DNA of 49,091 nt from an uncultured Phocaeicola sp. (GTDB lineage: Bacteria; Bacteroidota; Bacteroidia; Bacteroidales; Bacteroidaceae): contig CARCZS010000009.1 of NCBI GenBank assembly GCA_948956705.1, positions 37,586 through 86,676 on the forward strand, in the 5' to 3' direction. A model generated the notes under the pieces. It was given only the letters and a program-made list of their open reading frames with translations, searched no databases and was not told where the DNA came from. Numbering within the stretch: position 1 is the stretch's first letter; each line of letters begins with the position of its first letter. Position numbers and translations under genes: made by a program. Of this stretch, positions 1 through 49,091 are shown one piece after another.

Positions 1-477
1 CGCGACAAGCGCACCTTTACTTCCGAAAGGCAGAAGAATCTGCTCTTCCGGGCTGCCCATCTTTACTGGGAGCAGCAGTTTGCAGGCCGTAACGTGGAGC
101 AGGCAAGGAAAGTCGATTGTGAGCTATATAAATATGTATTGTACTATTTGGAAGTGCGCCAGGTGTTCCTTGACCCGAAGCTCTCACTGAAGAAGCTGAG
201 TGAGATGATTGAAACGAACCAAACCTATCTGTCGAACGTGGTAAACCGCTATTTCGGTTGCCATCTGAAAGATTTGGTGAACACATACCGCGTGGAATAT
301 GCCAAAGAACTGCTCCGCTCAGGTAAGTGTTCGTTGGAAGAGCTTCCCGGACGGTGTGGTTTTCTGTCGCGAAGTACATTTTATGCTGCTTTCAGTAAAC
401 TGGTGGGGGTATCTCCCAAACGTTACCTTTTGTATGAACAGAGGACAGACCTCTCAGAACCAATAGATTATGTATAA
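1..477 (+). CDS. AraC-family transcriptional regulator, C-terminal part (5' end outside window)
   Basis: The reading frame is open from base 1 with no start in view, so the N-terminal part lies upstream of the window. The visible 158 residues end in an AraC/XylS-type double helix-turn-helix. The first helix pair is around LSLKKLSEMIETNQTYLSNV. The second ends with the family hallmark GFLSRSTFYAAFSKLVGVSPKRY. This domain binds DNA in the cytoplasm. What senses the signal cannot be seen; in Bacteroides such HTH domains often sit at the end of TPR or hybrid two-component proteins. The gene ends 44 bp before a large surface lipoprotein gene on the same strand, so that gene is a plausible target. 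The second helix is somewhat degenerate (LEELPGRCGF instead of the usual I-x-E-I-A-x-x-C-G-F). Confidence 0.85.
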   Translation, partial: RDKRTFTSERQKNLLFRAAHLYWEQQFAGRNVEQARKVDCELYKYVLYYLEVRQVFLDPKLSLKKLSEMIETNQTYLSNVVNRYFGCHLKDLVNTYRVEYAKELLRSGKCSLEELPGRCGFLSRSTFYAAFSKLVGVSPKRYLLYEQRTDLSEPIDYV

Positions 478-490
478 CCAATTTTAGTTT

Positions 491-510
491 TTTAAATTTA
501 TAAATTTAAA
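491..510. promoter_or_regulatory. Perfect 20-bp AT-only palindrome upstream of the surface lipoprotein gene
   Basis: Bases 491-510 read the same on both strands, use only A and T, and end 11 bp before the ATG at 522. The site lies in the leader or promoter zone of the lipoprotein gene and just downstream of an AraC-type regulator gene. It could be a regulator site or a 5'-UTR hairpin. No TAnnTTTG -7 box is visible here. It is a single site: no inverted partner typical of an invertible promoter was found in the window. Confidence 0.4.
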
Positions 511-521
511 GTTTTTCTATT

Positions 522-3473
522 ATGAACAAAAAGTTTTTAAGTGCAATCCTGTTCGGAGCCTTAATGGTTACCTCGACAGGAACATTTGTATCTTGTAAGG
601 ACTACGATGATGACATCGATAATTTGCAAGGACAAATTGACAAGCTTGTTACTCCCGAGACGCTGAGTACTCAGATCGCCCAGTTGCAGGCTAATATTGA
701 TGCAGCTAAGCAGAGCGCAACTTCTGAACTGGCGACAGCTAAGGCTGCTTTGGAAGCTGCGATAGCAGGTAAGGCTGATGCTGCTGTTATAACAAGCTTG
801 ACAGAGAAAGTGACTGCTGCTCAGACTAAAGTTGACAACTTGGAAGATAAGTTAGGTACTATTGAGTCTACTTTAAATTCAGTTAAGTCGGATGTTGATA
901 ACCTGAAACAAAATGCGGGTAAAGCTGAAATGGCTGAAATTGACCGTAGAATTAAAGAACTTAGAAATGAATTGCTAGCTATTATCGGTGATAAGCTGAG
1001 TAGTTTGGTGTTCGTTCCTGCTTTGTATGAAAATGGTATCGAAGCGACTCGTTATCCTTATGCTCAAGGTATTTATAAAGCATTTACAGGAAAAAGCGAA
1101 GGCGAGAAAAATGCTGAGGGAGCTGAGTTTACTATCGCTGAAAAAAATACCCTTATAAATGTTGCTGCTGAAGGTGATTATACAATTGGCTCTTTAGCTA
1201 AAGCTGTTTATCGTGTAAATCCTACCACAGCAAATTTGACCAATGTCGCTTGGGGATTCTTATATAGTGAACCTGAATATGTGGATGCATCTGTACGTGC
1301 TGCTGTAACTCCTAAACCGGTATACAGTACTAGCCAACAATTGGCTAATGGTGATTTGGAAGTGGTTTATAAAGTAGAAAACCCTGCTGAACTGAAAATT
1401 GTAGCTGACAAGAATGTGTCTGTAATGGCTTTGACCGGTACTTATCAGAACGAAGAAGCCAAAGATACAACAGTTACTTCTGATTATGCTGCTATTTTGC
1501 CGGCTGTTGTTACTTTTAAAGCGATTGCATTCAATACATTGGAAACAGAAAATACTGCTTGTGCTTTGGGTGCTAAACAGCATGAACTGTATATCACAGG
1601 TGAAGATGCAGCTAAAGAAGATGCAACTATCGACGTTAAGTATAATGGCGGTACTCTTGACTTGACTCAGTATCTGAATGTACATTATACTCAGGCTGAT
1701 ATTAAGGCTGCTGCTGATGATGCTGAACACCAGATTATGGCGTATGCTGATGTAGCTGATTATGGCTTGCATTTTGAATATGAAATGTTAGGTTATAAGA
1801 CAGGTGCTAATAATACAGAAGAAAATAAGTATGGTACAGTAAATAACAATGGTATCTTTACTCCTTGCTATGTAAATGCAAATGGCAATACTACTCCATG
1901 TAGCACGAACGAAGACGGTATTTCTGCTGTAGGTAGAACCCCTATCGTATTGGTTAAGTTGATGGATGGCGAAAACATTGTCCTTGCAGGTTATGTTAAG
2001 TTGCATATCGTTAAGGATTTGGGTATTCAAACTTTGCCTGAGGTATTTAATGCAACTAAACCTTATGTATGTGATGGCTTCGAAGATGGCATTACATGGG
2101 ATGATATGTCCGGTAAGATTATTGAAGCGTTGAAGATGACTAAGGCTGAATTTGTTAATTCATTCAATTTTGTAGTTGGAAAGACTTACATCACCAATGA
2201 CAGTCAGAAGACATTTGCTGAGGTTGAAAATAACGTATACGGTGAGTTGACAATCTCTAGTGACTTTACAAATGTAACAACTACGAATGATATTATTACA
2301 TGGACAGCAGACTTTGATGAAATGGATGCCATTTCTAAATTAGAAGGCCGCACTGTAACATTGTATGCTTGCTTCCAGTCTAAGACTGATACAAAATTCT
2401 TTGTATATGTACCGTTTACTGTGACTATAGCAAAACAGCCGGAAGTAACATTCGGAGATAAGATCAAGGCTTACTGGTATCCTACTACAGAGTCTACTGT
2501 AGCTAAGAGAGATACTGTGCGTATGAATGTTCCGAGACCTGCTACTAATGATAAGACCGTAGAGGATTATTCTAAGGATTTGGATGATAATTTTGAAGGC
2601 AATGTGGTTAAAGTGGCTAAGACTTCTGCAACTCAAAACCAGTATTATGATTTGGAAGTTTTGGGCACAGCTTATTCTTATGAATTTGCGGCTGCACAAC
2701 CTGAAATTGCAGATCCTAACCAGAATGGTGTTAAGTACCAGCTTGTTCGTGGTACCGATCACACTAAATTGTATGTAGGTACAGCAGATGTTGCAGATAA
2801 TCTTGTAGCTTCTATTGCTGCTGATGGAACCCTGACTTATGCAACTACCGACAGTGCTAAGAAACTTTTGAACTTATACGGTCACTTGATTCCCAAGCAT
2901 TTTGCAAATGTTGAAATTGTTGCTACTTATGATGAGTGTAAGTTGGCTTTAGGCACAGAAAACTTCAAGGTACGTTTCTTGCGTCCGGTTGATGTTCTTG
3001 ATGGTGACCAAGCTAAATTCATTGATGCTCAAGCAAATGGTTCTTCTATAGTTTTAGGTGATTTGTTTGACCTGAAGGACTGGCGTGAAGAAGCATTAAT
3101 CGTTAAGAATGCTGCCGGTGTGTACGAAAGTGCTGTAGAGAATGGTGTTTCTTTGTATCCTTATTATGAATTCGAGACTATTAAAGTTGATATTGCCAAT
3201 GCAGAATGTGACTTGACCGGAACTAGAAAGAAAGTTTCTGAAGTTACAGATAAATTGCAGTTGTCCGTTACAGAAGATGGAGCAGAAAGTGCTACTAATA
3301 CTGTAGACATTGCAGATGTTGCAGCATTGAATACTACTAAGATTGTTTACAAGAATAATGAAGGTAATGTTCAGAAATTCACATTGTGGATTCCGGTGGA
3401 AATTACTTATTATTGGGGTACTTTGAAAGCTGTAGCCAAGTGTGATGTTGAATCAACGAAAGCAAACCAGTAA
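522..3473 (+). CDS. Large surface lipoprotein with N-terminal coiled coil, S-layer-like candidate
   Basis: A protein of 983 residues. The N-terminus is a lipoprotein signal peptide ending in the lipobox VSC (Cys25), followed at once by KDYDDDID. An acidic stretch right after the cysteine is the known Bacteroidetes export signal for surface-exposed lipoproteins. Residues about 30-155 are alanine-rich heptad-like coiled coil (many L-x6-L spacings with Q, K and D). The rest is beta-rich with no enzyme motif that I recognise. Bacteroides genomes carry several paralogues with this same start, and at least one such family has been described as a phase-variable S-layer; membership here is my inference. 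It may be a structural surface-coat protein. The preceding gene is AraC-type, and a strong terminator follows the stop, so this is probably a single-gene transcript. No invertible promoter is visible. Confidence 0.75.
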   Translation: MNKKFLSAILFGALMVTSTGTFVSCKDYDDDIDNLQGQIDKLVTPETLSTQIAQLQANIDAAKQSATSELATAKAALEAAIAGKADAAVITSLTEKVTAAQTKVDNLEDKLGTIESTLNSVKSDVDNLKQNAGKAEMAEIDRRIKELRNELLAIIGDKLSSLVFVPALYENGIEATRYPYAQGIYKAFTGKSEGEKNAEGAEFTIAEKNTLINVAAEGDYTIGSLAKAVYRVNPTTANLTNVAWGFLYSEPEYVDASVRAAVTPKPVYSTSQQLANGDLEVVYKVENPAELKIVADKNVSVMALTGTYQNEEAKDTTVTSDYAAILPAVVTFKAIAFNTLETENTACALGAKQHELYITGEDAAKEDATIDVKYNGGTLDLTQYLNVHYTQADIKAAADDAEHQIMAYADVADYGLHFEYEMLGYKTGANNTEENKYGTVNNNGIFTPCYVNANGNTTPCSTNEDGISAVGRTPIVLVKLMDGENIVLAGYVKLHIVKDLGIQTLPEVFNATKPYVCDGFEDGITWDDMSGKIIEALKMTKAEFVNSFNFVVGKTYITNDSQKTFAEVENNVYGELTISSDFTNVTTTNDIITWTADFDEMDAISKLEGRTVTLYACFQSKTDTKFFVYVPFTVTIAKQPEVTFGDKIKAYWYPTTESTVAKRDTVRMNVPRPATNDKTVEDYSKDLDDNFEGNVVKVAKTSATQNQYYDLEVLGTAYSYEFAAAQPEIADPNQNGVKYQLVRGTDHTKLYVGTADVADNLVASIAADGTLTYATTDSAKKLLNLYGHLIPKHFANVEIVATYDECKLALGTENFKVRFLRPVDVLDGDQAKFIDAQANGSSIVLGDLFDLKDWREEALIVKNAAGVYESAVENGVSLYPYYEFETIKVDIANAECDLTGTRKKVSEVTDKLQLSVTEDGAESATNTVDIADVAALNTTKIVYKNNEGNVQKFTLWIPVEITYYWGTLKAVAKCDVESTKANQ

Positions 3474-3511
3474 TAGAACAGGTATTGCATTATTAGCAAT
3501 TGAATAGATGG

Positions 3512-3543
3512 AAGGTGCGTTGTTGTCAGCGCACCTTTTATTA
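3512..3543 (+). terminator. Intrinsic terminator of the surface lipoprotein gene
   Basis: A perfect 8-bp stem pairs 3512-3519 (AAGGTGCG) with 3530-3537, with a 10-nt loop, and is followed by a T-rich run. It lies 38 bp after the stop at 3473. Confidence 0.85.
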
Positions 3544-3572
3544 TTGGTGGACTAATCTTAATTGTATTGCAA

Positions 3573-4124
3573 ATGAAAATAGATAAAATCGTTTTTATTT
3601 TATTATTAAGTTGCTTGTCGTTTTCATGTGGACGAAAAGAAACAAAAGAGCGTATGAGGACTTATGCTGATGCAGAAAAAGAATTCGTCGGCTCATTGAC
3701 AAAGACGGATTCCATTACGGTTCTCGAAATGTCTCAGAAGTGTATGGATAGCTTGAAGGCGGGCAATATAGAAGCAGCGTTAGGAATGCTTTATGTGGTT
3801 AAAGATGGTGAAGCGGTAAGACTTACAAATGAGAATGCGGAAAATCTTAAAAAGCATTTCAGTACCTTCCCGGTTGTGGATTATCATTTGGAGCATTTTA
3901 GTTTTTCCACTCAGGGATGTAATGATCTTAAATATAAGATTGAATTTGCAAAGAAAGATGTGGATGGAAATGCTCCGACGATGGCTTTTATGTTTAATCC
4001 TGTGAAGATTGATGGCATTTGGTATTTATGCATTAAGCATCGAAATCAATCCAGTAAGGAAATGCTAAATCCGCGGGAAAGTAATTCTCCGGCTCCCGGT
4101 GAGGTAGTACTACGCAAGTCATAA
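3573..4124 (+). CDS. Small lipoprotein of unknown function
   Basis: The frame opens at a TTG at 3567, but the ATG at 3573 gives a better start (MKIDKIVFILLLSCLSFSC). The protein has 183 residues. The signal peptide ends in the lipobox FSC, so it is probably lipidated and anchored in the envelope. The mature part is short, charged and mixed alpha/beta, with a single tryptophan-rich patch near the end (GIWYLCIKH). The layout resembles small NTF2-like or DUF4878-type lipoproteins (helical start, then strands ending in a W-Y motif), but I do not recognise it firmly. The gene lies between two terminators and so is its own transcription unit downstream of the surface lipoprotein. Nothing in the sequence indicates a substrate. 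Confidence 0.7.
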   Translation: MKIDKIVFILLLSCLSFSCGRKETKERMRTYADAEKEFVGSLTKTDSITVLEMSQKCMDSLKAGNIEAALGMLYVVKDGEAVRLTNENAENLKKHFSTFPVVDYHLEHFSFSTQGCNDLKYKIEFAKKDVDGNAPTMAFMFNPVKIDGIWYLCIKHRNQSSKEMLNPRESNSPAPGEVVLRKS

Positions 4125-4142
4125 AATGGCTGGTTAAAATAG

Positions 4143-4197
4143 GAAGAGAGAACTGATTCCGATAGAATGGATATCGTTCTCTCTTCACTTTTATTTT
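4143..4197. terminator. Bidirectional terminator between convergent genes
   Basis: A perfect 11-bp stem pairs 4143-4153 with 4176-4186 and is followed by a T-rich stretch (CACTTTTATTTT) on the plus strand. It sits between the small lipoprotein gene (plus) and glsA (minus), and can serve both. Confidence 0.8.
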
Positions 4198-5112
4198 CTA
4201 GAAGATAGATTCTTGCGTTTGCGTTGTCAATAATTCCAATGCTTTAATTCCCATTACCGAGTTTCCTTTCTGGTTCAATCTTGGGCTCCATACTGCTACC
4301 GAATAGCGCAATGGATAGACAGCTGCTATGCCACCGCCCACACCACTCTTTCCGGGTAGCCCCACAAGGTAAGAAAACTCTCCCGCTTCATCGTAAAAAC
4401 CGCACGTCTGCATAATGGCATTAATACGCTTCACTTGCGATGCGGTAAGATTGGTATTCCCAAATGCGAATGGCTGTTTGTGATTGGCAAAAGCCAGAAA
4501 AGCCTTGGATAAGTCATAACAGCTCATTTCAACAGAACATTGGAGGAAGTAGAAATGAAGAACGCGCTCGATGTCATTCTCTATGTTATGATGATACTTC
4601 AGCAGATTGGCGATGGCTGCGTTCAGATAACCTTTTTCACGTTCGGATATCGCTACCTCTTTATTGTAATCAATAGTATCATTACCACAGATACTACGGA
4701 TAAAGTGGAGGAAATCTTCTTCGGGATGCGCTGAGTGCTTTAAAAGTATATCTGCCAATACAATGGCACCGGCATTGATGAACGGATTGCGGGGAATTCC
4801 TTTCTCAACTTCCAATTGTACGAGGGAGTTGAAGGCAGTGCCCGACGGTTCTTTCCCCACTCTTTTCCACAATTCATCTCCCTCAAGACTGAGGCATACG
4901 GCAAGTGAAAATACTTTCGAAATACTCTGGATGGAGAAACGAGTGTCGGCTTGTCCCAGCATGAAAGTTTCTCCTTGAATGGTATTGATGCAAATGCCAA
5001 ACTGATCCGGGTCTACTTTTGCCAATGCAGGAATATAGTCAGCCTGTTTGCCGATGCCGGCAAAAGGTTGTATCTCCTGATAAATATTTTCGAGTATCTG
5101 CTGATAATTCAT
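4198..5112 (-). CDS. glsA: Glutaminase
   Basis: This enzyme hydrolyses L-glutamine to L-glutamate and ammonia in the cytoplasm. The 304-residue length is normal for the bacterial GlsA/YbaS family, which has the serine beta-lactamase fold. The catalytic S-x-x-K is visible as S63-I-S-K66 in the context RFSIQSISKVFSL. Other family landmarks are NPFINAGAI, the YNKEVAxSE segment and the glycine-rich GKSGVGGGI near the C-terminus. The gene starts 12 bp after the ispG stop on the same strand and is probably the last gene of that transcript, ending at a shared terminator. Glutaminases of this type often contribute to acid tolerance and glutamate supply; nothing in the sequence shows which applies here. 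Confidence 0.96.
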   Translation of the reverse strand: MNYQQILENIYQEIQPFAGIGKQADYIPALAKVDPDQFGICINTIQGETFMLGQADTRFSIQSISKVFSLAVCLSLEGDELWKRVGKEPSGTAFNSLVQLEVEKGIPRNPFINAGAIVLADILLKHSAHPEEDFLHFIRSICGNDTIDYNKEVAISEREKGYLNAAIANLLKYHHNIENDIERVLHFYFLQCSVEMSCYDLSKAFLAFANHKQPFAFGNTNLTASQVKRINAIMQTCGFYDEAGEFSYLVGLPGKSGVGGGIAAVYPLRYSVAVWSPRLNQKGNSVMGIKALELLTTQTQESIF

Positions 5113-5124
5113 GGCACAGATATT

Positions 5125-6972
5125 TTATATTTCAATATAATCGCCGTTCAGCTTAATCAGTTCAATTAATTTCTCTACGGCCTGTTCTTCAGGGATGTTC
5201 TTTTCAATGCATTCTTTTTTCTTATAAAGGCTGATTTTACCTCGTCCGGCTCCTACATAACCGTAATCGGCATCTGCCATTTCACCTGGTCCGTTGACGA
5301 TACAGCCCATGATGCCTATCTTTAAGCCTTTTAAATGAGAGGTGGCGGCTTTGATTCGGGCAATAGTCGATTCTAAATCATATAAAGTACGACCGCAACC
5401 GGGGCATGAGATGTATTCTGTCTTGCTGGTGCGGATACGTCCGGCTTGCAGGATACCGAAAGCGGTAGTATCTACTACGGTGTGTGGCAGTGAGCCTTGA
5501 TTATAAATGAAGATACCGTCACAGAAACCATCAAAAATCAATGCACCCATATCGGCGGCTGCCTTAATCTGTAAGTTCTCCGCTTCTTCTTCCTGATAGT
5601 ATTGGAAGAATACAACAGGATTTTCCAGTCCTTCCGTCATCAGTTCATGTACCATGGTGCGATATTCGCCTAACCGGTTGGGGTGATTGCTTTGTGCAAT
5701 GATAACCACTTCCGGGTGTAACTTAAGGGCGGCAATCACTTCTTCATTCATTGCCATGTAAGGCAGGAACAGAAATTTTAAATCGGCCTGGGTGTGGTGC
5801 AGTTCTATCATTTGCTGATAGTTGAAGGCGGGATACACATTTTCTTTTTCAGGATTCCAGGCACCGGCATCTACCAAATAGGCTGTTCCCTTATCGCGTG
5901 ATTCGGGAATTGTTTGTCCGCAATAAATGTAATCGGGCTTGAATTGGGGATTTATTTCGTCCTCTCCTTCCAAACGTTCGGCGATTACTACCGGAAGGTT
6001 ATCGCCGCCAATATTGCGCACGGCTTTTGTCTTACGGCGTGAAGGGGAGAGGTAATTGAATTCAGGCGCTTCTTTTCCGGGGATGAAGGGATGATTTTCA
6101 CGCGTCAGTATATAGTCGACCAGTTTACGTGCTACCGGAATCTCTGCTTCCGGGGCCTCGCTCAATGATACGCGGATGGTATCTCCTAAGCCGTCGGACA
6201 ATAATGCGCCGATGCCTAAAGCCGACTTGATACGTCCGTCTTCACCGTCGCCGGCTTCGGTCACACCCAGATGGAGGGGGAATGCCATGCCTTCCTTTTC
6301 CATTTCTGCTACTAGCAAGCGGACTGTTTTTACCATGACTACCGTGTTGGAGGCTTTGATGGAAATAACGACGTCGGTGAAATGTCCTTCCACACAGATG
6401 CGGAGGAATTCCATGCACGATTCTACCATGCCTTCGGGGGTATCACCATATCGTGACATGATGCGGTCTGACAAAGAACCGTGGTTTACACCGATGCGGA
6501 TGGCGGTATGGTTCTCTTTACAGATATTCAGAAAAGGGATGAAGCGGGTGCGTATCTTTTCTATTTCTTGTGCATACTCTTCATCGGTGTATTCCAACTT
6601 CTTGAAAGTGCGTCCAGGGTCTACATAGTTGCCCGGATTGATGCGTACCTTTTCTGCATATTGTGCCGCTACATCGGCTACCTTGGGGTTGAAATGCACA
6701 TCGGCTACCAAGGGGGTGTCATAGCCTTGTGAACGTAATCCGATATTTATATTTTTCAGGTTTTCGGCTTCGCGCACACCTTGTGTGGTGAGACGCACGT
6801 ATTCACCGCCTGCGTCGATAATCCGTTTGGCTTGTTCTATGCAAGCGTCGGTATCCATTGTTACGGTATTGGTCATACTTTGGATGCGGATGGGATTAGC
6901 ACCGCCCATTGGAGTAGCTCCAATGTTTACTTCGGAGGCTTCCCGGCGTGAATAGTTGAATAAATCGGTCAT
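5125..6972 (-). CDS. ispG: 4-hydroxy-3-methylbut-2-enyl diphosphate synthase (IspG/GcpE), long Bacteroidetes form
   Basis: This is the penultimate step of the MEP (non-mevalonate) isoprenoid pathway: reductive opening of MEcPP to HMBPP by a [4Fe-4S] enzyme. The 615-residue length is far longer than the ~370 residues of the Escherichia coli enzyme. This matches the three-domain plant/Chlamydia/Bacteroidetes form with an inserted domain in the middle. The N-terminal TIM barrel begins with IGATPMGGANPIRIQSMTN. The cluster ligands are visible near the C-terminus as C523-x-x-C526, C557 and E564 (GCIVNGPGEMADADYG). It lies between purE (upstream, 143 bp away across a strong hairpin) and glsA (downstream, 12 bp). 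Confidence 0.97.
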   Translation of the reverse strand: MTDLFNYSRREASEVNIGATPMGGANPIRIQSMTNTVTMDTDACIEQAKRIIDAGGEYVRLTTQGVREAENLKNINIGLRSQGYDTPLVADVHFNPKVADVAAQYAEKVRINPGNYVDPGRTFKKLEYTDEEYAQEIEKIRTRFIPFLNICKENHTAIRIGVNHGSLSDRIMSRYGDTPEGMVESCMEFLRICVEGHFTDVVISIKASNTVVMVKTVRLLVAEMEKEGMAFPLHLGVTEAGDGEDGRIKSALGIGALLSDGLGDTIRVSLSEAPEAEIPVARKLVDYILTRENHPFIPGKEAPEFNYLSPSRRKTKAVRNIGGDNLPVVIAERLEGEDEINPQFKPDYIYCGQTIPESRDKGTAYLVDAGAWNPEKENVYPAFNYQQMIELHHTQADLKFLFLPYMAMNEEVIAALKLHPEVVIIAQSNHPNRLGEYRTMVHELMTEGLENPVVFFQYYQEEEAENLQIKAAADMGALIFDGFCDGIFIYNQGSLPHTVVDTTAFGILQAGRIRTSKTEYISCPGCGRTLYDLESTIARIKAATSHLKGLKIGIMGCIVNGPGEMADADYGYVGAGRGKISLYKKKECIEKNIPEEQAVEKLIELIKLNGDYIEI

Positions 6973-7021
6973 GGTTAATTCCTTATCTTTAAAGGGGTTG
7001 TAAATGTTCGTTTTAAATTTT

Positions 7022-7081
7022 CGGGCAGAAAATATCCTATCCTGATTAGAAGGAAAGAATATTTTCTGCCCGTGTTTTTTA
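7022..7081 (+). terminator. Long perfect hairpin between purE and ispG; T-tract on the plus strand
   Basis: A perfect 14-bp stem pairs 7022-7035 with 7059-7072 and is followed by TGTTTTTTAT on the plus strand. Both flanking genes run on the minus strand, where the stem is followed by an A/T mix rather than a T-tract. It is therefore formally a plus-oriented terminator, perhaps blocking antisense transcription, or a stable 3'-UTR hairpin of the purE message. Confidence 0.55.
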
Positions 7082-7115
7082 TAGCGCAGCTTTTCAGCAA
7101 TGCTTGTTTAAAGAA

Positions 7116-7625
7116 TCAATTCGTCTTATATTCGAACTTTACTTCTTTCAATTCTTCATTGGCTTTCACTATTTTCTTTTTCAAGCCGGTTTTGTAGTCT
7201 GCAAATTTAGCTGCGAGCTCTGTATCACTCAAAGCCAACATCTGTACGGCCAGAATAGCGGCATTCATTGCACCATTGATGGCAACTGTTGCAACCGGAA
7301 TTCCGGGAGGCATCTGGATGATGGAATAGAGTGCGTCTACACCGTCGAGAACAGCCCCTTTCACGGGTACGCCAATGACAGGCAGTGTAGTGTTGGCAGC
7401 AATTACACCGGGCAATGCTGCGGCCATACCTGCAGCAGCGATAATGACTTTAATGCCACGGCTTGCAGCGTTCTTGGCAAACTCTTCCACTGCTTCGGGA
7501 GTGCGGTGTGCCGATAGAGCATTCATCTCGAAAGGTACGTGCATTTCGTCCAGTAGCTTGGCGGCCTTCTCCATGACGGGGAGGTCGGAGGTGCTGCCCA
7601 TGATAATACTTACAATAGGTTTCAT
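7116..7625 (-). CDS. purE: 5-(carboxyamino)imidazole ribonucleotide mutase
   Basis: This enzyme interconverts N5-CAIR and CAIR in de novo purine synthesis and acts in the cytoplasm. At 169 residues it has the length of class I PurE. Motifs: the phosphate-binding start IIMGSTSDLPVMEKA, the active-site SAHRTPE (His40), the glycine/alanine loop IAAAGMAAALPG, and PVIGVPV followed by the Q-MPPGIPVATV segment. The C-terminal tail is lysine-rich. It follows gcvH by 18 bp and is part of the rpoN-to-purE minus-strand run. Confidence 0.97.
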   Translation of the reverse strand: MKPIVSIIMGSTSDLPVMEKAAKLLDEMHVPFEMNALSAHRTPEAVEEFAKNAASRGIKVIIAAAGMAAALPGVIAANTTLPVIGVPVKGAVLDGVDALYSIIQMPPGIPVATVAINGAMNAAILAVQMLALSDTELAAKFADYKTGLKKKIVKANEELKEVKFEYKTN

Positions 7626-7643
7626 GTATATTTTTTCTGTAGT

Positions 7644-8024
7644 TTATTCGTTTACTAAAGCTTTGTAGGCTTCGGCATCCATCAAATCATTGACGTCACT
7701 TGCGTCATTAGGTTTGATTTTAACCAACCAGCCTTTGCCATAAGGGTCTTGGTTGACCAGTTCGGGGTTGTCTGCCAATGATTCGTTTTGTTCCAAAACT
7801 TCTCCTGCAACCGGAAGGAACAGGTCTGAGATGGTCTTTACTACTTCAATAGTACCAAAAACTTCTCCTTTCTCCAAGGTCTCGCCTTCAGTAGTAATGT
7901 CTACGAAAACGATGTCACCCAGTTGTTCCTGTGCATAATCGGTAATGCCTACATAAGCGATATCACCTTCTACGCGTATCCATTCGTGTTCCTCGGTATA
8001 CTTTACATTGCTTGGGAAATTCAT
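7644..8024 (-). CDS. gcvH: Glycine cleavage system H protein
   Basis: This is the lipoyl-carrier subunit of the glycine cleavage complex. It shuttles the aminomethyl group between the P, T and L proteins. The 126-residue length is normal. The lipoylated lysine is K63 in [10 protein letters not shown], within the hairpin [20 protein letters not shown]. The C-terminal [10 protein letters not shown] motif is also typical. The other glycine cleavage genes are not in the window. It sits between the PAP2-like membrane gene (39 bp upstream) and purE (18 bp downstream); glycine cleavage supplies the one-carbon units that purine synthesis uses, which fits the pairing with purE. Confidence 0.97.
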
Positions 8025-8063
8025 AATGCTTCTAATTTATAAGGTTAATACTAAAATTTTTCT

Positions 8064-8720
8064 TCAAATAAACAAAATTCCTATGACACCGCAAAACAAT
8101 CCGACAATAAATCCTGCCAAAACCTCTAATAAAGTGTGTTGCTTTACGATGATGCGGGCTGTCCCCAGCATTCCTGATAGCAAAATGAAAAAACAGAGCC
8201 AAGACACAGGATTGAAATTGAATATCAGACTGTATGACAACAGGCCGCCCACCATCATGCCGCTGCTGGCAACATGGGTGCTGATTTTCCATTTAAAGTT
8301 TATCACAATGCAGATGACCATGCAGATGAGTGTGGCTACAATGATGCCCGACATATAGCGCGGCAAGTGTATCTTGTACATTGTGAGCAGGCAAGCTACA
8401 TAGCTGACAATGGTCAGGGCATAAGGTACAAAACGTTTCTCACGATGTCCCAGTTCATGAATGCCCCAGCCGTTGATTTTCTGAAAAAGATAAATGGCAA
8501 GCATCGGCATTAAGATGGTAAAACAATAGACGATGCCCAGTACCACCAATTTATATTGGAGGGGCATGATGCGCAAATAGGTGAAAAAGAATAATAAGAA
8601 AAAGGCAAGAAATGGAACCATAAAAGGCGTGAATATACCTGATATGATGCGTGAGCCTATCTCTAACGGGTCACTTTTCCTGATTTCTTTCAGAGAACCG
8701 GTGGTTTCGTTTGCTTCCAT
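8064..8720 (-). CDS. PAP2-like integral membrane protein with degenerate phosphatase motifs
   Basis: A protein of 218 residues with about five to six hydrophobic segments (near 26-48, 55-78, 98-116, 122-140, 150-180 and 195-217). The order of short motifs resembles type-2 phosphatidic acid phosphatases. HREKRFVPY stands where K-x6-RP is expected. KISTHVASSG stands where PSGH is expected. ARIIVKQHTLLEVLAG matches the SR-x5-H-x3-D motif, with the histidine kept but glutamate in place of aspartate. The fold is likely PAP2-like and the catalysis uncertain; a lipid or isoprenyl phosphate role is possible given nearby ispG, but that is inference. It starts 4 bp from the rpoN stop, so the two are probably translationally linked. 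Confidence 0.7.
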   Translation of the reverse strand: MEANETTGSLKEIRKSDPLEIGSRIISGIFTPFMVPFLAFFLLFFFTYLRIMPLQYKLVVLGIVYCFTILMPMLAIYLFQKINGWGIHELGHREKRFVPYALTIVSYVACLLTMYKIHLPRYMSGIIVATLICMVICIVINFKWKISTHVASSGMMVGGLLSYSLIFNFNPVSWLCFFILLSGMLGTARIIVKQHTLLEVLAGFIVGLFCGVIGILFI

Positions 8721-8724
8721 ATTT

Positions 8725-10203
8725 TTATCTTCTTAATCGTGCAACGGGAATGTTTAACTGCTGGCGGTATTTGGCTACGGTGCGGCGTGCAATGGGATAA
8801 CCTTTGCCTTTCAGCATGTCGGCCAGTTCGTCGTCAGTATAGGGTTTCTCTTTGTCTTCGTTGTCTACACATTCTTTTAATATGCGTTTTATCTCGCGAA
8901 CGGATAATTCCTCACCGTCTTCGGTGGTGTAGCCGTCGCTAAAGAAGAACTTCAACGAATAGATGCCATAGTTTGTTTGCACATATTTGCTGTTGCTGAC
9001 GCGTGAGATGGTGGAGATGTCGAGTTTGGCACGTTCTGCCACATCCTTTAGTATCATCGGTTTCAGCAGCGATTCGTCTCCTTCGAGGAAAAACGGACGT
9101 TGGATGTCGATGATGGTCTGCATGGTGGTGAGCAAAGTGTGCTGCCGTTGTTTTACGGCATTGATAAAGCCTTGTGCGGCATCTACTTTTTGTTTTAGGA
9201 ACATCAAGGCATCTTTCGATTCTTTGCTTTGGTTTTCTTTATTACGTGTATGCTCGTCCAATAGCTCGGTAAACTCCCGGCTGAGGCGCAGTTCGGGAAC
9301 ATTATGATTGTTCAGATTGAGGGTAATGGTGCCGTCTTCCAACGTCTCTACAATAAAGTCGGGAATAATCTGTTGGAAGTTCCGTCCCATCGCTTCGCCC
9401 AATGAACTTCCCGGACGCGGGTTTAATTTGGTGAGCTCGGCCAATGCTTCGTTGTATTGTTCTTCGGTGATGCCCAGTTTCTGAATTATTTTGTCTTTGT
9501 TCTTGCGGGTAAACTCATCACAGCATTTTCCGATAATATCCAGTTCTATCTGTTTTAGCGAGGAATCTGCTTTACGGTTGATTTGAATGAGCAGGCACTC
9601 TTGGAGACTGCGTGCACCGATGCCGGCCGGGTCGAAATCCTGAATGATTTCGAGTATCTTGTTCAGTTCATTCTCAGTGGTGTAGATTCCACGATAAATG
9701 GCAAGCTCGTCCATGATGGATTCTATGCTTTTGCGCAGGAGTCCGTCATCATCCAACGAGCCAATCAGGTATTCGGCTATGTCGCGCTGTTCATCAGTCA
9801 GGTCTTGCATGGCAAGCTGCTCTTTTAATATCTCGTAGAAGGAAACAGCGTCCGAGAAGGGTATCTCTTCGGCTACCCCCTCACGGCTGCGGTTGTGTTC
9901 CTGCAATTTATAATCGGGGATGTCATCTTCGGTACGGTAATCTCCCAACGAGATGTCATCGTTGGAGTAATCAGGGTTATCGTTATTATCTTCGTTTCCC
10001 TCAAAGTCAGTACTCTCTTCCCCGTTTTCGGGTGTTTCTCTCCCTTCCTCCAGGGCCGGATTGTCCAGTATCTCAGAATGAATACGTTCCTCCAGCTCCA
10101 CGGTGGGCAATTCCAACAACTTCACAACAAGAATTTGTTGTGGCGACAGTGTCTGTACTTGTTGTTGGGCTTGTGTTTGTACTTGACGTGAGCCTTGTGC
10201 CAT
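8725..10203 (-). CDS. rpoN: RNA polymerase sigma-54 factor
   Basis: The alternative sigma factor that recognises -24/-12 promoters and needs AAA+ activators. It has 492 residues. Region I is glutamine-rich (MAQGSRQVQTQAQQQ, then LSPQQILVVKLLELP, residues about 1-50). Region II is strongly acidic (about 55-100). The core-binding region follows (FDPAGIGARSLQECL). The HTH is about 385-440, and the RpoN box ARRTVAKYR lies at residues 472-480. No sigma-54 activator gene is visible nearby. A minus-strand TACTTTTG box at 10227-10234 is a reasonable promoter. Confidence 0.97.
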   Translation of the reverse strand: MAQGSRQVQTQAQQQVQTLSPQQILVVKLLELPTVELEERIHSEILDNPALEEGRETPENGEESTDFEGNEDNNDNPDYSNDDISLGDYRTEDDIPDYKLQEHNRSREGVAEEIPFSDAVSFYEILKEQLAMQDLTDEQRDIAEYLIGSLDDDGLLRKSIESIMDELAIYRGIYTTENELNKILEIIQDFDPAGIGARSLQECLLIQINRKADSSLKQIELDIIGKCCDEFTRKNKDKIIQKLGITEEQYNEALAELTKLNPRPGSSLGEAMGRNFQQIIPDFIVETLEDGTITLNLNNHNVPELRLSREFTELLDEHTRNKENQSKESKDALMFLKQKVDAAQGFINAVKQRQHTLLTTMQTIIDIQRPFFLEGDESLLKPMILKDVAERAKLDISTISRVSNSKYVQTNYGIYSLKFFFSDGYTTEDGEELSVREIKRILKECVDNEDKEKPYTDDELADMLKGKGYPIARRTVAKYRQQLNIPVARLRR

Positions 10204-10226
10204 AATCTCTTTACTCTTTTTGAGGG

Positions 10227-10234
10227 CAAAAGTA
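10227..10234 (-). promoter_or_regulatory. Bacteroides -7 promoter element for rpoN
   Basis: TACTTTTG on the minus strand matches TAnnTTTG and lies 24 bp upstream of the rpoN start. No convincing -33 TTTG was found. Confidence 0.5.
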
Positions 10235-10298
10235 GCGATTTGTATCGTAATAATCTTCCTTTTTGCCGGGATAATTTTAGGAGTTCACCCTAATATTA

Positions 10299-11963
10299 CT
10301 AATAATTGAAGCTACTTCCGCCCAAGAATTCTCTTAATAAAGAGGTTGGAGGCAATTCTTTGTCTTGTACGGATACAAAATATTCGAGGAACTTACGGAG
10401 GCGGTAGGCTTCCGAGTATTCCGGTCGGTTATTGGGCACTTTCCGCAGAATAGGTTCCAGATAATCCTTTAAAACGGCCAGTTCGAACAGTAATGCCGAG
10501 TTGAACATGGCATCTGCATTCTCCTGATAGGGGAAAATCCATTTGTCTTCTCCGGCACGCACGCTGGGCCAGCGGCTGATGGTATCTTCCGCCGAATATC
10601 CACGGTATTTGTAGTCACGGACAATGCGGCGCAGCAGACGATTGTCGGTGGTAGGGATATAGTTGTGGTTGTCCAACAGGATGGTGGTCAGGGCGGATAC
10701 ATATATCTTATATTTATTTTCAGCCGGAATATGCGGTGTCAGTTCTGGATTCAATGCATGAATGCCTTCCAAAATCAGTATCATATTATCATCTATCTTC
10801 AGATAGTCTCCCTTGAATTCACGTCGGCCGGTGGAGAAATTAAAACGGGGCAGTTCTATTTGCTCTCCACGCAGCAAGGCTTCCAGTTGTTGGTTAAAAA
10901 ACTCCAAGTCCAAGGCATAAAGGGATTCATAGTCATAGTTGCCGTTCTCATCTTTGGGTGTATCTTCCCGGTTCACGAAATAATCATCCAACGAAATAGG
11001 ATAAGGTCTCAGTCCGTTGGCCATAAGCTGGATGCTGAGTCGTTTACTGAATGTTGTTTTTCCTGATGAGGAGGGGCCGGATATCAAAATCAGTTTGACA
11101 CCCCGGCCGTTCTTTCCGCGATTATAGATTTCATCGGCTATGTTTGAAATCTTTTTTTCCTGCAGTGCTTCGGATACATTGATTAAGTCAGTGGCATGAC
11201 CATTGTTGCAGGCTACATTGAAGTCGCCTACAGTGCCTATACCCAGAATCTGGTTCCAACGGCGGTGTTCCTTAAATACTTCCAACATTTTTTCCTGCTT
11301 CACGACTTCTTCCAGCTTGTCGGGGTTTTGTCGGTTGGGAACACGAAGTAACAGCCCGTCATAGTATTTCACTATATCGAACAGACGAATGTATCCGGTA
11401 CTGGGCAGTAGACTACCGTAATAATAGTCTATGCTGTCGCTCAGCGTATAATAAAAGGAGTAAAGATTGCCCGAAGTTTCAAGCAATTTCACTTTATCCA
11501 TCATCCCTTTTTGGCGGAATAGCTCTACCACTTCGGTGGTCTGACATTCAAAGCGGTGGAAGGGAATATCTTCTTCGATAATTTCCTGCATACGCTTCTT
11601 GATGCGTTGTACATCGTCCAATCCTATCTCTCTGCCGATATGCAAATCGCAATAATATCCTTTGGAGACAGGATGTTCCAGCATGATGCTTCCGTCAGGA
11701 TAGAGGTCTTCGACGGCTTTGCACAACACAAAGCATAGTGAGCGGACATAAGTGCGCATACCCGAAGAACTCAATATATTCAGGAACTCTACATCCTTGT
11801 TGTTATAGGCCCTGTAGTTGAGCCCTTCTACTTTATTATTGACTTTGGCACTGACGGGCCCATAAGGAATATCTAAATTAAATCCATTATAAATATCCAA
11901 AAGTGAGCTTCCGATTGGGAAACTTTTAATAATATTGTTATTTTTGCAACATATTTGTAACAT
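10299..11963 (-). CDS. Nucleoside kinase: TGS / ThrRS-like N-terminus fused to uridine-kinase domain
   Basis: A protein of 554 residues in three parts. Residues about 1-60 look like a TGS domain. Residues about 65-220 resemble the second additional domain of threonyl-tRNA synthetase (HPVSKGYYCDLH). The C-terminal half is a phosphoribulokinase/uridine kinase domain with P-loop G296-P-S-S-S-G-K-T-T304 and the substrate region PISLDDYFVNRE. Such proteins are annotated as nucleoside kinases (uridine/cytidine kinase) and are common in Bacteroidetes and Firmicutes. The likely reaction is phosphorylation of a nucleoside by NTP. The fused ThrRS-editing-like part suggests an extra RNA or nucleotide-binding role, which is inference. 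It is monocistronic by spacing, 95 bp from rpoN and divergent from the phosphate transporter genes. Confidence 0.88.
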   Translation of the reverse strand: MLQICCKNNNIIKSFPIGSSLLDIYNGFNLDIPYGPVSAKVNNKVEGLNYRAYNNKDVEFLNILSSSGMRTYVRSLCFVLCKAVEDLYPDGSIMLEHPVSKGYYCDLHIGREIGLDDVQRIKKRMQEIIEEDIPFHRFECQTTEVVELFRQKGMMDKVKLLETSGNLYSFYYTLSDSIDYYYGSLLPSTGYIRLFDIVKYYDGLLLRVPNRQNPDKLEEVVKQEKMLEVFKEHRRWNQILGIGTVGDFNVACNNGHATDLINVSEALQEKKISNIADEIYNRGKNGRGVKLILISGPSSSGKTTFSKRLSIQLMANGLRPYPISLDDYFVNREDTPKDENGNYDYESLYALDLEFFNQQLEALLRGEQIELPRFNFSTGRREFKGDYLKIDDNMILILEGIHALNPELTPHIPAENKYKIYVSALTTILLDNHNYIPTTDNRLLRRIVRDYKYRGYSAEDTISRWPSVRAGEDKWIFPYQENADAMFNSALLFELAVLKDYLEPILRKVPNNRPEYSEAYRLRKFLEYFVSVQDKELPPTSLLREFLGGSSFNY

Positions 11964-12051
11964 AATCGTAATGTTTATTACTAACGTAGTGAAATTGGCT
12001 GTTAATTTACCGAATTAAAGGGAGATAAGCCAATTCCTACCAAATTAATTG

Positions 12052-13746
12052 ATGATGGAATATTCTTTTTATGATTTCTTAAAGCTGCTGGGTTCACTGG
12101 CGCTATTCCTTTACGGAATGAAAATCATGAGTGAGGGCCTGCAAAAGTTTGCGGGTGACAGGCTTCGTAAAATCCTCACGGCGATGACCACCAACCGGGT
12201 AACCGGAGTTCTAACAGGCGTGCTGATTACAGCATTAATCCAATCTTCTTCTGCCACTACCGTCATGGTAGTCAGCTTTGTGAATGCAGGGCTGTTGACA
12301 TTGTCACAATCCATTGGAGTAATCATGGGAGCCAATATCGGTACTACTGTAACTGCGTGGATCATATCAGCGTTGGGCTTTAAGGTAGATATCGCTGCAA
12401 TGGCTCTCCCGCTTTTAGCTGTTGGGGTGCCATTATTATTTTCAGGAAAGAGTAATCGTAAATCCATAGGGGAGTTTATTTTCGGTTTCTCTTTTTTGTT
12501 TATGGGGCTTTCGTTGCTCAAAGCAAATGCACCGGATTTGGGTAAAAACCCGGAAATGTTATCTTTCGTACAGAATTACACAGACATGGGCTTTGGCTCT
12601 GTGATGTTGTTTGTGCTGATAGGTACAATCCTGACGATGATTGTGCAGGCATCGGCTGCAACAATGGCTATTACACTCATTATGTGTGCCAATGGATGGA
12701 TTAGTTTTGAACTTGGTGCTGCTTTGGTATTGGGTGAGAATATCGGTACCACCATTACAGCTAATCTGGCTGCATTGACTGCAAATACGCAGGCTAGGAG
12801 GGCTGCCTTGGCTCACTTGGTGTTTAATGTCTTCGGAGTTATCTGGGTGTTATGTCTGTTTAAACCGTTCACAATGGGGGTATCATGGTTTGTGGAAGAT
12901 ATAATGAAAACACCGGATCCTGCTGTGGCTGTTTCTTTTAAATTATCGGCTTTCCATACGACATTTAATATATGCAATGTGCTGATTCTTATTTGGTTTG
13001 TGAAGCTGATTGAAAAAACTGTTTGCAAGATTATCCCTCAAAGAGAACAGGACGAGGAATATCGCTTGCGTTTCATTACGGGCGGTATGCTTTCTACTGC
13101 AGAACTCTCTATATTGCAGGCACGGAAGGAAATCAATCTGTTTGCAGAACGTACCCATCGTATGTTTGGTATGGTGCGTGATTTGCTGCATACGACGAAT
13201 GAGAACGATTTCAATAAGTTGTTCAGCCGTATAGAGAAGTATGAGAATATCAGTGATAGCATGGAGGTGGAGATAGCCAATTATCTGAATCAGGTTTCGG
13301 AAGGACGTTTGAGTTCTGAAAGTAAACTTCAGATTCGCTCAATGCTTCGTGAGGTGACAGAAATAGAAAGTATAGGTGACAGTTGTTATAATTTGGCTCG
13401 TACTATCAACCGTAAGTATCGCAGTGAAATGGATTTTACACAGAAACAGTATGATCATATCGAGCAGATGTTTAAACTGACGGATGATGCATTGAATCAA
13501 ATGATTGCGCTGGTGGAAGACGAACATCATACGATTGATGTGAATAAGTCTTTCAATATCGAACACGAAATCAATAACTATCGCAACCAGCTGAAGAATC
13601 AGAATGTGCTGGATGTGAATAATAAGGAGTATGATTATCAGATGGGGGTACACTATATGGATATTATTACCGAATGCGAAAAATTGGGTGACTATGTAGT
13701 CAATGTAGTGGAAGCCGGTAGTAATGTGAAGGAGAAGAAAGCATAA
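12052..13746 (+). CDS. Na+/phosphate cotransporter with PhoU-like C-terminus (first tandem copy)
   Basis: A protein of 564 residues. The frame opens at a TTG at 12049, but the ATG at 12052 (or 12055) is the natural start. The N-terminal ~320 residues are a polytopic membrane domain with two inverted Na_Pi_cotrans repeats. The first repeat has QSSSATT (about 64-70) and GANIGTTVTAW. The second has the matching QASAATMAITL and GENIGTTITAN. The C-terminal ~220 residues are cytoplasmic helical PhoU-like repeats with the E-x-x-GD-x2-Y signature (EIESIGDSCYN and CEKLGDYVVN). Predicted function is sodium-driven phosphate uptake with self-contained regulation. It is followed 84 bp later by a close paralogue. 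Confidence 0.92.
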   Translation: MMEYSFYDFLKLLGSLALFLYGMKIMSEGLQKFAGDRLRKILTAMTTNRVTGVLTGVLITALIQSSSATTVMVVSFVNAGLLTLSQSIGVIMGANIGTTVTAWIISALGFKVDIAAMALPLLAVGVPLLFSGKSNRKSIGEFIFGFSFLFMGLSLLKANAPDLGKNPEMLSFVQNYTDMGFGSVMLFVLIGTILTMIVQASAATMAITLIMCANGWISFELGAALVLGENIGTTITANLAALTANTQARRAALAHLVFNVFGVIWVLCLFKPFTMGVSWFVEDIMKTPDPAVAVSFKLSAFHTTFNICNVLILIWFVKLIEKTVCKIIPQREQDEEYRLRFITGGMLSTAELSILQARKEINLFAERTHRMFGMVRDLLHTTNENDFNKLFSRIEKYENISDSMEVEIANYLNQVSEGRLSSESKLQIRSMLREVTEIESIGDSCYNLARTINRKYRSEMDFTQKQYDHIEQMFKLTDDALNQMIALVEDEHHTIDVNKSFNIEHEINNYRNQLKNQNVLDVNNKEYDYQMGVHYMDIITECEKLGDYVVNVVEAGSNVKEKKA

Positions 13747-13830
13747 GTCCGGATTGATGTCCATGATAGGAAAGATTGAATATGAGTGCACGACAGATAA
13801 AATAGAGAGTTATATAATAAAAGTGAGATA

Positions 13831-15522
13831 ATGTCTATATTTATTTTTTTGAAACTGATAGGGTCGCTGGCTCTTCTTATGTATGGTATGAAGACCATGA
13901 GCGAAGCCTTGCAGAAACTGACGGGTGGGCAGCTTCGTCATTTTCTTGGAGCAATGACAACCAACAGGTTCACAGGACTGCTGACAGGAGCATTTGTAAC
14001 GGCTTCCGTACAGTCTTCTACTGCTACTACGGTGATGACCGTTAGTTTTGTTAATGCCGGATTGCTGACCTTGGGTCAAGCTATTTCTGTCATTATGGGA
14101 GCTAATATCGGTACTACGGTGACTGCATGGATTATGTCCGTATTTGGTTTTCAGATAGACATGAATAATCTCATTTTCCCTCTTTTTGCTTTAGCCGTTC
14201 CTCTTATTTTTTCCAGTAAAAGCCAGAAAAAGTCTTTTGGAGAATTCATCTTTGGTTTTGCATTTATGTTCTTGGGTTTGACTACATTGCGTGAAAACGC
14301 TATGCACATGGATCTGGAACACAATGCGGCTATCCTTAGTTTCATTACTTCTTGCAAGGAGTGGGGATTCCTGTCTATTCTGCTGTTTCTTTTGATTGGC
14401 GGTGTCATTACTATGTGTGCCCAATCATCGGCGGCAGTAATGGCTATTACTTTGATTCTTTGCTCTAGTGGTGTACTTGACTTGTATCTGGGTATAGCTT
14501 TGGTGATGGGCGAGAATATCGGTACGACTGTGACTTCGAATATTGCTGCATTGACGGCAAATGCTCAGGCTAGGCGCGCGGCATTGGCACACTTTATCTT
14601 TAACACATTTGGTGTGATATGGATATTGTGTATATTCCATCCGTTTGTCAATATGGTAAGTGATGTGGTCAATAGTCTTTTTCCCGGGGTGAGCCCTGAG
14701 GTGGCTATTACTTATAAACTATCTGCTTTTCACACTGCATTCAATATTTGTAATGTGCTGATTCTTATTTGGTTTATTAAACCGATAGAAAAGGTGGTAT
14801 GTTGGGTCATCAAGCCTAAGGAGGATGAAGAAGAATTCAGACTGCGTTTTATTACCGGTGGACTGTTGTCGACGGCTGAGCTTTCTATTGTCCAGGCTCG
14901 CAAAGAGATAAATTTATTTGCCGAACGTACCCGCCGTATGTTTGGCATGGTATGTGATTTGCTTCATACATCGAATGAAAATGATTTTAATAAGCTTTTC
15001 AGTCGTATTGAGAAGTATGAGAACATAAGTGACAACATGGAGTTGGAGATTGCCAATTATTTGAATCAGGTGTCTGAAGGACGTTTGAGCTCTGAAAGTA
15101 AGTTGAAGATTCGTGCCATGTTGCGCGAAGTGACGGAGATAGAAAGTATTGGTGACAGTTGTTATAACCTTGCACGTACCATTAATCATAAATATCGGGG
15201 TAATGAAGACTTTACAGAGAAACAGTATAGCCATATTCACCAAATGTTTCAGTTGACTGATGATGCTTTGAAGCAAATGGTGTCTTTAGTGGAGGATGAG
15301 GATCATCAGGTGGATGTGAATAAGTCTTTTAATATTGAGAATGAGATAAACAATTATCGTAGCCAGTTGAAGAATCAGAATGTGCTGGATGTGAACAACA
15401 AGGAGTATGATTATCAAATGGGTGTACACTATATGGACCTTATCGGTGAGTGCGAAAAATTGGGGGACTATGTGGTTAATGTAGTTGAGGCACGAACAGA
15501 TATGAAAGAAAAGAAACAGTAG
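13831..15522 (+). CDS. Na+/phosphate cotransporter with PhoU-like C-terminus (second tandem copy)
   Basis: A protein of 563 residues with the same architecture as the preceding gene: QSSTATT and GANIGTTVTAW in the first repeat, QSSAAVMAITL and GENIGTTVTSN in the second, then the PhoU-like tail. By eye the cytoplasmic tail is far more conserved between the two copies than the membrane half; the stretch from VNKSFNIE to DYVVNVVEA is nearly identical. The divergent membrane domains with a common regulatory tail suggest different ion or substrate affinity under the same control. The second repeat has QSSAAV where the first copy has QASAAT. The pair ends at a bidirectional terminator. Confidence 0.92.
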   Translation: MSIFIFLKLIGSLALLMYGMKTMSEALQKLTGGQLRHFLGAMTTNRFTGLLTGAFVTASVQSSTATTVMTVSFVNAGLLTLGQAISVIMGANIGTTVTAWIMSVFGFQIDMNNLIFPLFALAVPLIFSSKSQKKSFGEFIFGFAFMFLGLTTLRENAMHMDLEHNAAILSFITSCKEWGFLSILLFLLIGGVITMCAQSSAAVMAITLILCSSGVLDLYLGIALVMGENIGTTVTSNIAALTANAQARRAALAHFIFNTFGVIWILCIFHPFVNMVSDVVNSLFPGVSPEVAITYKLSAFHTAFNICNVLILIWFIKPIEKVVCWVIKPKEDEEEFRLRFITGGLLSTAELSIVQARKEINLFAERTRRMFGMVCDLLHTSNENDFNKLFSRIEKYENISDNMELEIANYLNQVSEGRLSSESKLKIRAMLREVTEIESIGDSCYNLARTINHKYRGNEDFTEKQYSHIHQMFQLTDDALKQMVSLVEDEDHQVDVNKSFNIENEINNYRSQLKNQNVLDVNNKEYDYQMGVHYMDLIGECEKLGDYVVNVVEARTDMKEKKQ

Positions 15523-15550
15523 TGTTTGTTGTATCTCATTATAATGATAT

Positions 15551-15596
15551 AAAAAAGAGAAGCGTGAGCCCGTTATCGGGACTCACGCTTTCTTAT
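15551..15596. terminator. Bidirectional terminator between transporter genes and FKBP genes
   Basis: A stem pairs AGCGTGAG (15561-15568) and CCCG with CGGG and CTCACGCT, with a one-base bulge. It is preceded by an A-run and followed by TTTCTTAT. It suits the convergent transporter (plus) and FKBP (minus) transcripts. Confidence 0.8.
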
Positions 15597-15617
15597 AATA
15601 GAATCATTTTTGAATGA

Positions 15618-16478
15618 TTATTTTTCGATATCAATCAATTCAACTTCGAAAATCAAAGTAGAGAAAGGTTTGATTTGACCGGCATCGCGTGAACCGTAAG
15701 CCAAATCCTGCGGGATATAAAGTTCCCATTTTGAACCGACAGGCATCATGGTCAATGCTTCTGTCCATCCTTTGATTACTTGGTTGGCACGAGTGACAAA
15801 GGGCTCTTTACGGTCGTATGAGCTATCGAACTGAGTACCGTCAATTAAAGTACCTTTATAGTTTACTTTTACAGTTGAAGAATCGGTAGGGATGGCACCT
15901 TTACCTTCTTTGATAACTTTGTATTGAAGACCGCTGGGAGTAGTCTTTACACCTTCTTTTTTTGCATTTTCAGCCAAGAATTTTTCTCCTGCAGCTTTGT
16001 TGTCTGCATATTTGGCTTCTGTTGCTTTTGCCTGAATAGCTTCTGCTTTAGTCTGAACAAACATGTTGGCTTCTTCTACAGACATAATGTTCTGCTTCTT
16101 CAGAGTTGCGACAAAACCTGCCAAGAAGTTTGCTTTGTCCAAGCTTTGAGTAGAATCGTTGCCAAATAAACGTTGGCTCATCATGTCAAACATACGGCCG
16201 CCCACTTGTTGTCCGACCTGCAGACCTACCATGTATGCAACGTCTTTGGGGCTTGTCTTGTTGGCTCCGTCTGTAACACCTTTAAGGAACTCTGCCATAT
16301 AAGTGCTGTCAACGCCTTGCTGTTGAAGATACATATCCAATCCCTGTGTGTTGGCAACACCCATCATATAAGAAAGTGAATCTACATCACTCTTCATGTT
16401 TGCTTTTGGTGCCTGAGCTGTACAAGAAGCTAAGCTGGCAGCAGCAGCGATAGCTACAAAAAAACTAATTTTTTTCAT
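15618..16478 (-). CDS. FKBP-type peptidyl-prolyl isomerase, lipoprotein
   Basis: Catalyses proline cis-trans isomerisation in the envelope. It has 286 residues. A lipoprotein signal peptide ends at LASC (Cys19). An FkpA/Mip-like dimerisation helix region spans about 28-175, and the FKBP domain covers about 180-286. That domain shows the typical VNYKGTLIDGTQFDSSY, GWTEALTMMPVGSKWELYIP, LAYGSRDAG and STLIFEVELI elements. The mature sequence after Cys is TAQAPK rather than acidic, so it is probably periplasm-facing instead of surface-exported. It lies 20 bp downstream of a second, signal-less FKBP gene. Confidence 0.93.
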   Translation of the reverse strand: MKKISFFVAIAAAASLASCTAQAPKANMKSDVDSLSYMMGVANTQGLDMYLQQQGVDSTYMAEFLKGVTDGANKTSPKDVAYMVGLQVGQQVGGRMFDMMSQRLFGNDSTQSLDKANFLAGFVATLKKQNIMSVEEANMFVQTKAEAIQAKATEAKYADNKAAGEKFLAENAKKEGVKTTPSGLQYKVIKEGKGAIPTDSSTVKVNYKGTLIDGTQFDSSYDRKEPFVTRANQVIKGWTEALTMMPVGSKWELYIPQDLAYGSRDAGQIKPFSTLIFEVELIDIEK

Positions 16479-16498
16479 TTGCCTTAAATACTTTAATA

Positions 16499-17083
16499 TT
16501 ATAATACTTCAATTAATTCTACATCGAAAATCAATGTGCTGTGAGGAGGAATCATTTCACCTGCTTGCTGTGCGCCATAAGCCAGTTCAGAAGGGATGAA
16601 TAATCTCCATTTAGAGCCTTCTGTCATTAGTTGCAAAGCTTCTACCCATCCTTTAATAACTTGGTTAACACCGAATACAGCCGGTTCACCGCGTTTGATA
16701 GAACTATCAAACAATGTTCCGTCAATCAGTGTACCTTCGTAATGACACTTCACACGGTCGGTAGCTCCCGGCTTTTTACCATTACCTTCTTTGATTATTT
16801 CATATTGCAAGCCGCTGGGGAGTGTTATAACTTCAGGTCTTTTGGCATTCTCTTCCAGAAAAGATTTGCCCTTTTCGATATTTGCTGCATTCATTTTAGT
16901 TTCCAGCTCTTCGAAATATTTGTTCACGATTTCGCGTGCCTCATTGTGACTGATAGCTGTTTCTTTTCCATCTAATACGTCTTTAATTGCCTGAGCAAAG
17001 TCATTCACGTTGATACCTTGAGCACCCATGCTCAGCAAATTTTGGCCGATTCCCAGGCCGATAGCGTAACTAAATTTATCCAT
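16499..17083 (-). CDS. FKBP-type peptidyl-prolyl isomerase, cytoplasmic
   Basis: A protein of 194 residues with no signal peptide (MDKFSYAIGLGIGQNLLSMG). It has a short Mip-like helical N-terminus, about residues 1-85, and a complete FKBP domain. The domain's hallmarks are CHYEGTLIDGTLFDSS, VIKGWVEALQLMTEGSKWRLFIP, LAYGAQQAGEMIPPHSTLIF and DVELIEVL. It is the upstream gene of a two-gene unit with the lipoprotein FKBP, giving one isomerase for each compartment. The minus-strand promoter box TACCTTTG at 17122-17129 fits this transcript. Confidence 0.93.
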   Translation of the reverse strand: MDKFSYAIGLGIGQNLLSMGAQGINVNDFAQAIKDVLDGKETAISHNEAREIVNKYFEELETKMNAANIEKGKSFLEENAKRPEVITLPSGLQYEIIKEGNGKKPGATDRVKCHYEGTLIDGTLFDSSIKRGEPAVFGVNQVIKGWVEALQLMTEGSKWRLFIPSELAYGAQQAGEMIPPHSTLIFDVELIEVL

Positions 17084-17121
17084 AACTGTTTATTTTATAA
17101 GATGTTTTTCTACAAAACGCA

Positions 17122-17129
17122 CAAAGGTA
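17122..17129 (-). promoter_or_regulatory. Bacteroides -7 promoter element for the FKBP pair
   Basis: TACCTTTG on the minus strand, 39 bp upstream of the first FKBP start codon. The -33 region is weak. Confidence 0.6.
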
Positions 17130-17174
17130 GGTCTTTTATTTGAATGATTATGATTTTAACAATTTAATTTTTCT

Positions 17175-17182
17175 TATTTTTG
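17175..17182 (+). promoter_or_regulatory. Bacteroides -7 promoter element for the sirtuin gene
   Basis: TATTTTTG matches TAnnTTTG, 29 bp before the ATG at 17212. A purine-rich GAGGAGG just before the start may act as a ribosome-binding site. Confidence 0.55.
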
Positions 17183-17211
17183 TGTGTCTAGTTTAAAGAG
17201 GAGGCCTAAAA

Positions 17212-17910
17212 ATGAAGAATTTAGTGATTCTGACCGGTGCCGGAATGAGTGCCGAAAGTGGTATTAGTACCTTTCGTGATGCGGGAGGACTATGGGATCG
17301 ATATCCTGTGGAGCAGGTGGCTACTCCGGAAGGTTATATTGCGAATCCTCAGTTGGTGATTCAGTTTTATAATGAACGGCGTAAACAGTTGTTGCAGGTT
17401 AAGCCGAACCGGGGACATGAACTGGTGGCTGAACTGGAGAAGTTTTTTAATGTAACTGTGATTACTCAGAATATTGATAATCTGCACGAACGGGCCGGTA
17501 GTGGTCATGTTATCCATTTGCATGGTGAGTTGACAAAAGTTACTTCTACTTTGCAACCCAATAATCCTAGCTATATAAAAGAATTAAAGCCGGAGGAATT
17601 TGAGGTGAAGGTGGGAGACCTTGCTGCTGACGGTTCGCAATTACGTCCTTTTATTGTATGGTTCGGTGAGTCTGTACCCATGATTGAGAAGGCCATTGAA
17701 TATGTCGAAAGTGCTGATATCTTTTTAATAATAGGAACTTCCTTGAATGTATATCCGGCAGCCGGATTGTTGAATTATGTGCCTCGTGATGTTCCTGTCT
17801 ATTTAATAGATCCCAAAGAAGTACCTATAGCTTCAGGCCGAAAAGTGTATGTCATACGCAAAGGGGCTTCGGACGGTATGGAGGAATTGAAAAAAATATT
17901 GGTGGGATAG
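17212..17910 (+). CDS. cobB: NAD-dependent protein deacylase (sirtuin, class III), zinc site absent
   Basis: Removes acyl groups from protein lysines, using NAD+ and releasing nicotinamide. It has 232 residues. The NAD-binding motifs GAGMSAESGISTFRD (about 9-23) and TQNID (86-90) and the catalytic H105 (HLHGE) are present, as are GTSLNVYPAAGL and the C-terminal strands. The Y53-x-x-R56 pair (FYNERRKQL) matches the residues that give SIRT5 and CobB-type enzymes desuccinylase/demalonylase preference. The protein has no cysteine at all. The four zinc-binding cysteines normally found in the small domain, after HLHGE, are therefore missing and replaced by a proline/asparagine-rich loop. It is the first of two short plus-strand genes, followed by rubredoxin with its own promoter. 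Confidence 0.93.
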   Translation: MKNLVILTGAGMSAESGISTFRDAGGLWDRYPVEQVATPEGYIANPQLVIQFYNERRKQLLQVKPNRGHELVAELEKFFNVTVITQNIDNLHERAGSGHVIHLHGELTKVTSTLQPNNPSYIKELKPEEFEVKVGDLAADGSQLRPFIVWFGESVPMIEKAIEYVESADIFLIIGTSLNVYPAAGLLNYVPRDVPVYLIDPKEVPIASGRKVYVIRKGASDGMEELKKILVG

Positions 17911-17911
17911 C

Positions 17912-17941
17912 TTGTACATGAACAAATTCATAGTATATTTG
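17912..17941 (+). promoter_or_regulatory. Promoter of the rubredoxin gene
   Basis: A TTG at 17912-17914, 19 bp spacing, and TATATTTG at 17934-17941 form a full Bacteroides-type promoter. It lies just after the sirtuin stop and 44 bp upstream of the rubredoxin ATG. Confidence 0.7.
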
Positions 17942-17985
17942 TTATGTATTTAAAAGAACATTTAAAACATAAAACTGAAACAATT

Positions 17986-18150
17986 ATGAAAAAGTACGTT
18001 TGCGTAGTATGTGGTTGGGTATACGACCCAGAAGTAGGAGATCCGGAAGGTGGAATCGCTCCGGGAACAGCATTTGAAGATATTCCAGATGATTGGGTTT
18101 GCCCTCTTTGTGGAGTTGGTAAAGATGACTTTGAAGTGCAGGAAGATTAA
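17986..18150 (+). CDS. Rubredoxin
   Basis: A 54-residue one-iron electron carrier of the cytoplasm. The four iron ligands are C6-x-x-C9 (VCVVCGW) and C39-x-x-C42 ([12 protein letters not shown]), with the usual [16 protein letters not shown] between them. The frame is open upstream to an ATG at 17944, but the start at 17986 gives the standard rubredoxin N-terminus MKKYVC, and the upstream part would overlap the promoter. Rubredoxins in anaerobes commonly feed oxygen and peroxide detoxification; no partner gene is adjacent here. Confidence 0.95.
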
Positions 18151-18208
18151 TTCCGGTCTATAGGTAGCATGTCAATTAAGTGGAAGGTTTCCACAGGATA
18201 TATTAGAT

Positions 18209-18241
18209 AGCGCAGCTAGTTATTAGTTGCGCTTTTTTATT
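18209..18241 (+). terminator. Rubredoxin terminator
   Basis: A 9-bp stem with one G-T pair (18209-18217 with 18225-18233), a 7-nt loop, then TTTTTATT. Confidence 0.8.
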
Positions 18242-18265
18242 GTTGTTCTTTTATTATGGTTGGTG

Positions 18266-18306
18266 GTAAAAAGAAAAGCACAATCTGCATCGCAGGTTGT
18301 GCTTTT
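18266..18306 (-). terminator. Terminator of pnp
   Basis: A 15-bp stem pairs 18274-18288 with 18292-18306, with one G-T pair and a 3-nt loop. On the minus strand it is followed by a T-rich tract (TTTTCTTTTTACC). It lies 19 bp past the pnp stop. Confidence 0.85.
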
Positions 18307-18325
18307 ATATAAGAGTTGAATAGTC

Positions 18326-20461
18326 TTATTTCTTTTCTTGTCTTTCGGGACGCGGCAACAATACTTTGCGGGAAAGTTTGAATTTACCAGTCTTCGGGTC
18401 AATATCAAGTAATTTGACTTCGATTTCGTCACCTTCTTTCAGACCGGCTTCTTCGATAGTCTCGAGGCGTTTCCAGTCGATTTCAGAAATGTGCAACAAA
18501 CCGTCTTTACCCGGCAAGAACTCAACAAAAGCACCGTAAGGCATGATAGAACGAATCTTACCTACATATACTTCGCCGACTTCGGGAACTGCAACAATAC
18601 CTTTAATGATACGCATAGCATCATCAATGCATTTCTTGTTAGTTCCGGCAATCTCGATACGGCCTACACCGTCTACTTCTTCGATAGTGATGGTTGCGCC
18701 GGTTTCTTCCTGCATACCTTGGATAATCTTTCCGCCCGGGCCGATGATAGCTCCAATGAATTCTTTAGGAATAGTCATTGTCTCGATGCGCGGAGCATGA
18801 GGCTTCAGTTCTGCGCGAGGTTCAGCAATGCATTCGGTAATCTTGCCGAGAATGTGCATGCGTCCTTCTTTAGCCTGATTCAACGCTTTTTCCAGAATAT
18901 CGTATGATAAACCATCTACCTTGATATCCATCTGTGTAGCGGTAATACCATCACGAGTACCGGTAACCTTGAAGTCCATATCTCCCAAGTGATCTTCGTC
19001 ACCAAGGATATCAGACAATACTGCATATTTTTCTTCACCGACATTCTTAATCAATCCCATTGCAATACCTGAGACAGGCTTCTTCATCGGTACACCTGCA
19101 TCCATCAATGCCAGAGTTCCGGCACATACGGTAGCCATTGAAGATGAACCGTTTGACTCAAGGATATCAGAAACGACACGTACAGAGTACGGATAGTTGG
19201 CAGGCACTTGTCCTTTTAAAGCACGCCATGCCAAATGGCCGTGACCGATTTCACGACGGCCTACACCACGTTGAGCTTTTGCTTCACCGGTTGAGTAGGG
19301 AGGGAAGTTATAATGTAACAGGAAACGCTCTTTGTGCTGATCCAATACATCGTCCACCATCTTTTCATCCAGTTTTGTACCTAATGTGACAGAGCTCAAA
19401 GACTGAGTTTCACCGCGAGTGAAAATAGCAGAACCGTGAGGACCGGGCAGATAGCCGACTTCACACCAGATTGGACGGATTTCTGTAGTCTGGCGTCCGT
19501 CAAGACGTTTGCCTTCATCGAGGATACAACGACGCATCGCCTCTTTTTCCACATCGTGATAGTAACGGTCAATCAACGGAGCTTTTTCTTCCAGTTCTTC
19601 TTCTGTATATTGAGCTTTGAACTCTTCGCGAATAGCATCGAATGCATCTTGGCGTTCGTGCTTGTTTCTGTTTCCTGATGCAGCGATAGCATAAGCTTTT
19701 TCGTAGCAGGCGTCATGTACAGCTTTACGGAGTTCTTCGTCATTTTCTTCGTGGCAATATTCGCGTTTGACAGTAGAGCCAACTTCTTCCATCAATTCCA
19801 TCTGAGCTTTACAGTGGATTTTGATAGCATCGTGAGCGACTTTCATGGCAGCCAGCAAATCTTGTTCGCTTACTTCATCCATTTCGCCTTCTACCATCAT
19901 GATGTTGTCATAAGTAGCAGCTACCATTAAGTCCATGTCAGCTTTTTCCAGTTGCTCGAAAGTCGGGTCAATAACAAACTGACCGTCAATACGTGCGACA
20001 CGTACTTCTGAAATCGGACCTCCGAATGGGATGTCAGAAACAGCCAAAGCAGCTGAAGCAGCCAATCCTGCCAATGCATCCGGCATATCTACTCCATCTG
20101 CCGAGAACAAGACAATGTTTACATATACCTCTGCGTGAAAGTTATCGGGAAATAAAGGACGCAAGGCGCGGTCTACCAAACGGCAAGTCAGAATTTCATA
20201 ATCCGAAGCTTTGCCTTCTCTCTTGGTAAAACCACCGGGAAAACGTCCGAATGCTGAATATTTTTCTTTGTACTCTACCTGAAGGGGCATGAAATCTGTA
20301 CCGGGAACTGCATCTTTTGCTGCACAAACAGTAGCTAGCAACATGGTGTTACCCATGCGGAGCATTACAGAACCGTCTGCCTGTTTTGCCAGCTTTCCCG
20401 TTTCGAGCGTAATGGTTCTACCATCGGGAAGCTCGATCGTCTTAACAATTGGATTAATCAT
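18326..20461 (-). CDS. pnp: Polyribonucleotide nucleotidyltransferase (PNPase)
   Basis: A phosphorolytic 3'-to-5' exoribonuclease that degrades mRNA and can also add nucleotides. It has 711 residues, the standard length. Two RNase PH domains are visible. The first begins [22 protein letters not shown]. The second holds [16 protein letters not shown], the [10 protein letters not shown] active-site region and [25 protein letters not shown] domain ([23 protein letters not shown]) and an S1 domain ([30 protein letters not shown]) close the protein. It is transcribed alone, from a TATCTTTG box at 20500-20507. Confidence 0.97.
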
Positions 20462-20499
20462 AAAAAATGTTTTAATATAATTTTCGTCTAAAATTCATG

Positions 20500-20507
20500 C
20501 AAAGATA
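20500..20507 (-). promoter_or_regulatory. Bacteroides -7 promoter element for pnp
   Basis: TATCTTTG on the minus strand, 38 bp upstream of the pnp start codon. Confidence 0.6.
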
Positions 20508-20601
20508 GGTATTTATTCTTCTAATCGGGTGAAAATGAGCTAAAAAGTTACACAGATTACTGTTTTTTTTCATTTTAATGTGTAAGAAGCTAAATAAATG
20601 C

Positions 20602-20631
20602 TTTGACAAACCGTGAAAAGACGTATCTTTG
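20602..20631 (+). promoter_or_regulatory. Promoter of the TlpA-like lipoprotein gene
   Basis: TTTG at 20602-20605, 18 bp spacing, then TATCTTTG at 20624-20631. This is a close match to the Bacteroides consensus, 44 bp upstream of the ATG at 20676. Confidence 0.75.
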
Positions 20632-20675
20632 CAGCGGAAATTTATTAGAAAACACACATTATATTAATTTTAGCG

Positions 20676-21824
20676 ATGAAAAAGAATGTATATTTTTTGC
20701 TCGCACTTCTGTTGATGGTACTGAGCGCTTGCGATAATGAACCGAAATTTAAAGTCTCAGGTGAGATTAGCGGTGCCGATAATAAGACTTTGTATTTTGA
20801 AGCGTCGGGACTGGATGGTATTGTGGCGCTTGATTCTACGAAATTGGGAAGTAATGGAAGTTTCAGCTTTAGCGGAAAACGTCCTGAATCGCCGGAGTTT
20901 TATCGTTTGCGCCTGGATAATAAGGTGATTAATTTTTCGGTTGACTCTATTGAGGCACTGACAGTGAAGGCCGGAGCTAATGACTTTGCAACAGGATATT
21001 CTATTGAAGGTTCGGAAAATAATACGAAGATTAAAGAATTGGTATTATTGCTGGCTGATTTGCAGAAACGCGTAGATCAATTGGCCCATAACCGTAACAT
21101 TCCGGCCGGAGTTGCTCAGGACAGTTTGGTGTCAATGGTCAATAACTATAAGAATAAAGTGAAACGTGAATATATCTTTGCGGCTCCTAATATGACTTAT
21201 GCATATTTTGCCTTGTTTCAGGCTTTGAATGGGTATATGCTTTTTGACCCATTGACCAATAAGGATGATGTTAAGTGCTTTGCAGCTGTGGCAACCAGTC
21301 TGAATAATACTTATCCGCACGCAGACCGTTCTCGAAACCTTTATAATATGGTTATTAAAGGTATGAAGAACACACGCACTCCCCGCCAGACAGAACTAGA
21401 TATTCCGCAAGACAAGATAAAAGAGGCTACCATCATTGATATTGAGTTGAAAGATATCAAAGGCAATGTACGTCGTTTGACTGACTTGAAAGGGAAGGTG
21501 ATATTGATTGATTTTACGGTTTACAACAATGCTATGTCGGCGGTTCATAATCTGGCTTTGCGCGAGTTATATAATAAGTATGCCTCTCAAGGACTGGAAA
21601 TTTACCAGATTTCGTTGGATGCCGATGAACATTTTTGGAAGACCTCTTCCGACAATTTGCCGTGGATTTGTGTGCGTGATGCTAATGGGGCATATTCTCA
21701 GTATGTTACATTGTATAGTGTGACTAATCTGCCTGCTGTTTTCTTGGTGAACCGAGCTAACGAATTAAGCGCACGTGGTGAAACGATTACTGATTTGGAA
21801 GAATCTATCAAAAAACTCTTGTAA
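20676..21824 (+). CDS. TlpA/thioredoxin-fold lipoprotein lacking the CxxC active site
   Basis: A protein of 382 residues. The signal peptide ends at LSAC (Cys19), giving an envelope lipoprotein. Residues about 25-120 are a beta-rich domain of the DUF4369 type (VSGEISGADNKTLYFEA). A helical linker follows (about 115-235), then a thioredoxin/AhpC-TSA-like domain from about 250 (IELKDIKGNVRRLTDLKGKV). This is the usual Bacteroidetes TlpA-like layout. At the place where FWASWCGPC stands in active members, this protein reads IDFTVYNNAMS (about 279-288), so both redox cysteines are gone. The cis-proline loop (TNLPAVFLV) is kept. It cannot work as a classic thiol-disulphide oxidoreductase and more likely has a binding or scaffold role. 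Confidence 0.85.
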   Translation: MKKNVYFLLALLLMVLSACDNEPKFKVSGEISGADNKTLYFEASGLDGIVALDSTKLGSNGSFSFSGKRPESPEFYRLRLDNKVINFSVDSIEALTVKAGANDFATGYSIEGSENNTKIKELVLLLADLQKRVDQLAHNRNIPAGVAQDSLVSMVNNYKNKVKREYIFAAPNMTYAYFALFQALNGYMLFDPLTNKDDVKCFAAVATSLNNTYPHADRSRNLYNMVIKGMKNTRTPRQTELDIPQDKIKEATIIDIELKDIKGNVRRLTDLKGKVILIDFTVYNNAMSAVHNLALRELYNKYASQGLEIYQISLDADEHFWKTSSDNLPWICVRDANGAYSQYVTLYSVTNLPAVFLVNRANELSARGETITDLEESIKKLL

Positions 21825-21879
21825 AAACATAATAATGAGTCTGATTTGTTTAAACATGTTACATAGCATGGCTTTGGAC

Positions 21880-21910
21880 TTGACTTGTATTGCTTAAAAA
21901 GCTATCTTTG
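21880..21910 (+). promoter_or_regulatory. Promoter upstream of greA
   Basis: TATCTTTG at 21903-21910, with TTGA at 21880-21883 and 19 bp between them. A hairpin with a T-tract begins only 25 bp further on. Confidence 0.7.
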
Positions 21911-21934
21911 CAAAACTTAAAATAATAGAGAGGG

Positions 21935-21972
21935 TTCCGACATCTTCAGTGTCGGAATTCTTTTTGTTTTTA
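21935..21972 (+). terminator. Terminator-like hairpin in the greA leader (possible attenuator or short RNA end)
   Basis: A perfect 8-bp stem TTCCGACA (21935-21942) pairs with 21950-21957, with a 7-nt loop, and is followed by TTCTTTTTGTTTTTA. It lies between the promoter at 21903-21910 and the greA start at 22029. A transcript from that promoter would stop after about 50-60 nt unless it reads through. It may simply terminate the upstream lipoprotein message. Confidence 0.7.
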
Positions 21973-22028
21973 TAGGACCGAGTATAAACAATGAAAAATA
22001 TATAATAATTAAAAAGGAGGAAAACATT

Positions 22029-22493
22029 ATGGCTTATATGTCAGAAGAGGGTTACAAACAACTGGTGGAAGAGTTGAGATACTTGGAATCAGTAGAACGT
22101 CCCAAAATTGTATCGGCTATTGCGGAAGCTCGTGACAAAGGTGATTTGTCGGAGAATGCAGAGTATGATGCTGCAAAGGAAGCACAGGGCTTGTTGGAAA
22201 TGAAGATTAATCAGTTGAAAACTACTATCGGTGATGCTAAGATTATCGATACGTCAAAACTGAAAAACGACACAGTCCAGATTTTGAGTAAAGTAGAGTT
22301 GAAGAACGCTAAAACAGGCATGAAGATGGCTTACACTATCGTGGCTGAAAGCGAAGCAAACTTGAAACTGGGTAAGATTTCTGTTAACACACCGATTGCG
22401 CAAGGTTTATTAGGCAAAAAGGTAGGTGATGTGGCTGAAATCACTATCCCTCAGGGAAAAATCAGTTTGGAAGTAGTAAACATTTCGTTTTAA
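22029..22493 (+). CDS. greA: Transcription elongation factor GreA
   Basis: Rescues backtracked RNA polymerase by stimulating cleavage of the nascent RNA. It has 154 residues, with the N-terminal antiparallel coiled coil (about 1-75) holding the functional acidic tip DKGDLSENAEYDAAKE. The C-terminal FKBP-like domain ends TIPQGKISLEVVNISF. The ATG is preceded by a strong AAAAAGGAGG, unusually good for this genome. It is followed by its own terminator and then the HIT gene. Confidence 0.97.
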   Translation: MAYMSEEGYKQLVEELRYLESVERPKIVSAIAEARDKGDLSENAEYDAAKEAQGLLEMKINQLKTTIGDAKIIDTSKLKNDTVQILSKVELKNAKTGMKMAYTIVAESEANLKLGKISVNTPIAQGLLGKKVGDVAEITIPQGKISLEVVNISF

Positions 22494-22498
22494 AGTAT

Positions 22499-22533
22499 AA
22501 GGCAGGGTCGTTTCGTGCGGTTCTGCCTTTTTA
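22499..22533 (+). terminator. Terminator after greA
   Basis: A 7-bp stem AAGGCAG (22499-22505) pairs with CTGCCTT (22523-22529), followed by TTTTAAA. The HIT gene starts 13 bp later, so partial readthrough is possible. Confidence 0.7.
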
Positions 22534-22546
22534 AATACTCATTGAT

Positions 22547-22951
22547 ATGGCAACAATATTTAGTAAGATTATCGCAGGTGAGATTCCCAGCTACAAGGTG
22601 GCCGAGAATGAAGAATTTTACGCTTTTCTGGATATCAATCCGTTAGCAAAAGGACATACGTTGGTAGTGCCTAAGCGTGAAGTGGATTATATCTTCGATT
22701 TGACAGATGATGAATTGGCTTCTATGCATGTATTTGCAAAGAAAGTGGCATTGGCCATACAGAAATCCTTCCCGTGTAAGAAGGTGGGAGAAGCTGTTAT
22801 TGGTCTTGAAGTACCCCATGCTCATATTCATTTAATCCCAATTCAAAAGGAATCGGATATGATTTTCTCAAATCCTAAATTAAAACTTGCTGACGAAGAG
22901 TTTATTGAGATAGCTAGAGCAATTAATGAAGCCTGGGAAGGTCTGAAATAA
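22547..22951 (+). CDS. HIT-family nucleotide hydrolase/transferase
   Basis: A 134-residue histidine-triad protein of the HinT/PKCI type. The triad is visible as H91-A-H93-I-H95 in VPHAHIHLIPI. The nucleotide-binding start is IFSKIIAGEIPSYKVAENEEFYAFLDI, followed by GHTLVVPKREVDYIFDL. Members hydrolyse AMP-linked phosphoramidates such as adenosine-phospho-lysine; the true substrate here is unknown. It sits between greA and a terminator shared with the convergent manC. Confidence 0.94.
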   Translation: MATIFSKIIAGEIPSYKVAENEEFYAFLDINPLAKGHTLVVPKREVDYIFDLTDDELASMHVFAKKVALAIQKSFPCKKVGEAVIGLEVPHAHIHLIPIQKESDMIFSNPKLKLADEEFIEIARAINEAWEGLK

Positions 22952-22974
22952 GTAATCCTCTTTTTCTATATATT

Positions 22975-23021
22975 ATAAAAAGGGCGTATCTTGGTTGAAA
23001 GATGCGCCCTCTGTTTTTTAT
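22975..23021. terminator. Bidirectional terminator between the HIT gene and manC
   Basis: A 12-bp stem (22981-22992 with 22999-23010, one G-T pair, 6-nt loop) is flanked by A-rich sequence on the left and CTGTTTTTTA on the right. Confidence 0.85.
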
Positions 23022-23045
23022 ATGAATCCGGAACGGTCTTGTCTG

Positions 23046-24089
23046 TTACACGAACCTATCTCCTAGTTTAATCTGGACATCGTTGACAAACTTACGGATG
23101 GCACTTTCGTCATCTTTTTTGCAGATAAGCAGCACATTGTCGGTTGCAGCCACCAGATAACCTTCTAGGTCCTGGATCACTGCTAACTTTCCTTCCGGTA
23201 CCACAACCACATTCTGTTTGCAATTATATAATAAGGAATTGCCGTTAATTGCTACATTCTCATTCTCGTCTTTTGGTGCGACATCATAAAGAGAACTCCA
23301 GGTTCCCAAATCAGCCCATCCGAAGTCACATAGTTGTACAAAGACATTGTTTGCTTTTTCCATGATGCCGTAATCAATAGATATGTTAGGACATGAAGCA
23401 AAGTCTTCTTCGCCTTCGGATAATTTGGAGCACACTTCCGGCATTATTTCGTTGAATGCATTGATAATTGTGTTGATATTCCAAAGGAAAATTCCGGAAT
23501 TCCAATAGAACTCCCCGCTTTCAACGAATACTTTGGCAAAGTCCAGTTGCGGTTTCTCGATAAAGGTTTTGACTTTAAAGAAATCCCCTTGTTTCTCTTC
23601 ATCTATCTGTATGTAGCCATAACCGGTTTCCGGGCGGTTGGGCTTAATCCCTAGAGTAAGCAATTGTGGAGACTGTGAAACAAATTCCAGTCCTTTTATG
23701 ATGGCCTCTTTAAATTCATCTTCTTTCAGAATCAGATGGTCAGACGGTGCAACGATGACATTTGCATTGGGGTTTATTCCTTTAATATGATAGGAAGCCC
23801 ATGCAATGCACGGTGCCGTGCTTCTTCTTGTCGGTTCCAATAAAATTTGTTCTTCTTTTAATTCAGGAAGTTGCTCTTGGACTAATTCCTTATATAGCAC
23901 ATTGGTTGTTACGAATATATTCTCTAATGGGACGATTCTCTTGTATCTGTCGAATGTCTGTTGGATAAGAGAACGTCCTGTACCAAAGAAATCAAGGAAT
24001 TGCTTAGGGAGATTTTTACGGCTATATGGCCAAAATCGGCTTCCGATACCTCCCCCCATGATCACACAATAATTATTGCTGTTCGTCAT
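23046..24089 (-). CDS. manC: Mannose-1-phosphate guanylyltransferase
   Basis: Makes GDP-mannose from mannose 1-phosphate and GTP, the precursor for GDP-fucose and mannose-containing capsule and glycoprotein sugars. It has 348 residues from the ATG at 24089. The frame stays open upstream to 24332, but that extension crosses the tRNA-Leu gene on the other strand and does not look like protein. The nucleotidyltransferase signature CVIMGGGIGSRFWPYSR-x-x-LPKQF follows the chosen start directly. IVAPSDHLI, the GYGYIQ segment and VKTFIEKP are also present. The C-terminal isomerase domain of bifunctional enzymes is absent. It is a single gene, convergent with the HIT gene. Confidence 0.93.
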   Translation of the reverse strand: MTNSNNYCVIMGGGIGSRFWPYSRKNLPKQFLDFFGTGRSLIQQTFDRYKRIVPLENIFVTTNVLYKELVQEQLPELKEEQILLEPTRRSTAPCIAWASYHIKGINPNANVIVAPSDHLILKEDEFKEAIIKGLEFVSQSPQLLTLGIKPNRPETGYGYIQIDEEKQGDFFKVKTFIEKPQLDFAKVFVESGEFYWNSGIFLWNINTIINAFNEIMPEVCSKLSEGEEDFASCPNISIDYGIMEKANNVFVQLCDFGWADLGTWSSLYDVAPKDENENVAINGNSLLYNCKQNVVVVPEGKLAVIQDLEGYLVAATDNVLLICKKDDESAIRKFVNDVQIKLGDRFV

Positions 24090-24205
24090 GATATTGAATC
24101 GTTTTAAAGTTTGTGCTAATATAGGGCTTATTTTTATATTTCCCTTGTTCAATCTACCATAAATGATGGTATATTTATCTTTTTTTGAAAAAAAACGCCG
24201 AAAAG

Positions 24206-24236
24206 TTTGCAGGTATGAAAAAAAGTCGTACCTTTG
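24206..24236 (+). promoter_or_regulatory. Promoter of tRNA-Leu
   Basis: TTTG at 24206-24209, 19 bp spacing, TACCTTTG at 24229-24236. This is a near-ideal Bacteroides promoter 37 bp upstream of the tRNA. Confidence 0.8.
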
Positions 24237-24273
24237 CAACCGCAATCGAGAAACAAACAATGTTTCAAGAGAT

Positions 24274-24357
24274 GCCCAGATGGCGGAATCGGTAGACGCG
24301 CTGGTCTCAAACACCAGTGGATTCACTTCCATCCCGGTTCGACCCCGGGTCTGGGTA
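24274..24357 (+). tRNA. tRNA-Leu (anticodon CAA)
   Basis: The sequence folds as a class II tRNA of 84 nt. The acceptor GCCCAGA pairs with TCTGGGT (with a G-T first pair). The anticodon stem CTGGT/ACCAG encloses the loop CTCAAAC, so the anticodon is CAA, which reads UUG. A long variable arm (TGG...CCA) and the T arm with GGTTCGA are present. The 3' CCA is not encoded (the sequence after the discriminator A is CGA). It has its own promoter and a strong terminator. Confidence 0.95.
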
Positions 24358-24364
24358 CGAAGAT

Positions 24365-24408
24365 AAAAGCTAAGTAATTGATAATTCAGTACTTAGCTTT
24401 TTGTTTTT
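24365..24408. terminator. Terminator shared by tRNA-Leu (+) and the Abi gene (-)
   Basis: A perfect 12-bp stem, AAAAGCTAAGTA (24365-24376) with 24390-24401, is followed by TTGTTTTTAT on plus and TTTTATCTTCG on minus. Confidence 0.85.
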
Positions 24409-24469
24409 ATCGGAGATGTTCCCAAATTGTTCCCAATCATCCTTATGTGTCTTATCAAAGATGGGGCAT

Positions 24470-25132
24470 TTACTTCATGCCATCTATTACCTTTAGTATA
24501 GAATCTGGCTTTTCTACCATTCGCAATACAGAATCCGAATCAAATCCCATATATTCTATATAGGTTCGTATTAACTCATAATGTTCTTTGGCATAACTTG
24601 TATCTATGATGCGTGTGGCGTTGAAACAGATAGGTTCATGATGTGCTATTCGGTTGCGAAATTCACGGATGGCAGTCAGTTGTTTGTAGATGTCTGTTTG
24701 CTTTAAACCATGGGCTTTGTTGGGGAATATTTGAAGAAGTGTTTTTCCTCCTATGCGGTAATTGCGTCTTGTAAACAGATAAGTCCAGAAACCAAATGTA
24801 AAGGAAGCTACCATCTTATCGTTGTTGTATACCCCCATATTGGTATAAGTGCGTTGTATGCGTACTATTTCGGAAGTTTCCTGTTCAAGCAATCCATTGG
24901 GTCTTGCTTGGTTGATAATCCAATTATCATCGTTGAAATATTGTTTGTAGTGAGCGTTTATGGCATTGCGTAGCATTATCTCAAACATACCGATAACCCC
25001 ATAAAAACGTTGGCTCAACTTGATGTTGTATTGGTATAGCCGCAAGGTCTTGGCTTTTTCATTGCCACTTGCTTGTGCGTATTTATTTAATCTTGCAGGG
25101 GATAGTACCTGCAAACATTCGTCATATTTCAT
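24470..25132 (-). CDS. Abi_2-family (AbiD/AbiF-like) abortive-infection protein with HEPN motif
   Basis: A soluble, mostly helical protein of 220 residues. The N-terminal part (YDECLQVLSPARLNKYAQASGN, then YQYNIKLSQRFYGVIGMFEIMLRNAIN) and the central FGFWTYLF resemble the Abi_2 family of phage-abortive-infection proteins. Near residue 160 the sequence AIREFRNRIAHHEPI carries the HEPN-RNase-type R-N-x3-H motif (R159-N160...H164). This suggests a ribonuclease toxin that cleaves host or phage RNA. It stands next to a tRNA gene, a common integration spot, and is divergent from a palindromic promoter that can also drive a short terminator-ended RNA (25199-25250). No second defence gene is adjacent. 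The family assignment is good; the defence function is inferred. Confidence 0.85.
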   Translation of the reverse strand: MKYDECLQVLSPARLNKYAQASGNEKAKTLRLYQYNIKLSQRFYGVIGMFEIMLRNAINAHYKQYFNDDNWIINQARPNGLLEQETSEIVRIQRTYTNMGVYNNDKMVASFTFGFWTYLFTRRNYRIGGKTLLQIFPNKAHGLKQTDIYKQLTAIREFRNRIAHHEPICFNATRIIDTSYAKEHYELIRTYIEYMGFDSDSVLRMVEKPDSILKVIDGMK

Positions 25133-25160
25133 TTGGTATAAGTTTAAAAACGGAACATCT

Positions 25161-25196
25161 CTTGCAAATATAGAAATTAATGCCTATATTTGCAAG
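25161..25196. promoter_or_regulatory. Palindromic divergent promoter: Abi gene (-) and small RNA (+)
   Basis: A perfect 12-bp inverted repeat (25161-25172 with 25185-25196, 12-bp spacer) contains TATATTTG on both strands: plus 25185-25192 and minus 25172-25165. Each is a full -7 element, and each arm supplies a TTG near the -33 position of the other. The minus promoter lies 32 bp upstream of the Abi start. The symmetry also makes it a natural repressor site. Confidence 0.65.
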
Positions 25197-25198
25197 CG

Positions 25199-25250
25199 TA
25201 AGACCCTGTTGTCCCTGCTGAACAAGCAAACTTCAGGGTTATTGTTTTTT
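25199..25250 (+). ncRNA. Candidate small RNA opposite the Abi gene
   Basis: The plus promoter at 25185-25192 should start transcription near 25199. About 50 nt later there is a terminator-like hairpin: ACCCTG (25203-25208) pairs with CAGGGT (25234-25239) around a 25-nt loop, which can itself pair weakly (TTGT with ACAA). It is followed by TATTGTTTTTT. No ORF fits in it. The product would be a 50-55 nt structured RNA. A structured RNA motif has been reported beside AbiF-type genes; whether this is the same class is not established here. Confidence 0.45.
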
Positions 25251-25261
25251 ATGTACCTATG

Positions 25262-25610
25262 ATAATGGCAGAATTTTGTTAGAGCCTGTCTCTCCGCAAT
25301 AAACGCTGAAAATCAGTAAATTGCAAAATAAACACCCAGTTTTACACCCAAGAATGTAAATTGGCCGTTTTTTGTATATTCTTAACTGTTGAAGTTTTCC
25401 CTGAGCTGTAATAGTTGTTTGTTACTTATCTAATTTATATGCTTACTCCTCCCCACTAAATTTCTACTGCCCCAGATTAAATTCTTCCGCCGGATCAAAT
25501 GTCTGCACGTTGAACCGGAAGCGATAGCGGGAGGTAGCGTTTGTCAAGAAAGGGAGACAAACTAATCCAATCACCTGGCACACAATATGACGGAGCCTGA
25601 CACAATGACA
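25262..25610. other. Gene-free spacer, no feature recognised
   Basis: There is no credible ORF on either strand. A short inverted repeat TTTACA/TGTAAA (25341-25346 with 25355-25360) is the only local structure noticed. Base composition changes along it, which suggests patchwork or decayed sequence between the Abi unit and the tandem arrays. Confidence 0.5.
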
Positions 25611-25615
25611 TATAT

Positions 25616-25771
25616 ACATGCAGGCTTATGCGTACGTCCGTGTAGCCCGATGCGTATATACGTGTAGGCTTATGCGTACGTCCGTGTAGCCCGATGCGTA
25701 TATACGTGTAGGCTTATGCGTACGTCCGTGTAGGCTTATGTCACCGTATGTGTGAAGTCTGATGCGTACAT
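25616..25771. repeat. Tandem array, ~22-bp units in alternating A/B pattern (44-bp higher-order unit)
   Basis: Seven consecutive units start at 25616, 25638, 25660, 25682, 25704, 25726 and 25748. Odd units read like ACGTGTAGGCTTATGCGTACGT and even ones like CCGTGTAGCCCGATGCGTATAT. Units 3 and 5 are identical and units 2 and 4 are identical, so a 44-bp pair is repeated. The last two units are degenerate. The array is rich in CGTAC, CGTATA and CGTGTA steps. It has no unique spacers, so it is not a CRISPR. Confidence 0.85.
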
Positions 25772-25806
25772 ACACATTTAAAAATAGGCAGCCCACACTG
25801 AATGTT

Positions 25807-25912
25807 GAAAAAAGACCTTTGTGTTTCCCAAAAAGCTCTTTATGTTTCCAAAAAACTTCAGCGCCTTTCCAAAAAACTTCACCATCTTTTTAAAAAAGCT
25901 CGGCATGTTTTT
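25807..25912. repeat. Degenerate 21-bp tandem array (five units)
   Basis: Five units begin at 25807, 25829, 25850, 25871 and 25892. Each has the shape A-run, (G/C)CTC or CTTC, about six variable bases, then TTTCC or TTTTT. The first unit is 22 bp, the rest 21 bp. Because 21 is a multiple of three, the plus frame encodes a seven-residue repeat (KALYVSK, KLQRLSK, KLHHLFK, KARHVFK) in a 107-codon frame at 25802-26125. That frame lacks a promoter or RBS and looks non-coding downstream of the repeats. Confidence 0.75.
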
Positions 25913-26162
25913 AAGGTAGGGGTAGATTACACCCCCTCACAAAGCTGCTCATTCCTTCTTCTCCGTTCATCCTTACATTTTAAATTTAACGCACTGACGA
26001 ACAGTTGGTTAAAGATGACAGGACATCCCCTCATCCTCCCTTCAGCCATGCTTTCCAAGTCCCTTCACAATCTGCCTTCAGCAATTTCCTTTTTGACGAA
26101 TGAAAGGAGGCTGAAAGGGTGGTGACGAGGTGTCCACTCACTACCGGTTCCCTTATCAACAG

Positions 26163-26282
26163 ATGAATGAGGGGTTGAAGAATGCCTACGAACAGGCAAG
26201 AGAAGAAGCAGGGCGCAAAGCTGCCTTGATGCATATCACTGGAAGTGTTCATGATGTAACGGACGTACTTCCCGGTTGTTGA
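26163..26282 (+). CDS. Possible 39-residue protein or gene remnant
   Basis: From the ATG at 26163 the frame encodes 39 residues starting MNEGLKNAYEQAREEAGRKA and ending DVLPGC. The composition (amphipathic, charged helix, then GSVHDVTDV) is protein-like. The frame stays open upstream to 26115 with a continuing plausible sequence (THYRFPYQQ), which suggests a fragment of a larger, decayed gene. No promoter or ribosome-binding site is evident. I do not recognise a family. Confidence 0.25.
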   Translation: MNEGLKNAYEQAREEAGRKAALMHITGSVHDVTDVLPGC

Positions 26283-26474
26283 TGAACTACATTCAGTTGT
26301 AGAAACAGGAAACAAGACATTTTCTCAATAAAAAGAAAATGAGAGTATGATTCTAATATTTAATAGCCACTTTGATAAGTAGGTGAATCGAATGGCTAAT
26401 AGATTTTCCCGCTGCTTGTTCCGAGCATGAACCAACAGCGGGGTTGTTTGTAGGGATTTACTTTGTGGGAGGAT

Positions 26475-26942
26475 TTATCCCACTACTAGTAATTGGAGGC
26501 AAATGGCGAGTATGAAATAAGCTATATAGCAGGCAACGGAGACAACTAAGGAGACAAGCAGTTGTTTCACAAATGATTTTTCTTTCCGCATATAATTGTA
26601 ATTGAACGTCGCGCCTATGATTCCAAATAAAGCACCGATTAGTCCGCCTAGGAGGATAAGTAACACAGGCAGTCCACCCACAATATACTCGCGGGTAGAC
26701 AGGCGTTCTTCCAAATCGATTTTTCGCCCGCGGAACACTGCGACATGGACAAAGTCAAGTCCGTAGACAATCTTTATTTCTTCTTGTTCTCCATTGGTAT
26801 TGGTTATATGATACTTCGGATTAAACCGTCCTTGTCTTTTAATCTCTCTTCCGTCTTGATATAAACGTTGTTTAAAAGGGCCGTACTCTAATTTTAAATT
26901 GCCTTGTACGCCTTCCAGTGTAAAATTCAATTCTCTTGCCAT
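26475..26942 (-). CDS. Small membrane protein of unknown function
   Basis: A protein of 155 residues. The N-terminal half (about 1-85) is soluble and beta-rich (LNFTLEGVQGNLKLEYGPFKQRLYQDG...). Two hydrophobic segments follow at about 87-112 (glycine-rich: LLILLGGLIGALFGIIGATF) and 127-153. It is probably an inner-membrane protein. I do not recognise a family. It starts 5 bp after the stop of the SecD-P1-like lipoprotein gene, so the two are almost certainly co-transcribed as the last genes of the minus-strand cluster. Confidence 0.7.
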   Translation of the reverse strand: MARELNFTLEGVQGNLKLEYGPFKQRLYQDGREIKRQGRFNPKYHITNTNGEQEEIKIVYGLDFVHVAVFRGRKIDLEERLSTREYIVGGLPVLLILLGGLIGALFGIIGATFNYNYMRKEKSFVKQLLVSLVVSVACYIAYFILAICLQLLVVG

Positions 26943-26947
26943 AGTAT

Positions 26948-27382
26948 TTATTTTAGATGTTGTTCCTTTTTAAGTTGTCGGTAGATATCGGGTAGTCTGT
27001 CGTCTTGAAAAGACGTTATCTGAAAAGAACCGCTTTCTATCCTTCCGTTTACTTGCGGGTTTGTAATAACAGAATCGTTGAAAATAAAGGCTATTTGCTG
27101 TCCTATCGCTTTTTCCGTTTCGTCCGCCCATTTGTTTTGCTTGTGTTGACTCACTTTTCCGGTTATTGCATATCTGCCGAAGGCGTCGGTGTCCAGTCGG
27201 AGTGCACTAAAGTCTTTTACAGTCACAATCGGTTCAGGGTCAATGCTGTCTTTTTGTTCGGATATGATGTGATACCATCCGTTTTCATACTGTTGTGACC
27301 TGTGGTTTCGGTTGCATGAAGCAAGGCATGAGGTGAGGCAGGCAATGGGAAGGAGTATGCCAAATAGATTTCTGAGTTCCAT
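26948..27382 (-). CDS. Lipoprotein with SecD P1-head-like domain
   Basis: A protein of 144 residues from the ATG at 27382; the longer open frame upstream overlaps the receptor gene and has no signal peptide. The chosen start gives MELRNLFGILLPIACLTSCLASC, with lipobox cysteines at LTSC or LASC. The C-terminal part reads GQQIAFIFNDSVITNPQVNGRIESGSFQIT. It closely resembles the SecD/SecDF periplasmic P1-head segment, in which a strand is followed by a V-I-x-x-P-x-V-N/G-x-x-I-x-x-G motif. Here that head stands alone on a lipoprotein rather than on the translocase. Function is unknown; a periplasmic substrate-binding or chaperone role is possible. It lies 46 bp after the outer-membrane receptor gene. 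Confidence 0.7.
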   Translation of the reverse strand: MELRNLFGILLPIACLTSCLASCNRNHRSQQYENGWYHIISEQKDSIDPEPIVTVKDFSALRLDTDAFGRYAITGKVSQHKQNKWADETEKAIGQQIAFIFNDSVITNPQVNGRIESGSFQITSFQDDRLPDIYRQLKKEQHLK

Positions 27383-27428
27383 ATTTGATTGATTTATCTG
27401 TTTTTCAATGTCTTTCTTATCGATAGGC

Positions 27429-29753
27429 TTACATACGGCTCTTCTGGCTCTGTCCGGCTCCTGTTCCTTTATACTTGTTCTTTGCAGCATTGAACTTGTA
27501 GCGCAGGGTGAAAGTGACCTGTCGGAACTGGGTGATATAATCGCTCATCGTGCGTATGCCACTGTATATCACTACGTCCGCATCATCGGTTTCTAAAAGA
27601 TTATTGGCTTGCAGTTGCATGCTCAGCCGGTTGTCGAAGAAGGCTTTGTATAAAGCCAGCGAAACATTGCACGCATCTTTTTGCTGGTACATGTTTTGGT
27701 TGTGTCCGCAAGTGGTGTAGGCGGCGTTTACATCCAGTAATATACCGGCAGGCAGCGAGAAGTTATTGCGCCAGACGAATGTGCCGACAGGATTGTTGAG
27801 TGACATCATGCCGTTGTGGGTTTTGATGGAGAACCACTGCTTGTAGAGTTCTGCCGTGAACTGCGGTTTCCACAGCCCGACGGTGGGCGCCACTGTCAGT
27901 GATGCCGTCATGCGGTCGTAGGATTCGGTGTTTACCACTTTCAGTAGTGAAATGGTGGGGTTCTCTTCCGAATAGTTTTCTGATATCTGCATCATGTCGT
28001 CTTTCACGCGGCTGTATCCCACGGAGACATTCAGCCATTGGTAAGAGGCTGACAGCAAGATGTTTTGCGTCATGGTCGGAGTCAGGAAAGGGTTTCCTGT
28101 CTGATAGGTATAGCGGTTGGCATAATAGGTGTTGTTTCGCAGATTGTCGTAAGAAGGGCGGGCGATGTCTCCTGCATAGCTGAGCTGCACCTGTGTCTTT
28201 CCGATGGGGAAATTGATGTTCAGCGATGGGAATATGTTATCGAACTTACGGCTTTGTACGTCTATGTGTTTGCCTTTTTCGTAGTAGTCGAAGCCCACGT
28301 GCTCGTATCGGATGCCTGCCTGTATGCTTACATCACCGAAGGACCGTGTATAGTCCACAAACATGGAGGCTGCCCCTTCCTTTATCTCGCTGTCATCATC
28401 GGCAAGGATACCTTCCGGGTTGAGGTAGAGATTGGTGCGTCCGGTATGCGAGTATTCACCTCCAAATGATAAATTGCCTTGCCACAGAGGGTGTGAAAGT
28501 ACCAGCTTGGCGGCATAAAGTGTATTGTTGTTTTCATTGAAGGTATTGACATGGTTTTCATCGTGTTCGTTGATGATTTCCGTCGTGTTCTGCGTTTCTT
28601 TGGTAGGGCTCCATAAGCCGTCGGCATTGAAGTCGATGTTCCAGTTGTTTATCTGTCCGTTGTAGTAATAGTTCAGGTTGTGGCTGGTGGAAGGGTCGTA
28701 AAGCATCATCCGGCTGAAACTCTTCTCGTAAAGTTGGTTGTCGGAGAACACTTGTGTGAGATATCGCCAGTCTCCATGGGTAGCCATATAGCGGTCTATG
28801 TTGTAGCGGATTCCCATGGAATGTTTTTCATTGAACTGATAACTCATGGCGAGTGTGCCTTCTATGTTGCTGCGTTTTGTCTTGGCGTATGAGCCGTCCA
28901 TCTTTTGCTGCCATAACTTGTCCAAATGGGTGTCGATGATAATCTGCTGGTTGTTTCCGCCTCGCAATGTGCCTCCGAATAAACTGCCGGAGAGATCGAA
29001 GCCGTTTTTGCGGTAGTTGAAGTTGAACTGGTCATAGACGCTCCAGCCATACGTGCGGCGGTTGCGTGTCACGAGCCGGTTGTCGAAGCCGAAACCTTCG
29101 CCTTGCGATTTCTTGGTGATGATGCGCACAACGGCTTTCACGGAAGCGTCGTAGCGTGCTCCTGGATTGCGCACCACTTCCACGCTCTTTACGTTGTCTG
29201 AAGAAAGTTGCTCCAGTTCCGAGCTGCTTCTCACTTTTCTTCCGTTGATGTAGATTTCTGCCGTTCCTCTTCCGAACACATTTACCGTCCCTTCTTCAGC
29301 CGAAATACCCGGTATCTTGTCGAGCAAATCGTTTCCTGTACCGGATTTTTCTAATACGCTGCCGGCAACTGTGGTCACCATCGCATCGCCCTTCAGACGC
29401 ATTTTGGGTAAGTCGGCTTTTACGGTCACTGCACCCAGCTGATGTGTGTCTGCCGTCAGTTGGACAACACCTATGTCGGCAAGATTTACCGGTCGGTATA
29501 TGGTGGCATATCCGATAGAGGAGATGCGTATGATTTGGTGTGGGGGTATTGTGTTCAGACTGAATGTTCCGTCCTCTCCGCTTATCGTTCCGGTCACGAA
29601 GGCAGAGTCGGGGAGTGACAGCAGTACCACGTTGGCGTATGGCATCGGTTTGTTCTCTTCGTCTACTAATTTTCCACTGACTGTTTGTGCAAAAAGTCCG
29701 GTGATTATGCCTTGGCAAGCCAATATAAGTAATGCAATATTAAGTGCTTTCAT
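27429..29753 (-). CDS. Outer-membrane receptor, CarboxypepD-regulatory-like / beta-barrel (OMP_b-brl_3 type)
   Basis: A protein of 774 residues from the ATG at 29753 (MKALNIALLILACQG, signal peptide ending near LFAQ). A carboxypeptidase-regulatory-like beta-sandwich follows (VSGKLVDEENKPMPYANVVL, about 23-105). Next is a plug-like domain (LLDKIPGISAEEGTVNVFGRGTA, then VEVVRNPGARYDASVKAVVRIITKK, up to about 215). The rest is a long barrel rich in alternating aromatic strands. It resembles TonB-dependent receptors of the type without a SusD partner; no clear N-terminal TonB box is seen. It is located 114 bp downstream of the TPR-AraC sensor gene on the same strand, so that sensor may control it. 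Confidence 0.85.
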   Translation of the reverse strand: MKALNIALLILACQGIITGLFAQTVSGKLVDEENKPMPYANVVLLSLPDSAFVTGTISGEDGTFSLNTIPPHQIIRISSIGYATIYRPVNLADIGVVQLTADTHQLGAVTVKADLPKMRLKGDAMVTTVAGSVLEKSGTGNDLLDKIPGISAEEGTVNVFGRGTAEIYINGRKVRSSSELEQLSSDNVKSVEVVRNPGARYDASVKAVVRIITKKSQGEGFGFDNRLVTRNRRTYGWSVYDQFNFNYRKNGFDLSGSLFGGTLRGGNNQQIIIDTHLDKLWQQKMDGSYAKTKRSNIEGTLAMSYQFNEKHSMGIRYNIDRYMATHGDWRYLTQVFSDNQLYEKSFSRMMLYDPSTSHNLNYYYNGQINNWNIDFNADGLWSPTKETQNTTEIINEHDENHVNTFNENNNTLYAAKLVLSHPLWQGNLSFGGEYSHTGRTNLYLNPEGILADDDSEIKEGAASMFVDYTRSFGDVSIQAGIRYEHVGFDYYEKGKHIDVQSRKFDNIFPSLNINFPIGKTQVQLSYAGDIARPSYDNLRNNTYYANRYTYQTGNPFLTPTMTQNILLSASYQWLNVSVGYSRVKDDMMQISENYSEENPTISLLKVVNTESYDRMTASLTVAPTVGLWKPQFTAELYKQWFSIKTHNGMMSLNNPVGTFVWRNNFSLPAGILLDVNAAYTTCGHNQNMYQQKDACNVSLALYKAFFDNRLSMQLQANNLLETDDADVVIYSGIRTMSDYITQFRQVTFTLRYKFNAAKNKYKGTGAGQSQKSRM

Positions 29754-29867
29754 ATCGTGATAAATGTGTTCGCTATACTCTTTCGGGGGCAATGTCGCGA
29801 AAATTATTGGTATCTACAAGTAAATAGTCGGAAACTTTAGCCGGCGCTACTGTTTTTTAAGTTGGCT

Positions 29868-31805
29868 CTAACTGCATTTATCGGGAGCGGTTTTATACTT
29901 TTTAGAGAAGGCGGCTTTATTGATGTTTGCGATAAAGGCTCTGGGAGTAACTCCTTTGTAGCGTTTAAAATTGCGGTTGAAGGTTGCATAGGATTTGAAT
30001 CCACATTGTTCTGATAGAGTGCCGAGGTCTAGGGTCGGTTCTTTGTGTATGGCGGCTATAGCGTAATCGATACGGAGATTATTAATCCATGTAGTAAAGT
30101 CCATGCCGGTACACATGTTGACAGCCTTTGACACATAGTCACGGTTACTTTTTACTTCTTTGGTAACGAATTCAATAGACAAATCCTTGCTTAAGAATCT
30201 GTTGTGATCCATGACAACGGTATGAATGTATGCGAATAAGGTCGTATTTTGCTGTGTCGGACTTTTGGGGCGGTCTATGCTTTTGGATGGGGAGATAACA
30301 GTTGCCTTCTGCTGTTTGTCCTGTTGGTTGTTGACAGTCTCTTGAAGCGGTGCTTTCTTCTTGGCTTTGTTTTGCGAACTGGTGATTTTCCATTTTATAA
30401 GGTAGAATGCAATGGGGCTGAGTGCAATAAATATCATAATACTTATGATGATTGCATACGTCAAATGGCGGGAATATTCCAATTCTGTGTCTTTTTTCTC
30501 TAGGTTGAATTGGAGTTCTTGAATTTCAAGCCGGTCTGCTAAGTTTTTGCTGTCTTTTTCCTTTTGCATTTCATTGTAAAGTTGTTGAATAGAGTCTCTG
30601 TGAGCAATTAATTCGAGTGCTTTCTTATATTGTTTGGTAGAACGACAGAAATGGCTGAAACTGGTTAGTGCCTCAATTTGTCTTTCTAATAATGGGGCTA
30701 CTTGGCTGGACTCTTTCATTAAAGGCTCTACCATTGAGTAATAATAGTTTGCTTGTTGTTCTTTTTGATGTTTATGTAATAAGTTTGCTAAATAAGAAAA
30801 AGTTGATAACGAATAATTAGGCAGATTCTTTATATTGGGATTGGTTTCAATGGCTTTGTTTATGAAATATATGGCAGAGTCTTCTTTTCCTTCAATGATG
30901 TAGCTTTCAGACATTTTACAGTTAAGGAAGAAACTGTTCCTTTCTTTTCCGTTTAATCTTTCAGATAAAACAATGCGTGCGCTATCTGGCTTGTGGAGAC
31001 CTAAATAGCACGTTACTAACAGATTTTGGATAGAAGGAGAAGTCGTGACTATTTCTTTATTATGCTTGATAGCATCATTATAATAATACAGGGCTTTAGA
31101 GTAATTTTTATTATCAGCTAATAGCTTGATTAATGGTGGTAAACAAGAGTTCTGTAAATTACTTAACTGGTTGGCTATGATTAATTGGTATGCCTCTTCG
31201 TACGTAGAGATAGCTTGATTATAATCACCTAACCTACTTAGGTGATTAGCGATAATGAGTAAATCATCAACAATATATTGGGGGATATTAGCTATACGGT
31301 GCTCTTTAAGTAATTCAAACCAAATAGGTAGATATTCTTCTTGTTTTCCTCTTCTGTTAAGTAATTGAGCTTTGAGCCGTTTCACTTTCCATTTTTCTTC
31401 TTGAGTTAATGAATAATTTGTTTCTAGCTCATGAATATAATTAAATTCTATGTCCGATATTATAGTATTTGTATTTCTAACTTCTAATTTATTGCATAGC
31501 TCAATTACACGCAATAGTATGCTTTTTCGTTCTCTGTTTGAAGCAAATGGTAAGAAATGCATTAACAAATCTTTTTGTTTTTGTATTGTGTTTGCTTTAT
31601 TTTCATTTCTTTCTGCTATTTGGATAGCATACTTTACTTGTTCGTTGATAGGTTGCTTTTGTATTATGATTAATAGCGAATCAAAGGAAGATGATGAAAT
31701 TGCAACTTTAGAGCATATTTGTTGCAATTCATAAACTTCCTTTTGCTTGTGTTTAGTGCAACAGATGCATAAGCATAATAAAAGGATTAAATATAAGATC
31801 TTCAC
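29868..31805 (-). CDS. Membrane-spanning TPR sensor with C-terminal AraC-type HTH
   Basis: A protein of 645 residues. The hydrophobic start MKILYLILLLCLCICC is signal-like, with possible lipobox cysteines. Residues about 40-430 are TPR-like helix pairs (for example YNQAISTYEEAYQLI and YSKALYYYNDAIKHN). A transmembrane helix lies near 451-471 (IIISIMIFIALSPIAFYLIKW), followed by a basic linker and an AraC HTH at about 540-625 (GFKSYATFNRNFKRYKGVTPRAF). The layout places the TPR part in the periplasm and the HTH in the cytoplasm, a one-protein signal transducer known from Bacteroidetes. It starts 14 bp after the ferredoxin stop, so it is probably in the same transcript as the TonB receptor cluster upstream. 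Confidence 0.9.
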   Translation of the reverse strand: MKILYLILLLCLCICCTKHKQKEVYELQQICSKVAISSSSFDSLLIIIQKQPINEQVKYAIQIAERNENKANTIQKQKDLLMHFLPFASNRERKSILLRVIELCNKLEVRNTNTIISDIEFNYIHELETNYSLTQEEKWKVKRLKAQLLNRRGKQEEYLPIWFELLKEHRIANIPQYIVDDLLIIANHLSRLGDYNQAISTYEEAYQLIIANQLSNLQNSCLPPLIKLLADNKNYSKALYYYNDAIKHNKEIVTTSPSIQNLLVTCYLGLHKPDSARIVLSERLNGKERNSFFLNCKMSESYIIEGKEDSAIYFINKAIETNPNIKNLPNYSLSTFSYLANLLHKHQKEQQANYYYSMVEPLMKESSQVAPLLERQIEALTSFSHFCRSTKQYKKALELIAHRDSIQQLYNEMQKEKDSKNLADRLEIQELQFNLEKKDTELEYSRHLTYAIIISIMIFIALSPIAFYLIKWKITSSQNKAKKKAPLQETVNNQQDKQQKATVISPSKSIDRPKSPTQQNTTLFAYIHTVVMDHNRFLSKDLSIEFVTKEVKSNRDYVSKAVNMCTGMDFTTWINNLRIDYAIAAIHKEPTLDLGTLSEQCGFKSYATFNRNFKRYKGVTPRAFIANINKAAFSKKYKTAPDKCS

Positions 31806-31819
31806 TTATAATAGTTCCT

Positions 31820-32053
31820 TTAGACGAAAGTTATAGCTCGATATGCACAGACACTAGCACAATCGGCACATTCGTTACAATAATTTTCGTTTTTCAACAC
31901 TACAAGTTGTGATTCTTTATCTATGTAAAGAAGACCAATAGAACATGCCTCTACACACTCTCCACATCCATTGCATTTTTTTTGGTCAATTTTCCATTTT
32001 CCTACTGGCATTGGCTCTTTCTTAGAGTTCCCCAATGATTCTTTGTTTTCCAT
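31820..32053 (-). CDS. 2x[4Fe-4S] ferredoxin-like protein
   Basis: A 77-residue cytoplasmic protein. Two complete cluster motifs are visible: C27-x2-C30-x2-C33-x3-C37 (CNGCGECVEACSIG) and C59-x2-C62-x2-C65-x3-C69 (CNECADCASVCAYRAI). In the second half the usual proline after the fourth cysteine is replaced by alanine, and in the first by serine. The N-terminal extension of about 20 residues is polar. It lies between an outer-membrane barrel gene and a membrane sensor-regulator, an odd place for a cytoplasmic electron carrier. It may link redox or iron state to the uptake system. Confidence 0.92.
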   Translation of the reverse strand: MENKESLGNSKKEPMPVGKWKIDQKKCNGCGECVEACSIGLLYIDKESQLVVLKNENYCNECADCASVCAYRAITFV

Positions 32054-32100
32054 AATTCTAGTGTTTTAAATGTTAGTTTTATCAAAATTACTCATTCTAA

Positions 32101-33648
32101 TTAAAATAACAAGCCAAACTGCAAGGAAAAATACTTTTTATTTTCATAAGAAGGATTACCGTTGGCTTTCTCATATTCTCCTTCTATACCAATAAACCAT
32201 TGTAAGTCAGATGTATGAGTGTATAAAATAGAGGCTCGGGCACTCCATCGAGGCTCTGTTAAAATATTAAAGTTTTCTTCTAACCTCTCCGGATTCTTCC
32301 ACAACTTGATATCCGGCATACTTTGACCGGTTTGTGATTGTTCTTTCTTCATTATATCTCCGCTTCCTTTGCCATATTTTAATCCTATTCTGCAATTCAT
32401 CTCTCCCGATTTCAGCCTGAGACTGTGAGTGAGGGTACTATGCAGCGTAAAGCGGTGCGCCGGTTGTACATATTTAATAGGATAAAAGAAAATAGTCTGT
32501 TTACTTGTATTATACAGAACGCCTGAGACGAGCGAAAACTGCGGATGTTGGTCGTTTCGCAGTCGGTAATACCCATATTCCAAAGCGTATTCATTCTGTT
32601 TGGAAGCAGAACGGAGGACTTTTCCGTATGTGTGCCATATTCCGTTTACATCCTGTTGCTGAAGCGGGTCGTAACTCTCTGAATTATTGTATACAATGCG
32701 TACATTCCATTCATGGAAGTGGGTGGCGGAGTGCCTTGTAAGGCGGGCGTTGTATTTTATCCTCCATAAGTCGGTTTCGCCTTCTTTCTTGTTCTGTATT
32801 TGGCGGCTGACTATATCTTGTTCACCCATCCTTCCGCTAATCTCCTGATATAAATGAAGCGCTCCGAATTTATTTTCTAGTTGTAAAGCTCCTCCCAGTT
32901 CTTCCGCACTATAATGCCAGTCGACATTCTCATTTCCCGGCAGTGTCTTGAAGAATCCCAGCGGATAAGAAATAAAGAAAGGATAAGTGCTGTGTGCACC
33001 TATATTCTGATAATCGACTTTCTCTTTTTTGCTCGAGTATAGAAAAGAAGCACCCCAGCGAATCGCTTTGTTCTGATAGCCGATGCCGGGAGTAAATTCC
33101 CATTCCATCCATTGATTCTTGTTTCTGGGGTCTGTATCTTTCGCTGTCAATTCAACAAGGTAGTCCAACCGACTGCCGACCATCCAATGTGCAGATACCG
33201 GTAGAGAGAATGTTCCTGTCAATTGATATTGTTCGGCACTTTGTTTTCCGCTGACAGAATCGCATAGGTTGAGGCTTTGCCAATAGTCGCCTGTCATTCC
33301 GTTCCAGTTTATGCGGTGTTTTTGGTTGTTTCTATATCCCATCTTACCATACACAGAAGCTTTTCCCAATTGTTGAAATGACTCACTGTATATGGAGTAA
33401 TTGTCTGCCGATGAGGGAAAGGCGGTATTACCCAAATTCCCTTTCTGATGGCTGTATCCCGCTTTCGCGATGGAGAATGCATGAAAAGAATTGAAAGACA
33501 GACCGATTGGGTTTTCACCGTCCAGCCAACTGTTTTGCCTGTAAATTTCTTCCATAGAATATATATGTAATGAGTCGGGTCGGGCAAAAGTGAGGATACC
33601 GGTCATTAGAAGTAATATGGATAATGTGATTCGTTTTCTCATTGTCAT
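32101..33648 (-). CDS. Outer-membrane beta-barrel protein, DUF6850-like
   Basis: A protein of 515 residues with a signal peptide (LSILLLMTGILTFA). The body has repeated amphipathic strands rich in Y, W and F with tight turns, and ends in an outer-membrane-type C-terminus (KYFSLQFGLLF, aromatic last residue). From memory it fits the DUF6850 family, which is found next to DUF4876 proteins and TonB receptors; I could not verify this. The start ATG overlaps the TGA of the upstream DUF4876-like gene by 4 bp (ATGA), indicating translational coupling. A second ATG lies two codons in. Function unknown; presumably a partner barrel of the adjacent receptor. Confidence 0.75.
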   Translation of the reverse strand: MTMRKRITLSILLLMTGILTFARPDSLHIYSMEEIYRQNSWLDGENPIGLSFNSFHAFSIAKAGYSHQKGNLGNTAFPSSADNYSIYSESFQQLGKASVYGKMGYRNNQKHRINWNGMTGDYWQSLNLCDSVSGKQSAEQYQLTGTFSLPVSAHWMVGSRLDYLVELTAKDTDPRNKNQWMEWEFTPGIGYQNKAIRWGASFLYSSKKEKVDYQNIGAHSTYPFFISYPLGFFKTLPGNENVDWHYSAEELGGALQLENKFGALHLYQEISGRMGEQDIVSRQIQNKKEGETDLWRIKYNARLTRHSATHFHEWNVRIVYNNSESYDPLQQQDVNGIWHTYGKVLRSASKQNEYALEYGYYRLRNDQHPQFSLVSGVLYNTSKQTIFFYPIKYVQPAHRFTLHSTLTHSLRLKSGEMNCRIGLKYGKGSGDIMKKEQSQTGQSMPDIKLWKNPERLEENFNILTEPRWSARASILYTHTSDLQWFIGIEGEYEKANGNPSYENKKYFSLQFGLLF

Positions 33649-34826
33649 TTCCTGTTTTTCAGAGTGGGCACAGTGGTTATCATATCGTTTGAGGAATTAT
33701 TGGTATCCTGATAAATGATGCGGCCGTCTTCATTCAGACTACTTTTCCGAATCAGCGATTTGCCGGTATAGGGGCCGTCCGGAAGATAGGCTGCTCCACT
33801 GTCCAGTTCATCCGGTACCCGCTTGTAGGAGATGCGATCTGGACTTGCCACGCATTCCACGCAGTCAATTACCCATTCTTTGGGAATCATCAGGTAGAAT
33901 TTCTTTGTATTGGAAGATTGGGGCCGGTTCTCCCGATTGGATATGTCGTTGACATAACTTTCGGCAGACTTGCCTTCTATTTTAAATACAATCATGGTCG
34001 GTCCGATTGCGGGAAGAGGATACATCCATATATTGGTATTCAGGTTGAGAAGCATCTTCATTGGCCTTACTCCGGCAGTAATGTCCTGCTGACTGAGGCT
34101 TACATCCCAAAATGCCCAGTCCGCTTTGGATAGGTCTACAGAATTGGTATGCTGATATTCGCCTCCCGTGTGGTCTACTGCATTAGTGGCTATGCTGATT
34201 TCTTCACCGGGATGTAAAGGATACTCTGTTCCGGTACCGGGAAATTGCCAGGTTACGTCGTTGATGGGGATACGCTTCATGTCGGTATATTTGATCCATG
34301 GAGATTGCAGGCTGGATGCAGGGTCGACGATGGCTACACATAAGCTGTCCAGATAGAGTGTTTCTTCCGAATTATTATGGAGAATGAGATATTGGTCGGA
34401 TTGATATTCCTCTCCTTTTCTACCTATGCATCCGCCGTAATAAATTTCTTTAATAATGAGTGCGTTGCTCCGTGAACGAGACAGTTGCACTTTTGCAGTT
34501 CCTTCATATTGCTCGGATAACAAAGATAAAGTTTCGCTTCTGCCACTGAAGATTAAGCCCGATGTCGTTTGGTAGTGCGCCGAAGCAGTGTAATAACCGT
34601 ATTCCACACGAAAGGCGGCGAGTCCTTCGGACGAACAAGGCATGGCATAAGTGATGCCTTGGTTCTGGTTGGTCAGGATGACATTGATTCTTTCATAAGG
34701 CAATGTGTCATAGCCTTCCGGTGCAATAACTTGTATATCTATCATACATGAGTTGCTCTCTTCTTTTTCTGAACACGAAAAAAGGGATACGGCAAGGAGG
34801 ATGAATAGATAAAACTTTATTTTCAT
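33645..34826 (-). CDS. DUF4876-like lipoprotein with lamin-tail-like domain
   Basis: A protein of 393 residues. The signal peptide ends at LFSC (Cys18), followed by SEKEE, an acidic signature of surface-exported lipoproteins. Residues about 28-125 look like an immunoglobulin/CNA-type beta domain. From about 130 comes a segment like the lamin-tail fold (ALIIKEIYYGG, then DQYLILHNNSEETLYLDSLC). I assign it to DUF4876 from memory. The protein may be the surface partner that delivers or binds a ligand for the TonB-dependent receptor encoded just upstream (33 bp). Its stop overlaps the barrel gene start by 4 bp. Confidence 0.75.
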   Translation of the reverse strand: MKIKFYLFILLAVSLFSCSEKEESNSCMIDIQVIAPEGYDTLPYERINVILTNQNQGITYAMPCSSEGLAAFRVEYGYYTASAHYQTTSGLIFSGRSETLSLLSEQYEGTAKVQLSRSRSNALIIKEIYYGGCIGRKGEEYQSDQYLILHNNSEETLYLDSLCVAIVDPASSLQSPWIKYTDMKRIPINDVTWQFPGTGTEYPLHPGEEISIATNAVDHTGGEYQHTNSVDLSKADWAFWDVSLSQQDITAGVRPMKMLLNLNTNIWMYPLPAIGPTMIVFKIEGKSAESYVNDISNRENRPQSSNTKKFYLMIPKEWVIDCVECVASPDRISYKRVPDELDSGAAYLPDGPYTGKSLIRKSSLNEDGRIIYQDTNNSSNDMITTVPTLKNRK

Positions 34827-34859
34827 AATTGATTTGTGATGTTTAATAGGTCGTATTTC

Positions 34860-37484
34860 TCAGAATCGGATATTGATTTCAGCTCCGTAATACAGTTCCG
34901 GATTCAATATGGAGTATTGCTGTGTGCTGTTTCTGTATCGTTTCGGATTTGATTGTGTCAGGTTGTTGGCACAAAAGGCAACGGACACATGACGTCCTAT
35001 TTCTTTGGTAATTCGCAGATTCAATAAGAAATAGGGCCCGAAAGAGTCTTCCTGGAAAGCCGTTAAGGTATTTGTTGACATAATCAAATCTGAAAAACGG
35101 CTGTCTGTCTCCATTTCTGCGGTAAAAGGATAAAGGCTGCCGCTTGCATCCATATAGTAGACCGGATTTAACCGTTTCTGATGTTCGATGTCGGTCATGG
35201 CATCCCCTTCGATGCGATTGCCATTGGCATCGGTGAGGTAAACCGGATTGTTGTATCGGCTTTCCATGCTTTTCTTTTGCTTGTCCATCCATACGGCTTG
35301 CAGTGTCAGGCTGGCAATGAGTCCGATGCGGGGTAGTTGAGTGATGCATTGAAACCGAGTGTTGAACTGTTCCCACACTTGCAAGTTGTCGGTATAAGAA
35401 GATGATTCATAGATGCCTACATAGGGATAAGGCTTTCCATTGACTTCTATTTGGGGATGAAAGGCAGAAAGAGTTGTATTCTTTTCCTTCATGTTCATAT
35501 AATTGCCGCTGATGAGCAATGAAGAATGTAAAGGACGGCATCGGATGGGACCGATGGTATACTCCACACCTTGCTTCTTTTGTTCTATGCCGTTTTGCGG
35601 CTGTTGGTAAGTAGCAAAGGAAGATAGGTTGGTATAGCCCAGTGTCTCTCCGTGATTAACGACACCGTCGGGAGTCAGTTCGGGCTGTTCTCCTTTACCA
35701 ATCAGAGTATTATAACGGTGGTAGCTGAACGGATCGGCTTGCAGTGTAGTACAATATCCGTTTTTCAGATGCTCGTTATACCATACAATATCGGTGGTGA
35801 TATCTGCTATTCGGAAGTTGATGCCCATTTCAAACTTACGGTTCACGGGAAAAGTCAAATCAGGATTGAAGGTGCGGCCGGTGGCGTAAGTGTGCATGAC
35901 AGCCATCCGATAATTATTTTCCGTGTCATTATATGTGAAGCTGTTTTTATCAGTATAAGAGATATCGGGATACAGATAGGGCAATACCGGCATTTTGTGC
36001 ATCAGCCCCCAACCCAGTCGGAGGCTGAGGTACTGAATGAAAGAGTTGTCGTTGTTGTCCATCAATATTTGTTTAAGATTGATGCGCGGATCGGCTATGG
36101 GACGGGGGTGCAATGCGCGAGTGTGTAACTTAATTATGCGCAGGCCGGTTTCCAATTCGGTCTGCATTTCTCCGGTGCGTACGACGATGCGGTTTTCGGC
36201 AAAAGCAGAATAATGATACACAAAAGGGATGTCACGATAAGAACGGGTTCGTATTCCTATCATGTTGAGGGGAGGATTTGAAGGATTAAAACTGATTCCC
36301 TTTCCCCAGTTACCTTCCATGTCGGCTTCCACTCCTAAAAGAAAATACTCGTAGACTTGCTCACTTAATGCTTTTCTCAGATTGGCGATGAGGGAGGCGT
36401 GGGTGGTCAGTGGTTCTCCTTCTATAGAAAGGGGAGCAAAATAATTAGGCGGTAAGAAGCTTCCTTCATGTTCTCCCGGCAGTGTGGTGTAGGTAGTGAC
36501 TTGTTGCGTGCCAGAATAATAGGTGTTTGACTCGTTCTTCTGTCTGCCGTAACTCATTCCTGCCCGATATTCCAGACTGGAGAGCCAAGGCTTCATTACC
36601 TTCCATTGTCCGTTGGCCGAAAAAGAGAATCCTTGATTGGTGTATCTTTGATATTCACCGTCCACACTGTTGTTTCCTCTTTTATCATTATCTTTCATCC
36701 AATACCCGCGTAAGTCAACTCTCAATGTCGCCGACCGGAAGTCTTTGGCGTAAGCGGCTTGGATACCGATACGGTGAAAGGTTTCTTCCGGAATTTGCGG
36801 CGCCTCACGTGAGAATGCATAGTCACCTCCTATATATAATGAGCCTCCGTTGCTGCCCAACCGAAATCCTTTCCCTGCGGATGCCAGTTTTTCTGTTGCA
36901 GTGAATCGCATGGATGCGCTGAAAGGCTGAATTCCGACTTTGGATTTGACCAAAACCATTCCACTGGTTACGTCTCCGTAGCGGGCAGAAGGAATACCCC
37001 GTATCACTTCAACCGACTCGACGGAAGTGGGAGAGATGGAGCGCACATCAAAGCCCGAGAGTACTGTGGAATTATAAATTCCTCTTCTTCCTTCCAATCC
37101 CATCTGCTGCATATTCATATTATTATTCAGGCGCATTCCGTCTACCAAAATGGCCGTTCCCAATGCATTTGTTGTATTGTCATAAGAAGCGCTACGGATG
37201 GTGAAGCCGGCAGGAATGTTCAGATTAGGGTTGCGTGTTGTCACTCCCGGCAATAACTGTGTCAGGCCGGATAAATCCGTAGCCTGAATATGCCGGATAG
37301 CATCTTGTCCGATAATGGAACGGGAACCCGGCGTGTCCGGTTGGGAAGCCGTGACAATTACTTCCTTTAATTGTATGTGGCGAAGAGTATCTACATCCGG
37401 CCTCTGCTTCTGTCCGTGGCAATGAAGCGAACAAAGAAGCAGTATCATAATGACAAATGTACTTGTATAATTGATGTAGCTCAT
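34860..37484 (-). CDS. TonB-dependent outer-membrane receptor
   Basis: A protein of 874 residues with a signal peptide (MILLLCSLHCHGQ). A short linker holds LKEVIVTASQP, which resembles a TonB-box region. The plug domain covers about 50-200 (LTQLLPGVTTRNPNLNIPAGFTIRS, then VESVEVIRGIPSARYGDVTSG). The ~670-residue barrel ends in GAEINIRF, a good outer-membrane terminal strand. There is no N-terminal CarboxypepD domain and no SusD gene nearby, so it is not a glycan SusC system; siderophore, haem or metal uptake is more typical of this layout. It is the first gene of the minus-strand cluster and divergent from an AraC-type regulator. Confidence 0.92.
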   Translation of the reverse strand: MSYINYTSTFVIMILLLCSLHCHGQKQRPDVDTLRHIQLKEVIVTASQPDTPGSRSIIGQDAIRHIQATDLSGLTQLLPGVTTRNPNLNIPAGFTIRSASYDNTTNALGTAILVDGMRLNNNMNMQQMGLEGRRGIYNSTVLSGFDVRSISPTSVESVEVIRGIPSARYGDVTSGMVLVKSKVGIQPFSASMRFTATEKLASAGKGFRLGSNGGSLYIGGDYAFSREAPQIPEETFHRIGIQAAYAKDFRSATLRVDLRGYWMKDNDKRGNNSVDGEYQRYTNQGFSFSANGQWKVMKPWLSSLEYRAGMSYGRQKNESNTYYSGTQQVTTYTTLPGEHEGSFLPPNYFAPLSIEGEPLTTHASLIANLRKALSEQVYEYFLLGVEADMEGNWGKGISFNPSNPPLNMIGIRTRSYRDIPFVYHYSAFAENRIVVRTGEMQTELETGLRIIKLHTRALHPRPIADPRINLKQILMDNNDNSFIQYLSLRLGWGLMHKMPVLPYLYPDISYTDKNSFTYNDTENNYRMAVMHTYATGRTFNPDLTFPVNRKFEMGINFRIADITTDIVWYNEHLKNGYCTTLQADPFSYHRYNTLIGKGEQPELTPDGVVNHGETLGYTNLSSFATYQQPQNGIEQKKQGVEYTIGPIRCRPLHSSLLISGNYMNMKEKNTTLSAFHPQIEVNGKPYPYVGIYESSSYTDNLQVWEQFNTRFQCITQLPRIGLIASLTLQAVWMDKQKKSMESRYNNPVYLTDANGNRIEGDAMTDIEHQKRLNPVYYMDASGSLYPFTAEMETDSRFSDLIMSTNTLTAFQEDSFGPYFLLNLRITKEIGRHVSVAFCANNLTQSNPKRYRNSTQQYSILNPELYYGAEINIRF

Positions 37485-37502
37485 CGTTGTTTTATGGGAT
37501 TT

Positions 37503-37538
37503 CTTAAAATGTAGGGCATTTGCTCAAATGTTTTTAAG
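37503..37538. promoter_or_regulatory. Nested inverted repeats between the TonB receptor and the divergent AraC gene
   Basis: CATTTG (37517-37522) is paired with CAAATG (37525-37530) across 2 bp, and an outer pair CTTAAAA (37503-37509) / TTTTAAG (37532-37538) surrounds it. The location, 19-54 bp upstream of the receptor start, suits an operator. Confidence 0.4.
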
Positions 37539-37627
37539 CATGTACAAAGAAAACAATTTTATTTCATCTGTTCACTATCTGCTATTAAAAAAGTAAAGAG
37601 GGCTGCCGCGTTTTGGAGTTTTCTAAG

Positions 37628-37635
37628 TACATTTG
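37628..37635 (+). promoter_or_regulatory. Bacteroides -7 promoter element for the AraC-type membrane regulator
   Basis: TACATTTG lies 13 bp before the ATG at 37649. Transcription would start near 37642, leaving almost no leader. This supports the internal ATG rather than the TTG at 37613. Confidence 0.5.
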
Positions 37636-37648
37636 CAGGTACAATAAC

Positions 37649-38413
37649 ATGACTATGCTGCTATTTATATTAAAAACATTAAGTTTCTGTCTTTCATTAT
37701 TTGCCTGGCTCTTATTAAGCGTGGCAGGTGTGTCCTTGATATGGGAATCCCGGCTGGTAAAAAAGAATTCAATTCGCCCTTTGTCACTCATTATAATCAT
37801 GTGGGGCATTCTTTCTTATAATATATGTTCTGACAATTATCTGTTTCTGGCGGTTTACCGCTATTCTGAGTTCTTGTTTTATCTTTGTCTGATTACCGTT
37901 TACTTGATTTGTGCTTTAATAGCGAGCTATATAATGGGAAAAACTTTCCTGTACAGACTCCTTATGCATAAATTGAGAGGCTATGTTTCACCTCAAATCG
38001 TCCGTCTCCCTATTGAAATTGCAAGCGGAAACAATGCTTTTGATAATCGGCAGAGAATGGAGAACGTGCATTTTACTTCCGATATGAAAAAGAGAATACA
38101 CGATGTATTGGATAATCCGAATTTGTTACAGGAACGGAATATTACAATGGAGAAAACGGCCAATCTGATTGGAGTGAATGTCTTTTATTTGAGAACTTAT
38201 CTGAATTACCATCTGCAAACTACTCTTGCTAAATATCTCAGGGATAAGAGACTTGATTATGCCGAACAATTGTTGCTGGGAACTGATAAGTCCGTTGCTG
38301 AGATTGCAACGATGACAGGCTTTGAATCGGATGCCAAGTTCTTCGAGGCGTTTAAGGCACGTCATCAAAGCACTCCTTTGGCATGGAGAAAGAGCAAAAG
38401 CTCTCTTGAATAA
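37649..38413 (+). CDS. AraC-family regulator with N-terminal membrane domain
   Basis: A protein of 254 residues from the ATG at 37649; an upstream TTG frame at 37613 would overlap the promoter. Three to four hydrophobic helices occupy about residues 1-110 (LLFILKTLSFCLSLFAWLLLS; LSLIIIMWGILSYNI; YRYSEFLFYLCLITVYLICALIASYI). A linker follows, then an AraC HTH at about 155-254 with MEKTANLIGVNVFYLRTYLN and VAEIATMTGFESDAKFFEAF. It probably senses a membrane or envelope signal and regulates the divergent TonB receptor cluster. This kind of short membrane-AraC fusion is common in Bacteroides. Confidence 0.87.
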   Translation: MTMLLFILKTLSFCLSLFAWLLLSVAGVSLIWESRLVKKNSIRPLSLIIIMWGILSYNICSDNYLFLAVYRYSEFLFYLCLITVYLICALIASYIMGKTFLYRLLMHKLRGYVSPQIVRLPIEIASGNNAFDNRQRMENVHFTSDMKKRIHDVLDNPNLLQERNITMEKTANLIGVNVFYLRTYLNYHLQTTLAKYLRDKRLDYAEQLLLGTDKSVAEIATMTGFESDAKFFEAFKARHQSTPLAWRKSKSSLE

Positions 38414-38508
38414 TATAAATCATCAGAGAAATATTATATTATCAGACAAGAAATAATCGATGAAATGGGGCAATATTATAAATGTTCTTATCATTCTCGA
38501 TTTGGGTA

Positions 38509-38538
38509 TTTGATAAACTTTCATTCTGTCTACCTTTG
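38509..38538 (+). promoter_or_regulatory. Strong promoter in the 38.4-38.9 kb gap
   Basis: TTTG at 38509-38512, 18 bp spacing, TACCTTTG at 38531-38538. It starts a unit that ends at the terminator at 38824-38866 and contains no recognised gene. Confidence 0.7.
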
Positions 38539-38542
38539 CAAT

Positions 38543-38734
38543 ATGAATAAAACACCAATGGTGTTATTGCAAATGACGAGACTTTATCACCAGTTATTTA
38601 AGATTGGTTTGTTAATTAAGATGAGGAATAGAGGGATATGGCTAGTATGCCACTCATTTAAAAATAAAAGGTCGAATCGTGATAAAGTTGTAGAGAAAAC
38701 AAGTCCTCTACAAAAGTTGAGGGTCTCAATGTGA
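38543..38734 (+). CDS. Possible 63-residue basic protein (or part of a small RNA)
   Basis: The frame starts with MNKTPMVLLQMTRLYHQLFK and continues as a strongly basic peptide (many K and R) to the stop at 38734. It lies right behind a strong promoter. The first ATG (38543) falls before the expected transcription start, so an internal ATG at 38558 or 38573 would have to be used. The transcript, about 38545-38866, also contains a hairpin AACACC/GGTGTT near its 5' end. I recognise no family. The region may equally be a ~320-nt non-coding RNA. Confidence 0.3.
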   Translation: MNKTPMVLLQMTRLYHQLFKIGLLIKMRNRGIWLVCHSFKNKRSNRDKVVEKTSPLQKLRVSM

Positions 38735-38823
38735 GGAATATGAAATAGAGATGAATGATGTCTCTATGGATAAGATTTATTTCTTTATATCGCGTATTTG
38801 GAATAGACCTTACATTAAAGAGT

Positions 38824-38866
38824 GCCGGAAAGAAAATGCCATTTTCTTTCCGGTATTATTTTTCTG
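38824..38866. terminator. Terminator at the end of the 38.5-kb unit
   Basis: A near-perfect inverted repeat, CCGGAAAGAAAATG (38825-38838) with 38840-38853, is followed by TATTATTTTT on the plus strand. It overlaps the end of the convergent GNAT gene, so it may serve both strands. Confidence 0.8.
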
Positions 38867-39353
38867 ATACACTTTTCTGATATGCGATACGTTGGGTACC
38901 GTTATGTGTATAGATAATGCCACATTCTTCAAAACCGTTTTTCTTCAAGATATTCTGCATCACATAATTGTCATAATGTGTGTCTACACGTATATTATGA
39001 TGTTGCTCGAAGCACCATCGGATGCATTTGTCTGCAATTCCTTTTTCTTTCCCATTGGCAGCCATACGGTGAATTACACCATAGGGGGCCTCATTCAGCC
39101 ACTTGCCATTATCGATAACCGTATAGGTAGGATCTTCTCCGGTAATAAAACAGAAGGTGCCTACAATTTCTCCCTGCTCATTCTCGCACACATAGCTGTG
39201 GCCGTCGGCTATTTCCTGCTGAATGTATTCTTCAGAAGGATAACCGTTAATCCATTGATTGGGGTTGCCATGTTCCTTCATAAATTGGCGGGCGTAGTCA
39301 TATATGGCCATTATCGGCTTCAGGTCATTGAAGGTTGTTTGTCTGATTTTCAT
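38856..39353 (-). CDS. GNAT-family N-acetyltransferase
   Basis: A protein of 165 residues with the GNAT order: an N-terminal strand-helix (MKIRQTTFNDLKPIMAIYDYAR), a central strand pair with GEIVGTFCFI, the acetyl-CoA loop region (IHRMAANGKEKGIADKCIRWC, where R/Q-x-x-G-x-G/A is degenerate) and the C-terminal N-x-x-x-x-x-ILKKNGFEECGI. It would transfer acetyl from acetyl-CoA to an unknown amine in the cytoplasm. It is the downstream gene of a pair of GNAT genes 29 bp apart. Confidence 0.88.
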   Translation of the reverse strand: MKIRQTTFNDLKPIMAIYDYARQFMKEHGNPNQWINGYPSEEYIQQEIADGHSYVCENEQGEIVGTFCFITGEDPTYTVIDNGKWLNEAPYGVIHRMAANGKEKGIADKCIRWCFEQHHNIRVDTHYDNYVMQNILKKNGFEECGIIYTHNGTQRIAYQKSVSEK

Positions 39354-39382
39354 ATTGGGTTGGGCTTACTATCGTGTTAAGA

Positions 39383-39811
39383 TTAGAAATTCATTTTATA
39401 TACGTTGGTCTCTTTCTGTTCAAACCCTATTGACTGATACAGCTTGTTGGCGGCTGTTCGTTTGGGGTTGGAAGTCAGCATCAGTACAAGGATGCCTTGT
39501 GATTTTACGAAATCGATGGCATGGCGGACTAAAATCTTGCTGAGTCCTTTTCCGCGATAAGTTGTATCCAGTACTACATCTTCTATCCATGCTTTTCCAC
39601 CGGTGGGAGTATAATAAATGCCGATAGTCAACATTCCTGCGATTACTTGATCTTCTAAAAGGAAAAACAGGTGACTGTTTTCCGAGGTGAGTGTCTGCTT
39701 GAAAGCTTCTTCTGTAAGTGTGATGGAGCGGGTGGTCAGTTGAGTCAGAAACTTCCGGGTAGCTTCCAGATACTCGGGCTTATATTCGAGTATTTCGATG
39801 ATTTGAGTCAT
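39383..39811 (-). CDS. GNAT-family N-acetyltransferase
   Basis: A protein of 142 residues. The acetyl-CoA pyrophosphate loop is complete (VVLDTTYRGKGLSKILVRHAI, R-G-K-G-L), and the C-terminal motif is TSNPKRTAANKLYQSIGFEQKETNVYKM. These are clear GNAT signatures. The substrate is unknown. It lies 49 bp after the radical SAM gene on the same strand and may be co-transcribed with it and the next GNAT gene. Confidence 0.9.
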   Translation of the reverse strand: MTQIIEILEYKPEYLEATRKFLTQLTTRSITLTEEAFKQTLTSENSHLFFLLEDQVIAGMLTIGIYYTPTGGKAWIEDVVLDTTYRGKGLSKILVRHAIDFVKSQGILVLMLTSNPKRTAANKLYQSIGFEQKETNVYKMNF

Positions 39812-39860
39812 AAATAAATTGGTTTTAAGTTTCTAATATAATAATAAGGTGAAGTCCGGT

Positions 39861-41498
39861 TTATGTCCGAGCTTTGAAAACCGGTGCGATTTTTTGTATT
39901 TCCGATTCGAAGCCGAACCAGTAGCCATGTTCTGTGTCAGTATCTGCAGGCAGAAAGCAAAGACGCAATTCAGGTTTATAATAACCATAAAGCACTTCCC
40001 AATGTTCAGGCGGGGTCTGCCGTTTGGTCTTTACATGCTCTGCCGGCAGCTTCTTGAGTGACATGCCTGCCTCTATCCATGCAATGGAAGCCTGTGTCTG
40101 ATAGCTTGGATAGTATTGTTTGCAATATTCATAAAGCACCAACCCCCGTCTTTCCAAACTCATAGGTTGGTCAATGAGATTGGCTTCCGTCATGTAGGCC
40201 AGAAACTTATATAAAAAAGTCCTGTCGTTTACGATGAGTTCCCGTGTCAGGGATTGCCATGCGGGGGTATTGTAAAAGGCATCGAGTAAGCGGGACAGTT
40301 GGCGTGCTGTCTGCAATTCTCCGACGCTGATTTCTTTCGTTTGTAGTACTTCGTAAGGCGGGAGAGGGGAGTAGCGGATTCCCAACTCGTTTGCCTGACG
40401 GCGCATTTCTGTTCCGGGCAATAGCTTCAGAGATTCCAATTGGATTTCTCCGGCACAGTATCCGGCGAGGGTGTATACATCTTCGAATATTTCATCCAGA
40501 TGATAAAGCGGTAGTCCCGCAATCAGGTCGGCATGAGTTTCCATATTGGAGAGTGAACAAAGGAAGGTCAGTCCTTCCAGTGCATCGGAGAGTTTTCCCA
40601 TTCTCCGGCTTGTCTCCAGAACGGGTGCACGCAGACTTTGAATGCCGGCTTCCAGGTGGAGAAGTCCTGCGGGCAATTGTTTTAACTCTTCTTTCAACTC
40701 TTCCGATAACAATGCGGGATGAATTTCCAGATGGAAGCGGATGTCGGGCGAGAACTCCAGGAAGAGGCGAAGAAGTTCTTTGGCACGGCGCGGATTATAG
40801 TTGAAGGTACGGTCGAGCACACGTACATTCTTGATGCCATGACTGTGAATGATTTGCAATCTGTGCCGTATGCTTTCGATGGATAGTGTGCGAACAGGCT
40901 TTTCTCCTCCGCTTACACAAAAGGCGCAGGTGTTGAAGCATCCGCGTGTGGTCTCCAATTGTACGAAAGGTTTGCTCCAATTGAAGAAGCGGCTTTCTTC
41001 AGGGGGGACAAGGTCGGAAAAATGAAGTACGCGTGCTAAGCCATTGTCTTTATATTCCTTCTGGGGAGTCAGATAGCAGAGTCCCGGGATACTTTCCCAC
41101 TTCTCGGGTTGCTCCCGACAGGCCAGCCATTGCGGAAATGCTTCTTCTCCTTCTCCTCTGAACACACAGTCGACAAAAGGATTCTTACGCAAGAACTCTT
41201 CATTATCTCCCAAAAACTCAGGGCCTCCCAAGATGAGACAAGCCTCTGGAAGCAATGCTTTGACACGAGATGTGATATGCATCAGTTGTTCGTGATTGAA
41301 CAACCAAGTGGTGGCTGCAAGTATGTCGGGCCGGCGGCGGTAGATTTCATCGACAATCATCCCTACATTTTCATTAATGGTAGCAGATACTATATCCCAT
41401 TCCACAGAGGTGTCCGAAGCTATCTGTGCATGCAAGGCGGGAAGTGCCAGCGAGGAGTGAGCATACGAGCTGTTGAGGTCTATCCAGAGAATCTTCAT
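39861..41498 (-). CDS. B12-binding-domain radical SAM protein (DUF4080-like)
   Basis: A protein of 545 residues. The N-terminal ~130 residues are a Rossmann-like cobalamin-binding type domain (KILWIDLNSSYAHSSLALPAL, LILGGPEFLGD, CVFRGEGEEAFP); the D-x-H-x-x-G motif that binds cobalamin is not obvious. The radical SAM core has C187-x3-C191-x2-C194 (GCFNTCAFC). The C-terminus (about 370-545) resembles DUF4080. The reaction is unknown; members of this group resemble tRNA or anaerobic methylthio/methyl transferases. Promoter box TATCTTTG on the minus strand at 41521-41528. Confidence 0.85.
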   Translation of the reverse strand: MKILWIDLNSSYAHSSLALPALHAQIASDTSVEWDIVSATINENVGMIVDEIYRRRPDILAATTWLFNHEQLMHITSRVKALLPEACLILGGPEFLGDNEEFLRKNPFVDCVFRGEGEEAFPQWLACREQPEKWESIPGLCYLTPQKEYKDNGLARVLHFSDLVPPEESRFFNWSKPFVQLETTRGCFNTCAFCVSGGEKPVRTLSIESIRHRLQIIHSHGIKNVRVLDRTFNYNPRRAKELLRLFLEFSPDIRFHLEIHPALLSEELKEELKQLPAGLLHLEAGIQSLRAPVLETSRRMGKLSDALEGLTFLCSLSNMETHADLIAGLPLYHLDEIFEDVYTLAGYCAGEIQLESLKLLPGTEMRRQANELGIRYSPLPPYEVLQTKEISVGELQTARQLSRLLDAFYNTPAWQSLTRELIVNDRTFLYKFLAYMTEANLIDQPMSLERRGLVLYEYCKQYYPSYQTQASIAWIEAGMSLKKLPAEHVKTKRQTPPEHWEVLYGYYKPELRLCFLPADTDTEHGYWFGFESEIQKIAPVFKART

Positions 41499-41520
41499 GT
41501 TTAATATTGTTTTCAGTTTG

Positions 41521-41528
41521 CAAAGATA
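41521..41528 (-). promoter_or_regulatory. Bacteroides -7 promoter element for the radical SAM gene
   Basis: TATCTTTG on the minus strand, 22 bp upstream of the start codon at 41498. The -33 element is not clear. Confidence 0.55.
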
Positions 41529-41572
41529 GCTCTTTTTTTATATCTTGCCTGCGTTTTTAAACAGATACCGTT

Positions 41573-42055
41573 ATGATTAGAAGGGTAGAACTACAAGATG
41601 CGAAAGCTATTACGGCTATTTATAATGAATATGTCGCACACAGTGTGGTTACATTTGATATCGAACCAGTGAGGGAAGAGGATATGCGCTTCCGGATAGC
41701 TGAGATTTCGGCTCATTATCCTTATTTTGTTTATGAGTCGGACGGAAAGGTTATGGGGTATTGCTATGCTCATCCCTGGAAACAGCGTGTGGCCTACGGA
41801 CATACATTGGAAACGACTGTTTATCTTCTTCCCGATTGTGTCGGGAAAGGTATGGGAACCCAACTCATGACACGCTTGATAGAAGAATGTCGGAGGGAGG
41901 GGTATCATGCACTGATTGCTTGTCTGACGGAGCCGAATGAGGCCAGCACTTCTTTACACACTAAGTTGGGCTTTCAAAAAGTATCTCATTTTAAGGAAGT
42001 TGGACTGAAATTTGGTAGTTGGCTCGATGTCGGCGATTACGAGCTCATCTTATAG
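41573..42055 (+). CDS. GNAT acetyltransferase, phosphinothricin N-acetyltransferase-like
   Basis: A protein of 160 residues of the PAT/MddA type. It begins IRRVELQDAKAITAIYNEYV and carries the helix VTFDIEPVREEDMRFRI, the central GYCYAHPWKQRVAYGHTLETTVYL, the acetyl-CoA loop GKGMGTQLMTRLIEEC, and ends NEASTSLHTKLGFQKVSHFKEVG-x-KFG-x-WLDV. This last motif is diagnostic for the methionine sulfoximine/phosphinothricin acetyltransferase subgroup. The natural substrate is unknown. It is divergent from the radical SAM gene. Confidence 0.92.
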   Translation: MIRRVELQDAKAITAIYNEYVAHSVVTFDIEPVREEDMRFRIAEISAHYPYFVYESDGKVMGYCYAHPWKQRVAYGHTLETTVYLLPDCVGKGMGTQLMTRLIEECRREGYHALIACLTEPNEASTSLHTKLGFQKVSHFKEVGLKFGSWLDVGDYELIL

Positions 42056-42114
42056 CCTGTGAACATTTCCATCAAAAAAAAGGTTATAGCCATTAAAACT
42101 AAAAACAACTGACT

Positions 42115-42471
42115 ATGACTCAAATTAGTATTAAAAGGGTATATGAAGACTTTTCGCCCAACGATGGTTATCGGGTATTGGTCGACCGTCTTTGGCCCAG
42201 AGGAATGAAACGGGAACATCTGATATACGATTATTGGGCAAAAGAATTAACCCCTTCCAATGCTTTGCGTAAATGGTTTCATGCCGACGTAGAAAAAAGA
42301 TGGGGCGCCTTTGCCGATATGTACCAAAAAGAACTGGAACGCTCACCTGCCGTTAAAGCGTTCATTGATAGGATAAAACCTTATGAAAAGGTTACACTTC
42401 TATATGCTTCGAAGAATCAGGAGCAGAATCATGCGCGTGTACTGGCGCAATATTTAAGCACACTTTCTTAG
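42115..42471 (+). CDS. DUF488-family protein
   Basis: A protein of 118 residues of the YeaO/DUF488 type. It begins ISIKRVYEDFSPNDGYRVLVDRLWPRGM and carries the family hallmark VDRLWPRG, then WAKELTPSNALRKWFHAD and the C-terminal VTLLYASKNQEQNHARVL, where most members have TLLY-A-K-x5-N-x-A. Biochemical function is not established for the family. It lies 59 bp after the GNAT gene on the same strand and 54 bp before accC, which has its own promoter. Confidence 0.92.
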   Translation: MTQISIKRVYEDFSPNDGYRVLVDRLWPRGMKREHLIYDYWAKELTPSNALRKWFHADVEKRWGAFADMYQKELERSPAVKAFIDRIKPYEKVTLLYASKNQEQNHARVLAQYLSTLS

Positions 42472-42490
42472 TTTTTGTGCAGAAAAAAGC

Positions 42491-42498
42491 TAACTTTG
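42491..42498 (+). promoter_or_regulatory. Bacteroides -7 promoter element for the acyl-CoA carboxylase operon
   Basis: TAACTTTG lies 27 bp before the accC start codon. A TTTG at 42474-42477 is closer than the usual -33 spacing (13 bp), so the -33 part is uncertain. Confidence 0.6.
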
Positions 42499-42525
42499 CG
42501 ACCGTTTTAGGTAAAAAGAAGGATT

Positions 42526-44037
42526 ATGATACAAAAGGTTCTAATCGCCAATCGTGGCGAGATAGCCGTACGTGTAATGCGTTCCTGTAAGGAAATGGGC
42601 ATTCGCACCGTGGCTGTTTTTTCGGAAGCTGACCGCACAGCGCGGCACGTAATGTATGCAGATGAAGCCTGTTTGATAGGCCCTGCCGCTTCCAAAGATA
42701 GTTATCTGAATATAGATAATATCATCAAAGCTGCCAAGCAGCATCATGCCGATGCCATTCACCCCGGCTATGGTTTTTTATCCGAGAATGCAGACTTTGC
42801 CCGCCGTTGTAAGGAAGAAGGGATTATTTTTATCGGGCCTGCCGCCGAGACGATGGAGGCGATGGGCGATAAGATAGCTGCCCGCAAGCGTATGATTGCT
42901 GCCGGCGTACCTGTTGTTCCCGGAACGGAACAGCCGTTACAGAGTGCAGAGGAAGCAGTCCGCATTTGCAATGAAATCGGCTATCCCGTGATGCTGAAAG
43001 CCTCAATGGGTGGCGGTGGAAAGGGTATGCGCCTCATTCACAGTGAAAACGAAGTGGTGGAGGCTTATAATACCGCACGTTCGGAATCTATGTCGTCTTT
43101 TGGCGATGATACCGTTTATCTGGAGAAATTTGTGGAAGAGCCTCACCATATCGAGTTCCAAATTCTGGGTGACAATCATGGCAATGTGATTCATCTGTTC
43201 GACCGAGAATGTTCTGTTCAGCGTCGTAACCAGAAAATAGTGGAGGAAAGTCCTTCGCCGTTCCTTACCCCCGAACTCCGCAGGGAGATGGGTGAGAAAG
43301 CGGTTGCTGCAGCCAAGGCGGTGAACTATTCGGGTGCGGGAACCATTGAGTTTCTCGTGGACAAGAACCGTAATTTCTATTTTCTCGAAATGAATACCCG
43401 CCTCCAGGTGGAACATCCCATCACGGAAGAAGTGGTCGGTGTAGATTTGGTAAAGGAACAAATCCGTATCGCCAATGACGAGGTGCTGCATCTCAGACAG
43501 GAGGAGTTGTTCCAGCGCGGCCATGCCATCGAATGCCGTATCTGCGCTGAGGATACGGAGAATAATTTCATGCCTTCGCCGGGTATCATCAAGCAGCTCA
43601 CCGAGCCGAACGGTATCGGTGTCCGCATCGACAGCTACGTGTACGAGGGGTATGAGATACCCATCTATTACGATCCCATGATAGGCAAGCTGATTGTTTG
43701 GGCTACTACTCGACAATATGCCATCGAGCGTATGCGCCGTGTACTTTATGAATACAAAATCACCGGGCTGAAGACCAACCTCAGCTATTTGAAACGTATC
43801 ATGCATACGCCCGACTTTGTGAAAGGCGAATATAATACGCTGTTTATCGAGAAGAACTCCCGTATGTTGTTGCGTGGCAACGGCAATAACGAGGAAATCG
43901 AGAATATTGCAATGATTGCCTCTTACATTGATTATCTGATGAATCTGGAAGAAAACAAGAGCTCGCAGTTGCCCGACGGCCGTCCCATCAGCCGTTGGCG
44001 TGAGTTCGGTTTGCAGAAGGGAGTATTACGCATCTAA
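42526..44037 (+). CDS. accC: Biotin carboxylase subunit of an acyl-CoA carboxylase
   Basis: Carboxylates biotin on its carrier protein using ATP and bicarbonate. It has 503 residues, slightly longer than E. coli AccC. Motifs: start IQKVLIANRGEIAVRVMRSC, the ATP-grasp glycine loop KASMGGGGKGMRL (158-170), RDCS-like FDRECSVQRRNQKIVEE, EMNTRLQVEHPITE and KTNLSYLKRIM at the C-terminal lobe. It is the first gene of a three-gene operon (17 bp then 7 bp gaps). The operon's carboxyltransferase is of the propionyl/methylmalonyl-CoA type, so the complex is probably propionyl-CoA carboxylase or a methylmalonyl-CoA decarboxylating system of propionate metabolism. This operon shows more GC-rich codon choice than its flanks, consistent with high expression. 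Confidence 0.95.
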   Translation: MIQKVLIANRGEIAVRVMRSCKEMGIRTVAVFSEADRTARHVMYADEACLIGPAASKDSYLNIDNIIKAAKQHHADAIHPGYGFLSENADFARRCKEEGIIFIGPAAETMEAMGDKIAARKRMIAAGVPVVPGTEQPLQSAEEAVRICNEIGYPVMLKASMGGGGKGMRLIHSENEVVEAYNTARSESMSSFGDDTVYLEKFVEEPHHIEFQILGDNHGNVIHLFDRECSVQRRNQKIVEESPSPFLTPELRREMGEKAVAAAKAVNYSGAGTIEFLVDKNRNFYFLEMNTRLQVEHPITEEVVGVDLVKEQIRIANDEVLHLRQEELFQRGHAIECRICAEDTENNFMPSPGIIKQLTEPNGIGVRIDSYVYEGYEIPIYYDPMIGKLIVWATTRQYAIERMRRVLYEYKITGLKTNLSYLKRIMHTPDFVKGEYNTLFIEKNSRMLLRGNGNNEEIENIAMIASYIDYLMNLEENKSSQLPDGRPISRWREFGLQKGVLRI

Positions 44038-44054
44038 ACAAACGGAAAAGAAAT

Positions 44055-44570
44055 ATGGAAATACATATAGGAGACCGCATCGCCGATGTAACTTTGGTGA
44101 GCAAAGAGGGTAATAAGGTACAGTTCCTTATCGATGGAAAGCCTTATGACGTGGATATTGTGATGGCGGAGAACGGAAGTTGTTCCATTCTTCACGATGG
44201 CAATTCGTTTAATGCCGAGTTGATTCGCGGTGAAGGCGGTAAGAGTTATGACGTGAACATGTTCTACCGTTCTTACCACGTAAATATTGTGGATACGCAA
44301 ACCAAGTACTTGCGCATGAAGAAGGGCGGAGAAGAGAAACAAGACAATCGGATTATTGCGCCCATGCCGGGTAAGGTCGTTAAGATTCCCGTCCAAAAGG
44401 GAGACTGTCTTAGTGCAGGAGACATCGTGGTGGTGCTGGAAGCCATGAAGATGCAGAGCAACTACAAAGTAAGTTCGGATTGTGTCGTAAAGGATATTCT
44501 GGTGCAGGAGGGCGATGCTGTCAATGCTAACCAGGAACTGATTATATTGGATATCATAAAAGAAGATTGA
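44055..44570 (+). CDS. Biotin carboxyl carrier protein
   Basis: A protein of 171 residues. The C-terminal biotinyl domain carries the modified lysine K132 in VVVLEAMKMQSNY, with APMPGKVVKIPVQKGD before it and the closing DAVNANQELIILD. Residues 1-95 form an N-terminal domain not needed for biotin attachment (EIHIGDRIADVTLVSKEGNKVQF), as seen in carriers of acyl-CoA carboxylases and decarboxylases. It sits between the carboxylase and carboxyltransferase genes, as expected for a complex subunit. Confidence 0.95.
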   Translation: MEIHIGDRIADVTLVSKEGNKVQFLIDGKPYDVDIVMAENGSCSILHDGNSFNAELIRGEGGKSYDVNMFYRSYHVNIVDTQTKYLRMKKGGEEKQDNRIIAPMPGKVVKIPVQKGDCLSAGDIVVVLEAMKMQSNYKVSSDCVVKDILVQEGDAVNANQELIILDIIKED

Positions 44571-44577
44571 AAGAACC

Positions 44578-46110
44578 ATGACAAGAGAAGAAATATACAG
44601 CCGGTTTGAGGAACTGGACAAAAACGCATCGCTGGGTGGCGGTGTGGACAAGATAGAAAAACAGCATGCGCAGGGCAAGATGACTGCCCGCGAACGTATT
44701 GAAATGCTCCTTGACAAAGGTACATTCAATGAACTTGACAAGCTGGTAAACCACCGTTGCACCAATTTCGGCATGGAGAAGAAACAGATTGCCGGCGACG
44801 GGATGGTGACGGGATACGGAAAGATAGACGGTCGTCTGGTTTTTGTGTATGCCTATGACTTCACCGCACACGGCGGTTCGTTGAGTGAAACCAATGCCGC
44901 CAAGATTGTCAAGGTGCAGGAACTTGCTCTGAAGAACGGTGCACCTGTCATTGCACTGAATGATTCGGGTGGTGCCCGTATTCAGGAAGGCGTGAATAGC
45001 CTTGCCGGTTATGCCTCCATCTTCTATCAGAATACCATTGCTTCGGGGGTCATTCCACAGATTTCCGCTATCTTGGGGCCTTGTGCGGGTGGTGCTTGCT
45101 ACTCTCCCGCACTGACCGACTTTATCTTTATGGTGAAAGAGCAGAGCCACATGTTTATTACCGGGCCGGATGTGGTAAAGACCGTGACCAATGAAGAGGT
45201 GGGAAAAGAAGAACTGGGTGGCGCTTATACTCACAGTTCCAAGAGTGGCGTCACTCACTTTATGTGTAATAATGAGGAGGAAACTCTGATGAGCATCCGT
45301 GAACTGTTGAGTTTCTTGCCTTCCAACAATATGGAGGATGCTCCCCTTGTTGCCTGCACGGATGATATCCATCGTCAGGTAGAAGCGCTTCAGACCGTTA
45401 TCCCCGAAGACCCCAATATGCCTTACGACATCAAGGACATCATTGAGCCGGTGCTGGACAACCAGTACTTTTTCGAGGTAATGCCCCATTTTGCCAAGAA
45501 CGTGGTAGTGGGATTCGGTCGTTTGGGCGGTCGTTCGGTGGGTATCGTTGCCAACCAGCCCGCTTACCTTGCCGGTGTGCTCGATATTGATGCCAGCGAT
45601 AAGGCTGCCCGCTTCATTCGTTTCTGCGACTGTTTCAATATACCTTTGATTACCTTTGAGGATGTTCCCGGTTTCCTTCCCGGCACGGTGCAGGAACACA
45701 ACGGCATTATCCGTCACGGTGCGAAAATAGTGTATGCATACGCCGAGGCTACGGTTCCCAAAGTTACATTGATTACTCGTAAAGCATACGGTGGAGCCTA
45801 TATCGTGATGTCCAGCAAACCGACAGGGGCTGATGTGAATCTGGCTTATCCGCAGGCCGAAATTGCAGTGATGGGTGCTGAGGGTGCAGTGAACATCCTT
45901 TATCGGAAATCGACTCCCGAAGAGAAGCAGGAAATAATTAAGGAGTATGAGAATAAGTTCTCCAACCCCTACCGTGCAGCCGAACGCGGACTGATTGACG
46001 AAGTGATTATGCCGCGCGATACAAGATATAAACTGGCTCAGGCGTTGGATATGTGTCACAACAAAAACCAAAGCAATCCACCTAAGAAACACGGTAATAT
46101 GCCGCTTTAA
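44578..46110 (+). CDS. pccB: Acyl-CoA carboxylase, carboxyltransferase subunit (propionyl-CoA / methylmalonyl-CoA type)
   Basis: A protein of 510 residues, the length of PccB or the methylmalonyl-CoA decarboxylase alpha subunit. Motifs: QHAQGKMTARERIEMLLD, YAYDFTAHGGSLSETNAAKI, NDSGGARIQEGV, ILGPCAGGACYSPALTDFIFMV, VPGFLPGTVQEHNGIIRHGAK and RKAYGGAYIVMSSK. It moves carboxyl between biotin and an acyl-CoA. In Bacteroides, where succinate is turned into propionate through methylmalonyl-CoA, this complex could work in either direction. No membrane sodium-pump beta subunit of a decarboxylase is nearby, which favours a soluble complex. The nearby cobalamin adenosyltransferase (47015) would serve methylmalonyl-CoA mutase. 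Confidence 0.95.
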   Translation: MTREEIYSRFEELDKNASLGGGVDKIEKQHAQGKMTARERIEMLLDKGTFNELDKLVNHRCTNFGMEKKQIAGDGMVTGYGKIDGRLVFVYAYDFTAHGGSLSETNAAKIVKVQELALKNGAPVIALNDSGGARIQEGVNSLAGYASIFYQNTIASGVIPQISAILGPCAGGACYSPALTDFIFMVKEQSHMFITGPDVVKTVTNEEVGKEELGGAYTHSSKSGVTHFMCNNEEETLMSIRELLSFLPSNNMEDAPLVACTDDIHRQVEALQTVIPEDPNMPYDIKDIIEPVLDNQYFFEVMPHFAKNVVVGFGRLGGRSVGIVANQPAYLAGVLDIDASDKAARFIRFCDCFNIPLITFEDVPGFLPGTVQEHNGIIRHGAKIVYAYAEATVPKVTLITRKAYGGAYIVMSSKPTGADVNLAYPQAEIAVMGAEGAVNILYRKSTPEEKQEIIKEYENKFSNPYRAAERGLIDEVIMPRDTRYKLAQALDMCHNKNQSNPPKKHGNMPL

Positions 46111-46141
46111 AGAAATAGAAGGATAAATGAACTTTTTATAG

Positions 46142-46185
46142 AAGAACAGTCTTGTTTCTAAAGAATAGGACTGTTCTTTGTTTTG
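46142..46185 (+). terminator. Terminator of the acyl-CoA carboxylase operon
   Basis: A perfect 10-bp stem AAGAACAGTC (46142-46151) pairs with 46169-46178 and is followed by TGTTTTGTT. It lies 31 bp past the operon stop. Confidence 0.8.
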
Positions 46186-46211
46186 TTCGTTATGGATTAA
46201 CTGAAAAGTTG

Positions 46212-46219
46212 TAACTTTG
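46212..46219 (+). promoter_or_regulatory. Bacteroides -7 promoter element for the small ORF / hairpin unit
   Basis: TAACTTTG between the operon terminator and the 25-codon ORF. Transcription would start near 46226, and the hairpin at 46291-46345 could end it. Confidence 0.55.
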
Positions 46220-46240
46220 TGCGTTTTGAAGGCGAAGAAG

Positions 46241-46318
46241 ATGATTGCTTGGTTCGCTATAAGTTGCATTAAAGCTTTATATAAAGTTGAATTGCCCGAC
46301 AATATAGAAATAAAATAG
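46241..46318 (+). CDS. Possible 25-residue small protein ending in a hairpin loop
   Basis: The frame from the ATG at 46241 encodes MIAWFAISCIKALYKVELPD then NIEIK and stops with TAG at 46316-46318. It has a purine-rich GGCGAAGAAG directly before the ATG and a promoter box 22 bp upstream. The TAG lies exactly in the 5-nt loop of the 25-bp-arm hairpin. The peptide is hydrophobic at its start. It could be a leader peptide, a tiny membrane protein, or chance. Confidence 0.35.
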   Translation: MIAWFAISCIKALYKVELPDNIEIK

Positions 46319-46345
46319 CGTTTTATTTCTATATTGTCGGGCAAT
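46291..46345. repeat. Perfect inverted repeat, 25-bp arms, 5-nt loop
   Basis: 46291-46315 is the exact reverse complement of 46321-46345, with loop TAGCG. It is followed by CTTTTATCTTTG, so it can act as a terminator and is immediately abutted by a second promoter box (46350-46357). Arms of this length are longer than in any other terminator in the window, so a miniature mobile element or a regulatory RNA is also possible. Confidence 0.9.
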
Positions 46346-46349
46346 CTTT

Positions 46350-46357
46350 TATCTTTG
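46350..46357 (+). promoter_or_regulatory. Bacteroides -7 promoter element for the methyltransferase-like gene
   Basis: TATCTTTG lies 25 bp before the ATG at 46383. A TTG at 46334-46336 could serve as a close -33, but it lies inside the hairpin arm. Confidence 0.6.
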
Positions 46358-46382
46358 TGTAACTTAACAACCTAGAAATAAT

Positions 46383-47006
46383 ATGTTCTTTCTTTGTAGA
46401 CTGTGGATATGGTGTAAACGTTTCCGTCATCGTTGTGGTTACGGTGTGCACTCTCCGTCCGACTTTTTTTTGATAACTTCCATTATTTATGAGAGATACC
46501 CTTACTATGCATACCGGACATTGAAGAAAAGGGGATTCTCAAATTACCTGCCTCACTATCGGTGTAAAGTGAACCGTTTGCTGTTCAGATTGGTTAATTA
46601 TTTCAGACCGAAATCTTTGATAGAAGTGGGGATTGGCAATGGAGCGTCCATCAGTTATATGCGTGCGGCTTGTCACACCATGGATTCTGTTACCCTGAAG
46701 GGAAGAGACCGGGATAAAACCTTACAGCAACTAGCTGAAAAGTTGGAAGAACTGCAATATATTGATTGCTTGCATATTGCACATACTTCCTTCTACCAAG
46801 AAGTGTTTGAACAATCCTTGCCCTATATACACCCGGATAGTTGGTTTATTATAGGAGGAATTTATGAATCAAAGGAGAAGCGCGAATGGTGGAAAAAGGT
46901 GGTTGCTGATGAACGTGTCGGTATAACCTTTGATTTATATGATATCGGTCTGGTGTTTTTCGATAAGAAACGTTATAAACAGCATTATATAGTCAACTTC
47001 TTATAA
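46383..47006 (+). CDS. SAM-dependent methyltransferase-like protein
   Basis: A protein of 207 residues. It has a basic N-terminus with several W, R and K ([18 protein letters not shown]). The motif [19 protein letters not shown] (about 78-96) fits the SAM-binding motif I of class I methyltransferases. The later motifs are weaker: the usual D at motif post-I and the acidic motif II are hard to place ([10 protein letters not shown], then [17 protein letters not shown]). It may therefore be a degenerate or divergent member. It is followed 8 bp later by the cobalamin adenosyltransferase gene and is probably co-transcribed with it. Confidence 0.75.
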
Positions 47007-47014
47007 ATAAGACC

Positions 47015-47578
47015 ATGAAAAAGAGTATGATATATACGAAGACAGGCGATAAAGGTACCACCTCATTGGTAGGGGGAGCTCGTGTGCCCAAGACACATAT
47101 ACGCTTGGAAGCTTATGGAACCATTGATGAACTGAACGCTCATTTGGGGCTTCTGCAAACATATTTGACAGAGGAAAACGACAAACACTTGGTGACCCAT
47201 GTGCAGAATAAGTTGTTTTCCGTCGGCTCCTATCTGGCTACCGACCAGGCACAGACTGCATTGCGCATGGAGAGCCGTATAAGTGATGAAGATATTACAT
47301 TATTGGAACAGGCCATTGATGAAATAGACAATGCGCTCACTCCTCTTCATGCGTTTATCCTTCCGGGGGGCGCGCGTGGCGCTGCTGTCTGTCATATCTG
47401 CCGTACAGTGTGCCGTCGGGCTGAACGTCGTATATTGGCATTGGCCGGAGAATGTGAAATAGAGGCTCGTGTAACAGCTTTTGTCAATAGATTATCGGAT
47501 TATCTGTTCATTTTGGCACGGAAGTTGAATCATCTTGCAGAAAAGGAAGAAATTTTTTGGGATAAAAGTTGCAGATGA
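47015..47578 (+). CDS. ATP:cob(I)alamin adenosyltransferase (PduO type)
   Basis: Makes adenosylcobalamin from cob(I)alamin and ATP. It has 187 residues. The N-terminal [21 protein letters not shown] (about 6-26) is the PduO-type ATP-binding motif. The helical bundle carries [15 protein letters not shown] and the C-terminal [15 protein letters not shown] with the conserved R-x-x-E-R, then [18 protein letters not shown]. The coenzyme made here is needed by methylmalonyl-CoA mutase, which links the gene to the carboxylase operon upstream. Co-transcribed with the preceding gene by spacing. Confidence 0.95.
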
Positions 47579-47598
47579 AATAATTTATTATACTTTTG
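47569..47598 (+). promoter_or_regulatory. Promoter of the DUF2795 gene
   Basis: TTG at 47569-47571, 19 bp spacing, TACTTTTG at 47591-47598, 51 bp before the ATG at 47650. Confidence 0.65.
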
Positions 47599-47649
47599 CG
47601 GCTAAATAGAGATAAAAGGAAAAGTATTTACTCAAAAAATAAGAAAACT

Positions 47650-47871
47650 ATGTACTGGACATTAGAATTGGCCTCGAAGTTGGAAGATGCTCCCTGGCCT
47701 GCTACTAAGGATGAGTTGATTGACTATGCAATGCGTTCGGGTGCTCCGTTGGAAGTAATCGAAAACTTGCAAGAGATGGAAGATGAAGGCGAAATCTATG
47801 AAAGTATAGAGGATATTTGGCCGGATTATCCGAGCAAAGAAGACTTCTTCTTCAACGAGGAAGAGTATTAA
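47650..47871 (+). CDS. DUF2795-family small acidic protein
   Basis: A protein of 73 residues from the ATG at 47650. The frame extends upstream to 47596, but that part overlaps the promoter and is lysine-rich filler. It matches the DUF2795 pattern ELASKLEDAPWPATKDELIDYAMRSGAPLEVIENLQEM, common in Bacteroidetes. The C-terminus is acidic and aromatic (DIWPDYPSKEDFFFNEEEY). Function unknown; it has its own promoter and a strong terminator, so it is an independent, probably well-expressed unit. Confidence 0.85.
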   Translation: MYWTLELASKLEDAPWPATKDELIDYAMRSGAPLEVIENLQEMEDEGEIYESIEDIWPDYPSKEDFFFNEEEY

Positions 47872-47884
47872 ACACAGGTGATGT

Positions 47885-47929
47885 AAAGACGGGTCGGAGC
47901 TTTTGGTTCCGGCCCGTCTTTGGTTTTTA
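47885..47929 (+). terminator. Terminator of the DUF2795 gene
   Basis: A stem of about 15 bp with G-T pairs (AAAGACGGGTCGGA with TTCCGGCCCGTCTTT, 47885-47921) is followed by GGTTTTTAT. Confidence 0.85.
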
Positions 47930-48147
47930 TCGGTATCAAACACTTTTCTACCGGGGTAGGATGCAAGTTTTGTGGAGCCAGTCATTATTCTTAGGGATTT
48001 AACATATCAGGCAAACACCTGTCGCCGGATGTTTTCTCCTCCGGTTTTCAACCTCTGCATACGCTTAGAACTCCCTAAGTCGTTTCATTAGCCGGACTAA
48101 GCGTTTTCGTCCTTTCGGTTATGCCTGTCTGTCCGTCGGATTACTAC
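47930..48147. other. Gene-free region with a terminator-like hairpin
   Basis: No credible ORF occurs on either strand. ACGCTTAG (48061-48068) pairs with CTAAGCGT (48097-48104) and is followed by TTTCGTCCTTT; an internal alternative pairing CTTAG/CTAAG also exists. It could be the remains of a transcription unit or a small RNA; nothing more can be said. Confidence 0.4.
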
Positions 48148-48223
48148 AGTTTCCGGCAGTAGACTGTATAGTCTCCTTCAGTGGGCTGTACAGTCCATTA
48201 CTGTAGACTGTAATAATCTTCCG
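48148..48223. repeat. Degenerate ~22-23 bp tandem repeat (three units)
   Basis: Three units (48148-48170, 48171-48192, 48193-48215) share the shape AGT-C/T, 5-6 bases, C-A/T-GTAGACTGTA (GGGCTGTA in the middle unit). The period of about 22 bp is close to that of the arrays at 25.6-25.9 kb, but the sequence is different. Confidence 0.6.
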
Positions 48224-48363
48224 TTTAAAAGGCCTTGACTGACCCTAAGAAACGGCTTACTCTTCCCTTGGTTGGTTAAATCGGGTACTGATAAGATTTT
48301 TCCCCCTTCCTGCAAAAGAATAACTTTATGCTGCGATTAAACATTATCATCGGAAAAAGTGTT

Positions 48364-48371
48364 TATCTTTG
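48364..48371 (+). promoter_or_regulatory. Bacteroides -7 promoter element for the outer-membrane protein gene
   Basis: TATCTTTG lies 25 bp before the ATG at 48397. No clear -33 TTTG. Confidence 0.6.
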
Positions 48372-48396
48372 TGGCGTAAACTAAAAATAAACAAAC

Positions 48397-48978
48397 ATGA
48401 AAAAGATTATTAGTGTATTTATGGTAGCTGTATGTTTAATGATGGCTGCTCCTGCTCAAGCTCAGTTGCACTTTGGTGTGAAGGGTGGTTTGAACTTGTC
48501 AAAGGTTAGTTTCTCGAAGTCTGATTTAAAAGGAGACAATAAAACCGGTTGGTTTATCGGTCCGATGGCTGAGTTCACATTGCCTATTATCGGTGTAGGA
48601 GCTGATATAGCTGCTTTGTACTCACAAACAGATTTGGCTGCAAAAGGATATGATACAGATGCTAAATTGAAGACTTTTGAAATTCCTGTGAATTTGAAGT
48701 GGTCATTTGGCCTGGGAAGTATGCTGGGCGCGTATATTGCTGCCGGTCCGCAGTTTGGCTTTAATATTGGCAATAAGAAAGGTTTTATGGACTATGAGCT
48801 GAAGAAGAATAATACGACCTTCAATGTAGGTGCGGGTGTGAAGTTGATTCGCCACATACAAGTAGGTGTAAATTATAATTTTGCTTTAAGCCATACTGCT
48901 ACTATTGAGACTGCCAACGAAGAAGTCATTAAGATTAAAAACAATACTTGGCAGGTGTCACTTGCATATCTGTTCTAA
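48397..48978 (+). CDS. Outer-membrane beta-barrel protein, PorT/OmpX-like
   Basis: A protein of 193 residues with a clear signal peptide (MKKIISVFMVAVCLMMAAPAQA, cleaved before QLHFG). The mature part is a small eight-strand-type barrel. It begins HFGVKGGLNLSKVSF, the usual Bacteroidetes PorT-type start, and has alternating strands with glycine-rich turns (GPMAEFTLPIIGVGADIAALYS; GAYIAAGPQFGFNIG; VQVGVNYNFALS-like end). The last strand is WQVSLAYLF, ending in phenylalanine as required for Bam-dependent insertion. Function unknown, structural or porin-like. It is a single gene with its own promoter. Confidence 0.88.
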   Translation: MKKIISVFMVAVCLMMAAPAQAQLHFGVKGGLNLSKVSFSKSDLKGDNKTGWFIGPMAEFTLPIIGVGADIAALYSQTDLAAKGYDTDAKLKTFEIPVNLKWSFGLGSMLGAYIAAGPQFGFNIGNKKGFMDYELKKNNTTFNVGAGVKLIRHIQVGVNYNFALSHTATIETANEEVIKIKNNTWQVSLAYLF

Positions 48979-49050
48979 GCAAGCTCATTTAACAAAAGAT
49001 AAAAGGGAGTGTGTCAAAACTAAACCGGCCTATCCCATCGTCAGCTGTAG

Positions 49051-49069
49051 GGGCAGGGGTTGCCTGCCC
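49051..49069. repeat. Small GC-rich inverted repeat at the window edge
   Basis: GGGCAGG (49051-49057) with CCTGCCC (49063-49069) across 5 bp, in a sequence rich in GGGGCAG. It looks like a short dispersed intergenic repeat or the edge of an element that continues outside the window. Confidence 0.5.
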
Positions 49070-49091
49070 GAAGACACAAAGTAAACTGTTT

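Follow-up and report, generated by a model that had tools for sequence, protein, structure and literature searches.

The closest described relatives of the locus reported here are the AbiF modules AbiF-RCd22 and PbAbiF-AbiFr (RF03085), type III-like toxin-antitoxin systems that have an Abi_2 domain, a HEPN motif and the PbAbiF fold in common with the Abi protein described below. The available text of the report on AbiF_Cd states that the RNA RCd22 neutralises this protein via direct binding (PMC12373285), and the AbiF/Cas13e work of Zilberzwige-Tal is taken here as described in the accessible parts of PMC12373285 and PMC12737573. PD-T4-5 and AbiD are also Abi_2 proteins and mediate abortive infection as single genes. 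The accessible text of the PD-T4-5 study mentions no RNA partner (PMC9519451), whereas the protein studied here has a candidate one. The two lie in a 49,091-nucleotide stretch of DNA from an uncultured Phocaeicola sp. (the window), where we consider it quite likely that they constitute a type III-like abortive-infection module of the AbiF class, with protein and RNA as its two components and the RNA as the antitoxin of the HEPN Abi protein.

The Abi_2/HEPN gene occupies positions 24470-25132 on the minus strand and encodes a protein of 220 residues, predicted to be a toxin-like ribonuclease of the AbiF/AbiD/PD-T4-5 group. The protein matches Pfam Abi_2 (PF07751) at 32.4 bits, above the cut-off of 25.6, and each chain carries one R-N-x3-H motif, RNRIAH at residues 159-164 (R159-N160-x3-H164), which by codon count lies at 24641-24658 on the minus strand and is the predicted active site. 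The original prediction, made from the sequence of this DNA, had described this gene and motif correctly, and loss of the HEPN residues was not seen in homologues, with the motif invariant across 27 of 27 aligned Abi proteins. In comparisons with PADLOC profiles, used without curated cut-offs, the window protein gave values of 4.6e-13 for PD-T4-5 and 2.6e-5 for AbiD; the PD-T4-5 profile matches all 27 aligned members and the AbiD profile 20 of them. A fold match shows that the protein has the PbAbiF fold, and at 220 residues it is smaller than both the 300-residue PbAbiF chain and the 343-residue open reading frame of a PbAbiF relative (L145). Sequence searches gave no link from the small Abi family to PbAbiF: a PDB sequence search with a profile of this family found no match at E up to 10, and one with a single small Abi sequence returned only unrelated ribosomal-protein matches. 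ToxN is absent among the fold matches listed for the window protein, an absence that excludes nothing.

On the plus strand, a structured small RNA with a terminator has approximate ends at 25197-25250. It is matched by the covariance model R1 at 25195-25251 with 66.9 bits, a score that is not independent, since the window RNA itself contributed a row to the 51-row model; the matches of all 51 RNAs to R1 are likewise not independent, because these RNAs were used to build it. R1 derives from a MAFFT alignment of the 51 RNAs, with near-duplicates excluded, from which a consensus structure was obtained. This alignment-derived structure has a core at 25204-25238, comprising a P1 stem of five pairs (25204-25208/25234-25238), a GU/AC step (25211-25212/25230-25231), an internal loop with CCC (25213-25215) opposite one base, and a P2 stem of three pairs (25216-25218/25226-25228). 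The plus-strand hairpin with its T6 tract (25245-25250) has a folding energy of -17.3 kcal/mol (z -3.3), equalled by 0 of 200 shuffles, in agreement with the original description of a region of ~50 nt ending in a hairpin and T-tract, and goes beyond chance because homologous loci retain it. The same description held that the region has no open reading frame, which is accurate for practical purposes only, as an 80-residue TTG frame (25020-25262) crosses the RNA and a 17-codon TTG frame from 25209, seen by eye, extends beyond the T-tract. The RNA is unlikely to be coding, because RNA lengths vary among homologues and the base pairs compensate.

Evidence for the structure comes from covariation. 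In the 51-RNA alignment, the structure together with two extra pairs is paired in 90.0% of cells, and two-sided changes occur in 85 cells, with a shuffle mean of 29.7, 0 of 500 shuffles as high, and slid controls at 15 or below. Column pair 19-40, for example, alternates between UA, CG and GC, and the covarying pairs sought in homologous loci are present. The count of pairs with a two-sided change lies within the shuffle range (70/500), as does the count of pair types (219/500), and in 28 of the 51 sequences the bases of the two extra pairs (columns 16-43 and 17-42) do not pair. Identity with the Rfam abiF RNA (RF03085), for which a covariance search had been proposed, was rejected, as searches of the whole window with an E limit of 1 and of 25100-25320 with an E limit of 10 were both without a match; the window RNA likewise has no match among the Rfam 15 families. 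The RNA is a family unmatched in Rfam 15, with strong covariation, that adds to the AbiF-type toxin-RNA systems. Neither a direct-repeat or CRISPR-like array in 24300-25600 nor a tandem array across the RNA was found, and R1 has a single match in the window. Over 296 genomes of the phylum, RF03085 gave four matches, one of them above the cut-off. An RNA in locus L106 (1489-1546) is weakly matched by both R1 (20.3 bits) and RF03085 (30.7 bits) and is a possible link between the two families; a recombinase-like open reading frame lies nearby, with no Abi recognised. A literature search of titles and abstract openings, with most subscription papers outside its scope, yielded nothing that points to the R1 RNA or its phage copies.

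Linkage of the RNA to Abi was assessed in 81 loci, 80 from a scan of genome contigs (80 of 343 relatives kept) and one from a viral contig in IMG/VR (L101) that carries RNA and Abi together. Two conserved peptide patterns served to select these loci, which are therefore close relatives. In 77 of the 81, Abi has the same stem-loop no more than 143 bp away, so that the hairpin is indeed conserved beside homologous Abi genes; it is upstream and divergent in 72 and antiparallel at the 3′ end of the gene in five (L033, L034, L045-L047). Locus L084 has two RNA copies in tandem, L044 has a copy on either side of Abi, and in L098 the RNA is 1.1 kb from Abi, with a transposase-like open reading frame in between. 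R1 found no match in L068 and L074, where contig ends are near, or in L092, where a longer look-alike hairpin is visible by eye. The distant viral loci L102 and L103 were excluded from this tally; R1 scores 15.5 bits on L103 and has no match on L102. The linkage is looser when sampling is not restricted in this way: a plain protein search of 201 genomes gave 20 Abi places, with an R1 match at 11, the nine others comprising one short fragment (L017) and eight more distant copies of 27-34% identity (L010-L016, L020).

In a survey of Pseudomonadota and Cyanobacteriota plasmids, R1 had no match in the small Abi loci L205, L207, L210 and L211 or in L218 and L221, and scored 14.7 bits on L209; the score on L219 was 10.0 bits. 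A weak R1-like hairpin (25.7 bits) lies divergently upstream of a small Abi on a Methylobacterium plasmid (L220), and by eye hairpins are found divergently upstream of distant small Abi genes on plasmids of B. faecis (L208) and Shewanella (L205). R1 scores 21.8 bits on the B. faecis plasmid, on a terminator-like stretch. In 14 loci (L127, L129, L131-L135, L137, L138, L140-L143, L146), the AbiF gene is preceded by a hairpin of the same orientation that contains ACGCTTCCC...CAGCG or a near variant of it. These hairpins are possibly a further type of AbiF RNA: R1 found no match in the 14 loci, and no Rfam family matched the hairpins of L127, L134 and L138.

Both the RNA and the gene are preceded by a -7 box, TATATTTG, found on both strands as originally described: a candidate RNA promoter at 25185-25192 on the plus strand, with near-fixed spacing in homologues, and a candidate Abi promoter at 25165-25172 on the minus strand, with TAnnTTTG on the Abi strand in 16 of 49 homologous gaps. 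The two facing boxes create a palindrome at 25161-25196, which was predicted to be a perfect 12-bp inverted repeat; the repeat is perfect, with arms of 13 bp (25161-25173/25184-25196) rather than 12, within wider arms of 18 nt with 89% complementarity. A perfect 13-bp repeat is also present in L021, L023 and L025. TAnnTTTG stands at a nearly fixed position before 69 of 80 RNAs, and before 54 of 55 in a mainly Bacteroidales subset picked by locus number (up to L074, L087, L101), where mononucleotide shuffles lead to an expectation of 2.45. Of the 49 homologous gaps, six contain an inverted repeat of 10 bp or longer. What is conserved is thus the RNA together with its promoter, and the palindrome is a local feature, rejected here as a conserved operator. 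The data likewise do not support the view that a symmetric, palindromic promoter defines the unit, and some RNAs lie 3′ of the gene.

The Abi gene and RNA occupy an exchangeable cassette (24408-25280) just 3′ of a tRNA-Leu gene (24274-24357, plus strand; its homologue in L022-L024 was called with anticodon CAA) that forms the edge of a cassette hot spot. The nearest genome, G001, aligns with the window on both sides of the cassette, as far as 24407 (99%) and from 25281 onward (95%), and has a different insert of ~2.65 kb at this site. Since G001 matches both flanks and not the interior, the cassette consists of Abi and RNA without any other recognised gene; the best R1 score on the alternative insert is 10.2 bits. 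By eye, that insert holds Fic-like, ORF6N-like and integrase-fragment open reading frames, and the 3′ side of the tRNA-Leu (window 24274-24407, L200) accordingly carries either Abi and RNA or Fic-like/ORF6N-like genes. RNA and Abi also occur on plasmids of Phocaeicola, Riemerella, Hymenobacter and Chryseobacterium, and a B. fragilis plasmid carries the RNA close to RloB and RhuM genes, with no Abi annotated. Beyond the cassette, the window contains a 44-bp tandem repeat (25611-25753; 2.8 copies, 97%), and the stretch at ~25530-26160 has dozens of partial copies across G001, mostly 68-89% identical.

The RNA is frequently found beside a damaged Abi gene or with none. The genomes surveyed were assigned to a family and a phylum (Bacteroidaceae, Bacteroidota) by how they relate to the nearest genome and by relatives that have names, among them P. 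vulgatus ATCC 8482 (L024), in which the RNA accompanies a 98%-identical Abi. In 301 genomes of the family, R1 matched 37 places in 30 genomes, and among the 30 loci read, one per genome, Abi is intact-looking in 14, damaged or residual in four (L159, L160, L173, L177), missing from 11, and cut by a contig end in one. The 296 genomes of the phylum have 10 strong places (E below 1e-5; nine weaker ones, E 0.008-0.04, were left unused), with Abi intact-looking in two, damaged in three (L110, L113, L126) and missing from five. An A1-type Abi is absent genome-wide from 14 of 19 genomes, namely those with toxin-less copies together with G521 and G570, and from seven of the 10 among them that are at least 90% complete. 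Loci L171 and L172 have an RNA pair in the layout of L165 with the Abi gene missing. Neighbours of toxin-less RNAs include AAA_15, YhcG/DUF1016, Schlafen-group helicase, RhuM, restriction-endonuclease-type, PIN and HTH genes, with no defence neighbour recognised in L109, L171 and L181. The stand-alone RNAs are those of L109, L111, L112, L115, L116, L169, L171, L172, L174-L176, L178-L181 and L186; a Schlafen-group helicase neighbour is shared by two of them and a HEPN/MNT-like pair by two. By eye, HEPN/MNT-like and HicA-like neighbours were seen in L111, L115 and L112, and a RhuM-like one in L116. RhuM-family genes thus lie near three unrelated Abi-less copies, in L178 (by Pfam), on the B. fragilis plasmid L201 (annotated) and in L116.

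Copies of the RNA are also present in phage contigs. In IMG/VR, a first pattern of 17 fixed bases, with only one of the ten P1 bases specified, gave 21 stretches, all of which match R1 (41.1-59.6 bits). A second pattern, with one P1 pair fixed, gave 40 stretches, 13 shared with the first and 27 new, seven of which match R1 and 20 of which do not; two further viral patterns gave no stretches and another gave three with no R1 match. The 28 toxin-less contigs (L222-L242, L243, L245, L250, L252, L257, L260, L261) had no match to the A1 profile or PF07751 over their whole records (0/28 each), which is not proof that Abi is absent, as these may be fragmentary records, all of them without a rating of 90% completeness or more and the longest of 178,514 bases. 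When the window RNA is aligned with 15 of the 28 copies from phage contigs (16 rows), 99.4% of cells pair and 12 cells have a two-sided change (shuffle mean 2.6), with one P1 pair alternating between UA, GC and CG. A same-strand tRNA-Met lies at most 246 nt upstream of the RNA in 14 of the 21 contigs of the first phage group and abuts it without a gap in L234, L235 and L240. Eight proteins scanned from L230, L232 and L240 revealed tail sheath, DnaB-like helicase and anti-repressor genes, and the nearest named phages to the L240 sheath are PhiPA3-like jumbo phages, at about 41% over half the protein. Relatives of this sheath are on contigs equal in length to those of L228, L230 and L231. A search for the tail sheath, run without a positive control, did not find it in the 301 genomes of the nearest genome's family. 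L245/L252 and L243/L250/L257/L260/L261 look like two further phage groups, their phage nature coming from IMG/VR alone; by eye, a recombinase-like open reading frame is near the RNA in L245 and a methyltransferase-like one in L260. A blastn search of INPHARED with one 93-nt phage query found no match.

Could the stretch be only a cis-acting regulator of Abi, either a palindromic operator or a divergent promoter with a terminator hairpin? The perfect 13-bp palindrome and facing -7 boxes of the window and its near relatives would fit, but we give this reading hardly any credence, given that inverted repeats reach 10 bp or more in few loci (6/49), that the RNA can follow the 3′ end of Abi (L033, L034, L045-L047), form tandem copies (L084) or stand 1.1 kb off behind a transposase-like open reading frame (L098), and that there are RNAs without any Abi. 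Those same Abi-less copies, beside Schlafen-group helicase, RhuM, YhcG, AAA_15, restriction-type, PIN and HEPN/MNT-like genes, together with the recurrence of RhuM near L178, L201 and L116 and the phage copies, could instead indicate a general RNA of defence islands and phages, with a main partner other than Abi and the Abi link one of several. This is very unlikely, as no partner except RhuM recurs beyond one genus (L176/L179; L111/L115), L171, L109 and L181 lack a recognised defence neighbour, the RNA accompanies Abi in 77 of 81 loci, and L171 and L172 resemble Abi-deleted versions of the L165 layout. The RNA may nonetheless have other partners, because many copies stand alone. The PbAbiF fold of the window protein also raises the idea of a guide or activator, in which the RNA would load into a HEPN dimer and direct or license cleavage of phage RNA in a pre-Cas13-like manner. 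We regard it as unlikely, since no variable guide segment was seen in the RNA, only a short loop with promoter and terminator as flanks, no repeat array lies in 24300-25600, and both the damaged or lost toxins beside intact RNAs and the toxin-less phage copies better suit an antidote.

A trans-acting RNA antitoxin is the simplest account, because the RNA outlasts toxin decay, its arrangement varies, and phages carry it alone. To judge from the sequences, a tiny structured RNA probably holds the Abi nuclease in check. The 220-residue HEPN protein would be a latent homodimeric ribonuclease, and the ~50-nt RNA, its stem broken by the C-rich internal loop, would be made constitutively, bind the HEPN protein and block the RNase site. 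A phage that disturbs the balance of RNA and protein would free the toxic nuclease, and growth would stop in defence against infection. We propose that the RNA acts in trans and would therefore work from an upstream-divergent, downstream-antiparallel or other position, and stand-alone RNAs in cells and phages could serve as antidotes. Of the original proposal of a type III-like RNA partner for a HEPN Abi, with a Bacteroides-type RNA, the partnership is well supported by comparative evidence, namely the conserved RNA, its covariation, the AbiF-like fold and toxin decay beside intact RNA. The symmetric promoter as its hallmark is not supported, and the RNA is not the Rfam abiF RNA.

For the copies without a toxin, we lean, with some reserve, towards the RNA antitoxin being a currency of an arms race, with toxin-less decoys in at least three groups of phage contigs and antidote copies in bacterial defence islands; the phage copies would be a phage-borne RNA family directed against Abi, for a new branch of the AbiF-type RNAs. 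The phage copies could be decoys against Abi_2/HEPN suicide, and in the jumbo-like phages an RNA placed behind or against tRNA-Met might be released by tRNA 3′ processing. In bacteria, copies without the toxin could be antidotes, making the cell immune to Abi cassettes that arrive or have been lost. A precedent for phage RNA mimicry is PhiTE, described in the available text of PMC3475682 as using a pseudo-ToxI RNA against ToxIN. The model predicts phage-encoded RNA decoys and raises a role for the many toxin-less RNAs in defence islands.

Compared with the AbiF systems of the RF03085 type, the window RNA is unmatched by RF03085 and differs in placement, since their RNA is a co-oriented leader on the toxin mRNA, whereas the window RNA is on the opposite strand with its own promoter motif, and is divergent or 3′ antiparallel in homologues. 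Toxin and RNA therefore need not share one transcript. The R1 RNA is usually present in one copy, and RCd22 in two. With ToxIN, CptIN and TenpIN, the module would share the logic of an RNA antitoxin for an endoribonuclease, abortive infection and, as predicted here, phage RNA mimics. The window system differs from that group in having a HEPN toxin, no tandem repeat array, a simple predicted stem-loop and a separate promoter. A HEPN ribonuclease and a small structured RNA are also the elements of CRISPR-Cas13 (type VI), but the window protein has one HEPN motif per chain, with no repeat-spacer array and no guide. Cas13 has been proposed to descend from AbiD/F, and the RNA family described here joins the AbiF-type toxin-RNA systems that are thought to be its ancestors.
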